Source: Williamsoniiplasma somnilux (GTDB lineage Bacteria > Bacillota_I > Bacilli_A > Mycoplasmatales > Mycoplasmataceae). Taken from it: a stretch of 64,000 nucleotides of DNA. The position numbers and the translations under genes were made by a program. Where the stretch lies: positions 248,001 to 312,000 of the forward strand of contig NZ_CP024965.1 in the NCBI RefSeq assembly GCF_002804005.1, in the 5' to 3' direction. Shown piece after piece: positions 1 through 64,000 of this stretch (the first letter of the stretch is position 1; each line of letters opens with the position of its first letter). The notes under the pieces were generated by a model. It was not told the origin of the DNA. It worked only from the letters and a program-made list of their open reading frames with translations, and did no database searches.

Positions 1-646
1 TTCACATTATTTTGATGAAGCCTTAACTCACAATTCTTATGCAAACGAAAAACATTTAAAATACACATATCAAAGATTAGAATTTTTAGGTGATGCAATT
101 ATCCAAATGTATGTTTCTAATTATTTATATAAAAACTATCCTAAACTTAGTGAAGGTATTTTAACTAAATATCGTTCGAATATTGTTCGTGAGGAATCTT
201 TTTCTATGGTTGCAAAAGAAATTAATTTAGGTCAATTAATTAGATTGGGTCAAGGTGAATTAAATTCTAGAGGTTTTGAAAAACCTTCCATTTTATCTGA
301 TGTATTTGAATCATTTACAGCAGCAATTTATTTAGATCAAGGTGAACAAATAATGCTTGAATGATTGAAAAAAACTTTGTTCAAAGAAATTAGTAAACCA
401 GGCTTTATGGATAAAGTAAAAGACTATAAATCTGAACTTCAAGAATATTTACAAGCCGAAAATCGAAGAGAATTAAAATATCTTGTTGCTGCTGAAAAAA
501 ATTTAAAAAATGATAATAAAACCGAATATACGATCAACGTAGTTTTAGACGGTCAAAAATTTGGTGTAGGAAAAGGTTTTTCCAAGCAAGAAGCTGAGCA
601 AAATGCAGCAAAAGATTGTCTTTCTAAACTTGTGATAAACCGCTAA
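1..646 (+). CDS. rnc: Ribonuclease III, 5' end cut by window edge
   Basis: RNase III cleaves double-stranded RNA, including the long stems that flank 16S and 23S rRNA. The reading frame is open from base 2, so the N-terminus lies outside the window. The catalytic signature QRLEFLGDA is near base 80, and the second acidic motif [15 protein letters not shown] lies around 298-345. A C-terminal double-stranded-RNA-binding domain follows, with [18 protein letters not shown] near the end. One TGA at 362-364 is read as Trp. About 215 residues are visible, so only a short piece of a usual ~230-residue enzyme is missing. The gene ends at a hairpin terminator. smc follows, as in many Firmicutes and mollicutes. 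Confidence 0.97.
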
Positions 647-671
647 AACAAACACTTGTGTTTGTTTTTTT
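646..671 (+). terminator. Rho-independent terminator after rnc
   Basis: A 9-bp stem of AAACAAACA against TGTTTGTTT, closed by the loop CTTG, runs into a T tract. It overlaps the rnc stop codon. Confidence 0.8.
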
Positions 672-683
672 GTTGGCCTGATT

Positions 684-692
684 TGATATAAT
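684..692 (+). promoter_or_regulatory. Extended -10 promoter of smc
   Basis: TGATATAAT fits an extended -10 (TGnTATAAT) with perfect TATAAT at 687-692. I see no good -35, which is usual for extended -10 promoters. It lies 61 bp before the smc ATG and just behind the rnc terminator. Confidence 0.55.
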
Positions 693-753
693 AATATGGA
701 ATTATTTTAATAATTTTTTATTCTTTAAAATTAGAATAAAACTGGAGGTATTA

Positions 754-3735
754 ATGTTATTTTTGAAACAAATCCGAGCTTATGGGTTTAAGTCTTTTGC
801 TGAACCAACTAATTTAGACTTTACACATGACATGATTGGAGTTGTGGGTCCAAATGGTTCTGGTAAATCAAACATAACTGATGCTATTCGTTGAGCTTTA
901 GGTGAACAATCAGCTAAATCATTACGCGGTGGAAATTTAGATGATGTTGTTTTTGCAGGTTCTGTTAATAAGCCTGCTTTAGATCAAGCTGAAGTAACTT
1001 TGGTTTTTGATAATCAAAAAGATAGATTTTCTACAGTCGATTCACCAATTGTAGAAATTACTCGTCGCTTTAATAAAAAAACTCGTGATTCTGAATTTTT
1101 AATAAATGGTCAAAAAGCCAAAATGAGAGATGTTCAAGATATTGCTTTAGAAACTGGATTAACAAAATCATCTATTGCGATTATTTCACAAGGTACAATT
1201 TCAACATTTGCCGAAGCTAAACCAGAACAACGTCGCGAAATTTTTGATGAAGCAGCAGGTGTTGCTAAATACAAAAAACGTAAACGCGAAACAACAATTA
1301 AACTTTTAAAAGCAATGGAAAACTTATCGCGTTTAGAAGACATAAATAATGAAATCGGAAGACGTTTACCTAATTTAGAAAAATCTGCTAAAAAAGCTTT
1401 GCAATATAGAGAAGCAATTGAAGAATTACAAAAATATGAATTAGCAATTTTAGCAAAAGATGTTAAAACATTTAAATTTAGAATTGATGAACTTCATGAA
1501 CAAAGAAATATTTTTGAAGAAAAAGTTAAAAAACTTTCTAATGAAATTAATTTTTCAGAAGAAGAATTTGCTCAAATGATTGAACAAAATTCTTCTTCTG
1601 AAAAATCGTTAACAGAACTAAATGCTAAGTTTAATGAATATGTACAAAGAATTAGTAATTTAAAAGTTAAAAAAATCGATGCTGAAAATAGAGAAAATTT
1701 ACAAGATAAAAATTCTTCACAAGATGAAATCAAAATTAAACAAATCAAGAAGCAATTTGATCAAGCTAAAATTAGTTTACAAACAGAAAAAGATAGACAA
1801 TATAAATTAAACAATCGTATTATAGAACTAAAAGAAAAATATGATTATTTATCAAACGAATATAACAATACATACGATGAAATTCAATCATTAACTAAAA
1901 CTAAATATCGTTTACAAAACGAAAAAGAAGTTAATGAAAATGGAAACCGTAATTCCACATCTTTTGGACCAAGTTTTGGTGTCCAAGCAATAATTAAACA
2001 ATCTAATACTTTAAAAGGAGTAATTGGTACATTACTTTCTTTGGTTACTGTACAAGAAAAATTTCAAACTGCTATTTCAGTTGTTGCAAGTGCGTCAATG
2101 CAATCATTGGTTATGGAAACTAGTCAAGATGTTAAAAATGCAGTTGAATTTTTAAAAAGAAATGTAGCTGGAAGAGCAACATTTTTGCCGCTTGATACAT
2201 TAAACCCTTCTTCAATTCAAGGTCCACAAAGAACAGCAATTGAAGCTTTTGAAGGATTTGTGGGATTTGCAAATGATCTTGCAAGCATTGATAACAAATA
2301 TCGCAAAGCATTAGATTATGCTTTAGGAACAATAATTGTGGTTAAAGATTACGATTCAGCCGTCGCGCTTGCTAAAAGTATGAATTATAAATTTAATATT
2401 GTTACATTAGAAGGAGAAAGAATTCTTCCTCATGGAGCAATTATTGGTGGAAAAAGCAAAAGTCAAAATATTTTTGGTGATGTTAAACCAGTTAACTCAC
2501 TTGAAGATATAGAAAAAACTTTAATTCAATTAGATATAAAAGAAAAAGAATTAAATCAAAAACTTAATGATTTAAAAATTGAACGCGACAGAATAAGAGA
2601 TGAATTAGCTGATGTTCAAAGTTCGATTCGTTCTTCACAACAAAGTGTTGAATCATTAAAAATATCGATGAAAGAATTTTCTGAAGATTATCGAATTATT
2701 GCAGGTAAAAATTTATTAGAAACTGAACAAAATAGTTTTTCAAATGAAAGTGAATCAATTAAAATAACTCGCGAAATTTCTAAATTAGAAAGTGAAAGAG
2801 ATGAAGTCCAAGTTCAGATTAATTCACTTTCTTCAAATAAAAATAAATATGCTGATCGTCAAATTGAATTAAATCAAACTAACAGCATAAAACGTAAAGA
2901 ATTAGATAAAGACAAAGAAGAACTTGCAAGTATTCGTGCAGAATTAGCTGTAATTCAAGAAAAAAATGTACGTTCATTGCAAAAGTTGGCCGAAAGTTAT
3001 GGAATAACTGAACAAACTGTTTTAGAAATGGAAATTCCTGAATTTGAAAACGAACAAGAAGTTCGTGAAAGAATAATTTTCTTAACTACACAAATAAAAG
3101 ATATTGGACCGGTTAATATTGATTCAATTGTTGAATACGAAGCTGAAAAAGAACGATTTGACTATTATTCTATACAAACTAAAGAAATTCATGAGGCTGC
3201 AGAAAAACTACAAACAATTATTAAAGATATTGATATAGCTATGGAAACACAATTTAAAAAAGTTGTCGATGATGTTAATTTAGCACTACCAGAAGCTTTC
3301 CAAAAATTATTTGGTGGAGGAACTGCAAAATTAATTTATACTCAACCTGATAACATTTTAGAAACAGGAATTGATATCGAAGTTAATCCTCCAGGTAAAA
3401 AGATTTCTAACTTAAATCTTTTATCTGGTGGAGAAAAATCATTAGTGGCATTATCGGTTTTATTTTCAATTTTGAAAGCAAGACCTTTACCACTAGTTAT
3501 TTTAGACGAAGCCGAAGCACCATTAGATCCAGCCAATGTCGAAAGATTTGCTAAATATGTAAAACTATTTACTGAAGAAACCCAGTTTATCATTGTTACT
3601 CACCGTGAAGGAACAATGGAAAATTGTGATGTACTATTTGGAGTTACAATGGAAGCTAAAGGAGTTACAAAAATTGTTAAAATTAAGCTTATTGATGCAA
3701 AAGCTTTAGCGGTTCAAGACCCGGACAATCAATAA
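754..3735 (+). CDS. smc: Chromosome segregation protein SMC
   Basis: SMC is the ATPase of the bacterial condensin and compacts and separates chromosomes. The 993-residue protein begins MLFLKQIRAYGFKSFA. It has the Walker A motif GPNGSGKS at residues 32-39 and long Lys/Glu/Gln-rich coiled coils on both sides of a central hinge at roughly residues 420-565. The C-terminal head has signature LLSGGEKSL near residue 890 and Walker B VILDEAEAPLD near 912. The ATG at 754 follows GGAGGT at 744-749. It lies upstream of one in-frame TGA (Trp, in RWALGEQS) that would hide the N-terminal head under the standard code. Length is slightly below the usual ~1,150 residues, mainly from shorter coils. Confidence 0.97.
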
Positions 3736-3757
3736 AAGGTTTACCCTTTTATTTTTT
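3734..3757 (+). terminator. Weak terminator after smc
   Basis: AAAAGG pairs with CCTTTT across a short loop, and the right arm continues into ATTTTTT. It overlaps the smc stop codon. Confidence 0.5.
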
Positions 3758-3773
3758 ATAAAGTATTACAATT

Positions 3774-3782
3774 TGTTATAAT
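3774..3782 (+). promoter_or_regulatory. Extended -10 promoter of the pst operon
   Basis: TGTTATAAT matches TGnTATAAT, 40 bp before the pstS ATG. I saw no convincing PhoB-type or other operator repeats nearby. Confidence 0.5.
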
Positions 3783-3821
3783 CAACCTATAAAAAATACA
3801 AGAGAAAACAAGGAGAAATAA

Positions 3822-4973
3822 ATGAGCAAGAAAATTAGCGTTTCATTAATTCTGTTTACCATTTTGATAACAGGATTGTGAATATGAACACTAGTTGCCC
3901 CTGGGAAAATCATTAGTATTGGGGGCTCAATGTCAGTTGATCCTATAATTCAACACTTAACCAATAAATATAAAACCGACCGCAAAGAATCTGGTAATTT
4001 TGTGTACTCTTCAACAGGTTCGCAAGCTGGTATAAACAATATGAATAATGGAGTTTATAAAATAGGTTTTATTTCTAAAAATGTACCAGCAGATGTTGGA
4101 GATTTCATCGATGATAAGAAAGCTTATTTGGGAGATAAATTTAAAACTGCAGATGAATATTATCAATTTGTTCAAGAGAATTCTGGAATTCATGCATCTA
4201 ATTTTGCAAAGGATTCATTAGTTTTTATTTATAACGATAAAGACAAAGGTTTTGAAAACTTTTCTAAACTTTTAAAAATAGAAATTGAAGATAAAGATAA
4301 TAAAGGCAAATATGTCGCTTCAGAATTTACTCATAAAATGTTAGATAAAATTTACAATGTTAACCATCCAAACGATTTAATGACTTGAAGAGAACTAGCA
4401 CAATTTATTTTAGATTATGTAATAAAAGAAAAAATAGATTTATCTAAGGATGGTCTATCTCTAGATATTCTTCAAAACGATTTATTAAAAGTGAAAAACG
4501 ATAAAATTATTCCTTTTTCTACATCACCAGGTTCAGGAACCAAATCTTCATTTACTGAATTTTCTGGTGTAACTCCAGGAACAGCGGTTAATATTTATCC
4601 ATCCAATGGATCTGTATTTTCACAAATAAAAGCTTCATCAGGAGCTTTTGGATATGTTTCAATGTCTTATGCTAAATATTTAGCAGAACCAAGTTTGAAT
4701 TTGAAATTAAAATGAATGAACGTTGTTAACTTAAGTGCAACCGCTCAAGAAGAAAAAGAACAAAATCCAATTAGCTTATTTGTGAATAAACAATTATATA
4801 AATACAAACTTACAAGAAATTTTAACGCTTTATTTAATACTACATTATTAACAAGAGATGAAATTAAAGAAGTTTGTGATTTTGTTTATTATTTTTCTTT
4901 AGATGATAGTCTTGAAAATGAATTTTTAAACGAAGGTTTGATTAGACCTTGGAAAAGTGAGGGACCAAAATAA
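3822..4973 (+). CDS. pstS: Phosphate-binding protein PstS, membrane-anchored
   Basis: PstS captures inorganic phosphate outside the membrane and hands it to the Pst permease. The 383-residue protein begins MSKKISVSLILFTILITG, a hydrophobic anchor, followed by IISIGGSMSVDPIIQHL, the family's N-terminal phosphate-binding loop. The motif STSPGSGTKSSF in the second lobe contributes further ligand contacts. Unlike many Gram-positive PstS proteins there is no Cys after the hydrophobic stretch, so it is probably held by an uncleaved signal anchor rather than by lipid. RBS AAGGAG precedes the ATG. Several TGA codons encode Trp. The stop overlaps the pstCA start as TAATG, indicating translational coupling. 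Confidence 0.93.
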
Positions 4974-7090
4974 TGCTACAAATGAAAAAAAAGCAAAATA
5001 ATTTTGAAACCTTGCCAGCAAAACAACCTAAAAATCGTCAATCTAAAAAAGAACAACTGTTCAAAGCATTCATTTATGCATTTACAATCATTGTTGCTTT
5101 AGTGCTTTTAGTTTTAGTTGTTTTCGTAATTGTTAAATCAACAACAATTTTTGCTAAAGATGGATTTTTTAGTTTTATTTTTGGTTCTACTTGAAATCCT
5201 GCATCAAACGGTAAGGGTCAATATGGAATTGGGATGATAATTGCAACTACGTTAGTGATGCTAATTATTGCAATGATTTTTGCTGTTCCTTTAACTTTAT
5301 TTAGTACTTTATTTATTAGTGAATATTTATCAAGACGCAATCAAAAAATTGTTATGGGTATTATTAAAGTTTTAGCGGGGGTTCCTTCTGTTGTTTTTGG
5401 TTTATTTGCTAGAGAACAAATTGGAGCTTTATTTAGAATGTTTGGAGCCCCATCAAATGACAATTTAATGGTTGCATCTTTCACAATGGCCTTTATGGCA
5501 ATTCCAACAATGATTTCTTTATCTTACAATGCTTTTCAAGCTGTGCCTGAAGTATATAGATTTTCTTCATTAGGATTAGGAGTTTCTAAAGAAAAGACCA
5601 CCTTCTCGATCGTTAGAAAATCAGCTACTCCAAAAATTATTACCGCAGTAATAATGGGAATGAGTAGAGTGATTGGTGAAACAATGGCTATTATGATGAT
5701 TGCCGGAAATGCAACTGGAGGATTTAATACAGATTCTGGACTTGCAGGATTTTTATTTTCTTCAATAAGAACATTAGCGGGAACAATCGGGATAGAAATG
5801 CAAGAAAATGCCGGAACCGATCATCAATCAGCATTGTTTGCAATTGGATTAGTTTTATTTATTTTAGTTTTTATTATCAATATATCTATTTTAGTAGTTT
5901 CAAATTTAGAAACAGCAAAAAGAAAAAGACTAGTTTCTAGAGAAGAAAAAAACATTGCAAAAAGTGTTTTAATAACAAGTTCTAATACTAAAGCATACAC
6001 AAATTATGAATTGCTAACATTAGTTAAAAAAGGGACAGCAAATAAATGAAGTAAAAATCTTTATTCAACATTTACAATGTTTTTGATGTGATCTTCAACA
6101 ATTGTAGTTATTGGGTTTACTTTTTGATTACTAGGTGTTGTTGCCTTCAAAGGTTTAATAGGATTCCAACATGTTGATGCTTTTGCTTCTATTAATGGCG
6201 AATCAGGTATATTTGCAGCTTTATTAACAACTATTCTTTTAATTTTTTCAACTCTTATTTTTGGAATTCCTTTAGCACTCGCTGCCGCCATTTACTTAGC
6301 GGAATTTTCAAGAAAAAACAGTTTGTTAACAAAAATTTTTAGATTTTCAATTAATTTATTAGCTTCAACTCCATCAATTGTGTTTGGAATATTTGGACTA
6401 TCGGTATTTATTGTTATGCTAGGATTGCCATTTTCGGTTTTAGCAGCATCGATGACCATGGCAATCGTTATTTTGCCGATGTTAATTTCAAACTTTGAAG
6501 ATGCACTAACTTCTGTACCTGAATCCTATAAAGAGGCTGGAGCCGCATTAGGAATGAGTAAAACCAAAATCTTGTTAAAAATTGTTTTACCAAACTCTGC
6601 TGAAGCAATCATTACTGGAATTATTTTAGCAATGGCTAAAATAATTGGAGAATCAGCACCAGTGTACTTAACTCTTGGAACTGCTATCAGAATGCCAACT
6701 GAAGGGTTCTTGTCATCGGGAGCCACTCTAACAACAGGTATTTATAAACTTGCAAGTGAAGCTGGTCCAGGTAAAGGTGAAAGCATTGCTTATTTAATGT
6801 CATTAATGACAATTGTGTTAGTGTTCGCTTTAAATACTACATCATCAAGAATTTCAACTTCAATTTCAAAAATTAATAAACAGGCATGATATTTAGTTAT
6901 TAAAGAAAGGTTTGTTGATTTTAAAAATTACAGTTTCAAAACAGCTTTTAAAAATAAAATAAATTATATTAGTAAAGTTTTTCAACTAGCTATTAGTAAA
7001 ATTAAATATTCTACTATCAAAACTAACTTTATTAATTATATTAATCGCAAAAAAGAAATTAGAGAGATTAAAAAAGGAGGAGAAGAATAA
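4973..7090 (+). CDS. pstCA: Phosphate ABC transporter permease, PstC-PstA fusion
   Basis: This is the membrane channel of the Pst importer. One uninterrupted 705-residue frame (TGA = Trp) carries both permease subunits. The PstC half covers about residues 1-360, with a long cytoplasmic N-terminus, a first membrane segment and the coupling-helix region [17 protein letters not shown]. The PstA half covers about residues 375-640, with a second copy of that motif near [21 protein letters not shown] basic, Lys-rich tail of some 65 residues follows. In most bacteria PstC and PstA are separate; fusions are known in mollicutes. Start and stop overlap pstS and pstB as TAATG, so the three genes form a coupled operon. 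Confidence 0.92.
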
Positions 7091-7923
7091 TGAGTGATAA
7101 AACTACAGTTCAACAACGAGAACAAACTTTAGATAAAAACAAAACTTTACCCTTTTCTAAAAGAAAAGAAATTATTGAAATTAAGAATTTTAATTTTTAT
7201 TACAACAAAGGTAAAAAACAAGCTTTATTTAATATTAATTTATCAATAAAAGAAAATTCTATCACCACATTTATTGGTCCTTCTGGTTGTGGTAAATCTA
7301 CATTAATACGATCAATTAATAGATTAAATGATTTGGTTGAAGGTTCTGTTCACGACGGAGACATAACCGTTTTTGATAAAAGCGTTTTCGAACCTGGAAC
7401 AGATGTGCCTAAATTAAGAAGCGAAGTTGGAATGGTTTTTCAAAAGCCAAACCCTTTTCCATTGTCAATTTATGAAAATGTTGTTTATGGTTTAAAACAA
7501 AGGGGTATTAGAGACAAAAAAGTTTTAGAACAAGCAGCGCAAGATTCTTTAATGAAGGCAGCTTTATGAGATGAAGTTAAAGATATCTTGCATACACCTG
7601 CACTAGGTTTATCTGGTGGTCAACAACAACGTTTGTGTATAGCTAGAGCAATTGCTATGAAACCAAGAATTTTGCTTATGGACGAGCCAACATCAGCTTT
7701 AGACCCAATTGCAACATTAAAAGTTGAAGAATTAGTTTTAGAATTAAAAAAAGAATATACAATTGTTATGGTTACTCACTCATTAACTCAAGCAAAAAGA
7801 ATTAGTGACATGACTGGTTACTTCTTAAAAGGGGAACTTGTTGAGTACAATAAAACTCGTAAAATATTTACCAATCCCAAAGACCCTAGAACAGAAGATT
7901 ACATTTCTGGAAGATATGGTTAG
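7090..7923 (+). CDS. pstB: Phosphate ABC transporter ATPase PstB
   Basis: PstB hydrolyses ATP to drive phosphate import through PstCA. The 277-residue protein has Walker [10 protein letters not shown] at about residues 63-71, Q-loop [12 protein letters not shown] signature LSGGQQQR at about 174-181, Walker [14 protein letters not shown], and the switch His in MVTHSL. The family-typical PNPFP after the Q-loop separates PstB from other importer ATPases. An N-terminal extension of about 30 residues is longer than in E. coli. GGAGG lies 10 bases upstream of the ATG, inside the end of pstCA. Confidence 0.96.
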
Positions 7924-7935
7924 AAAGAGGTCTAT

Positions 7936-8613
7936 ATGTCATTTAACAAAATATTAGATAAAGACTTACAAGAATTAAAAAATGCTTTAGAAATAATGAT
8001 TGAAGAAACTAAAATTCAATACGCTGAAGCATTCGGAGTTTTAAAAAGCAATGATGAAGCTGCTGCTGCTAAAATTTTTGAACACGACCAAGTTATTAAT
8101 GAAATGCAAAATAAATTTACAACTACAGCGTTGTGAAAAATTTCAAAACAAAACTTGGTCGCTAAAGATTTGCGATTGGCTGTTGGAGGAATTTTAATTT
8201 CAAAAGAAATTGAAATTATTGCTGATTATGCCAAAAATCTAGCAAAGTTTTTTTCAACATTTAAGCCAACAAAAAAATATATTAATTCAATAATTGAACT
8301 ATTTAGTTTAATAATGGAAATGTTGGATGGAATTTCGCATTTATTTGGAAATGTGAATGAAAATCAAAACGAATTTGTCAGAGATTTAGAAGAAAAATTA
8401 TTAATTGAAGTTGAAAATGTTTATGATTATTTAATGAATCAAATTTTTGAAAGTAAAAACGCTGCAGAAGCCAAAGAAATTGGTGAAGCTTTAAAACAAA
8501 TCAAAAATTTAGGTCGAGCAGGAGACCATTTATTCAATGTTCAAGAGATAGTGAACTTTATTCGTCTTGGAAAATTTGTTGAGTTATCCGAAATTAGTAA
8601 TAATAAAAAATAA
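7936..8613 (+). CDS. phoU: Phosphate uptake regulator PhoU
   Basis: PhoU binds Pst components and restrains phosphate uptake. In bacteria with PhoR/PhoB it also signals phosphate status, but no two-component genes are visible here. The 225-residue, all-helical protein has the two related three-helix halves typical of the family, with ISKQNLVAKDLRLAVGGILISKEIE in half one (split by one TGA Trp) and the matching KQIKNLGRAGDHLFNVQEIV in half two. AGAGGT precedes the ATG. It is the last gene of the pst operon and ends on a hairpin shared with the convergent gene. Confidence 0.92.
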
Positions 8614-8646
8614 AAAAAGTTACATTTATTTAATGTAACTTTTTTT
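8613..8646. terminator. Bidirectional terminator between phoU and the DUF1295 gene
   Basis: A 14-bp stem of A6-GTTACATT against AATGTAAC-T6 gives a T tract on both strands. The last codons of the minus-strand gene lie inside the stem. Confidence 0.85.
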
Positions 8647-9477
8647 AACTCTGGTAATGTGACCTTTTTTACCAATTCAAGGTACTACAACACTTGTGTT
8701 TTGGATGTACTGTGAATAAAGTTTATTTGCTTCTAATTTTTTGTAGCTCTTAATTTCTAATAATGGAACACCTGAAACAAATAACAACAAAAGTTGTATG
8801 TATAAAGGTGATAATAATCATAATAAATGAATTAAAACATTAGAATTAGTTCCATAATTTTTAACAATAATGTTAAATAAAAACCCTAAACTTAAAAATC
8901 ATCAGAAAATCATTTCTCCAAAATAATTAGGATGACGAGAAATTTTTCAAAGTCCTGTTTTCATAAAATCATCAACGGCTTTTGTTTTATAGAAGTTAGA
9001 TTTTTGATAATCAGCTATTGCTTCAAATATCAATCCTCCTAAAGCAATTAATATGAAAATAATTGTAAAGTAATTATTAGTATCGAAATAAATTGGTTTT
9101 ATCGACAACATGAAAGCAATTGGCAAAATTATAAAAAATACTGTTGTTGCTTGTAATAATCAAAAAGCTAAAAATTTAACAAAACTATCACGCATTTTAT
9201 CAAAACGATGATCCACTTTAGTTTTTAAAATTCTTGTTAATAAATATGTTCCTAGTCTTAAAGCTCAAATAATTACACAAGCATAGATAAGAATTTGAAT
9301 TCAAGAAACATTTTGCTTTCAAATTAATATTGTTGTGGCACAAACTATAAAAGTTAGTGCATAAGTGATATCTGTAAAAACATCAGATTTAAAAGTGAAA
9401 GCAATTGCAAAAAATAATAAATTAATTCCTAAAGAAATTATAAATAAATACAAAATAAACAAATAATTAATTTCCAT
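8626..9477 (-). CDS. DUF1295 / steroid 5-alpha-reductase-like membrane protein
   Basis: A 283-residue multipass membrane protein. It is easy to miss because it contains about nine TGA Trp codons. The C-terminal motif WKISRHPNYFGEMIFWW is the hallmark of the DUF1295 family, related to isoprenylcysteine methyltransferases and sterol/steroid reductases. The substrate in mollicutes is unknown to me. The ATG follows AGGAGA. A possible -10 (TGTTAAAAT read on the minus strand, 9516-9508) lies about 30 bases upstream. It converges on phoU and ends inside the shared hairpin. Family membership is firm; any reaction would be a guess. Confidence 0.88.
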
Positions 9478-9570
9478 AAGGTCTCCTATCTTTATTGATA
9501 CAAAATTATTTTAACATAGGTGTTTTATTAATTATATTGATAGTAATAAAGAGATATTTGAGTTTAAAAA

Positions 9571-9581
9571 TATAATATAAT
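9571..9581 (+). promoter_or_regulatory. Double TATAAT before ftsY
   Basis: Two overlapping TATAAT hexamers, at 9571-9576 and 9576-9581, lie about 40 bp before ftsY. No clear -35. Confidence 0.4.
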
Positions 9582-9617
9582 TAAAGTATTGGTATCAAAA
9601 AGTGAGGTTTTGTTTTT

Positions 9618-10757
9618 ATGGGTTTTTGAGATAAGTTATTAAATAAAAAGAAAAAAATAGTTAATATACAAGAAAATGCTCAAATAGCCGAAACAATACA
9701 AGATATTGCACCAAAAGAAAAAAATAAAGAATCTAATCTTCCAAAAAAAATTGTTCCAAAAAAACAATCTAAACTTGATAAAAAAATTCTTAAAGAAAAG
9801 TTAAAAAAAGAAAAAGCCGAAAAAGTTTTAGCAAAATCTTCACTTGCTTTTTCTAAAGATATTAAAAAACTTTCTAAAAAATATAAAGAAGCTGATAACG
9901 AATTTTTTGAAGAACTAGAAGAAATTTTAATCAAAACTGATATGGGAATGAAAATGGTTTTAAAAATTTCAAATAGTCTTCAAAAAAGTGTTAAAAAAGA
10001 CACTTCTTTTGAAGAAATGAAAGAATTATTAATCGAAGAACTTTATGAAGCTTACGACCCCAAGAACCGGGTTAATACTAATTTAGACTTTAGAGAAGAT
10101 AGATTAAATATTTTTATGATTATCGGAGTTAATGGTACAGGTAAAACAACTTCACTATCTAAATTAGCTAATTATTATGCAGAACAAGATAAAAAAGTTT
10201 TGATAGCTGCCGCTGATACTTTTAGAGCCGGAGCTGTTGAACAATTAGAAGAATGAGTTAGTTCAAGACTCAACAACAATGTTGATTTAATTAAAGGTGC
10301 TAAAGGTACTCAAGATCCAGCTTCTGTTATTTTTGATGCAATCAAAAAAGCTCAAGTAGAAAATTATGACTTATTATTAATTGATACTGCAGGAAGACTA
10401 CAAAATAAAATTAACTTAATGAAAGAATTACAAAAAATGCATGAAGTTGTTAAGCGTTTTGATAAAAATGCTCCTCATGAAGTATTATTGGTAATTGATG
10501 CTACAACTGGTCAAAATGGTGTTGTCCAAGCAGAAGAATTTAGCAGTGTAACTGATGTTAGTGGTATTATACTTACTAAAATGGATGGAACTAGCAAAGG
10601 TGGAATAGCCTTAGCAATTAAAGATCAATTAAATATTCCGGTTAAAATGATGGGAATAGGTGAGCAAGTTGAAGATATCATTCCATTCAACATTGAAGAT
10701 TATATTTATGGTCTAGGTGCTGGGTTTATGGAAAATGATCAAATTATAGAAGAGTAG
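9618..10757 (+). CDS. ftsY: Signal recognition particle receptor FtsY
   Basis: FtsY is the SRP receptor GTPase that delivers ribosomes to the Sec translocon. The 379-residue protein starts [13 protein letters not shown], with the first Trp encoded by TGA. A charged Lys/Glu-rich A region of about 90 residues precedes the N and G domains. GTPase motifs are clear: GVNGTGKTT near residue 170, [18 protein letters not shown] and [10 protein letters not shown]. The next gene encodes YlxM, the usual SRP-operon partner, although ffh itself is not in the window. Confidence 0.96.
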
Positions 10758-10766
10758 GTTTTAATT

Positions 10767-11084
10767 ATGACTAATATTGAAAAAACGTTGGAGTTGTCAA
10801 ATTTATTTTTAATTTATAAAAACTTATTAACCGAAAAACAAAAACTATATTTTGAATTATATGTTGATGAAGATTTATCTTTGCAAGAAATAGCCGAAGA
10901 GTTTGGAATCTCTAGAGCAGCTGTTCATGATTCAATTACTAAAACAAGTGAAGCTATTTATAATTTTGAAAGCAAATTAAAATTAAAATCTAAAAAAGAT
11001 CGTTTAAATCAAATCATTTCTTATTATAAAAACTCATCAAATAGTGAAACGCAAGAACTAATTAGAAAACTAGAAGAGGAATAG
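10767..11084 (+). CDS. ylxM: YlxM-family helix-turn-helix protein (UPF0122)
   Basis: A 105-residue protein of the YlxM/p13 family, found beside ftsY or ffh in Firmicutes and mollicutes and thought to modulate SRP assembly or expression. The helix-turn-helix segment DLSLQEIAEEFGISRAAVHD spans about residues 33-52 and resembles sigma-factor region 4. The end of the protein is Lys/Glu-rich. It starts 9 bases after ftsY and stops 1 base before ymdB, so the three are co-transcribed. Confidence 0.9.
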   Translation: MTNIEKTLELSNLFLIYKNLLTEKQKLYFELYVDEDLSLQEIAEEFGISRAAVHDSITKTSEAIYNFESKLKLKSKKDRLNQIISYYKNSSNSETQELIRKLEEE

Positions 11085-11085
11085 T

Positions 11086-11856
11086 ATGAATATATTAATG
11101 CTAGGTGACATTTATGCAAAACCAGGGCGTGATGCAATTGCTAAAAATTTGAAACAAATTATAAAAGAAAACCATATTGATTTTGTTATTGCTAATGGAG
11201 AAAATATTTCACATGGTAAAGGAATAAAGTACGAGCACTATAAATTTTTAAAAGATATGAGCATAGATGTAGTTACAAGCGGTAATCACATTTTTAAACA
11301 ATCAACTACTTTGGAATTTATTGATGATGTAAATGATTTATTAAAACCCGCAAATATGAGTAGTTATACACCAGGGCCCGGATTTGTGATTGTAGAAAAA
11401 AATAACAAAAAAATTTGCGTTCTTAACCTCTTGGGACAAACTTTCATGGAACCTTGTAACAACCCTTATGAAATAATGGATGCTTTTTTAGAATTTGCAT
11501 TAGATTATGATATTTTAATGGTGGATTTTCACGCTGAAGCTAGTGCTGAAAAAATTGCTTTTGCTCTATACTACGATGGTATTATCACAGGGTTTGCTGG
11601 AACTCATACTCATGTTCAAACAGCTGATGAACGAATTCTTCCTAAAGGAACTGGTTTTATAACTGATTTAGGAATGACAGGAGTTATTAATTCTGTGATT
11701 GGAGCTAATCCTAAAGAAGTCATTTTCAAAGAAAGGACTCAGTTGCCAGCAAGATTTAAACCAGCAGAAGGGGCTACACAACTTTGTGGTTCTATTTTTG
11801 AAATAAATGAATTAACTAACAAAGTATCTATGATTAAAAGAATATTTTTAAAATAA
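11086..11856 (+). CDS. ymdB: YmdB-family metallophosphoesterase (2',3'-cyclic-nucleotide phosphodiesterase)
   Basis: A 256-residue dinuclear-metal phosphoesterase. The family hydrolyses 2',3'-cyclic nucleotides and affects biofilm and RNA turnover in Bacillus. Metal ligands sit in MLGDIYAKPGRDA (N-terminus), NGENISHGKGI, TSGNHIF, VDFHAEASAEK and GTHTHVQTAD, all in family order and spacing. Length is normal. It follows ylxM by one base, in the same transcription unit. Confidence 0.93.
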   Translation: MNILMLGDIYAKPGRDAIAKNLKQIIKENHIDFVIANGENISHGKGIKYEHYKFLKDMSIDVVTSGNHIFKQSTTLEFIDDVNDLLKPANMSSYTPGPGFVIVEKNNKKICVLNLLGQTFMEPCNNPYEIMDAFLEFALDYDILMVDFHAEASAEKIAFALYYDGIITGFAGTHTHVQTADERILPKGTGFITDLGMTGVINSVIGANPKEVIFKERTQLPARFKPAEGATQLCGSIFEINELTNKVSMIKRIFLK

Positions 11857-11874
11857 AATTTGCGGAGGTTTTTT

Positions 11875-12840
11875 ATGGATATGCAATCAGTATTAAAAAT
11901 TGTACAAATTATTTTAAGTGTAATAATAACTTCTTTAATTGTTTTGCTTTTAAGTGTTTTGTTTTACAAATTAAAAAATCTTTATTCATTAAAGTTTAAA
12001 GCTGAGTTAAAACAAAAATCAGAATTTATTGATAATAAGTTCTTTATTACTGATGATCAATATCAATTGCATTTATTAGGTTCATTAAAATCGACAGCAA
12101 AAAATATTTTTATTGGAGTTCACGAATTAGGAATGAATAAAGAAGATTTTACTGACTTTGAGAAATTCTTTAAAGATGATGAAAATAATGCTTTTATTTG
12201 TTTTGATCAAAGAAACTTTGGCCAAAATATTCCTGAACAATCTCCAAGTTTTTCAAGTGTTTTATTTGATTTAAACAATATGATTAATATTATTAAAGAA
12301 AAATATTCCCAATCAAAAATTATTTTAATTGGAGAGGGCTTTGGTTATTATTTAGCGCTCTATGCAGGTTGAAAAAATGTTAATGTAAGTTCCATAGTTG
12401 CTCTAGGACCTATTACAAGAATGCCTTACAATTATGGAGCAGCAGATCGAGCAAAGATCTTTTCTTCTTGATTTTTTTCTCACAACCGTTTAATTCCTGT
12501 GTTAATGAAAGGGATTGATTCTTCCAATAACCAAGTTTTTGTAAATGAAATTGATACAAATATGATGACTAAAGGTTTCATTACTACTAGACAATATTAT
12601 CAATTAAAAAGAATTTCGAAAATTAGTTTAAAAAAAATGAAATCAATGAACATTCAACAATTAATTATTCAACCTAAAAATGACGTTTATTTGAATTATG
12701 AAAAATTACAACAGTTGATACAAAAAACAATTCTTACTAATTTAAAAATTGTTTATATCGAAAACGCAAAACATTTTATTTTAAAAGAAAATATGAATCA
12801 ATTAGCATTTGAAGAAATTAAGAAATGAGCTACAAAATAA
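11875..12840 (+). CDS. Membrane-anchored alpha/beta-hydrolase-like protein with altered nucleophile elbow
   Basis: A 321-residue protein with one N-terminal membrane segment (about residues 6-33) and a cytoplasmic or surface alpha/beta-hydrolase-like domain. I start it at the ATG at 11875, seven bases after GGAGG, not at the in-frame TTG at 11860 that lies upstream of the RBS. The nucleophile elbow reads ILIGEGFGYYLALYAG: the usual GxSxG serine at residue 155 is Gly. Candidate acid (NDVYLNYEKL, about 269) and His (NAKHFIL, about 299) positions remain. It may be a non-catalytic member or use another residue. The stop overlaps the next ATG (TAATG). Confidence 0.72.
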
Positions 12841-14240
12841 TGAAAAAAAGATTTAGTTGAAAGTATATTTCTAATATTCTTTTTTCAAATAGAGATTTAG
12901 ATCGTGTATTTTTCATGTTGGGATTATTTTTGTTTGTGCTGTCCACAACTTTTTATGTAACTGATTGATATTTGATAGTTGATGCAATTTCAGAAAACGA
13001 AAAATATGTTCATAACTGATTTGTCGTTAAAGGAATTATCGCCTTTTCCGTTGTTTCGGTTTATTTAGGAATTAACGGTGGTTTTTGATTATTTATTGCA
13101 TTTGCCCCACACTATCGAATCGTTCATCGTAAAAATGATTTAAAAATTGCAGCTATGTTATCTTTAAATATTTTAGGATTATTGTTAATCCAGTATATTG
13201 TAGATAATTATGAAGATCCAGAAGAAACTTTTTCTTCTTTAATTATGACTAACGATGCTTATTTTAATAAAAAAAATAAACTTCAACAAAATTGATTTAT
13301 GTTTTTTAGTGTTTTAACAATAATATTGGTTCCTCCAATGTGATTTTCTACTTTGCTTAATATTTCGGAATCTAAACACGCTTATCTTGAAGAATCTGAA
13401 ATTCGTGCCCGTTTAGCGGTTAATTGTTTTTCGATGTTTTCAATAATTCCTCCGTTTTCTATTGTTTTTCTAAAAATCAGTATGAGTAAACCAATGTTGC
13501 TTTCTTGATTATCTGAATACGATGAAGATATGCGTATAAAAGGCAAAGGTTCTGACATTTGACATGTATCTTTAAACTATTTAACATGATCAATGTATTG
13601 AATTATTTTGTCTGGATTAACAGGAACAACAATTTTTTTGGCTATAGTTTTAGGCAATCCTGGTTTTGTTTCAAAACTAAATACAAAATTAATTTATATA
13701 CTTTATATTGTTCTTCTTGTGATGATGTTTTTTACATTGTTTCAAAAATATTATTTAGATTTTAATCGTGAATATCCAATTTGAATGTCCATTTTGGAAG
13801 TTATAACATTTAACCCAATTTTAATTATTGTGAGTTTTATATTTGTGTTCAAAACTAATAGGATTAAAAATACAGGATTAAAAATATATATTAAAAAAAA
13901 CATGGATAAAAGAATGGTTTTACCAATTGCCTTTAACTTAATTGTTATTATTATCACAGCTTTAATTCATTACTTTGGCCCGATTCTAAATCGCAGTGAA
14001 CTTTGATTTAATTATGTTGAATATGATCCTGTTGATATTTTAATTATTGTTTTGTTCTTTTTATCAATCTATTGATTTATCTTAAATATAACAAAAACTT
14101 TTAGCTATGTTAATTACTTGGCCAATTTAAAGACATGAAATTTAATTGACTCATTTTCATTAAATTTTATTGGTTTGTTGATTAATGCTGTTGCTCAAAA
14201 ATTTAAGTTTAAATTAAATGAAGAAATGCTGTGAATTTAA
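12840..14240 (+). CDS. Multipass membrane protein of unknown function
   Basis: A 466-residue protein with roughly nine to eleven hydrophobic segments, short charged loops and about 17 TGA Trp codons. It begins MKKRFSWKYISNILFSN and the ATG overlaps the stop of the hydrolase-like gene, so both are made from one message. I do not recognise the family. The layout (two N-terminal helices, a charged loop near residues 125-150, then a long series of helices) would suit a transporter or polymer export protein, but no diagnostic motif is visible. The coupling suggests it works with the preceding membrane-anchored protein. Confidence 0.75.
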
Positions 14241-14261
14241 TCTTTAATACAGCGTTTTTTA

Positions 14262-14290
14262 TTACCTTTATAAGGCTATTTAGTTATAAT
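14262..14290 (+). promoter_or_regulatory. Promoter of metK
   Basis: TTACCT (14262-14267), a 17-base spacer and TATAAT (14285-14290). A start near 14297 gives a leader of about 23 bases before the ATG at 14320. No room for a SAM riboswitch. Confidence 0.5.
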
Positions 14291-14319
14291 AAAAATTGTA
14301 GAAAGTGAAAAAAAGAAAT

Positions 14320-15462
14320 ATGAGAAATTTATTTACTAGCGAATCTGTTTCAGAAGGACATCCTGATAAAATATGTGATCAAATTAGTGATGCTATTTTA
14401 GATGAAATTTTAAAACAAGATCCAAATGCAAAAGTTGCATGCGAAACTTTTGCAACAACAAACTACCTTTTGATCGGTGGACAAATAACAACAACTGCTA
14501 AAGTTGATTACGAAGCAATTGCTCGTGATGTTTTAAGAAAAATCGGCTATAACAATGATGATTATGGAATTAATGCTGAGACTTGCAAAATTGATATTAA
14601 AATTGAAGGTCAATCTCCCGATATTGCTTTGGGGATTGATTTAAATGCTCAAACAATCGGAGCAGGAGATCAAGGAATTATGTTCGGATATGCAACTAAT
14701 GAGTCTAAAACATATTTACCTTTAGCAATTACCTTGTCTCATGAATTAGTTTATACAGCGACTAAACTACGCAAAAATAAAGAATTTAAATGAGCAAGAC
14801 CAGATATGAAATCACAAGTAACAATTGATTACACCAATAAAAATAAACCAGTGATTGATACAATTTTAATGTCTATTCAACATGATGAAAATTTTAATGA
14901 ACAAGAATTTAAAACTTATGTAAAAAAACACATTATGGACAAAGTAGCTTTAGATTTCGGTTTAAATACAGATTTTAAAGTTTTGATTAACCCAACTGGT
15001 AAATTTGTAATCGGAGGACCTCAAGGAGATACAGGTTTGACAGGTCGCAAAATTATTGTTGATACTTATGGTGGATATGCACGTCATGGTGGAGGAGCAT
15101 TTTCTGGTAAGGATTCAACTAAAGTTGATCGTTCAGCCGCTTATATGGCTAGATATGCTGCAAAAAATTTAGTCGCTGCAGGGTTAGCTGATAAATTAGA
15201 AATTCAAGTTTCATACGCAATTGGAAAGCCTGAGCCTGTCTCAATTTTTGTAGAGACCTTTAAAACAAATCACGTTAATCAAAAAATTATCGAACAAGCA
15301 TTATTAGAAAATTTCAGTTTTTCAGTAATTGATATGATTACAAATTTAAAATTAAGAGAACCGGTGTTTTTAAAAACGGCAACTTATGGTCATTTTGGTA
15401 AAGATCATTTCGCTTGAGAAGAACTAGACAAAGTTCCATTACTAAAAAAATATCTAAAATAG
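14320..15462 (+). CDS. metK: S-adenosylmethionine synthetase
   Basis: Makes S-adenosylmethionine from methionine and ATP, the methyl donor for the rRNA and tRNA methylases. The 380-residue protein begins MRNLFTSESVSEGHPDKICD, the family N-terminus with the ATP-binding HPDK. GAGDQGIMFGYAT is the diagnostic hexapeptide region and GGGAFSGKDSTKVDRSAAYMAR the second one (conserved core GGGAFSGKD). TGA Trp codons occur near the middle and end. An in-frame GTG at 14305 is an alternative start; I prefer the ATG because the GTG lies too close to the likely transcription start. The RBS is weak. Confidence 0.96.
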
Positions 15463-15495
15463 ACAAATTTTTTTAAATTGTACATAGGAGTAAAT

Positions 15496-16158
15496 ATGAA
15501 ATTAGAAGTTATTGCAAAAGATTTGCAAGATATTATTGAAATCAATAAATCTACAGCAGATCGAATAGAATTTTGTTCAGAACTTGAAGTAGGAGGATTA
15601 ACTCCTGACCGTAAAGATATCATTAAAGCTGGTGAAATATCTAAATTACCAGTTAATGTAATGTTACGACCAACAGCAAGAGATTTTTATTATACAGATG
15701 CTGAATTTGAGCAAATGGTTGAAGATGCAAAGTTTATTGATCAAACAAAAGTTGCAGGAGTGGTCGTAGGAATTATTACTCCTAACGGAGAAATTAATGT
15801 TGAAAGAATGAAAAAAATTATTGCATTAGTTGGCAATAAAACTATTACCTTTCATAAAGCTTTTGAACAATTAAAAGATCCAATTAAATCTTTATCAATT
15901 TTAAAAGAACTAGGGGTTAAAACTGTTTTAACATCTGGTAAATTAAATATTAATGAATCTTTTGATTTGTTAAAAGATTTAACAAATCAAAAACAAATAA
16001 TTATTCTTGCTGGTGGTGGTGTTGATTTTTCTAATATCAATAAAATTGTTTCAATTGTTAATGAAGTTCATGTTGGAACCGCAGTTCGTGAATCAAAATC
16101 TTGAAATGTGCCTATTTCAATTGCAAAAATTAACGAGATGAAAAAACATTTACTTTAG
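15496..16158 (+). CDS. cutC: CutC family protein
   Basis: A 220-residue TIM-barrel protein of the CutC family, historically called a copper homeostasis protein; its biochemical role is unsettled. Typical motifs are RIEFCSELEVGGLTPDRKDI near the N-terminus, NVMLRPTARDFYYTDAEF, VVVGIITPNGEINVERM, TFHKAFEQLKDP and the C-terminal AGGGVDFSN. ATG at 15496 follows AGGAG. It starts 33 bases after metK and probably shares its message. One TGA Trp lies near the C-terminus, so the standard code would cut off the last 18 residues. Confidence 0.93.
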
Positions 16159-16184
16159 AAAGGTCACTAGACCTTTTTATTTTG
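16159..16184 (+). terminator. Terminator after cutC
   Basis: AAAGGTC pairs with GACCTTT over the loop ACTA and is followed by TTATTTTG. It begins one base after the stop. Confidence 0.8.
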
Positions 16185-16211
16185 TAAAATATATTTATTA
16201 AGGATATTCAA

Positions 16212-17516
16212 ATGAAGGACATAAAAATAATTGGAGCTGGATTGGCAGGTTGTGAGTCAGCTTATCAACTAACTAAAAAAGGTTATAAAGTTAAACTCTA
16301 TGAGATTAAAGAGATAAAAAGAAATGATGTGCAAAAAACTAATTTATTTGCTGAATTAGTTTGTTCCAACACATTAAGAAGTAAATCTTTTAAAAATGCT
16401 GTTGGAATTCTAAAAGAAGAAATGAAGCAATTTGGTTCTTTAATTTTAAAAGCGGCTGAATTTGCTAAAATTCCTGGAGATGATGCTTTAGCAGTTGACC
16501 GTGAAATTTTTTCTAATTTCATTACCCAAGCGATTAAAACGAATTCTAATATTGAAGTAGTTAGCCAAGAAGTTGATAAAATTGATGATGAAAATGATAT
16601 AACTTTAATTGCATCAGGACCACTAACAACTGATAATTTACAAATTGAAATTCAAAGACTAATCGGTAATCAGAAGATGTATTTTTTAGATGCTTCTTCT
16701 CCAATTATTGAAAAAGATTCAATTGATATGACAAAAGTTTATAAGAACTCTCGTCATAAAACCGGTGATGGAGAATACATTTGTGTGCCACTCAACGAAC
16801 AAGAATTTGAAAGTTTCGCTCAAAAATTAAGAAATGCCCAAACTATAGAATTAAAGAACTTTGAAAAAGAAATTTATTTTAAAGGTTGTCAACCAATTGA
16901 AGCAATTGCAAAACTAGGTAATAAAATTCTTTTAAGAGGACCTTTATCGCCTAATAATTTAGAAACTCCAGATAATAAAAAACCTTTTGCTGTTGTACAG
17001 TTACGTCAAGATGATGTTAAAGATAGTTTATATAATTTTGTTGGTTTTCAAACAAATATGAAATGACCAGAACAAAAAATAATTTTATCATCACTACCAG
17101 GAATGCAAAATATTAAAATTTCTAGATATGGGGTAATGCATAAAAACAATTATATTAATTCTCCTAAAATTTTGAATCATAAATTACAAGTTATGCGTAA
17201 AAAAAATGTTTTTTTCGCAGGTCAAATAACTGGTGTTGAGGGTTATGTGGAATCAACCGCAATTGGAATCATGGCAGCATTAGGAATTATTGCAACAATA
17301 GAAAATAAAAAATTACCAAAAATGCCCAATACGATTGTTATGGGATCATTGGTAAATTACATTACTAATAGCAAAATTAAAAAATTTAATCCAATGAAAG
17401 CAAATTTGGGTTTGGTTGATAAATTAACTCCAGGGGTAGAAAATTACGATTATTATTCCAAATCTAAAGAAGACTTATTGAGATATTTTAAAGATATTCA
17501 AAATATATTAAACTAA
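16212..17516 (+). CDS. trmFO: Methylenetetrahydrofolate-tRNA (uracil-5-)-methyltransferase TrmFO
   Basis: TrmFO uses FAD and methylene-tetrahydrofolate to make m5U54 in the T-loop of tRNA. In mollicutes some homologues instead methylate 23S rRNA, so the exact target is open. The 434-residue protein has the FAD fold at the N-terminus ([15 protein letters not shown]), the family motif [11 protein letters not shown], the catalytic-region stretch [16 protein letters not shown] near residues 333-348, and GCQPIEAIA in the middle. A possible -10 (TAAAAT, 16185-16190) lies right behind the cutC terminator. The RBS is AAGGATAT. Confidence 0.95.
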
Positions 17517-17533
17517 TTAAAAAAGGAGTAATC

Positions 17534-18451
17534 ATGAAAATCGTTAAATTAAAACCATTCTATTCCGAGAAACTTTGAGGAGGATCTAAGTTAAAAAACT
17601 TAGGTTTTGATATTCCTGAAAATAAAAAAATCGGTGAAGCCTGAATAATTTCTGCACATAATAACGGCATGACTTTTTTTGAAGAAAAAGATTTAAAAGG
17701 TAAATCTTTAAAATATGTTTTTGAAAATAATCGTCAATGATTTGGAAACTATCAAGGCGAATTTCCTTTATTGGTTAAAATAATTACTGCCAATGATTAT
17801 TTATCAGTGCAAGTGCACCCAACGGATGCTTATGCATTAAAAAAACATCACTCATTAGGTAAACCTGAATCATGATTAATTTTAGATTGTCCCGATGATG
17901 CTTTTTTGATTTATGGTCACAATGCTCAGTCTTTATTTCAATTAGAAGAAATGGTTGCAACTCAACAATGAGATAAGCTTTTAAAAAAAGTCAGTGTTAA
18001 TAAAGGTGATTTTTTATATGTAGAACCCGGAAAAGTTCATGCAATAACCCCAGGAGTTACAGTTTGCGAAGTCCAAAGATCTAGTGATATAACTTACAGA
18101 TTTTATGATTATGATCGTGTTGATGATCAAGGATTACCACGTCAATTAGACATCGAAGATTCAATTAATTGTACAGTAATCCCTGATACTGCTGAACAAA
18201 TTGTTCATCAAGCAAGTGGGCAAATATTTTCTTCTGAATTTTTTTCAATTTATATTATGGACGCAACAAAGGAAAAATATTTTCAAACCATAGAAAATCC
18301 TTATTTTTTAACTTTTACTGTAATTCACGGAAGTGGGACAATTAACGGTCAAAGATTTAGTTTAGGAGAATCAGCAATCTCTTTAGGTGCAGTTGAAAAT
18401 GTTGAATTTTCAGGAGATCTAAAAGTTATTATTGCTTGAATTAGAAAATAA
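17534..18451 (+). CDS. manA: Mannose-6-phosphate isomerase, class I
   Basis: Interconverts mannose-6-phosphate and fructose-6-phosphate, feeding mannose into glycolysis. The 305-residue protein contains the zinc ligands of the family: Gln and His in SVQVHPTD, Glu in KPESWLIL and His in VEPGKVHAITPG, with the Arg/Asp region SSDITYRFYDYDRV near residue 195. A C-terminal cupin half ends at the TAA. The N-terminal two thirds contain many TGA Trp codons. RBS AAAGGAG lies before the ATG, 17 bases after trmFO, so the two genes are likely one unit. Confidence 0.95.
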
Positions 18452-18478
18452 ACCAAAAGCATTTGCTTTTGGTTTTTT
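18450..18478 (+). terminator. Terminator after manA
   Basis: AACCAAAAGC pairs with GCTTTTGGTT over the loop ATTT and is followed by a T tract. Confidence 0.88.
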
Positions 18479-18508
18479 GTTGTTATTTTATTCCTGTTAA
18501 TAAAAGTG

Positions 18509-18514
18509 TAAAAT
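18509..18514 (+). promoter_or_regulatory. -10 of the yhaM-like gene
   Basis: TAAAAT preceded by GTG, 22 bp before the ATG. The same TGTAAAAT form occurs before trmFO. Confidence 0.35.
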
Positions 18515-18536
18515 TAAAGAGATTTGAGGTAGTATT

Positions 18537-19529
18537 ATGAAAAAAATTAAAAGTGTAACAGCTGAAGACAATAATATTGAAATTTTAGCAAGAATTGAAA
18601 AAGTTGTAGTTTCTACAGGCAGTAATGGTAGTGGTTACATGATTATTCATTTAACTGATAAAACCGGAAGATTAGAGGCTCGTAAGTGAACGATAAGTGA
18701 ACAAGATAAAGAAATTATCAAGGCAAATAAATTTTTGTACACTGCTAATGCAACTGCTTCAGAATATCGTAATGTTTTACAATTAAAGATCAATGATTAC
18801 AAAATCATTGATAAAGATGAATTGAGTAATTATGGGTTAACTTTTGATGATTTTTTTATTTCTGCTCCAGTTAATATTGAAAAAGAATACTTTAATTTAT
18901 TAGAAATTTTAAATAATTTAGAAAATAATACATATAAACAAATTACATTAGATTTAATTGAGAAATATAAAAATGATTTTTTAATTTATCCAGCAGCAAT
19001 GAATATTCATCATAATGTTAGAGGTGGTTTGTTTTGACATAGTTATACATTAGTAAAAAACGCTTTAGCAATTAAGGACAATTACAAATATGCAAATATC
19101 GATTGAGAATTGGTTATTTGTGGATCAATTCTCCATGATATTGGGAAAATAATTGAAATTATTGATGAATCAGGAGTTGACTATTCACTTGAAGGCAAAT
19201 TATTGGGACATATTTCAATTGGTAATGCTGAAATTGCTAAAATCGCTGAACAATTAAATCTTTATAAGTTGGAAGATGGTTCAATTAATAAAGATGTAAC
19301 TTTATTGCAACACATGATTTTAGCAAGTCACGGAAAAAATGAATATGGGTCTCCAACAGAACCTGTAATTATTGAAGCAATTATTTTATCAACATTCGAT
19401 AGTCTAGATGCAAGAATTTATCGTGTTAATGATGATCTTAATAAAGTTGAAAATAATGAATGAACTCCAAGAATTATGAGCGAAGAAGGGAAAATGTTTC
19501 TTAATCATTTTAGTAAAAATAAAAAATAA
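18537..19529 (+). CDS. YhaM-like 3'-5' exoribonuclease (OB fold + HD domain)
   Basis: A 330-residue protein with an OB-fold nucleic-acid-binding domain (about residues 15-90, with SGYMIIHLTDKTGRLEARKW) and an HD metal-dependent phosphohydrolase domain. HD ligands are visible in NIHHNVRGGLFWHS, CGSILHDIGK and ILASHGKNEYGSP. This order and length match YhaM/Cbf1, which trims RNA 3' ends in Firmicutes. RBS GAGGT precedes the ATG. It stands alone between two terminators. I am confident of the family; the RNA-degrading role is inferred from it. Confidence 0.9.
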
Positions 19530-19544
19530 TTTCATAAAGATAAT

Positions 19545-19568
19545 ACAAGCGCAAAAGCTTGTTTTTTT
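19545..19568 (+). terminator. Terminator after the yhaM-like gene
   Basis: ACAAGC pairs with GCTTGT over the loop GCAAAA, followed by T7. Confidence 0.8.
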
Positions 19569-19886
19569 GTAGAAAAACCTTAACTATAAAAAATTATAAA
19601 TTGAAATTTACTTTTATTTTTTTAGCAAATCACTTATTAAATATTTTTTTTAATTATGCAAATTAAAATTTATTATTTAAAGCACAAATTTTTATTCATT
19701 TTTTTTAAAAAATTTGTACTTGCCTTTATTAAAACTTATACTTAAAATCAAATATAAGTTTTTTATATGTTCAATTTTAGGCATATCAAAATGAACTCCA
19801 AAAAATAAATACTATTGCATTTTCGCATTTACTCTTTAGGGTTCACTCTAATACATGCTATTTAATTTTTAAATATGATTTATTTA
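19569..19886. other. Gene-free AT-rich stretch
   Basis: No open frame, RNA gene or repeat that I can recognise. It marks the left edge of the surface-protein island. Confidence 0.5.
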
Positions 19887-20501
19887 TTATTTTAAACTGA
19901 TTCCTAGACCAAAATCGGCAGTTAGGTAAGCTTTAGAAAATGAATTTGATTCCAAGACTACTTGTCATGCCAAAAATTGCATATAGTAATGTCCATCTTT
20001 TTGGTATCATGTATATCCAAAATAGGTTTTAACTAAACATTTTGCTAAAATGTCTGTGTATTCATGGTCAACAATTTTATTTTTTCTTACATAATCATAA
20101 AAAGCTGGATCTTTACCACCATATATTTGAACTTTATTTAAATCGTTAAATTCTAAATTAACTTTTGTAGGTCACTTTCACATTAGGTGATCTCCTCCTC
20201 ACTTAAGAGAAATACCATTGGCGTTTATAAAATCTAACGTTTTGTAATTGGGTTTTTCTGTTCCTAAGTCAAAATTTCAAATTGAATTTAATTCTGGTGA
20301 ATCATTTTTTGTGGCAGGAAATGATGTGGTACGTCTAATTTCTCTTGAATGATTGTTATTTCAATACAGAATCTTTTCCTCAGCTTTTGCATCATCACTT
20401 TTTTCTTGTAAAATATTATTTTTTTGCACTGTAGAAACAACAGGGGCAATACTTGCAACGGGTGTTATAATTCCACTTAATAGTGCTATTAATTTAATCA
20501 T
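19887..20501 (-). CDS. Putative secreted protein, unknown function
   Basis: A 204-residue minus-strand protein hidden by about eight TGA Trp codons. It starts MIKLIALLSGIITPVASIAP, a plausible signal peptide with a possible cleavage or anchor site and no lipobox Cys. A polar linker rich in Lys, Glu and Asp follows (residues 25-45), then a compact aromatic domain with GGDHLMWKWP, VQIYGGKDPAFYDYVRK and TYFGYTWYQKDGHYYM. The start is supported by AAGGAGGG eight bases upstream. I do not recognise the family. Its place at the edge of the surface-protein island suggests an exported role. Upstream lie two overlapping dyads (20587-20611). Confidence 0.7.
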
Positions 20502-20932
20502 TTTAATACCCTCCTTTATTTAGTTTTGAATAAAAACAAAAACAAATAGTTGGCCAGAATATTGATCTCGTCTTTATTCACTTCAATGTTAGCACTAACA
20601 CTTTTAAGTGTATATGCTTTTGTTTAATTTTTTTAATAATATTTTTTATAAACTTACTCAAAAATTTATTTATTGATTTTAAATATTTGCATTTTTAATA
20701 AATTATAGCGTTGCATAAAGGTTATATAACACTTTTTAAAAGTTAAATTATTAAAAATTTTAGTATATTTTTTAATATTTTAATTTTTTCTTGATTTTTT
20801 TAAAAAGAATGAATTTTAAATAAATTATATAAAACTTAAAAACTATAAAAAATATTCGTTTACTTCTTAATTTTTTTATCAAAAAGATGTTGATTAAAAA
20901 AATTAGAAAATAGCAAGTAGTATAAAAAAGTT
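20502..20932. other. Gene-free AT-rich stretch with two overlapping dyads
   Basis: Holds the upstream region of the minus-strand secreted-protein gene, including dyads at 20587-20600 and 20598-20611. Nothing else recognisable. Confidence 0.4.
20587..20611. promoter_or_regulatory. Two overlapping 14-bp inverted repeats
   Basis: TGTTAGCACTAACA (20587-20600) and ACACTTTTAAGTGT (20598-20611), each with 6-bp arms and a 2-base centre, sharing three bases. They lie about 90 bp upstream of the minus-strand secreted-protein start. A protein-binding site is possible but unproven. Confidence 0.3.
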
Positions 20933-21446
20933 ATGAATGAAGCAAATTTTGTAAAAAATATTGATTCTTAATGAATTGAATATTTAAATAAAAATGGTAA
21001 TTTTCAAAAGACTAAAAATTTCTGTTTTAAAAAATTAAGGCTGAAAAAATATTAAAACTGGGATATGACAAAATAAAAATAAAATTCATTATTTCATGGG
21101 AGATAAAGTATCTAATAATTTTTTCTTACGAAATAAAAAGTATAAAAAAATGTTTTGCGGCAACAATAATAAAATTATTAAAGATATTGAAAATTGAGAT
21201 GTATGTCACATTTCTGATATGTCTTATACTTTTAAAAATACTAAAAATTTTATTTTTGACATTTCAAAATGAGCAACTTTTAATGTAGCTACAATGAAAA
21301 AGATGTTTCAACGTCTAATAAATTTAATCAAAACATTTGTCATTTTCATAAATATAAAATTTACTAGATAAATGTTCGAAAATTCTAAAGAATTTAATAA
21401 AAATTTGTCTAAATGAGATTGGAAAAATAAACTTAAAATTTCATAA
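20933..21446 (+). pseudogene. Decayed DUF285 gene, relative of the intact gene at 34199
   Basis: Fragments in shifting frames match the intact gene at 34199-34864 in order. Examples are WIEYLNKNGNFQKTK, NKIIKDIENWDV, DMSYTFKNTKNF and the terminal MFENSKEFNKNLSKW (from 21372). Stops (taa in the first 40 bases and several later) and at least two frameshifts break it. The WDxSxVxxMxxMF-type pattern is that of DUF285/PARCEL repeats, which are common in Mycoplasma and Entomoplasma surface-protein regions. I see no way to read it as one protein under code 4. Confidence 0.75.
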
Positions 21447-21513
21447 ATATTCAATTTATGAAATTTTTTGTAAATTTTTACACTTTTATGTATTCAAATG
21501 AATTTTTATATAT

Positions 21514-21519
21514 TATAAT
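21514..21519 (+). promoter_or_regulatory. TATAAT upstream of the first modular lipoprotein
   Basis: A perfect TATAAT, 58 bp before the small ORF at 21572 and 226 bp before the lipoprotein ATG. Probably the promoter of the three-gene block 21740-30783. Confidence 0.35.
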
Positions 21520-21571
21520 TCTCTTGAACAAAAGGTTACAAATATAACATATCTTAGAAGGATTTTATATT

Positions 21572-21652
21572 ATGAAGATTAACACTATTTTATTAAATAG
21601 CGCTGATAAACAATCATATTTTCTAACCGTAAATATCGCACGGTGGAAATAA
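21572..21652 (+). CDS. Possible 26-residue leader peptide
   Basis: ATG follows AGAAGGATTT, a fair RBS, and the frame encodes 26 residues before TAA. It uses a rare TGG Trp. It lies between a TATAAT and the modular lipoprotein, so it could be a leader peptide, or a remnant of a lost gene. No similarity recognised. Confidence 0.2.
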   Translation: MKINTILLNSADKQSYFLTVNIARWK

Positions 21653-21739
21653 TAAAAAATTATTTTACATTAATGATTATCAATATTTAAAAATATTTCG
21701 GAATACACCAGTTTATTTGAATAAACAAGGAGTATTAAT

Positions 21740-23527
21740 ATGAAAAAATTATTAAGTATTTTAACAACCTTAGGAATAACATCTACCACAGCTACTACAA
21801 TTGTAGCATGTGACAAATATAACAAAACAACTAATATATCAACAATAAAAAATGAATTACAAACTATCATATCAGAAAGAACTGATAGAGCATGGAGTTT
21901 TCAAGAACTCCAAATAAGAGTAGATGAAAATTTTGGCGAGGGAGAAATAACCGTTGAAATCGTAAGAAAGAAAAACTATGATTTCAAAGACATAATTGTT
22001 AATGATTTGTACCGATTTATCGGCAATGGAACTGAAGAAAATGAAGGCATTTATAATGGTTCGATAGAACTCGAACATCAGTGAACTTATACAGTTGATG
22101 ACATTACTTTAATTGGAAACTTATTAAAAGAAATTTTAAATACACCAACAAATCAACACACTTATTGAAAAAAACAAGATTTGCAAGAAACTATTGATCA
22201 AAAAGGATTAGATAAACCCGGTGGAATTGTAGTTGAAGAATTGCAAACGGTAGAAAAAAATAATTCATATAGTTTTATTGGTGGGCAAAAAATTACTGAG
22301 TGAAAATTTGTTGGCCAAGGTAATCCAACAAATGATTTTAGATTTAATGGCGAAATAACAATAAACCATTTTTGAGATGATACAGAAAACACAACTATTG
22401 AAATTAAAGAAATTAAAGAAATATTAAAAACTACTTTAAATGAAAATTTAAGGCAACCTTGAACAAAAGAAGAACTCCAACAAAAAGTTAATAGTCTTGG
22501 AATTGATTCTCCTGGTGGTATTATAGTTGAGGAAATTAATAAAATTCAAAGTATGGCTGCCAATGGTGATTTTGGATCTTCTAAATGAAAATTTATTGGC
22601 CAAGGTGATGTCACAAACAATTATTTATTTGGGGAATCAATAGAACTAGAACATTTTTGAGATAGTAGAATTGATTCTACAAAAAACATATTTTCTAAAA
22701 AAGAAGATTTGCAAAAAATTTTAGACCAGGATAAATACAAACATAAATCTTGAACTGTTGAACTTTTAGAAAAAGCAATCGAAGAAATTGATGTAGCTGA
22801 AGGAATTAGTATCCAACTTGTAGAAAATATTGACACACGTTCTTGAACGGGTGGACCTAAATTAACTAAATGAAAATTTATTGGTAATGGTAAAATTGAC
22901 AATAATTACTTGTACAATGGCGAAATAACTTTAGAGCATATTTGAAATAATAAAAAAGATTCAACTCAAAGTATAAAAACAATAGAAGTTGAACTCAACG
23001 CTATTGTTAACGAAGATGCTAATAAAGGCAAAAAATTATGATTAAACGATCTTCAAGAAGCCGTTAACAGAAAATGACCTAACGAAAAATGAGGAATCGT
23101 TGTTGAAGATTTAACACCACTTGTCAAAAATCGCTCATATGAAGAAAGTAACGGTCAACAAACATTTAAATTTACAGGTCTTGGTAATGAAAATAATACT
23201 TGAATTTATACTGGTAGTGTCGAGATTAATCATGAATGAATTAAAATCAAAGATACAACTCAAAGTATAACTGAAGTCCAAAAGGATTTAAGAAATATTG
23301 TTTACAATAAAGAGCACATTAATAAAAGTTGAGAATTAGAAGAATTACAAACTGCTATTGAACAAGCAAAAATTGATAAAATTGGTGCCTTAACTGTGAA
23401 AAAAGGAACATCAAAAACTAATAAAGAGTACATAATTCAAGAATGAATTATCATTGGTAATGGAAAAATAGACAATGAATATATGTATAACGGAAAAATA
23501 ATGATTGAGCATACATTTATGCTTTAG
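21740..23527 (+). CDS. Modular Trp-rich lipoprotein, six ~97-residue modules
   Basis: A 595-residue exported lipoprotein beginning MKKLLSILTTLGITSTTATT, followed by the lipobox VAC. The Cys of the lipobox is the only Cys I saw. The mature protein consists of six modules of about 97 residues. Each has an opening SWT..(E)LQ helix, a GGIxV strand, a WKFIGxGN motif and a closing I.LEHxW strand. All three conserved Trp positions are usually TGA. No stop interrupts the frame under code 4. RBS AAGGAG precedes the ATG. The stretch 22745-23212 is nearly identical to part of the next gene. I do not recognise the module; a surface-adhesion or ligand-binding role is only a guess. Confidence 0.82.
22745..23212 (+). 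repeat. Near-identical ~468-bp segment, copy 1
   Basis: Aligns without gaps to 25479-25946 (offset 2734), with scattered substitutions. It spans about one and a half modules in two neighbouring genes, as expected from recombination or gene conversion. Confidence 0.85.
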
Positions 23528-23573
23528 CGTTTAGTTTAAAAATTTTTACTTTTAAAAATTAAAGGGAGACTAT

Positions 23574-26500
23574 ATGAGTAATAGAAAATTTAGAAAATTA
23601 GGTTTATTGTTAGTAACAGCAATTCCTGCATCATCAGCAGCTTTTTTTGCAATAAGTTCAAGCAAATATAACATTGAAAATTCAAATAAAGAAGCAAAAA
23701 ATAATCCAAGTGATATTGTCAAAGTTAAAAAGAATCTTGAAGTAATTTTAAACAAAAATATAAATAAAAAATGAGTTGAAGAAGAGTTAAATAATGCAAT
23801 TATAGATGCAGGTTTAGAAGGAATAACTGCTAAAGAAGTAACTAAACCAATTTTCCGTACGATTAACTATGAGTGAAAACAGACAACATGAAAATTCACT
23901 GGTAACGGAGAAAAATATAAAGGTGATCTTGAAATTGCCCATGATTGAATTTCGCAAATAATTTCTTTCGTATCAATTAGTCAAATTGAAAATGAATTAC
24001 AAACTATTTTAACTACTCGAAAAAATAAAAATTGAACTAAAGAAGAACTTCAAATTGCAGTTGATAATGCTAAATTAGATGCTAAAGGAGCAATTGCTGT
24101 TGAATCTGTAGAAAATATTAAAAATCGTAGTTCTCAAGGTGGTGATCAAAAAACTTCTTGAAGATTCATCGGTAAAGGTAATAAAAATGATCAAACAACC
24201 TTGCAATATAAATATAATGATTCAATAGAGATAGTTCATAATTTTAATGATAAAGTAGACACTTCTAAAAATATTATCGAAAAAGAAAATGATATTCAAA
24301 AAATTTTGGATTCAAAAGTTAATGGAACCTGAAAACAAGAAGATTTACAAAAGCAAATTGATGAAACGATTGGTTTGCAAAGCGGAATTGTAGTTAAACT
24401 TGTTGAAAATAAATCAAAAGTTGATTCTTCTAACACAAATTTTGTATTATGAAAATTTATAGGAACCGGAAATATTGATAATGATTTAATTTATAACGGG
24501 GAAATTGTTTTAACTCATAAATGAATTGCCAATGACCAAAAAACTCAAATTTCAACTATTTCTAACGAACTTGATAGCATTTTAAAATCTAAAAAAAATG
24601 GTGAATATCAATGAACAAATGAAGAATTACAAATTGCAATTAACACTTCTGAATTTGGAAAAGATGGTGGTATTAGTGTTGAAGAAAAATCAAAAATATT
24701 AAATAGATCTTCACAAAAAAATGAAGGAACACAAACTTGAATTTTTATTGGTAAGGGTAATAATGAAAATTCATACAAATATACTGATCAAATTGAAATT
24801 TCACATAATTGAAAAACTATATCTGATACAACTCAAGATATTCGAAGTATTATACCTGTAATTGAATCAATTATAAATTCTTCTGAATATGAAAAAAAAC
24901 CTTGAGAACAAAAAGAATTAATGCAAGCGCTTATCAATGCTGAACTTACTGACCAAAATGGAATTACAGTTTCTGAAAATAGCACTACAATTTCTGAAAA
25001 TCGTGTGTCAATTGGTGGGCCAAAAATTACAACTTGAGATTTTGTTGGCAATGGTAAAATTGACAACGAACATAAATATATGGGAAAAATAACTTTGTTT
25101 CACAATTGAGATGATAAACAAGATGGAAGTTATGAGATCAAAACAATTAGTGATGAATTGCAAATAATTCTAGATTCTAAATTAGATGCTTCTTGAGAAC
25201 AATCAGAGTTACAAACAGTAATTAATAATTCTCGTCTTGATCCTCATAACCAAATTATTGTTCAACCAATTTTAGAACAATCAAGCCGTTCTTCAAGTGG
25301 GTCAAAGAATAAAAATTCTTGAAAATTTATTGGTACTGGAAGCCAAAGTAACCCATCTATGTTTAAAGATGAAGTTACATTGATACACAATTGAAATAAT
25401 ATAAAAGAGACAACTGTTGATATTGCAACAAAACAAAATGATTTACAAAACATTATAAATTCAGAAGAATACAAAAATAAATCTTGAACTGCTGAACTTT
25501 TAGAAAAAGCAATTGAAAAAATTGATGTAGCTGAAGGAATCACTGTTCAACTTGTCGAAAACGTTGATACACGTTCTTGAACAGGTGGACCTAAATTAAC
25601 TAAATGAAAATTTATTGGTAATGGTAAAATTGACAATAATTACTTGTACAATGATGAAATAACTTTAGAGCATATTTGAAACGATAAAAAGGATTCAACA
25701 CAAAATATAAAAGCAATAGAATCTGAACTTAACATCATTGTTAATGAAGGTGTTAATAAAGACAAAAAATTATGGGTAAAGGATCTTCAAGAAGCCGTTA
25801 ACAGAAAATGACCTGACGAAAAATGAGGAATCGTTGTTGAAGATTTAACACCACCTGTCAAAAATCGTTCATATGAAGAAAGTACGGGTCAACAAACATT
25901 TAAATTTACAGGTCTTGGTAATGAAAATAATACTTGAATTTATAATGAAAGTATTGAAATAAAACATGATTGAAATCAAAAAATTGGCAATACTCAAAAT
26001 ATTGAAAATGCAAAAAATCAGTTAAAAGAATTTATTAACAACGAAGAAAATCACACCAAAAAAGCTTGAACAAAAGAAGAACTACAAACAGCACTTGATA
26101 ATTCAGGGATTGATACAAAAGGTGGTTTTACCGTTAAAGAATTAAAGAAAAAACCAAGCACTCGCTTAGCAACTCCTGATTGAAAAGAAGATAAATGAAT
26201 TATTGTTGGAAATGGTAAGGATGATAACATTTACAAATACATTGGGGAAATAAGTATTTTACATTATTGAGAAACTGTTAAGGATGGTTCGTTTGATATT
26301 TCTAGAATTGAAGAAGATCTGCAAATATTATTAAATGACAAAATGCATGAATTTAAATCTTGAACATTAAATGAAATTCAATGATTATTAGATTATAACT
26401 ATCCTCCAGGTTCAATTACTGTTGATTATGTAAAATCTGAAGCTAATAAAAACATGAAAAACGAAAAAGAAAATATTGATGAATACATTTTTACCGGTCA

Positions 26501-27323
26501 TGGCTCAGTTGAAAATGATTATTGATACAAAGGTTCAATAAATCTAAAACATAAATGAATCGGAGTTAATAAACCAATTGATTTAGCAAAAGATGCATCA
26601 ATAAAAGGTCAATTGAACAAACTTATATTTGAAAAAAGTTCAAAAAATTCGTCTTGAAATCAGCTAGATTTACAAAAAGCTGTTGATTTAAAAATTGATA
26701 AATCTGGAGGAATTACAGTTGTAATTATAAGCAACAATGCAAATGAACAACAAATTAAATTTATCGGTCATGGGAGTGAAACAAATAGTTACAAATATGT
26801 TGGGGAAATAACTATAAAAAATACATTGACGGATGCTAATGATACAACCATTTCTAAATACATAGATTCAAAAGGAGATTTAGGAATTTTGTCAACTGAT
26901 AAAAAATTTAATTTTGAAAAAATTGATGCTGTAGAATTATTGCAAATTGGTTATAATGCTAATGGAAATGCAGTTTATAACTTTAAAGGTAAAAAAATAA
27001 CTGATAAATTACCAGTTGGAATTAAAAAAATTTCCGATTTCTTTAAAGGTAATTTAAATTTTAAAATTGAAGGTATAGAAAATTGAGATACCTCAAACGT
27101 TATTTCAATGAATGGTACATTCGAAAATGCAAGTAACTTTAATCAAGATATTTCAAACTGGGATACTGGAAATGTTATAGATATGTCGCTTATGTTCAGT
27201 GGTGCTAAAAAATTTAACCAAGATTTAAGTAAATGAAATGTATCTAAAGTTACAAATCATGCTAATTTTGACACTAATGCAAATCCTAACTGAATTTCTG
27301 AATTTAAACCTAAATTTAAATAA
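23574..27323 (+). CDS. Giant modular Trp-rich surface protein, eleven modules plus DUF285
   Basis: A 1,249-residue protein. It starts [20 protein letters not shown] with an N-terminal hydrophobic segment and no Cys, so it is probably anchored by an uncleaved signal helix or fully secreted. Eleven copies of the ~97-residue Trp-rich module follow, with closing motifs such as LEIAHDW, IVLTHKW, ITLFHNW and INLKHKW. From about residue 1,080 the C-terminus carries DUF285 repeats, for example [20 protein letters not shown] and [19 protein letters not shown] precedes the ATG, 46 bases after the previous gene. More than 30 TGA codons are read as Trp. It is probably co-transcribed with its neighbours. 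Confidence 0.82.
25479..25946 (+). repeat. Near-identical ~468-bp segment, copy 2
   Basis: Partner of 22745-23212. At one aligned Trp codon this copy has TGG (25771) where the other has TGA. Confidence 0.85.
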
Positions 27324-27351
27324 TTTTTGAATTAAAAAAGAAAGGGAGGTT

Positions 27352-30300
27352 ATGAAAAAATATAAGCAATCTATTAAAAAAATAGGATTACTTTTAGTTA
27401 TCTTTTCAACTTTATGAAGTTTTTCGGTCTTGATTTTAAGTTCAAAAAAATATTATTCACAAAGTATAAATGAAAATGCAAATAGTTTAAAATTTGAAAT
27501 TCAAAAAATTTTAGATACAAGAAATCATTCTTCATGAACTGAACAAGAATTGCAAAATGAATTAATCACTCATAACATCGATAACGCTGAGCAAATTACA
27601 ATTAGTGAGTTAAATTCAACAGAAATTGAAGTTAATAACGTTAAAAAAATTGAAACTTTTTGGAAATTTAAAAATTTTCAAAAAAGTTTTAATAAACAAT
27701 TTTTAAATTTTGAAATAACATTAAAACACACAAGAAATTTAAAAACGAACGACCTTGTTAGCATAGTAAAAATTCAAAGCAATTTACAACAAATTGTTAA
27801 CAAAGAGTTTAAAAAACCGTGAACAAGTGCTTCTTTAGAACAAGCTATTGTCTCTAATAATATTGATGTTGCTGGAGGAATATCTGTTAAAGCTGTAAAA
27901 CAACAAGAATCACGTTCCGCTAGCTATGAATGAAACTCATCTGAATGAATTTTTGTGGGTAATGGTATTAATTATAAAGATGAAATTACACTAATTCATA
28001 AATGGTTAACAAAGATAGATTCGAGTGTTTCAATAAGTCAAATTAATACTGAATTACAAAATGTTTTAGATAACAATAAAAATTCAATTTGAACAAAACA
28101 AAAATTACAAAAGGCGGTTAACTTTGCTAAATTAGATCAAGAAAATGCAATTTTAGTTGAAGAAGTTAGCTTTAAAGATGAACGAAGTTGAACTGGTGAT
28201 GAACATTCAAATTTATGAAAATTTATTGGTCAAGGAAACGTTGATAATGATTTTAAATATAAAAATGAAACTACTTTAACTCATCAATGAAATAATAAAA
28301 TTGATAGTTCTCAAAACATTTTTTATGCAAAATCGCAATTGGAAGAACTTTTATCAAAAAAAATAAATGAGGGTTGAACACAAAACGATTTGCAAACAGC
28401 TATTGATAATTCTAAAATCGATAAGATTGGAGGAATTAAAGTTGAACAAGTAGAATTCAAATCTCAAACATCGACTGATTCTTTAAATGTTGATCAATGA
28501 AAATTCACAGGAAATGGGACTATTGACAATGAATTTCTTTATAAAGGGCAGATCACACTACTTCATCAGTGAAATGATTATAAAGACACAAGCAAAGATA
28601 TTGGTGTCATTGCAGATTTGTTAGTTGAAATTGTTAATGAAAAAGAAGATAAAAATTCCCCTTGAAATCAACAGCAACTTCAAGATGTAATAGATAATTC
28701 TAAAAAGATTGATAGTCCTGGAGGAATCAGTGTTTCTGAAAAAATAATTAATCAACGTTCTTCTAATTCAATTAATGAGGTACAAACATTACTTTTTATT
28801 GGTAAGGGTAATGAAAATAATAATTACAAATATAAAGGAACAATAGAACTTAATTTTAATTGAACTAAAATTGAAAATACTACTCAAAGTATTTTTAATA
28901 TTGCTAATCAATTGCAAAATATCATAAATAAAAAAGAATATAAAAATAAACAATGAACATCATTAGCTTTAGAACAAGCGATTATAGCTGAAGAACTTGA
29001 ATCTACCGGCGGAATTAGTATAACCAGCAATCAAAAAGAAAATAATAATTTTTCATCAACTGGAGGAGCTCAACAAACCACTTGAACTTTTACCGGTAAA
29101 GGAACGATTAAAAATGAATTCAAATATGATGGACAAATATCGATAATTCATAATTGAAATGACAAAGTAGACAATAGTTTTAATATTAAAACTATTGAAA
29201 ATAAACTTCAAAATATTTTGAACTCTGATGCTTATAAAGATAAAAAATGAAATGCAATATCTTTAGAAAATGAAATTATTAATCAAAATTTAGATATTGC
29301 TAATGGAATTATTGTTCAAGAACTTGAAACTGTTGATTTACGTTCTTCAAGCGGTGGTCCTCATCAGACAACTTGAAAATTTATTGGAAATGGAAATTCA
29401 ACAAATCCATTTAAATATAATGGTGAAATTACATTAATTCAAAAGTGAAATAATTACCAAGACACAACCAAACCAATTTCAGATATCCAATCAAAATTAC
29501 AAGACATTGTAGATTCTGCTGAATATCAAGAAAAACAATGAACTTTAGCAGAATTACAAAAAGAGATTGATAACACATTTGGAATTAAACAAATAACTGT
29601 AAAATCATCTAAATTAAATGATAATTTAGATTTTTATTCTTGAAAGCCAGAGCCTCATACTGACAAATATATTTTTCAAGGTAATGGAAATGGTAGCAAC
29701 CAATATCTCTATAAAGGACATGTTGAATTAGAACACAATTGAAATAAGCGAGTAGATACAACCATTGATTTTACAAAAGATAAAGAAATGTTAATTGACC
29801 TTTATCGTATAATCGGTTCTAAAAAAGGCGCTTGATTTAATGAAGAATTAAAATTAACAATAGAAAAAAAATATGGCAAAAATTCTTTCGAAATTAAAAT
29901 TGATGACTCAGAAGATCTTCAACAAATTCAATTAACTGGAACAGGTTCAATCGAAAACGAAAATAAATATAAAGGTAATTATGTTTTTAAAAAATATATT
30001 ATTGGTGATGGAATTAATGATAATTTTAAGATTATTTATCTAGATTCTAAATTAAATTTATCCTATCAAACATACTTTGATTTCGAAAAAACTGATGCGA
30101 TAGCTATTTTATCACTTGCTACAAGTGAAAATTCAGTTAAAAATTTTAAAGGTAAATATATGCCAGAAGAGCTACCCACTCAAATAGAAAATATAGATTA
30201 CATGTTCGCAGGAAATCCTAATGATAAAATTGTTGGAATAGAAAATTGAGATACTTCAAATATAAAAAGTATGAAAGGAACATTTGAAAATGCTTCAAAA

Positions 30301-30783
30301 TTTAATCAAGATTTAGACAAATGAAGTCTTATAAATGCTTTAACAATAGAATCTATCTTTCAAGGAGCTTCTTCCTTTAATGGTAATATTACAAATTGAA
30401 AAACAAATAATGTAATAAATTTTTCATCAGCATTTGAAGGAGCCTCTTCATTTAATCGTGATTTAAATTGGATTACATCAAATTTAGAATTCATGATAAA
30501 CACCTTTAGAAATGCTACCTCATTTAATGGTGACATTTCTAATTGATGAGTAGGTGAGCTCGTTGTTATGGATGGAGCATTTGAAAATGCTATAAATTTT
30601 AATTGCGACATATCTAGCTGAACAACAACGAAATTAGAATCTATGGGAGTTGCATTTAGAAATGCCAAAAATTTTAATCAAGATTTATCAAAATGAGATG
30701 TTAGATCTGTTGGTTATCACAGTATGTATGATAGTGGCGCTGATAAATGACAATCAAATTACAAACCAAGATTTAATAATTAA
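27352..30783 (+). CDS. Giant modular Trp-rich surface protein, about nine modules plus DUF285
   Basis: A 1,143-residue protein. It starts MKKYKQSIKKIGLLLVIFST, a basic and hydrophobic signal/anchor region with no lipobox. About nine Trp-rich modules follow; the first and last are degenerate (ITLKHTR in the first, VFKKYI in the last). The C-terminal quarter (from about residue 880) is DUF285: IENWDTSNIKSMKGTFENAS, then repeated FNxDISxW units up to FNQDLSKWDVRSVG. AGGGAGGT precedes the ATG, 28 bases after the previous stop, so the block 21740-30783 looks like one operon. A tandem TGATGA (30544) encodes Trp-Trp. Function unknown; surface display is inferred from the signal segment. Confidence 0.82.
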
Positions 30784-30909
30784 TAGAAAAAGTTTTTATA
30801 AATTAAGATAATTTAAATTAATAAAAATTGCATAAAGAATATATATTTTATGATAGATTTTTAAAATAAAAATATCTGAATTATAATAAAAATTTTATAA
30901 AATTTCAGA

Positions 30910-31353
30910 ATTTAATTTTCAAAAAATAAAACTTAAGCAAATAAATAAAATCGCTTATGATGAATATATCAATATAATAAATCACTTTGGGGACAAAAAA
31001 CTTCCAAATAAATTACCCAACTAAATAGCAAGTTTTAAAATTTTTTAATGAAAATGGCAACAAAATTATTGGGAGAATTAAATGTCGAGATGTACAATTT
31101 AATAATTTAGATGTAATATGTTTTTAAAACTTGTAATAATTCTAATGAAGAGATTTCTTGATAAAGAGATTTTAATTCAAAAACAATGGAGAGCATGTTT
31201 AGGGGAATGAAAAAATTTAATAGTGATATTTCTAATGTTATTTATATCATTAGTGTGTTTAAATCTGCCATCAGTTTCTATCAAGATTTAAGTTTTTGAA
31301 ACATAAAAAAATTACTTATTTTAACAACTTTTAATAAAAGAATTTTAAGTTAA
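30910..31353 (+). pseudogene. Second decayed DUF285 gene
   Basis: Frame fragments match the intact DUF285 gene at 34199. FNFQKIKLKQINKIAYDEY aligns with FNFKKIKAKEILKLGYDKN, followed by HFGDKKLPNKLPN and a stop. Later, after frameshifts, come TMESMFRGMKKFNSDISN and FYQDLSFWNI. Stops and shifts make it untranslatable as one protein. Confidence 0.7.
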
Positions 31354-31601
31354 AATACAAATTTTACTAAATGAAAAAAACTTTAAAAATAAAAAATAGA
31401 TAAATTACAAAATAAATTAAATAAAATTTATGAAATAAATATAATTTCAGTTAATAGCAATTTTGTGTAAATTATTTGTTCAGAAACATACAAAGAACAA
31501 TTAACATTTGTTGTGGCTGTATATTGTAGTATCAATTGAATTTTAATGGAAACAACGTTATTAATTTACACTTGAAATATAATATAGTTATTATAAATTT
31601 T

Positions 31602-31632
31602 AAAATCTTGCAAATATTTGCAAGATTTTTTA
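31602..31632 (+). terminator. Strong hairpin terminator without an intact gene in front
   Basis: AAATCTTGCAAA pairs with TTTGCAAGATTT and runs into T6. It follows the DUF285 pseudogene and may be left over from a lost gene, or end the large operon. Confidence 0.75.
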
Positions 31633-31799
31633 TTGTACATTTTTAAATTTACTACATTGTTTTTATACATTTAAATCATTATTGTTTATAAATTTTATCT
31701 TGTAAATTATAAATGAGCAAGAACAAATAATTTTACGAATAAGTTTTTTGTTTGACAAACTGTTTATACTAAATTTATTTAGTTTTTTCCAAGAACCAA

Positions 31800-31826
31800 T
31801 TGCTTTTTTTTTTTTTTTTGTAGAAT
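31800..31826 (+). promoter_or_regulatory. Promoter with T16 homopolymer in the -35/-10 spacer
   Basis: A -35-like TTGCTT (31800-31805) and an extended -10-like TGTAGAAT with TAGAAT at 31821-31826 are separated by 15 bases, made of 14 T and a G. The whole T run is 31804-31819. The same TTGCTT serves as -35, with a 17-base spacer, in the rRNA promoter of this window. Slippage of the T run would change the spacer and switch the downstream modular protein on or off. Confidence 0.6.
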
Positions 31827-31929
31827 GAATAACACATAATAGTGTTAAAGTTTCAAAATATAGGTTTATCCTTTATTCTTTTAAAAAATGAATTATTATA
31901 TAAATTTTTATTAATCATCGAGGTATTTA

Positions 31930-34053
31930 ATGAAAAAAGAAAAAAGCAATTTTAAAAAGATCATATTGTTACTTATTTTAATGGTTCCTTTGGCAGCAAC
32001 GCCTTTTATTATTTTTGGATTATCTCAAAAAATTTCTAAAGATATATCATCAATTCAAAATGAATTACAAAGTATTTTAGATCAAAGATTAAATAAATTT
32101 TGAACAAAAGAGGAATTACAAGAAGAACTTAATAAAAAATATGGTAATAATGCAATTAATGTTGAATTAATTTTTTTTAACTATGCCCAAAAATCTTTTG
32201 AACAAAAAACTGAAAAATATAAATTTACAGGCAATAACTTAAACAATGATGAAACCATATATACAGGTTCAATTGAATTAGCTCATAATTTTAAATTAAA
32301 TAAAACTAAAAATATTTTTGAAGTCAAAACCCAACTTCAAGACCTTCTAAATTCCCCTGATTATACAAACAAGAGTTGAACCAAAACAGCATTAGAACAA
32401 GCCATATTTGCTGCAAATATCGATGATGCTGGGGGAATTAGTGTTGAAGAAATTAAAACAATTAACACCCGAGCTTTTACAGGAGGTCCGCAAAGCACAT
32501 CTTGAAAATTTACTGGTCATGGAAATCAAAGCAATCATTGAAAATACACAAACCATATCACGTTAGAACACAATTGAAATAATCTTGAAGATAAAACCCA
32601 AAACATTATCAACATCAATTCTCAACTTCAAGACCTTCTAAATTCCCCTGATTATACAAACAAGAGTTGAACCAAAACAGCATTAGAACAAGCCATAGTT
32701 GCTGCAAATATCGATGATGCTGGGGGAATTAGTGTTGAAGAAATTAAAACAATTAACACCCGAGCTTTTACAGGAGGTCCGCAAAGCACATCTTGAAAAT
32801 TTACTGGTCATGGAAATCAAAGCAATCATTGAAAATACACAAACCATATCACGTTAGAACACAATTGAAATAATCTTGAAGATAAAACCCAAAACATTAT
32901 CAACATCAATTCTCAACTTCAAGACCTTCTAAATTCCCCTGATTATACAAACAAGAGTTGAACCAAAACAGCATTAGAACAAGCCATAGTTGCTGCAAAT
33001 ATCGATGTTGCTGGGGGAATTAGTGTTGAAGAAATTAAAACAATTAACACCCGAGCTTTTACAGGAGGTCCGCAAAACACAACTTGAAAATTTATTGGTC
33101 ATGGGGATCAAAGCAATCATTGAAAATACACAAACCATATCACGTTAGAACACAATTGAAATAATCTTGAAGATAAAACCCAAAACATTATCAACATCAA
33201 TTCTCAACTTCAAGACCTTCTAAATTCCCCTGATTATACAAACAAGAGTTGAACCAAAACAGCATTAGAACAAGCCATAGTTGCTGCAAATATCGATGAT
33301 GCTGGGGGAATTAGTGTTGAAGAAATTAAAACAATTAACACCCGAGCTTTTACAGGAGGTCCGCAAAACACAACTTGAAAATTTATTGGTCATGGGGATC
33401 AAAGCAATCATTGAAAATACACAAACCATATCACGTTAGAACACAATTGAAATAATCTTGAAGATAAAACCCAAAACATTATCAACATCAATTCTCAACT
33501 TCAAGACCTTCTAAATTCCCCTGATTATACAAACAAGAGTTGAACCAAAACAGCATTAGAACAAGCCATAGTTGCTGCAAATATCGATGATGCTGGGGGA
33601 ATTAGTGTTGAAGAAATTAAAACAATTAACACCCGAGCTTTTACAGGAGGTCCGCAAAACACAACTTGAAAATTTATTGGTCATGGGGATCAAAGCAATC
33701 ATTGAAAATACACAAACCATATCACGTTAGAACACAATTGAAATAATAAAAAAGATTCATCAGAAAATATTATAAACATCCAAAATATTTTACAAGATAT
33801 TTTAAATTCTGAAGATTATAAAAGAAAAAGTTGGGATAAAGTTGAATTAGAACAATTATTAATTTCAATGAATATTGATGTTAAAGGTGGAATTGTTATT
33901 GAAGAAGGAGAAACTATAAAGCATACTTCTAAAAAAAGGGGACCACACACCACGACTTGAAAATTTGTTGGAAACGGAAATATAAATAATTATTTTAAAT
34001 ATAATGGAGAAATTATTTTAGAACATAATTGAAACAATAAATGAATACAGTAA
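31930..34053 (+). CDS. Modular Trp-rich surface protein with 291-bp tandem array
   Basis: A 707-residue protein. It starts MKKEKSNFKKIILLLILMVP, a signal/anchor segment without Cys. Seven ~97-residue Trp-rich modules follow. The first and last are diverged, while modules two to six are nearly identical and encoded by exact 291-bp repeats. The repeat contains NKSWTKTALEQAI, DAGGISVEEIKT, TSWKFTGHGNQSN and ITLEHNWNN. GAGGT precedes the ATG. Unlike its relatives it has no DUF285 end and is its own transcription unit behind a T16-spaced promoter. Array and promoter together suggest a size- and phase-variable surface antigen; that is inference. Confidence 0.83.
32332..33747 (+). repeat. In-frame tandem array, 291-bp unit, 4.9 copies
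   Basis: The anchor GACCTTCTAAATTCCCC recurs at 32341, 32632, 32923, 33214 and 33505, exactly 291 bases (97 codons) apart. Copies one and two share AGCACATCTTGAAAATTTAC, whereas copies three to five have AACACAACTTGAAAATTTAT. The copies therefore arose by stepwise duplication. Confidence 0.97.
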
Positions 34054-34097
34054 AAAAAATTAGCATTTTTATTTTTAGTAATTTATATATTAATATA

Positions 34098-34145
34098 AAA
34101 CATTTCAAAAAATATATTTACGTTTTGAAATGTTTCAAAAATTAA
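34098..34145. repeat. Long inverted repeat after the tandem-array gene
   Basis: AAACATTTCAAAA pairs with TTTTGAAATGTTT across 22 bases. There is no clear T tract, so termination is possible but not certain. Confidence 0.5.
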
Positions 34146-34198
34146 TTAATTAAAAAACTTTTATTAACTAATAAAAGTGGATTAAGGAGATTTGATAA

Positions 34199-34864
34199 AT
34201 GAAAGAATTCAAAGAGATAAAAAAAATAGAATCGGAATGAACTGAATATATTGATTCTAATAATGACTCACAAAAAACTAAGGAATTTAATTTTAAAAAA
34301 ATTAAAGCAAAAGAAATCCTTAAACTTGGTTATGACAAAAATGGATGTACTATTCATCATTTTAAAGGCAAAAAAGTTCCCAATAAATTGCCCATTGAAA
34401 TTAGAAGTCTTAAAAGTTTTTTTAGTAATAATCCCAACAAAATTATTGAAGGTATTGAAACTTGAGATACAAAATTAATCTTAGATATGTCATATGTTTT
34501 TGAAAATTGTAAAAAATTTAACGGAAACATTTCTCGTTGAAGAGCTTTTAATGCAACAACCATGGAAGGAATGTTTAAAGGTGCTAAGAAATTTAACAAT
34601 GACATTTCTGATTTATATACATTTCGAGTTCATAATATGAAATATATGTTTAAGGATTCAATAGAATTTAATCAAGATATTTCCAATTGAAATATCGTAA
34701 ATCTTAAATTTTTTCGATCAATGTTTGAAAACGCTCATTCTTTTAACAAGGATTTATCAAAATGAACTTTTTGTCAAGAAATTGTTTTTTCAACAGATTA
34801 CGATAAAAATGCAATCTCTTGAGCGGATTTTAATAAACCAAAATTTAATAAAAAAAATACTTAA
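34199..34864 (+). CDS. DUF285 repeat protein without signal peptide
   Basis: A 221-residue protein beginning MKEFKEIKKIESEWTEYIDS. It shows no hydrophobic N-terminus, unlike the neighbours that carry DUF285 at their ends. Residues 30-80 match the pre-DUF285 region of the giant proteins (FNFKKIKAKEILKLGYDKNG, KKVPNKLPIEI). The DUF285 repeats follow: [60 protein letters not shown] and MFENAHSFNKDLSKW. AAGGAGA precedes the ATG at good distance. Either it is cytoplasmic or it is a detached cassette for recombination with the long genes. The two DUF285 pseudogenes in the island are its decayed relatives. Confidence 0.8.
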
Positions 34865-34907
34865 ATTATAAAAAATCTCGTATATAAAACGAGATTTTTT
34901 ATAATTT
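34863..34907. terminator. Bidirectional terminator between the DUF285 gene and azoreductase
   Basis: A 19-bp stem: AAATTATAAAAAATCTCGT with its complement, loop ATATAAA. The A/T tracts in the stem give T runs on both strands. Confidence 0.9.
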
Positions 34908-34909
34908 AA

Positions 34910-35503
34910 TTAAAATTTCTTTGCCGCTTCCGTTATATCTTCTACAATATTATCAACTGCTTGAGTTGGTGTTAAACCACTAACTTTAGTTCCAGCTAAT
35001 AAAATTGGTTCAACAACTTTAGCACCTACAAATTCTCAAGTTCCTCTTAGATAATCTGTGTGATTTCCTCACATATATCATCCAAATGGTGCGCCTTGGG
35101 TAGTTAAAATTTGTACGGTTAAATTAGTTAATAATCCAATTGCATCACCTTTTTTTGAATATTTATATGAAAATGTTTCGTTAGCCAATAAGATGTGATC
35201 TAAATAATTTTTAACAATTCCTGGAACATTGAAGTTATGCATAGGACTAGAAATTACAATCTTGTCAACTTCACGTAATTGTTGAATATATTTCATTGCA
35301 TCTTCTTCATTGAAGTAAGTGGCGAAATTTTGTTCTGTTAGCGATTTTTGTGCCATTGGTACATGATTTAAATCTAAATAAATTAATTCATCTTTTGGAT
35401 TGTTTTTAGTGTATTCTTCAATAAACTTTTTACTTAGTTCTCATGAATAAGATTTGTCTTTTGGACTTATTGTTCCTGAAATAACTAATACTTTTTTACT
35501 CAT
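34910..35503 (-). CDS. azoR: FMN-dependent NADH-azoreductase / NAD(P)H dehydrogenase (quinone)
   Basis: A 197-residue flavodoxin-fold oxidoreductase (AcpD/AzoR family) that passes electrons from NAD(P)H through FMN to quinones or azo compounds. It probably guards against electrophile stress. Motifs: VLVISGTISPKDKSYS in the N-terminal phosphate-binding loop, ISSPMHNFNVPGIVKNYLDHI, ETFSYKYSKKGDAIGLL and TTQGAPFGWYMWGNH. TGA Trp codons split the frame into short pieces under the standard code. The start is fixed by AAGGAGA upstream. It is a lone gene, ending at the shared 34863-34907 hairpin. Confidence 0.93.
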
Positions 35504-35553
35504 AATATAATCTCCTTGTGATTATTATAATTATAACTACCTAAACTCTAAAA

Positions 35554-35590
35554 TAAAAAAATATCTTGAATAATTCAAGATATTTTTTTA
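35554..35590 (-). terminator. Terminator of the lipoprotein-HIT operon
   Basis: TATCTTGAA pairs with TTCAAGATA over a 3-base loop, flanked by A7 and T7. It overlaps the HIT stop codon and lies upstream of azoR. Confidence 0.8.
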
Positions 35591-35980
35591 TTTTAACTTA
35601 TTGTAAATATTGTTAACATCATCTAAATTAACTTTATTAATTTTGAAAGTAAAGCCTTCCTCTTTTTTGTATTTAGGAATGATGTGTTCATGATAATGTA
35701 ATACTTCTTGAAAAGCTTCGTTTCCATCGTTGCTTACAAAATTGAAACCTTTAGGATTTAATTTTGTTAATTTACCAATCACAGCTAACTTAGCTTTTGC
35801 TACATCACAAACAATTTGTGAATCAGCTTTGCTAAAAGATTCCACATGTTTTTTTGGAATTACCAAGCAGTGCCCATTAGCATTTGGGAAAATATCTAAA
35901 AATGCTAAAGTTGTTTCATTTTCATAAATTTTATAACACGGAATCTCATTATTAATGATTTTGCAAAATAAACATTCCAT
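35588..35980 (-). CDS. hinT: HIT family (HinT-like) nucleotide hydrolase
   Basis: A 130-residue histidine-triad protein. HinT enzymes split nucleoside phosphoramidates and acyl-adenylates. The N-terminus CLFCKIINNEIPC has the family's Cys-rich start, followed by LAFLDIFPNANGHCLVIPKKH and the triad HYHEHIIPKY at residues 95-99, where the last family His is replaced by a shortened pattern (H-Y-H-E-H). The ATG overlaps the stop of the lipoprotein gene upstream (TAATG). In Mycoplasma hominis HinT is encoded with and binds the membrane proteins P80 and P60. This is the same layout. Confidence 0.93.
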   Translation of the reverse strand: MECLFCKIINNEIPCYKIYENETTLAFLDIFPNANGHCLVIPKKHVESFSKADSQIVCDVAKAKLAVIGKLTKLNPKGFNFVSNDGNEAFQEVLHYHEHIIPKYKKEEGFTFKINKVNLDDVNNIYNKLK

Positions 35981-38256
35981 TAGTCTGAAGATCCGTTGCT
36001 AAAAATATCATCACGTAGGTATTTTGAAATTGTGTTATATAACTCATTGTATAGAATATCGTTGTTTGTAATAAATTGCGGATAAATAGTTACTTTAGCT
36101 TGTTCAATATTATTTTCATCTTTTGCAGCAATATATTGCAATTCACGTAAAATATTTCATTTTTTATCACTAGTTAAACTTTGAATATCTAAACTAGAAC
36201 TATTAGATTTATAAAAATCGAAATTTCCACTTTGAACTAAACTATCTGGAAATGATTCGTTGTTTCCTAAATTAATTTTATAACCAGCGGTTTTGTTATT
36301 TGTGTCCAAACCATCAACAGTAATTAAATTAGCTGAATTTCCTGAATCAAATGATAATTTAATATTTCCAATTGTAACTACTTTGCCAACTTTATTAGCA
36401 TCGCTTGGAGTTACTTCAACAATAGTGTTGTCATCTTCTTTAGTAAATTTAATTGTATCAGTGCTTGTTGGTGTATTAGCAAGCACACCCAAATTAACTT
36501 TTGCATTAAATGCTATATTTCCATAAGTATTATCATGAGTATTATCAACTGAACCAATTAAGGAAACACTTGTTGCACCTTGTGGCATTCCGATAGTTGA
36601 TTTGCCATTTCCATCTATGAAACCAGCAGTATTGGGTTTGTTTATCTGTGTTCAGTCTTTGAAAACATCTAAAGCCTTTTGTTGAGTATAAACAACACCA
36701 TCAACTTTAATTTTTAAATCCTCTAAATTTGGTAATAAAGCTTTAATGTCATTTATTTTTGAAGCATCTAAATTTTTTACACCAGTTGCATCAACCTCAA
36801 TTTCTGTTTTTTGTCCATTAGTATAACTATTGTTTTTATCGTGTAGTAAATCAATCATATATAGTGGTAAAACTAAATAAAAATCTTTAGAGTTTTTAAT
36901 GTTTGAATTATAACCTTCACCGTAATTTCCTTTTGAAAGAATAGCGGGTCCATTTGCTTTATTAACAGCCGCATACGCATCTTGAGCAATAATTAAGTTA
37001 CCATCAACTGATTTAATGGTTTCTCCATCATTAGCGACAAAACCATTAAATCCAGAGATTCCTAAATACGGATCTGTTCCAGCTGCTGTATTGTTTTTGT
37101 CTCCAATGTCTAGCATAGTGTCAAAAAGTGATTTGAGTGAAGTTACATTAGTATCTTTAATATTTCCGTTATTATCAAGGTTGTTTTTAATTGAAGACCA
37201 AACTGATGCTGCTGTTGCTTGATCTTTCATTGTAAATGATCAAACCATTTTAATATTTGATTTGTAACCATCTTCTTGACTTCAAGTTTGCACCTTTTTA
37301 GCTACTGGTGAATTTTTGTCGAAAAACAATCCTGGTTTATTAGCATCTGAACTAGTTCTTCACATTTGAGCATCTAAATATGATATTGCTAATACACTAT
37401 CGTAAATTTTTGCTTTAATTTCTGAATTAAAGTATTCTTGAAAACGATATTGTAACGCTTCAACCCCATTTAGGTAATTAATATTATTTTCATCGATTCC
37501 TAAAACTTTAGTATCTGTTCCTGTGGCTTTTTCTTGACCTAAAGTGAATTTACCCAAACTTGCAAGTTCTGCATTATTTAATTCAACTTTATTTTTTTCT
37601 GCTTTAAAAAGAACAACAAATTTACCTGCTTCTAATTCTTCAATTGATGGTAGTTTAGGTTTTTTGATTTCAGTTGATGCATCTTTTGAAATATATTCAT
37701 TTGCCATACGTCATAAACTGTATGAATCATTTTCTCCACCTTTACTAAATCAAACTGTATATTTGTCTTCGTTTTCGGTATCATTTTTTTGTAAATTAGA
37801 AGGATTAATTCCTAATTTTTTCTCAAATAATTCACTTTCTTTTTTAGCAGCTTTTCCATCAATGATTGCTGATGTATATTCGTAAAAGAGTTTATCTCCA
37901 GCAATATTAGCAGAAATTTCATTAATTTTTTGATCATATATTTTTTGATCAAAACCTTTTAATTTTAAGTTTGTGCTTTGTTTTTTTTGTTGTTGCTCAT
38001 AATACAATTTACTAATTTTATCGTTAACTAAATTCATCATCGCAGTCTTGATGTCAATTTGATTAAATATATCAAAGTTAGTCGTACTGAAATCTTTATC
38101 CCCTTTAATTTGATTTAATATTTTGTCTCGTAATTCTTTTTCTAAAGTTAAAGTGTCAAATCTTTTAATGCTTTGATTGTTACCACAAGCTACAACAACT
38201 CCTGCAGTTGCTGAAATCAAGGCAAAAGACCCTAAAAAAGTTAATAGCTTTTTCAT
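35980..38256 (-). CDS. Large lipoprotein, P60/P80-like partner of HinT
   Basis: A 758-residue lipoprotein, MKKLLTFLGSFALISATAG followed by the lipobox VVVAC. The rest is hydrophilic, with Lys-, Asp- and Asn-rich stretches and a moderate number of TGA Trp codons that break the standard-code frame. No enzyme motif is visible. It lies between a second lipoprotein and hinT, with TAATG overlaps on both sides, so the three proteins are made together. By position it corresponds to the P60 or P80 membrane protein of other mollicutes; the sequence match was not tested. RBS GGAGGT is in the end of the upstream gene. Confidence 0.85.
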
Positions 38257-41210
38257 TATTTTTTACCTCCTATTTTTCTATTATTTAAATCATATGTAGT
38301 TTGAGTTTTTACAAAATCATTAATTAATGATTTTGTAAATTTTCATTCAATCAAATCATTTGCTTGTGTTGCATATTTATTTCTAGAAACTGACGATGTT
38401 TTAAATGGATCAAATCATTGTAACTGTATTAATTTATCAATATGTGAAGTCAATTCCTCTTTAGTTATAGAAAGTTTAGCTTCATCAACTGAATTTTCTT
38501 GTTCGCTTTTTGTATTGTAATCTAATTTGCTTAAAGGTAAGTCTTTATTTTTACCACCAAAACCACTTTCAAGTTTAGAATCATCAATTGATTTATTTCA
38601 TTCATCTCAACCATCTTTAAAATCGTTTTGGCCTTTCATTATAGTCAAACTAGTTAAATAATTGATTTTGTTCGTTAAATCTTGTTTGAATTTTTTTGAT
38701 AATGAATTAGTTTCATCAAATTCAATTAACCATTCAATAACTTGATCAATTTGCTGTTGTCCTGTAATGCTGACGAAATAATCAAACATTCATGAAGCAC
38801 CTAATGATAATTCGGTTGTTGATGAATCTTTGGCAGTTGCATAATTGAATGCAGCATCAATAATGTTGTATTTAGCAATTGTGTCAATTGTTGAGTTTGA
38901 ATCTTTAATATTAGTTCCAATTGAATTGTTTACTAAGTATTGTTCGTACTTATTCGAAATAGAACTATTGATACGAGAATAATCCAATCCAAGTTTCTTA
39001 ATATCTTCAATTCTATCAGCGGAAATGAATTCCATGCTTTCTTCTTTTGTTGTATCATTAGCAGCTTTATTTTTTGTTTTGTTTAGTTGAGAAGATGAAA
39101 CTGAATTTGGTTTAAATGCTCCTTTATAATCCCCAAAAATATAACGATAGTCTCCATTAGTTTGGCCTTTGGCATAATTATTTATTTTTTGTAAAGTTTG
39201 AGCATCTTTTAGATAACCTACTTTATCATTTTCGAAATCCACAGTTTTTTGAGCCGATAATAATTCTGAACCTTTAAGAATATCAAATCCCGAAATTTTG
39301 GTAATATGTAAACCATCGGTATCCATGAAAGCAATTATCCCTAATTCTTTGTTTAGAACTTTATAAACTTTGTTATCAGATTGCTTATCAGAAGTAGAAA
39401 ATTCCCCGGTTCCATCTTGATTTACTTTTCTGTTTAAAGACTTAATCAATCCCAATGCTTGCCCTAATTTTGCTCAAGCCTCAGATTGTTGGTTTTCATC
39501 AGGTAAGCTTTTGATCACATTCGCAATAGCTGTTGCATTGTCAGGTAAAAAAGCACCTTTTTCTGGGTCTTCTAAATCATCCCTACTTTCAACTTCAATT
39601 GCATTATCTGCAATATCAAATTCTTCTATATTACCCTGAGTTTGCAAGAAATCATAAACAGAATATTTAGTAATTTTAGAATGACTTGAATCACTTAGTG
39701 TTAATAACTCACTATCGTTTTTAGTTGTATAGTAATTTGAACTGTCTGTATTTCAAGCTTCATTATTCTTAACAAAAATTTTCCCATTATTTGCTTTATT
39801 TTGATTTGCAAATATTGTATCAAAAGGTGATTGTGATGTTCCTTCAATCGTTTTTGCTCCAGTTACATAGTTATTTAAAAAGTCCATTAAACCAGTAAAT
39901 TGTTTAGCGTCAGTAGTTGTAGTTTTATCAAAAAAAGCTTCACCATTGATTTCTTTTGCTAAATCTCCTGTCCCCTTATTGAAAACAACTTCAGTTATTG
40001 CAAGTGGTTTTTGGTTTTGAAAGAAACTGTCAACAACAAATCTTTGCGAATTTGATAAAAATCCATATAATTCACTATCTGTATTTGTATTCAAATTTAA
40101 ATCATCAGCTTTTGTTGGATAACTTGCAACAAGATCAAAATAACTATTTTGTGAATTTAATTCTTTTCCATCAAATAAAACTGTATTTCATTGAGAAGGA
40201 GATGCTAAATTATAAACATTATTAATATAAATTGCTTCTTTAAGTGTTTTCTCATCAACGTTCGCTGTACCAAAAGCAGGTACAATTCTTTTTAATAATT
40301 CTTTTGCATTGTTAACAGTTAATGTACTTATCGAAGATTCATCTGCTCATTTAATATCGTAAATGTTTCAAATTTTTTTGTTTTGACTATCAAATCTAGT
40401 TTGAGATTGAGTATTTTCAGTAATATTATTAAAACCACCAGTTGCATTAAAAAGATTAATTAACAATTCTTTATTATTATCTTTTTCTTCAACAATTTTA
40501 TTTGCTAACTCAGAAGTTTTGACATTTTGTCATTTCTCCATTAGTTGTTCTAACAATGTATTTCTATTAAGTTCTGTATTAGAAGTCATATCTGCAATGT
40601 TTGTTTGACTTTTTTTAATCAACAAGTTACTTAATTGTGCATAAGCACCAGTTTTAGGATCAGTTAATACTAGGTTATTAATATAAGCTTTTCTTAGTGC
40701 ATCATAGTTTTTATCAACGTTTGGAAATTGTTTCGCAAGTTCGTCAACTAATTTCTCACGATTATCAACTTCTTTTTCTTTTTTCTTAAAACTATTTATG
40801 GCTGCTCCATAAACTGTGTAAGTTTCAGTTGAATCCATATCTCCTAATAAATCAGAGATAATTTTTTTCATGTTATTTTTCGAATCTTTATTTGAATTAA
40901 GCGCATAATAGTTATTTTCTTTGTTGAATATAGCATTAAATAATTTCGAATCATCTTTTTTAGATTCTTGCATCACTGCAACTGCAAAAATTTGATAAAA
41001 ACTTTTAACAATTTTAATATGATCTCCAAAACCATTTAGCGAGATATATCAATTCAATAAGTCTTCACTATTAAATTTAATATTCCCTTTGTTATCAATA
41101 AAGGTTGAACCTTCACTTTTATCTTCTTCCTTTGAACCACAAGAAACAACCAAAGCAGCCGAAGAAGCTGTAATTGAAATTGCTCCTAACAATGTTAATA
41201 ATTTTTTCAT
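38256..41210 (-). CDS. Very large lipoprotein, first gene of the HinT operon
   Basis: A 984-residue lipoprotein, MKKLLTLLGAISITASSAA followed by the lipobox LVVSC. The first residues resemble the next lipoprotein, so the two are likely distant paralogues. It is hydrophilic throughout with no membrane segment after the signal and no motif I recognise. TGA Trp codons divide the frame; it is continuous under code 4 to a TAA that overlaps the next ATG. RBS AGGAG. A likely -10 (TATAAT on the minus strand, 41262-41257) lies about 47 bases upstream in the divergent region shared with sufS. Confidence 0.85.
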
Positions 41211-41256
41211 CTTTTTTCTCCTATTCGTTTAATACTTCACTTAATTTACAAATATA

Positions 41257-41291
41257 ATTATAAAGGAAAATACACTTTAAAAGGTTATAAT
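41257..41291. promoter_or_regulatory. Divergent promoters between the HinT operon and sufS
   Basis: Minus-strand TATAAT at 41262-41257 and plus-strand TATAAT at 41286-41291. No convincing -35 for either. Confidence 0.45.
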
Positions 41292-41331
41292 AATTAAAAA
41301 TATAAAGTGAGTTCTATAGCGAGGTAATTAT

Positions 41332-42555
41332 ATGAAAATAAGAGAAAAATTTCCAATTTTAAGAAACAATCCGGGACTAATTTATCTTGATAATGGAGCG
41401 ACAACCTTGAAACCTATAAGTGTTATTCAAGCAGAAACTAGTTATCTAGAAAATATTAGTGCCAATCCACATGCAATAGATTACAAAACTGGGTTTGCAG
41501 CAACTGAAATTATTACCGAAACTAGAGTCAAAACAGCTAAACTAATTAATGCAAAAAACACCAATGAGGTTATTTTTACTAGCGGGACTACTCATTCTAT
41601 TAATCAAATTGCTTTTGGTTTGAAGAATTTTATTCATGAAAAAGACGAAATTTTAGTCACTACAATGGAACATTCAGCTAATTTATTGCCATGAATTATT
41701 GTTGCTAACGAAAAAAAAGCCCAAATAGTGAAAATTCCGCTTAATAAAGACACGGGTATAAATATTAATAAATTGGTTGAAGTAATCACGCCTCAAACCA
41801 AAATTTTTTCTTTTGTTCACGCCTCAAACACCATAGGTTTTGAAAATGATGTTAAAAAAATTGTTCAAAAAGTGCGAACGATTAATCCAAATATAATAAT
41901 TGTTGTTGATTGTGCCCAAACAATTGCTCATACTAATGTTGATGTAGAATCTTGAGATGTTGATTTTATTGCATTTTCAGCACATAAAATGTATGGGCCT
42001 TTTGGTTTAGGGGTTTTGTGAGGTAAAATAGCGCTTTTAAATGAATTGTTGCCAATTTTTTATGGCGGAGGAATGAGCAAAGAAATTAGCGAAGATCTAA
42101 TAAATTATAAATTGGCTTCAATTCCTGCTAAATTCGAAGCAGGAACACCAAATATTTCAGCTATTGCTGCTTTTTTGGCCGCTTTAAATTTTTTAGAAGA
42201 AATAAAAATTGAAAAAATTAGAAAACACGAACACGAATTAAAAGATTATTTAAGAAATAAAATTAAAGCTAATAAATTAGATTTAAAAATAGATTTTTAT
42301 AACTTAGAAAATCATGCTCCAATTCTTAATTTCAATGCTAAAAACGTTAATCCTCAAGATATTACTCACTTTTTAGACTTTAAATACAAAATTGCTTCAA
42401 GAAGTGGCGCTCATTGTGCTCGAAGAACTGAAGAAGTGTATGGAGAAAAAACATCAGTAAGAATTAGTTTTGGGGTTTATAATACAAAAGAAGAAATTGA
42501 TGTTCTTATTGAAGCTTTAAATAACATTGATAAGTTTTTAGATGTCATTTTTTAG
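41332..42555 (+). CDS. sufS: Cysteine desulfurase SufS
   Basis: A PLP enzyme that takes sulfur from cysteine for iron-sulfur clusters and thiolated tRNA. The 407-residue protein has IYLDNGATTLKP at the N-terminus, SGTTHSINQIAFGL and TTMEHSANLLPW around the cofactor pocket, and FSAHKMYGPFGLGVLW with the PLP lysine. The catalytic Cys is in RSGAHCARR near residue 363. GAGGT precedes the ATG. It is followed after 12 bases by sufU. No sufBCD is in the window, as in other mollicutes with a minimal SufS-SufU set. Confidence 0.96.
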
Positions 42556-42567
42556 GGGTTTGCAAAA

Positions 42568-42996
42568 ATGGAACAATATACAGATCAAGAATTAAGAAAA
42601 ATCATTATAAATCATTATACAGAATCAAAAAATAGAGGTTTTACAAATTCTTCTAATAGTTTAAAAATTGATTTAAATTCTCCTACTTGTAGTGATGAAT
42701 TGACACTTGAAATCGAAATTGAAAATACAATATTGAGAAGTTTAAAATTCGAAGGTTCAGCTTGTGTAATTGCAACCGCTGCAGCCGATATGATTATTAA
42801 CAAGCTTTTGAACAAAAATAAATCTCAAGCATTAGCGATTATTACTAATTTTGAAGATTTAATTAAATTAGGTAAACAAGACGCTTTTGAAAATGATTCT
42901 TTGCTTGCTTTTAAAAATGTTCACAAACAAAGAAATAGAATAATGTGTGCAACACTTCTTTCAGATGGAATCAAAAAATTTTTACAAGAAAATTAA
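42568..42996 (+). CDS. sufU: Iron-sulfur cluster assembly protein SufU
   Basis: A 142-residue zinc protein that accepts the persulfide from SufS. The three conserved Cys are in NSPTCSDELT, FEGSACVIATA and RIMCATLLSDGI, in the order of the family. The family Asp metal ligand is the D of TCSDELT. Length is normal. It immediately follows sufS, consistent with one operon. Confidence 0.94.
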   Translation: MEQYTDQELRKIIINHYTESKNRGFTNSSNSLKIDLNSPTCSDELTLEIEIENTILRSLKFEGSACVIATAAADMIINKLLNKNKSQALAIITNFEDLIKLGKQDAFENDSLLAFKNVHKQRNRIMCATLLSDGIKKFLQEN

Positions 42997-43008
42997 GCAA
43001 GTTAAAAA

Positions 43009-43014
43009 TATAAT
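43009..43014 (+). promoter_or_regulatory. -10 before the 5-formyl-THF cyclo-ligase gene
   Basis: TATAAT, 40 bp before the ATG at 43055. Confidence 0.4.
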
Positions 43015-43054
43015 ATATAAATATTTGTAATATTTAAGAAAGTAGTTGAAAATC

Positions 43055-43660
43055 ATGGAAAATAAAAAATTAATAAGAGAAAGATTTCTAAAAATTAGAA
43101 AACTTTTGAAGAAAAATTACATTATCGAAAGTTCCGAAATTATTTCTGAAAAAATAATATTTTTTATTCAAAAAAACAATTTAAAAAATATTGGTATATA
43201 CATTTCTAATGAATACGAAATTGATACTAAAAAAATATTATTTTTTTGCCTAACTAATAAGATCAATATTTATATACCAAGATGTGAAATAAACGAAAAT
43301 AAAATGATTTTCAAAAAAATCAAAAATTTAACTTATGACCTAGAAAAAAATCAAAAATTAAATATTATTCAACCTATAGAAAAATGCGAATCTTTAAGAA
43401 ATGCTAAAGAATTAGATGCTGTTTTTTTACCTGTAGTTGCGTTTGACAATACCTTGATGCGAATTGGTTCAGGCAAAGGTTATTATGATCGTTGATTTAA
43501 CGAAAATGAATATAAAGGTTACAAAATCGGCTTAGCACAATACACACAATTTTCCAACAAAAAAATTGATGCAAATAATTTTGATGTTAAGTTAGATGAA
43601 ATTGTTTCTGAAAACAACTTGCCAAACTCATTTCTTGAAAACAATCAAAGTTTTATTTAA
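43055..43660 (+). CDS. 5-formyltetrahydrofolate cyclo-ligase
   Basis: Converts 5-formyl-THF to methenyl-THF with ATP, returning folate to the one-carbon pool. The 201-residue protein starts MENKKLIRERFLKIRKLL, with the ATP-binding Lys/Arg-rich helix. The diagnostic motif LMRIGSGKGYYDRW lies near residues 139-152, the last Trp encoded by TGA. The TTG at 43046 is an alternative start; I prefer the ATG. The RBS (AAGAAAG) is weak. A terminator follows. Confidence 0.92.
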
Positions 43661-43697
43661 ATATTGGTTATTTTATCAGCAAAATTGAAACATCAAT

Positions 43698-43730
43698 AAT
43701 AGGTTTAAAAGCCTATTTTTTTATTTTTTT
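43698..43730 (+). terminator. Terminator before the MerR gene
   Basis: AATAGG pairs with CCTATT over an 8-base loop, followed by a long T-rich tail. The tail runs into the -35 of the MerR promoter. Confidence 0.75.
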
Positions 43731-43759
43731 GCATTAAAGTATGTTTAATCTTTTACAAT
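43729..43759 (+). promoter_or_regulatory. MerR-type promoter/operator 1 (19-bp spacer)
   Basis: TTGCAT (43729-43734), a 19-base spacer, TACAAT (43754-43759). The spacer region holds the dyad ATTAAAgtatgTTTAAT (43733-43749). A 19-base spacer with a dyad is the hallmark of MerR-controlled promoters. It lies before the MerR gene, so autoregulation is likely. Confidence 0.7.
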
Positions 43760-43790
43760 AAATTTAAGTTCTTAAAAGAAAGAGGTTATG

Positions 43791-44150
43791 ATGGAAAAAC
43801 TTTATATGAAAAATATTTCAACTAAACTAAATATTCCTGAATATGTATTAAGGTTTTATGATAAAAAAGGATTATTTCCTTTTTTTCAAAGAGATGAAAA
43901 AAACTACAGATTTATCAACGAGGATAAATTAGAATGAGTAAATATTGTTATTTGTTTAAAAAAATCAGGAATGTCTTTAGCGAAAATCAAAGAATATATT
44001 AACTTAGCAATGGAAGGCAACAATACTTATTCCAAAAGATTGGAAATGATGTTAGAACAAGAAAAAGTTGTTCTAAAAAAAATGCAAGAATTACAAGAAC
44101 AATTAGAATACATAAAATATAAACAAAATTTATATAAACAAAATTTATAA
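43791..44150 (+). CDS. MerR family transcriptional regulator
   Basis: A 119-residue regulator with the winged HTH at the N-terminus (NISTKLNIPEYVLRFYDKKG, then NYRFINEDKLEWVNIVICLK) and a C-terminal dimerising coiled coil (MLEQEKVVLKKMQELQEQLE). It lacks the Cys cluster of metal sensors, which points to the YyaN/AdhR-like subgroup that controls aldehyde or electrophile responses. An ATG at 43788 is in the same frame; the ATG at 43791 has better spacing from AGAGG. A twin of its own promoter/operator precedes the neighbouring aldo/keto reductase. Confidence 0.93.
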
Positions 44151-44156
44151 TTTCGC

Positions 44157-44187
44157 TTGCATTAAAGTAATGTTAATTAAATATCAT
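44157..44187 (+). promoter_or_regulatory. MerR-type promoter/operator 2 (19-bp spacer)
   Basis: TTGCAT (44157-44162), 19 bases, TATCAT (44182-44187). The first twelve bases, TTGCATTAAAGT, equal those of operator 1, and the dyad is ATTAA...TTAAT. It lies before the aldo/keto reductase. Confidence 0.7.
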
Positions 44188-44222
44188 AATTTTGAGGATA
44201 AAAACTCAAAGGAGAAATAGTT

Positions 44223-45212
<990 letters not shown>

Positions 45213-45228
45213 TTTAATAATTTTTTAA

Positions 45229-45261
45229 AAAATAGCTCGTGCTGCTCGTGCTATTTTTTTA
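45229..45261 (+). terminator. Terminator after the aldo/keto reductase
   Basis: AAATAGC pairs with GCTATTT across a loop that itself repeats TCGTGC, then T7. Confidence 0.75.
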
Positions 45262-45272
45262 TTTCATTAGAG

Positions 45273-45278
45273 TATAAT
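45273..45278 (+). promoter_or_regulatory. -10 of pgi
   Basis: TATAAT, 37 bp before the ATG and just behind the preceding terminator. No clear -35. Confidence 0.4.
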
Positions 45279-45315
45279 ATTTTTTGTAATGTTAAATATA
45301 TTAAGGAGAAAATAT

Positions 45316-46596
45316 ATGATTAAAGTTGATTTGCAATATTCAGGATTAGAGAAAAATGATTTAAACGAGACAAAAGTTAAAGACATTCATAAAATGATAA
45401 TCAACAAAACAGGAAAAGGTAACGATTTTTTAGGTTGACTTGAATGACCAAAAACATTTGATAAAAACGAATACGAAAAAATGAAAAAAGCGGCTTCTTC
45501 ATTAAGGGATAAAATAGATGTTTTAGTGGTTGTTGGAATTGGCGGTTCTTATTTAGGTATTAGAGCAGCAGACGAAATGATTAGAGGAATTAATAATTTT
45601 GACAAAATTAAAATTGTTTATGCTGGACATACAATGAGTTCAACTTATGTTGCACAATTATCAAAATATTTAAAAAATAAAAAATTTGGAATTTGTGTTA
45701 TTTCTAAATCAGGAACCACAACTGAGCCGGGACTTGCCTTTAGAACCTTAGAACAACAATTGAATGAGCAAGTTGGAATTGAAAAATCAAAAGATTTAAT
45801 AGTGGCTATTACAGATAAATCAAAAGGAGCTTTAAAAACTCTTGCTGATAATAAAGGCTATCTTACTTTTGTTATTCCAGATAATATCGGAGGACGTTTT
45901 TCTGTTTTAACACCTGTTGGAATTTTTCCTTTATTGGTGGCGGGAGTCAATACAGACAAAATTTTTACTGGAGCTATTAAAGCTATGAACAATTTAGTCC
46001 AAGACAACCTAACTAATGAAGCTTACAAATATGCTGCAGCACGTAACGCTTTATATAATAAAGGATATAAAGCAGAAGCTTTAGTTTCTTATGAATTGCA
46101 AATGCAATACATAAACGAATGATGAAAACAATTGTTTGGTGAATCAGAAGGAAAAGATGGTAAAGGTTTATATCCAACATCAATGATTTTTTCAACAGAT
46201 TTACATTCTCTAGGTCAATGAGTTCAACAAGGAACAAGAGGTGTTTTATTCGAATCTGTTATTAAAATAGTTGAACCTGTTAATGATATGAAAATTACAA
46301 AAGACAAAGATGACTTAGATGGATTAAATTACTTGGTTGGAAAAACATTCCATGAAATTAACTCTACAGCAATTGAAGGAGTTATTGATGCTCATGTTAA
46401 TTCAGGAAAAATGCCAAATATTATTTTGGAATTTGAAAAAATGGATGAGGAAATGCTTGGTTATCTAGTTTACTTCTTTGAATTAGCAGTGGCAATGTCA
46501 GGATATCTGTTGGAAGTTAACCCATTTGATCAACCTGGAGTTGAGATTTACAAATACAACATGTTTAAATTATTGGGTAAACCAGGGGTTAAATAA
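45316..46596 (+). CDS. pgi: Glucose-6-phosphate isomerase
   Basis: Converts glucose-6-phosphate to fructose-6-phosphate in glycolysis. The 426-residue protein has [17 protein letters not shown] around residues 72-88, [16 protein letters not shown] in the sugar-phosphate loop, [12 protein letters not shown] and a C-terminal helix rich in [13 protein letters not shown]. The short bacterial form matches other mollicute Pgi enzymes. RBS AAGGAG lies seven bases before the ATG. Several TGA Trp codons are in the N-terminal 60 residues and in the [11 protein letters not shown] region. Confidence 0.97.
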
Positions 46597-46616
46597 TTAA
46601 ATAAATATGATAAATA

Positions 46617-46650
46617 CATAAAGGAACTAATTCCTTTATTTTTATTTTTT
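46617..46650 (+). terminator. Terminator after pgi
   Basis: ATAAAGGAA pairs with TTCCTTTAT over the loop CTAA, followed by a T-rich tail. Confidence 0.85.
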
Positions 46651-46712
46651 TTAAAAAACAAAGTAATTGTTAATTCATTCCTATATTATTAATATTGTCG
46701 GAGGTATTTAAA

Positions 46713-46955
46713 ATGATAAATCAAATCGTAAAAGCAAAAATTACAGATATAGCACCATTTGGAGCATTCTGTGCAGTTGAACTTGATGGAAAAACTTACA
46801 AAGGGTTAATCCACATTAGTGAAATCGCAAATGAATTTATTCGTGATATTAACGAATTTATTGAACCAGGACAAGAAGTTGAAGTTAAAATCTTGTCAAT
46901 TGATGAAGCTAAAAACCAATTAAAATTATCTATTAAACAAGTTAACAACGATTAA
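46713..46955 (+). CDS. Small S1 RNA-binding domain protein
   Basis: An 80-residue protein that is a single S1 domain: VKAKITDIAPFGAFCAVELD, KGLIHISEIA and VKILSIDEAKNQLKLSIKQ, as in general stress protein 13 (YugI) and S1 repeats. Such proteins bind ribosomes or mRNA. The ATG at 46713 follows GGAGGT by seven bases; an upstream in-frame TTG lies before that RBS and is not used. Confidence 0.9.
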   Translation: MINQIVKAKITDIAPFGAFCAVELDGKTYKGLIHISEIANEFIRDINEFIEPGQEVEVKILSIDEAKNQLKLSIKQVNND

Positions 46956-47050
46956 TTTGAATAATACGCCACACAAATAAAACATTTTAAATACTAAATA
47001 AATCTGTTACTTGTCAGTTACAATGCATTAGTTATAAATTGTTATTTGTA

Positions 47051-47078
47051 AAAAAATCACCATTTGGTGATTTTTTAA
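47051..47078 (+). terminator. Terminator between the S1 gene and the dUTPase gene
   Basis: AAAATCACC pairs with GGTGATTTT over a short ATTT-type loop, followed by T tail. It lies 96 bp after the S1 gene; the space between holds nothing recognisable. Confidence 0.8.
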
Positions 47079-47127
47079 TATTTAAACTAATTTATAATTT
47101 TATTATTGAAAGAAAATGGAGAGAGTC

Positions 47128-47631
47128 ATGATTACTAAAAATAATATTATTTGATTAAGTGAACAACAAAAGAAATTAGATGCCTACATTGTTGAAAATC
47201 ATCAATTAAAAGTTAATAAAGAAATGTTACGTAAAAAAATTATTGCTTTTTTAGTAGAACTTGGAGAATACGCTAATGAAGAACGTTCATTTAAATATTG
47301 ATCAAAAAAACCAAGCAGTGATTTGGCTATGCAACTTGATGAATATATCGATGGTTTGCACTTTATTTTAAGTATTGGCAATCAAATTAATGTTGATTTT
47401 AATAATTTTGCAATGATAAACTTTAAAACAACTACAAATCTTGACTGTTACTTTGAAATAATTAGTTTATTAGCTAAATTTAGTAAGGAATTTGATTTAG
47501 TAATTTATCAAGAATTATTATCTTGTTATTTAAATATAGCTAAAATCAAAAATTATAGTGAAGAAGAATTATTGAATGCTTACAAAATTAAAAACAAAAT
47601 AAACTTTGAAAGACAAAATAATAATTACTAG
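47128..47631 (+). CDS. Dimeric (all-helical) dUTP diphosphatase
   Basis: Hydrolyses dUTP to dUMP, keeping uracil out of DNA. The 167-residue all-helical protein has the metal-binding pattern of dUTPase type 2: FLVELGEYANEERSFKYWS (E-x-x-E...E) and MQLDEYIDGLHFILSIGNQ (E-x-x-D). The trimeric beta-type motifs are absent. GGAGAG is five bases before the ATG at 47128. An in-frame ATG at 47116 overlaps the RBS and is not used. Stop TAG lies seven bases before the next ATG, so both genes are one unit. Confidence 0.9.
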
Positions 47632-47638
47632 GAGTCTC

Positions 47639-48400
47639 ATGGAATATATAACTTCACTTAGTAATAATAAAATTAAAAAAATTGTCAAATTAAAGGAAGC
47701 AAAAGTCCGTAAAGTTGAAAAAAAATTTTTAATTGAAGGTAAACACTTAATTGAAGATGCTTTTAAAAAAGGTTTAGTTTTAACTTTACTTGGATCAGAA
47801 GAACAATTGCAAACTCTAAGCCATTTAAATACTCAAAACATAGAGATACTTGTTATTACCAACCCAATTGCTGAAAAACTTAGTGATGTTGTCACTAGCC
47901 AAAATCTTTTTGCTGTTTGTCAATTTTTAGAACAAACAATCGATTTAGAACACAATATTTTAATTTTAGATCAATTACAAAATCCAGGAAACTTAGGAAC
48001 TTTAATTCGTTCAGCAGCAGCCTTTAATTTTAAAACAATTATCGCTTCAGAAAATACAGTGAATTTTTATAACGACAAAGTTTTGCGTTCTACTCAAGGT
48101 AACTTTTTCCAAGTTAATTTAATTAATCAAAATTTAATAACCACAATGGAAATTCTTAAAAACAATAATTATCAAATTATTGGAACAACCTTGCATCAAG
48201 ATGCTCAAATGTTAAATGATGTAAATTGAAGCAGGAAAAGTAAATATGCTTTAATCATCGGCAATGAAGCTAATGGTATTTCTTCTCAAATTTCACAGCT
48301 TATAGATTTTAATGTTTTAGTAGAAATGGATGTCCAAGTTGAATCTTTAAATGCCGGAGTTGCCGGTTCACTTATTATGTATAATATTCAAAATTGTTAA
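47639..48400 (+). CDS. TrmH/SpoU-family RNA methyltransferase
   Basis: A 253-residue SPOUT enzyme that transfers methyl from SAM to a ribose 2'-OH of rRNA or tRNA. The N-terminal RNA-binding part has KFLIEGKHLIEDAFKKG. The three SPOUT motifs are LDQLQNPGNLGTLIRSAAAF, ALIIGNEANGISSQI and VEMDVQVESLNAGVAGSLI, the last giving the knot. The exact target nucleotide cannot be read from the sequence. The ATG follows AGGAGT; the longer in-frame start at 47606 would overlap the dUTPase gene. Confidence 0.93.
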
Positions 48401-48425
48401 TGGGGGTTTCCTCCATTTTTTGTTA
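48398..48425 (+). terminator. Terminator after the RNA methyltransferase
   Basis: AATGGGGG pairs with CCTCCATT (one G-T pair) over loop TTT, followed by T5. Confidence 0.75.
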
Positions 48426-48437
48426 CTATTTTTAAGT

Positions 48438-48443
48438 TATAAT
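48438..48443 (+). promoter_or_regulatory. -10 of gapN
   Basis: TATAAT, 67 bp before the gapN ATG. The leader contains a stem-loop at 48450-48481. Confidence 0.5.
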
Positions 48444-48449
48444 AAAGGT

Positions 48450-48481
48450 AATCATTTCTAGTTCTTTTTTTAGAAGTGATT
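48450..48481 (+). promoter_or_regulatory. Stem-loop in the gapN leader
   Basis: AATCATTTCTA pairs with TAGAAGTGATT (11 bp, one G-T) over a 10-base U-rich loop, 28 bases before the ATG. There is no T tract after it, so it is not a terminator. It may protect or regulate the message. Confidence 0.5.
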
Positions 48482-48509
48482 AAATTTACAAAGCAAGAAG
48501 GGACGCACA

Positions 48510-49925
48510 ATGTACAAATTTGACGCTGTAATTAACAACGAATTTATTAAAACCGAATCACAATTAGAAATTATCAATCCAGATGGGTTATTGGTGGCAG
48601 GAACTGTCGCTGCTTTAAATGCAGAACAAATCAATCAAGCTTTTCAAGCAGCAAGAGCTGCTCAAAAAGCTTGAGAAAGTGAATCATTGTTAAAAAGAAT
48701 CTCTATTTTAAAAAAATGATCAAACCTTTTACTAGAACAAAAAGAAGCACTAGCACAAATTATCATGGCAGAAGTGGGAAAAAGTCATAGCGATGCTGTT
48801 AACGAAGTTATGCGAAGCGTTGAATACATGGACGCCACATTTGAAGAAGCTAAACGTATGCAACCTTTATCTTTAACGGGACAAGATTTCGGGGTTGCTA
48901 ATAAATTAGGAACCTTTGAACATGTCGCTAAAGGTGTTGGTTTGGCTATTTCACCTTTTAACTTTCCTATTAATTTAGCAATGTCTAAAATTGCTCCAGC
49001 TTTAGTAATGGGTAACACATTAGTTTTCAAACCAGCAACAGCAGGTTCATTAACAGGTTCAATGTTAGGAAAATTAGCAGTTGAAGCTGGATTACCAGCG
49101 GGAGTTTTCAATGTTGTAACAGGAAGAGGAAGAGAAATTGGGGATTTAATTACGCAAAACAAAGAAATCAATTTTATTAATTTTACAGGTTCAGTAGATA
49201 TTGGCCACCGAATTTTAGATATCGCCACTTCAAAAGATATTGTTTTAGAATTAGGAGGAAAAGATCCCGCTTTAGTAATGGATGACTCTGATTTAGAAAA
49301 ATATGCAAGCGAAATTATTGTTGGGGCCTTTTCTTATTCAGGACAACGTTGTACTGCAGTTAAACGTGTAATTACCACAAATGCTATTGCTGATAAATTA
49401 GTTCCGATTTTAGCTGACAAAATTAAGAAGTTAAAAGTGGGTTCACCAAAAGATAATGCTTTTATTACTCCAGTTATTGATATGAAGTCAGCAGATTTTA
49501 TATGAGAACTAATTCAAGACTCTAAAAAGGATGGGGCAAAAGTAATTACCGGAGATAAACGTGAAGCTAATTTAATTTATCCAACTTTAGTGGATTTTGT
49601 AACAACTAAAATGCGTTTAGCTTGAGAAGAACCATTTGGACCAGTTTTACCAATTATTAGAATTGATGATTTACAACAAAGTATAGAAGTTATTAATAAA
49701 TCTAATTTTGGTTTGCAAGCTTCAATTTATACAAAAGATATTGCACAAGCAATTCATTTAGCTAAAAAAATTGAAGTTGGAACAGTTAATATTAATGGAA
49801 AATCACAACGTGGACCAGATTCTTTCCCTTTCTTAGGGGTTAAAGATTCAGGACAAGGAGTTCAAGGAATTCATGAAGCATTATTATCAGTAACAAGATA
49901 TAAAGGAATTGTTATTAATTACTAA
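48510..49925 (+). CDS. gapN: NADP-dependent non-phosphorylating glyceraldehyde-3-phosphate dehydrogenase
   Basis: Oxidises glyceraldehyde-3-phosphate directly to 3-phosphoglycerate and makes NADPH, bypassing an ATP-yielding step. This is a main NADPH source in organisms without a full pentose phosphate pathway. The 471-residue aldehyde dehydrogenase fold has AISPFNFPINLAMSK, the cofactor GFTGS-type motif INFTGSVDIG, the catalytic Glu in VLELGGKDPALV and the GapN-type catalytic Cys motif SGQRCTAVKRV. The C-terminus has INGKSQRGPDSFPFLGVKDS. RBS AAGAAGGGA. The GQRCTAVKR form sets it apart from other aldehyde dehydrogenases. Confidence 0.94.
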
Positions 49926-49961
49926 GCATAATTAAGTGTTTAAAAGTGCTTAAAATCGTAA

Positions 49962-49995
49962 AAGAGCTTTAAAATAAAGCTTTTTTTATTTTTTA
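49962..49995 (+). terminator. Terminator after gapN
   Basis: AGCTTTA pairs with TAAAGCT over loop AAA, then T7ATTTTTT. Confidence 0.85.
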
Positions 49996-50016
49996 TAAAA
50001 AAGTGAAAAATATATA

Positions 50017-50045
50017 TTGTATTTTTAAAAGCAATCGTTTATTAT
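50017..50045 (+). promoter_or_regulatory. rRNA promoter P1
   Basis: TTGTAT (50017-50022), a 17-base spacer, TATTAT (50040-50045). It lies about 118 bp upstream of P2. Confidence 0.6.
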
Positions 50046-50134
50046 CATATTTGTCGTCAAGTGAACGAACTTTAGAAATTAGAACATTTAAAAAAAATTA
50101 ATAAAAAATTTTTAATAATATATTAAAAAAACTA

Positions 50135-50163
50135 TTGCTTTTTATTTTAAAACTTGATATTAT
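50135..50163 (+). promoter_or_regulatory. rRNA promoter P2
   Basis: TTGCTT (50135-50140), a 17-base spacer, TATTAT (50158-50163). The leader then contains GATCTTTGAAAAC, a boxA-like site that is also the left arm of the 16S processing stem. Confidence 0.7.
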
Positions 50164-50200
50164 CTAAAAGTCGTTCGTTGGAACAGACGAAAATGATCTT

Positions 50201-50218
50201 TGAAAACTAAATAGAACA
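50201..50218 (+). other. Left arm of the 16S processing stem
   Basis: TGAAAACTAAATAGAACA pairs over 18 bases with 51876-51893, after the 16S gene. The stalk brackets 16S rRNA and is a likely RNase III substrate. Confidence 0.75.
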
Positions 50219-50303
50219 ATTATTGTACAAATCTTGATCAATTTAATTCAAATTGAGTAATAAATATACAACAAAAGAAGCAGTCAGTTTCAAATCACAT
50301 TTT

Positions 50304-51830
<1,527 letters not shown>

Positions 51831-52045
51831 ATGGAGTTATTATTAAAAAGCAGAAGTGAACTGCTTGACTGTTTCTGTTCTATTTAGTTTTCAGAGGTTA
51901 TTAATTTAATCTCTGAGAAATCAGAATTGTTCTTTGAAAACTGAATATTAGATGAAATATATAATTTTCTTATTGTTTAAAAAACATAAAAATTTTGACA
52001 TCAGTAAAAAAAACTAAAATTGTTATAAATTGCAAATAGATTTTT
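51831..52045 (+). other. 16S-23S spacer without tRNA genes
   Basis: Contains the right arm of the 16S stem (51876-51893) and the left arm of the 23S stem, TTCTTTGAAAACTGAATA (51930-51947), which pairs with 55010-55027. No tRNA cloverleaf is seen. Confidence 0.8.
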
Positions 52046-54957
<2,912 letters not shown>

Positions 54958-55009
54958 AAAATCTATTTAAAATACGCACATTTATAAAACAAACGATATT
55001 TCAATCTAG

Positions 55010-55027
55010 TATTCAGTTTTCAAAGAA
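55010..55027 (+). other. Right arm of the 23S processing stem
   Basis: TATTCAGTTTTCAAAGAA pairs over 18 bases with 51930-51947. The pairing continues outward with one bulge and one G-T pair. Confidence 0.75.
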
Positions 55028-55045
55028 TAATTCAAACAAAAATCG

Positions 55046-55154
55046 ATCTGGTGTTTATGGCGATGAGGTCACACCTGTTCCCATGCCGAACACAGAAGTT
55101 AAGCTCATTAGCGGCGATGATATTGCAATGCGAGAAAGTAGCACAATGCCAGTT
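55046..55154 (+). rRNA. rrf: 5S ribosomal RNA
   Basis: About 109 bases, from ATCTGGTGTTTATGGCGATG to TGCCAGTT. Ends pair (CTGG with CCAG). The conserved CCCATGCCGAACACAGAAGT is present. It ends just before the operon terminator. Confidence 0.95.
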
Positions 55155-55157
55155 CGT

Positions 55158-55186
55158 AAAAAATTTCCGAAAGGAAATTTTTTTAT
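55158..55186 (+). terminator. Terminator of the rRNA operon
   Basis: AAAAATTTCC pairs with GGAAATTTTT over a GAAA tetraloop, followed by T-rich sequence. Confidence 0.88.
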
Positions 55187-55240
55187 TTAAAAAAATAATA
55201 TTAATGATAAAATTAATAGAATATCGGGAGGTTTTTAAAA

Positions 55241-58200
55241 ATGCGTTTAATTATTAAATCATATTTAAAGACTTTTACCAAAAATTTAACAGCATTAGTA
55301 GGGACATTAATTTTCATTATTATGTTAACTGCGATTTTGGTGGGAATGCTTTCAACACCTTTGCAATTAAGTAATAAAATTAAAGCTTATGAAGACCGTA
55401 CAGTTACTTTTGATTATTATGGTAAAAGTGGTCTAGATTTAGATAAAGATTTTGTTTATAATTACATTTTTAAAAACGATTTAAATAGATTTATTGAAAA
55501 TTCAACCGAAGATGATTTAAAAATTAATCCAGATTTATTTAGCGAAACAGACCCGACTTCTAAAGGTACTTTTTTAGATGAGATTCCGTTGCCGACTTCA
55601 ATTAAAGATTTATTAGAAATTCCTGTTTTAAAATTTGATGGCGCAGAAATTAAACCTAGTGATGACATTTTTGTTGACAAAAACTATGATAGTTTTTTTG
55701 GTGGTGAAATTTTTTCTGAAATTTTTTCTCGACCAATTTTTAATAAACAATTTTATGAAATTTTAGCAGTCATTAGAGTTGATATTTTCAAACAAATTAT
55801 TACAAATATTGAGTTAGGAGACATCGATAAAAATGATCAAGACGAAATTGATTCAGCTTTTGCAAATGCTAAAGCTCAAATTGCTAAAATGATAATAAGT
55901 CCTTTATCGTCATTTAATAATGGAAATGCAACATCAACAATTGGAACTGGAATTTATTATGTTGATGATTTAAAAGAAACTAGTGCTTTTTTTGATAAGC
56001 GTTTTGATATTGTGAAAAATAACATTATTGAAAGCTACAAACAAGAATTGGAAAATTTAATTAAAGATTTACAAATTACCTCAAAAGAGGCAATACTTTG
56101 AGGTTCAAGAATATTATTTCAAATTAATTCTTTTTTAGAAAATAACCAAATGGAAATTTTGGGAATTAAAGATTTTGCAACAATAACCCCAAGCAATGCC
56201 ATTACTGAAATTAAAAAAATTATCGAAGATAGATTTTCAAAATTAAAAAATAAAATAATTGAGGAAAAACTAGCTTTTGATATAAATTATTTACCAATGA
56301 TGTTTTTAAATTATGATTTTAGAAAAGAATTAAAAAATAACTATAACAACAATTTTGTAAATTTAATTCAAACCAAAATTTACGATGCTTACAATGAAAA
56401 AAATGGTTCACAAATTATTGAATATGAAACAGATCCTCACTTCATTTATGAAAAAAGTGATGCAAGTTCTGTTTTTCCTACCTTAACAATTGAATTGTAT
56501 GGTTCAGATAATCAAAGTACTTTTAATAGAGTTTTATTAGATACTGGTAGTCTAGCAAAAAATCCTAACGAAATAGTAATATCTCCAGCTTATGCAAAAC
56601 TAAATGATCTAAGTATTGGTGATAAAATTACTGTTCCTGTTAGTGATGAAAATTCTTTAATTTTAGGTGATAAAAACTCTAACAGTGATAAAAAACTTAC
56701 TAGTGAAACAGAATTTACAATCTCAGGAATTGGTATTAAATATGATAACTTAGCTCCAGGAAAAGGTTTTAAAAATTTTGTCCAAGATTTTGAAACCTAT
56801 GCTATCGGTTATGTTTCTAACCAAAACTTATTGGATATCAAGGAAGCTAGATGATATTATTCAACCAAAGGGCAAAACCGAAAAAATGATTTTATTAACA
56901 GAATCAAAACTAACAAATATGTTAATATGGAAAAATTGTTTTTAGGAACTAAAGATAAAACAATTATTAGTGTTACTTCATCGGCTTTTGATAGCTTTGA
57001 TACTTCTCCTACAGCGAGAGCATTATTAATGACTAATATTCAAATTATTAGTTATTTAATTTTAGGTGTTGTGTTCTTAGTTTTAGCATTTGTTTTTATT
57101 AATTTTATAATTAAAAAAGAAATTAATGAAACTCGTCGTCAATTAGGAATTTTCAAATCATTTGGCTATAAAGTTTCCGAATTATCATGAATTTTTGCTC
57201 TTAAAACTTTAATTACAATGTCATTTGGTGTTATTGTAGGTTATTCGTTATCAATACCCCTACAACAATATTCAGCTTCAATATTTGAAAGTAGTGTAAC
57301 TTTTGATTTTGAATCTGTTTATTTAAATCCTTTATTTATGATTATAATTATTTTAATTATTCCGCTAGGAATGATGCTGGTTTCTTATGGTGTTACAATT
57401 TATTATTTACTAGAGCCAACATTATCATTAATTAATAATGGCTCTAAAATACCAAAAAAAATAAGAAGACAAAGCTTAATTGCCCAAGCATTATCAAAAA
57501 GAGGTAAAGGTTTTACTTACAGAATTCAAAATTCATTTGTGGCTAGAGCACGAGGTAAATTCATTATTGTTCAAACACTTTTTGCCTTTTCTTCATTGCT
57601 TTACACAATTATGTTTGCTAATCAAGCTGTAATTGATCAAACCGTTAAACAAGGATTTGCCTCTCTTAAATCAGAAACTGATCATCAACTTTATTGAACT
57701 AATAGATCTAAATATTCATTTAACGACATTTCAGAAGATAGCGGTTGATACATTAATAACAAAAGAGAATTCGAAAAAACTAAAATGAATTATATTGATT
57801 ACTCAAAATCAGGTTCAGTTAATGATGAGCTAAACTCATCCAAATCTTCATCAGATTCACGTTATCGTGCACGAATTTTATTAAGCTATGTCACTTCAAA
57901 ATATAACGAAACCGATTGAGGTCGTGAAAAAATTGAACAAGTTCTTCCTGAAGCAGCAATTTTGCAAATTATTAAAGACAAGAATAACGAAACTAGTTCA
58001 ATTAATAACGGAACCGGAATTACAGATGCACATTATTTCTTAAATCCTATATTAAGTTACAAAATTATGAATGAATCCTTTGATAACATTTCTAAAGAAT
58101 TTATTGAAGGCAAAGATATTACAGAAATTTTAAAAAGTTGATTGAATGATAATAAGAATAAAATTGATTTAAGTTCAATTAATAACGGTGGCAATATCGA

Positions 58201-59875
58201 AGATTTTGTCAAAGAATTTGAAATGACTTTATTTGGTATTACCGCTTCCAATAAACTTGATCAATATAACAATATTTATTTAAGCGATATTTCAAGAATT
58301 TTGTCGTTTGAATTAGCGCAAAGTTTTGCAACACAATTAGCTAAAGATATCATTGACGAATCTTTAAATAAAAATCTTTTTGTTCAAGATGAATCGCAAA
58401 TTATAAATGATGTTTATAAACAAATTAGTAATAATTTGATTTTAAAAAATTTTAATCCCGAAAATGACAAATATTGAAAAATTATTAATAATCCATTAAT
58501 TGATTTAAAAAGTTTAATTTCTGATGATATTACTAACCCTAAAATTGAAGATGTAATTTCAAGCAAAATTTTAAAAGCGAAAATAAATCAAACCAAAAAT
58601 CAAGATGGACTATCGTTTACTGGGTTATCTAAATCAGCTATCTCAATTATTACTACATCAATGATGATTGACAAACCCAATTCTTTAAAAGAAGAATCTA
58701 TCATAGCGATAAATCAATTACTTTTTAATAAAAACACCGAAACACTTTCTAACAGCTTTGAAGCATTACTGGATAGAAAACATTACGAAAATCCAGTTGA
58801 TGTTGCTATTTATGCTATGGATTTTAAAGATTGAAAATATGGTGATATTCGAAATAATTTAAATTTCTCTGGAGTTTCAAATGATACTTTTGCAACTTTA
58901 CACAATCCTAACTTCAAAAAAGATGAAACTGCTTTAAAAGCAATTATTCCTTATGCGGTTGCAAGAAAAATGAATTGAGAAGTTAATGATATTGTTTATA
59001 TGACTTCACGCACAAGTTTGTTAAAACCATTTACAATTCAAATTGTTGGTATAAATAAATCAATGACATTTAGTTTAACTGATGATTGACCTATTATTGT
59101 TGATTATGATAACTATGCTGAACAAATGTTTAGAAAGCAAGCTTATGAAGAATTTAAAGTTTCACAAGAAATGATGTTTGACCGTATGTATTCTAACGAA
59201 ACTTTATTAGAAGGTAAAGTTGATGTCTGAAACATTAGTAAGTCAATATCTTCAATGAAATTTAAAGGTTTGTCATTAACTTTTTCAATTAAAAACGATT
59301 CATCAGTTTTTATGTCAATTTTTGGTAGCATGCTACCCGAACTACCTAATGTTCTTAGGGTTGATAAAAATCTTTTATTGGTTACAAATCCTAATCTAGC
59401 ATTCATAAGTGATAAATCTGGTGTTGCTCCATACAATATTTTATTAGCAACAGTTGATAATGTTACTCAGCAATTCAATACAATCATGATTATTTTCTTG
59501 GTTTTACAAACTTTCTTGTTAGCAATAATTTTAATTGTTGTCATGAACATTATTGTTGATGAAGCTTCACAAATTATTTTGACAATGAGAGCCCTTGGTT
59601 ATAAAACTAAAGAAATCAATTGAGTAGTAATGGGTAAATATATTATTGGAGCAATTATTTCATTTATAATTGCTTACGGTTTATCAATGTTGATTTGGTA
59701 TATAATTTTAACAGTGATTGGTAATGAATATCAAATTTATATTTTTTTACCATTTGAGTGAAAAGCATTAGTTGTAACTTTTTTAGTTCTATCTGGAATT
59801 ATTGGACTGGGTTGGTACACTGCTTACAAACAAGTTAACAAACGTAAATTGAATCAAATTACTAACTTTATGTAA
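55241..59875 (+). CDS. Very large FtsX-type ABC transporter permease
   Basis: A 1,544-residue membrane protein. It begins MRLIIKSYLKTFTKNLTALV, the first membrane segment. A large extracellular region (about residues 45-590) follows, then three membrane segments of an FtsX/MacB-like domain, with KKEINETRRQLGIFKSFGYK in the coupling loop. A second, similar set with a fourth-segment connector starts near residue 760. Another extracellular block precedes the C-terminal FtsX domain, which has DEASQIILTMRALGYKTKEI. No ATPase gene is adjacent, so the partner must lie elsewhere. GGGAGGT precedes the ATG. Substrate unknown; such proteins in mollicutes are thought to handle lipids or lipoproteins. Confidence 0.88.
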
Positions 59876-59878
59876 TCA

Positions 59879-59907
59879 AAAACTCCAAGGTAAAACCTTG
59901 GAGTTTT
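59879..59907 (+). terminator. Terminator after the FtsX-type permease
   Basis: AAAACTCCAAGGT pairs with ACCTTGGAGTTTT over loop AAA, 13 bp, then a short AT-rich tail. It lies four bases after the stop. Confidence 0.85.
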
Positions 59908-59945
59908 ATTATAAAATTAATAAAGATATAACTATGGAGAAACCA

Positions 59946-60557
59946 ATGGATTACAGTAAATTAATAGAAAAATTTAATCAAGAAAAAAAAGGAAAAATTA
60001 TCGACACTAAATATGGGCCTTACAATTTAAAATGAAAATTTGAAAACTTTCCTCAAATTTTATCTAAACCTACTTTTTTAACTTACATTTCTACAAGTTT
60101 AGATTATCAATTTTCAGCATTAATGATTGATGCTATTGAAAAAGAGATTGAACAAATAAGAGAATTATTTAATTTAACAACTGAAGCAGCTCAGCGCTAT
60201 CTAACAGAACTAGATTTTGAGGACAAAATTAGTAAAGTTTATGAAACATTACTTTTAGAACTTTACGTTATCTTGAGAGAATTTATTAATAAAGATTTTA
60301 TTGGTTGAATTTTTGATGATGCCTTGCGCAAAAACACAATTGAAAGAGGTGTTGAATATGACGCAAATTTATTTTTTGCTTTCCGAAAAGAAAAATTGCG
60401 TTTAGATTTTCAAAAGGCACTTCGTAAAATAGTTAAGTTTATGTTTAAACAAATGCCAAATGATCAAACGTTCGGTTTATTAGATTTGCAATATGATAAA
60501 GATATTAACGATAAACAATTAATGTTAAAAGAAATTAAATTAAAAGCATTAATTTAA
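59946..60557 (+). CDS. Hypothetical helical protein
   Basis: A 203-residue soluble protein, MDYSKLIEKFNQEKKGK, predicted to be largely helical (for example IEKEIEQIRELFNLTTEAAQ). No membrane segment, signal or motif I recognise. GGAGAAAC precedes the ATG. It lies between the permease and pheS with a small gap (64 bases) and may share a message with neither. TGA Trp codons occur at two places. Confidence 0.72.
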
Positions 60558-60592
60558 AACTTTTAATTCTTATAAATAAGTAGTAAAAAGAG

Positions 60593-60598
60593 TAAAAT
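60593..60598 (+). promoter_or_regulatory. -10 of pheST
   Basis: TAAAAT, 23 bp before the pheS ATG. The 64-base gap leaves no room for a T-box leader. Confidence 0.3.
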
Positions 60599-60621
60599 TA
60601 TATGTATTGGAAGGACTTATT

Positions 60622-61677
60622 ATGATAGCAAAAATAACGTTAATTTTAAAAGATTTTAATGATCAGCTTAATAAAGTAAACAATGTTGAACAATTAGAAG
60701 AAATTAAGCAGCAATTTACCGGTAAATCTTCACCATTGAATGAAATTCTAAAAATGATGAAAGATGCTGATGCAACAACGAAGCAAGAGCTAGGTAAAGC
60801 CGCTAATGAAGCGCGTGCAAAAATTGCTAATAAATTAAATTTAAAATTAGATGTATTTAATCGTGAAATTTTAAATAGAAAATTACTTAATGATAAAATC
60901 GATGTTTCAAAACCAGGCACTGATTTTTCATTTGGGACTAAACACCCTTTGAATTTAGTGATAGAAGAAATTTCTGATATTTTTACAGAAATTGGTTATG
61001 AAATGATTAATGGAACTGAAGTAGAATTAGATTTATATAATTTCCAAAATTTAAATTTACCTCTTGGACATCCAGCAAGAGATATGCAAGATACTTTTTA
61101 TATTAATGAAGAAACTGTTATGAGAACTCATTGTACAAACATGACTTCGAGAATGCTTTCTAAATTAGCTCAAGAGCAAAGTGGAGAAACCAAAAATTTA
61201 GCAGCAATTTCTTATGGTAATGTTTACCGTAGAGATGACGACGATGCTACTCATTCTCATCAATTTATGCAAATTGACGGTTTTGCAGTTGGTCCTAAGA
61301 TTTCGTTTGCAAATCTAAAATGAGTTTTGAAATATATGTGTAAAAGATTATTTAATGACTCAGTAAATATTCGTTTAAGACCAAGTTACTTTCCATTTAC
61401 TGAACCTTCAGTTGAAGTTGATGTTTCTTGTTTTAAATGTAATGGAGCAGGATGTGCTTTATGTAAGCAATCTGGTTGAATTGAAATTTTGGGTTCAGGA
61501 ATGATCAATCAGCAAGTATTGGAATTAAATGGTTTAGACCCTGAAAAAATTACTGGATTAGCATTTGGAATCGGAATTGAAAGAATAGCAATGTTAAAGT
61601 TTGGAGTTACTAATATTCGTGCTTTTTACGAAAATAATGTTAAATTTTTAGATCAATTTAAATTTTATGGAGAATAG
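60622..61677 (+). CDS. pheS: Phenylalanyl-tRNA synthetase alpha subunit
   Basis: Catalytic subunit that charges tRNA-Phe. The 351-residue protein has an N-terminal coiled coil, then class II motif 1 with [20 protein letters not shown], motif 2 with [20 protein letters not shown] and motif 3 with [17 protein letters not shown] zinc-like Cys cluster is seen in [23 protein letters not shown] at 60622 follows GGAAGGA; the in-frame TTG at 60607 is not used. Stop TAG lies 10 bases before pheT. Confidence 0.96.
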
Positions 61678-61687
61678 GAGAAAATAG

Positions 61688-64000
61688 ATGATACTAACAA
61701 GAAACTGATTATCAAAATTTATTAATCTAAAAGATGTTACTAATCAACAAATTTCTATTGCTCTGAATTCTTTAGGTTTTGAAGTTGAAGAAGAACACGA
61801 CATTAAAACTTGAAATGATCAACTTGTAATTGGATATGTTGAAGAATCTCAACAGATTGAAGGAACTCATTTGAGATTTAATAAAGTTAATGTAGGCAAT
61901 CATATTTTAGAGATTGTGTGTGGGGCTCCAAACGTTAATGCTAAACAATTTGTGATTGTTGCTCAACCCGGACAAACTATCGCTAATGGGTTAACACTTG
62001 GAGAGAGAAAAATTAGAGGTTACAAATCACAAGGGATGATTTGTGCTTTGAATGAAATAGGAATTAAAAATTCTTTTTTAAGCAAAAAAGAAGCTGACTC
62101 AATTTACGAAATTCATTCCGCTAATATCACTAAAGATAATATAGGTAAATCAATTAATGCGATTGGTTTTGATGATTATATTTGAGATATGGATCTAACA
62201 TTAGATCGTAGTGATGCTTTAGGGGCAACGCAATTAATTAAAGAAATTGCTAATTATTTTAAACTTAACATTGATTGAAATTATTTAAATCCTCAAACAG
62301 TTTCATCATTTACTTCAAATGCAATATTTGAAGTTGAATCGGACTTAAATAAAGATATTAATACTTTGGCATTTCAAGAATTTTGTATTAAGAATCAAAA
62401 ATTTGTTTTAGAAGCAGCAGATGATATTTGATTAAAATTAAATAATGTAAAAACTAAAGAAAATAACTTTGAAGATCTTGCAAATATTGTGGCTATTGAA
62501 TCTGGTCAACCAATTATTTTAATTGATCAAACTAAAATTAGAGGTTCAATTAAATTAGAATTAAAAAATCTTGAGGGTAAAGATTTTATTTGTTTAACTA
62601 ATCAAAATAAAATAATTAACATTATTGGTCAAGATATAGAACAAGAATTTAAGGTTTCTGAAACAACTGAAAAGGTTATGGGGATTTATTTAAATTTGAA
62701 CACAAATTTAATGCGTAAACAACAAAAAAATTTGGATATTTCTAATACATTTACCCAAAGATTTATGAAACCACTAAATTCTAATCTTTTTGAATTTTCA
62801 TCAAAAGTTTTAGTTGCAAATTTGGAAAGATATAATTTATTAACAAGCCTTTCAAGTATCTATGTTGTCATAGAAAAACCTAATACAAACAATGTCTTTA
62901 AAATTTCATTAAAAAAAATTAATGATTTTTTAGGAACAAATTTAAGTAGTGAAAAAATTAAAAAATTATTTAGAACGTTAGACATTAGCATCTCTGGAAA
63001 TGATGAAGAACTTATTTTTACAGTTGATCTTAATAGAACTGATTTATATGGAAAATATGATATTTGCGAAGAAATCGCAAGACTATATGGTTATGACAAC
63101 ATCCAAGAAGTTGCTCCAACTATTATTGCCAGAGAAAATACTAAAAAAACGGAAGCAAAAATTCAAAATAAAATTTCTGACTATTTAATTGGTCTTGGAT
63201 TTAACAACACTAAAACTTATTCATTATTAGCAAAAGAAGAAGTATTGAAATGAAATCTTTTTAAACTCAAAGAACCAGTAAACTTAATGTCGCCACTATC
63301 CAAACTACACGAAACTTATCGATTATCTTTAATTAGTTCTTTGATAGAGGTTTCTGCATTTAACTCTGCAATAGACAATAAAAAAGTAAAACTTTGGGAA
63401 ACAGCAGATGTTTATACAAATGATTTACAAAGACAAAAACATTTGGCAATTTTAGTTTCTGGCGATGTTTTGAACGATAAAATGAATGATTCTTCAATTG
63501 TAAATAATTACTTCTATTTAAAAGGTGTTGCTGAAAATATTTTTTCTCAATATAAATTAGACGCAAGTAAGATTACCTATTCAGTTTTAGAAAACGTAAT
63601 TGATGAAATTCATCCTTATGTAAATGCAGAAATAAAATTTAAAGACGAAGTTTTGGGTTACATTTTTCAAGTTAATCCCAAACATGCTAACATTAAAAAA
63701 ATTAGCAAAACATTTGGGTTGGAACTTAATTTATCAATTGTTGAAAAAAATTCAGAAAAAATATATAGTGTCAAAGCTTTGTCTAAATTTCAACATTCAA
63801 CAAGAGATATCTCGTTGCTTTTAAATAATGAAATAAAATATGAAGATGTTATTAAACAGTTAACTGCGGGAGTAAATAACTTAATTAATATTAAATTAAT
63901 TGATGAATACACTGACGAAAAATTAATTAAACAAAACCAAAAATCTTTAGCTATTTCTTTTACTTTTAATAATGTTGATAAACAAATGGATGAAAAAGAT
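61688..64000 (+). CDS. pheT: Phenylalanyl-tRNA synthetase beta subunit, 3' end cut by window edge
   Basis: Beta subunit for tRNA-Phe recognition and editing. 771 residues are visible, open to the window end. The N-terminus is MILTRNWLSKFINLKDVTNQ. An EMAP-like tRNA-binding domain lies at about residues 39-150 (IVCGAPNVNAKQFVIVA, LTLGERKIRGYKSQGMICA). The B5 region has DLNRTDLYGKYDICEEIARL. The core part after it follows the family. RBS AGGAG. The final FDX-ACB domain is missing or incomplete. Several TGA Trp codons. Confidence 0.95.

Follow-up and report, generated by a model that had tools for sequence, protein, structure and literature searches.

In Mycoplasma arthritidis, the lipoprotein gene maa2 reportedly carries a poly-T tract upstream of its -10 element together with 264-bp in-frame repeats, and the length of this tract is said to be tied to ON and OFF clones. 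One report (PMC2268961) describes maa2, along with vlp and vmm, as switched by insertions and deletions in the promoter spacer; the same report attributes the switching of vpma to Xer1 recombination and describes the vpma T tract as shown not to generate variation. Homopolymer VNTRs have further been found in the 5' flanks of the DUF285/PARCEL genes of M. capricolum (PMC2996958).

The locus described here lies in a 64,000-nucleotide stretch (the window, positions 248001-312000) of the 868,413-bp genome of Williamsoniiplasma somnilux. Williamsoniiplasma is a firefly-associated Mollicute. Coordinates refer to the window unless given as genome positions. In this report, we describe a T16 run that fills the promoter spacer of a modular surface-type gene, and we think it reasonably probable that the run is a simple-sequence contingency element, serving as a slippage-type promoter switch of that gene. 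What began as an observation at a single site now extends to a module found across the genome and the family.

Results

Anatomy of the promoter and its surroundings

Direct reading of the sequence gives TTGC-T16-G-TAGAAT on the plus strand at 31800-31826. A -35-like element, TTGCTT (31800-31805), whose final two T are part of the T run, and a -10 element, TAGAAT (31821-31826), are 15 nt apart, and the simple repeat between them reads T14G; the run itself, a putative slippage element, comprises exactly 16 T (31804-31819), of which 14 fall inside the spacer. In all these respects the locus is as the preliminary description had reported it. Transcription is predicted to start at 31832-31834, 6-8 nt past the -10 element, from the -10-to-start spacing of 6-7 nt mapped in Mesoplasma florum (PMC7745072). 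The ribosome-binding site, GAGGT, follows at 31920-31924 and the reading frame begins at 31930, 104 nt from the promoter; a second -10-like hexamer, CATAAT, is found ~15 nt downstream of TAGAAT.

Terminator-like hairpins flank the unit on both sides. One, with a 12-bp stem (AAAATCTTGCAAATATTTGCAAGATTTT, 31602-31629, plus strand), may insulate the promoter from upstream transcription, and the other, an unstranded 20-bp inverted repeat at 34862-34908, marks the end of the unit; the pattern scan for such hairpins found 2 against 1.0 expected, which is modest alone. The ~820 nt that end in the upstream hairpin (30784-31601) contain no plus-strand ORF of at least 60 aa and no Rfam match, and could house a small RNA or a gene remnant.

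The gene behind the promoter (31930-34053, plus strand) encodes a surface-type protein of 707 aa in genetic code 4 (TGA = Trp), in which an N-terminal hydrophobic segment is followed by a domain of ~90-97 aa in seven copies. A tandem array at 32332-33747 on the plus strand (291-bp unit x 4.9, 99% matches, units differing at 1-21 of 291) encodes the five central copies; it is a candidate size-variation element that bears out the earlier claim of an array behind the promoter and has the near-identical in-frame repeats of the Vlp/Maa2 architecture. The product had also been called signal-bearing: the hydrophobic segment is present, but the N-terminus, MKKEKSNFKKIILLLILMVPLAATPFIIFGLSQ, has no lipobox Cys of the kind that marks the Vlp/Maa2 lipoproteins. 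Judging by the hydrophobic segment and the repeat domains, the product would be surface-exposed. A Pfam search of 31930-34053 found no DUF285, the domain of the DUF285/PARCEL genes.

The ~97-aa repeat domain is predicted to have an alpha2-beta3 fold (pLDDT 93.7) and matched neither a Pfam family nor a PDB fold (best E 0.47). Pfam matches of the whole product (NodZ, FAST_2, Acb2 and others) were rejected as compositional or repeat artefacts, since no separate stretch passes and single copies are unmatched. A likeness of the domain to the spiralin domain, an idea that came from a T16-linked protein of a relative (G004), was also rejected (profile comparison probability 0.2%), and a genome-contig search with the 31930 surface protein found no named relative. 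Many genes of the genome carry the domain, which in the window extends over 21740-34050; the genes at 21740, 23574 and 27238 hold diverged copies of it, and two of them end in DUF285. By Pfam, DUF285 occurs in the neighbours 23574 and 27238 and in the gene at 34199-34864 (plus strand, E = 4.3e-53). The latter is possibly co-transcribed with the 31930 gene, to judge from the absence of a strong terminator between the two.

Long homopolymer runs in the genome

Run-length statistics were drawn from 417 kb of genome stretches, to which whole-genome pattern counts were added. The 417 kb contain 200 T runs of length 8, 10 of length 9 and none of 10-15, after which seven of 16 and one of 17 appear. 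For A/T runs, the gap at 10-15 measured in these 417 kb, followed by runs of 16-17, forms a threshold-and-attractor pattern. A/T runs of at least 13 number only eight in the whole 868 kb, the same seven of length 16 and single one of 17. None of the eight is coding, and each lies at most 250 nt upstream of a gene start, in regions that make up 6.8% of the sequence. Seven are immediately preceded by TTG or TTGN, versus 7.8% of runs of 5-8 (P = 1.4e-7). A match of 12 T was not rare in dinucleotide-preserving shuffles; the shuffle model is inflated by the long T runs themselves, which makes this test uninformative, and the run-length gap is the better test. The gap, the TTG enrichment and the 8/8 position upstream of genes rule out a chance T run.

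The single 17-run, an A17 at genome positions 343387-343403 (L064), is preceded by TTG on the strand antisense to the flanking genes and has no convincing -10 element; it lies 28 nt before the start codon of a modular paralog (343432), which is too close for the shared layout. It was left out of the promoter set, which comprises six T16 promoters and one A16 promoter, seven in all.

The six T16 promoters have the form TTG(N)-T16-(1-2 nt)-(-10), with a TTG-to-(-10) distance of 21, that is, a spacer of 15, in 6/6. In genome coordinates, they are located at 58923 (before a DUF285 gene at 59042), 74478 (before a lipoprotein gene at 74574 with a 240-bp x 7.9 array), 279804 (the promoter of the 31930 gene, plus strand), 334339 (before a modular paralog at 334559), 576664 (run 576649-576664, minus strand, L066; before an ABC transporter and then a lipoprotein) and 707503 (tract at 707488, minus strand; before a DUF285 lipoprotein), the last having two candidate -10 registers, AAAAAT or TAAAAA. 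The A16 promoter, TTGC-A16-GT-TAAACT with a spacer of 16 (402611-402596, minus strand, L065), precedes a C5 cytosine methylase gene that adjoins a ResIII/PLD restriction gene, and 402596-402611 is a candidate phase-variable restriction-modification locus. The genes behind the set accordingly comprise modular/DUF285 surface proteins, a repeat lipoprotein, an ABC transporter and restriction-modification; lipoproteins, transporter and restriction-modification are classes typical of contingency genes. The genome gave no MutS_V match, in a search whose control was positive in 11/14 genomes, and slippage would thus go uncorrected by mismatch repair.

Conservation among relatives

Long tracts were surveyed in 12 genomes, the present one and 11 relatives, in which orthologs are non-independent and the counts therefore descriptive. 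The survey yielded 76 tracts of at least 13, with lengths of 15 (n=15), 16 (n=49), 17 (n=9), 18 (n=2) and 19 (n=1); TTG or TTGN precedes 44 of them, and the base after the tract is G in 59. Across these 12 genomes the -10 score peaks two bases past the tract only in the TTG-preceded group, the modal spacer is 15, and TTGV-T11 occurs 11 times versus 0 for the reversed pattern. Tracts in the relatives that have no preceding TTG also have a length mode of 16.

Two further genera, among whose members is Mesoplasma grammopterae, have a recognisable counterpart of the ABC-transporter promoter, CTTG-T16-GTGACAAT, which thus occurs in three genera in all (loci L066, L069, L075-L079, L081, L102 and L103). 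Among the ten tract-bearing ortholog promoters, with Mesoplasma grammopterae counted once as G042 appears to be the same sequence, the tract is T16 in nine and T20 in one (G011); two more matches are tractless. The G006 copy is flanked by TTGC ... A, not TTG ... GT, at the same spacing. Other orthologous or paralogous promoters differ by at least one T (15/16/17; 16 vs 20), examples being G040 compared with G041 and the T15 and T16 twins within G040, and such differences are as slippage predicts.

Tract-linked genes in the relatives encode Bmp, DUF285, spiralin-domain and phosphonate-binding proteins, PTS permeases and a GmrSD restriction enzyme. At one locus (L128, G004:C1:124700-127800), TTG-T16-CT-TATAAT precedes a gene for a spiralin-domain protein that contains an in-frame array of 234 bp x 11.3; promoter and repeats are combined there as at the 31930 gene, with a repeat domain that is unrelated. 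At another (L130, G004:C1:199600-202800), T18 comes right after a hairpin, AAGAACCGAAAGGTTC, as an over-long terminator tail, and long T runs in the family are therefore not confined to promoters.

Spacer length and promoter state

The preliminary description had based an optimum of 17 on the 17-nt spacer of the rRNA promoter, and had suggested that the T16 promoter, two T short of it, is weak or off. The rRNA promoter is indeed found as claimed, TTGCTT-17 nt-TATTAT at 50135-50163, with 16S downstream at 50304, but the suggestion is not supported: a spacer of 15 occurs in all six T16 promoters and is the mode of the family, and no TTG peak appears at spacer 17 among 212 ordinary TANAAT sites (5 seen, ~4 expected). 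These sites have an extended -10, TGN, with TG enriched three bases before the -10 (21 vs 5-10 at neighbouring offsets), and transcription start mapping in Mesoplasma florum gave TAWAAT with TGN and no conserved -35 (PMC7745072). The -35 elements of the group appear weak, and spacing may therefore matter less than in E. coli. Because the T16 state recurs, including nine times at one conserved transporter, we favour a working state, or a slippage balance point, over an off state for T16 with a spacer of 15.

Discussion

Our data suggest a model whereby DNA polymerase slippage would add T to, or remove T from, the T16 run. With each such change, the TTG element and the -10 box would be displaced relative to each other by one base pair (roughly 34-36 degrees of twist), with a consequent effect on transcription. 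Protein length would vary by a separate route, through in-frame recombination among the 291-bp repeats. Independent slippage at the six T16 promoters and the one A16 promoter would then combine different expression states for the surface proteins, a single ABC transporter/lipoprotein operon and a single restriction-modification locus. This model involves a high slippage rate of the runs and expression set by spacer length, both of which we infer. Our reading of the run as a switch rests on the classes of gene involved, the accompanying in-frame repeat arrays, the absent MutS and the precedents. The original proposal of a phase-variation-type promoter is thus supported in its homopolymer-filled spacer before a repeat-bearing surface gene, to which the recurrent conserved layout, the contingency gene classes and the absence of MutS lend weight, but not in its weak or off state.

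Tract lengths are strikingly uniform (7/8 at 16; 9/10 at the ABC transporter), whereas a switch that drifts freely should show a spread. A static promoter element, in which T16 is a fixed rigid A-tract spacer that favours or tunes transcription, would account for the length of 16 in seven of the eight runs and in nine of the ten tract-bearing ABC promoters across genera, as well as for a spacer that stays at 15 despite changed flanks (TTG+GT vs TTGC+A); vpma offers a parallel in its non-switching T tract (PMC2268961). We nevertheless regard such an element as unlikely, though not negligibly so, since a run this long would be hard to copy faithfully without mismatch repair, the tracts of other orthologous genes vary by at least one T, the gene classes are those of contingency genes, and ordinary promoters need no T spacer. 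The occurrence of the same mode, 16, in tracts without TTG suggests that length is set by a slippage balance wherever such a run exists, which fits hypermutability and weakens the claim that 16 is selected for transcription. It is doubtful, although worth considering, that the run belongs to a family-standard module, TTG(N)-T16-(G)-(-10), with length held near 16 by a balance of expansion and contraction, flanks tuned to the constant 15-bp spacing and a fixed mix of T15, T16 and T17; if true, this would give the genes of surface proteins, sugar uptake and restriction an inherent bet-hedging ratio, with no drifting ON/OFF switch.

The same balance could operate with no regulation at all, if runs past ~10 grew by biased slippage to ~16 anywhere and promoters merely tolerated them. 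The mode of 16 shared by non-TTG T runs of relatives, the T18 run at an intrinsic terminator (L130) and the empty gap at 10-15, which fits a threshold, agree with this explanation, but it leaves unexplained the TTG enrichment, the fixed -10 offset, the conserved ABC-transporter promoter and the gene classes, and it could hold for length with the promoter role still intact; we consider it improbable. Least credible to us, and very improbable, is a true promoter elsewhere, for example at the CATAAT ~15 nt downstream, with the T run acting from upstream as in Helicobacter pylori sabA. An extended -10 without a -35 is the norm of the group and the second -10-like hexamer is available, but TAGAAT lies at an offset common to other T16 promoters, and the T run is inside the spacer, whereas in sabA it is upstream of the -35. 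For the slippage-type switch that we favour, the narrow length mode (16) and the constant spacing (15) pose the question of whether T16 is a working length, an off length or a slippage balance point.

If the switch interpretation is correct, a considerable share of the regulation in a near-minimal, regulator-poor bacterium would depend on a few homopolymers. Promoter switching of the vlp/maa2 kind would then reach past the animal mycoplasmas in which it was described, as a compact genome-wide and cross-genus promoter set in which a transporter and a restriction-modification locus are represented.

By its layout and gene classes, the T16 set probably belongs to the promoter-spacer contingency loci already known from mycoplasmas. 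With sabA it shares the principle, established there and proposed here, that T-run length sets promoter activity; however, the sabA tract, a graded rheostat, is found beside the -35 and not in the spacer (PMC4081817), whereas the present tract is within the spacer. In the vpma genes of Mycoplasma agalactiae, too, a homopolymeric T tract comes right before the -10. The vmm/vmc system of Mycoplasma mycoides, from the same wider clade, resembles the present one in having a simple repeat in the promoter spacer of lipoprotein genes, but that repeat is a dinucleotide, (TA)n (PMC3053259), in place of T16. The PARCEL/DUF285 genes of M. capricolum are also same-clade surface protein genes with 5' homopolymer VNTRs; the 31930 gene differs in having no DUF285, a domain that its neighbours and several of the T16-linked paralogs do contain. 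Mycoplasma hyorhinis vlp combines a homopolymer in the promoter region with a surface-gene family and a separate size variation of repeats (PMC10502178), as proposed here; its tract is poly-A and its lipoprotein genes are clustered, whereas the present tracts are mostly poly-T at scattered loci that include an ABC transporter and restriction-modification, and the likeness is one of layout. As in maa2, a poly-T run lies just upstream of the -10 of a surface gene with near-identical in-frame repeats (264 bp in maa2, 291 bp here). Unlike the maa2 lipoprotein, the 31930 product has no Cys lipobox, and its tract is one of a seven-promoter set. On our best reading, M. arthritidis maa2 and M. hyorhinis vlp are the closest precedents of this promoter.
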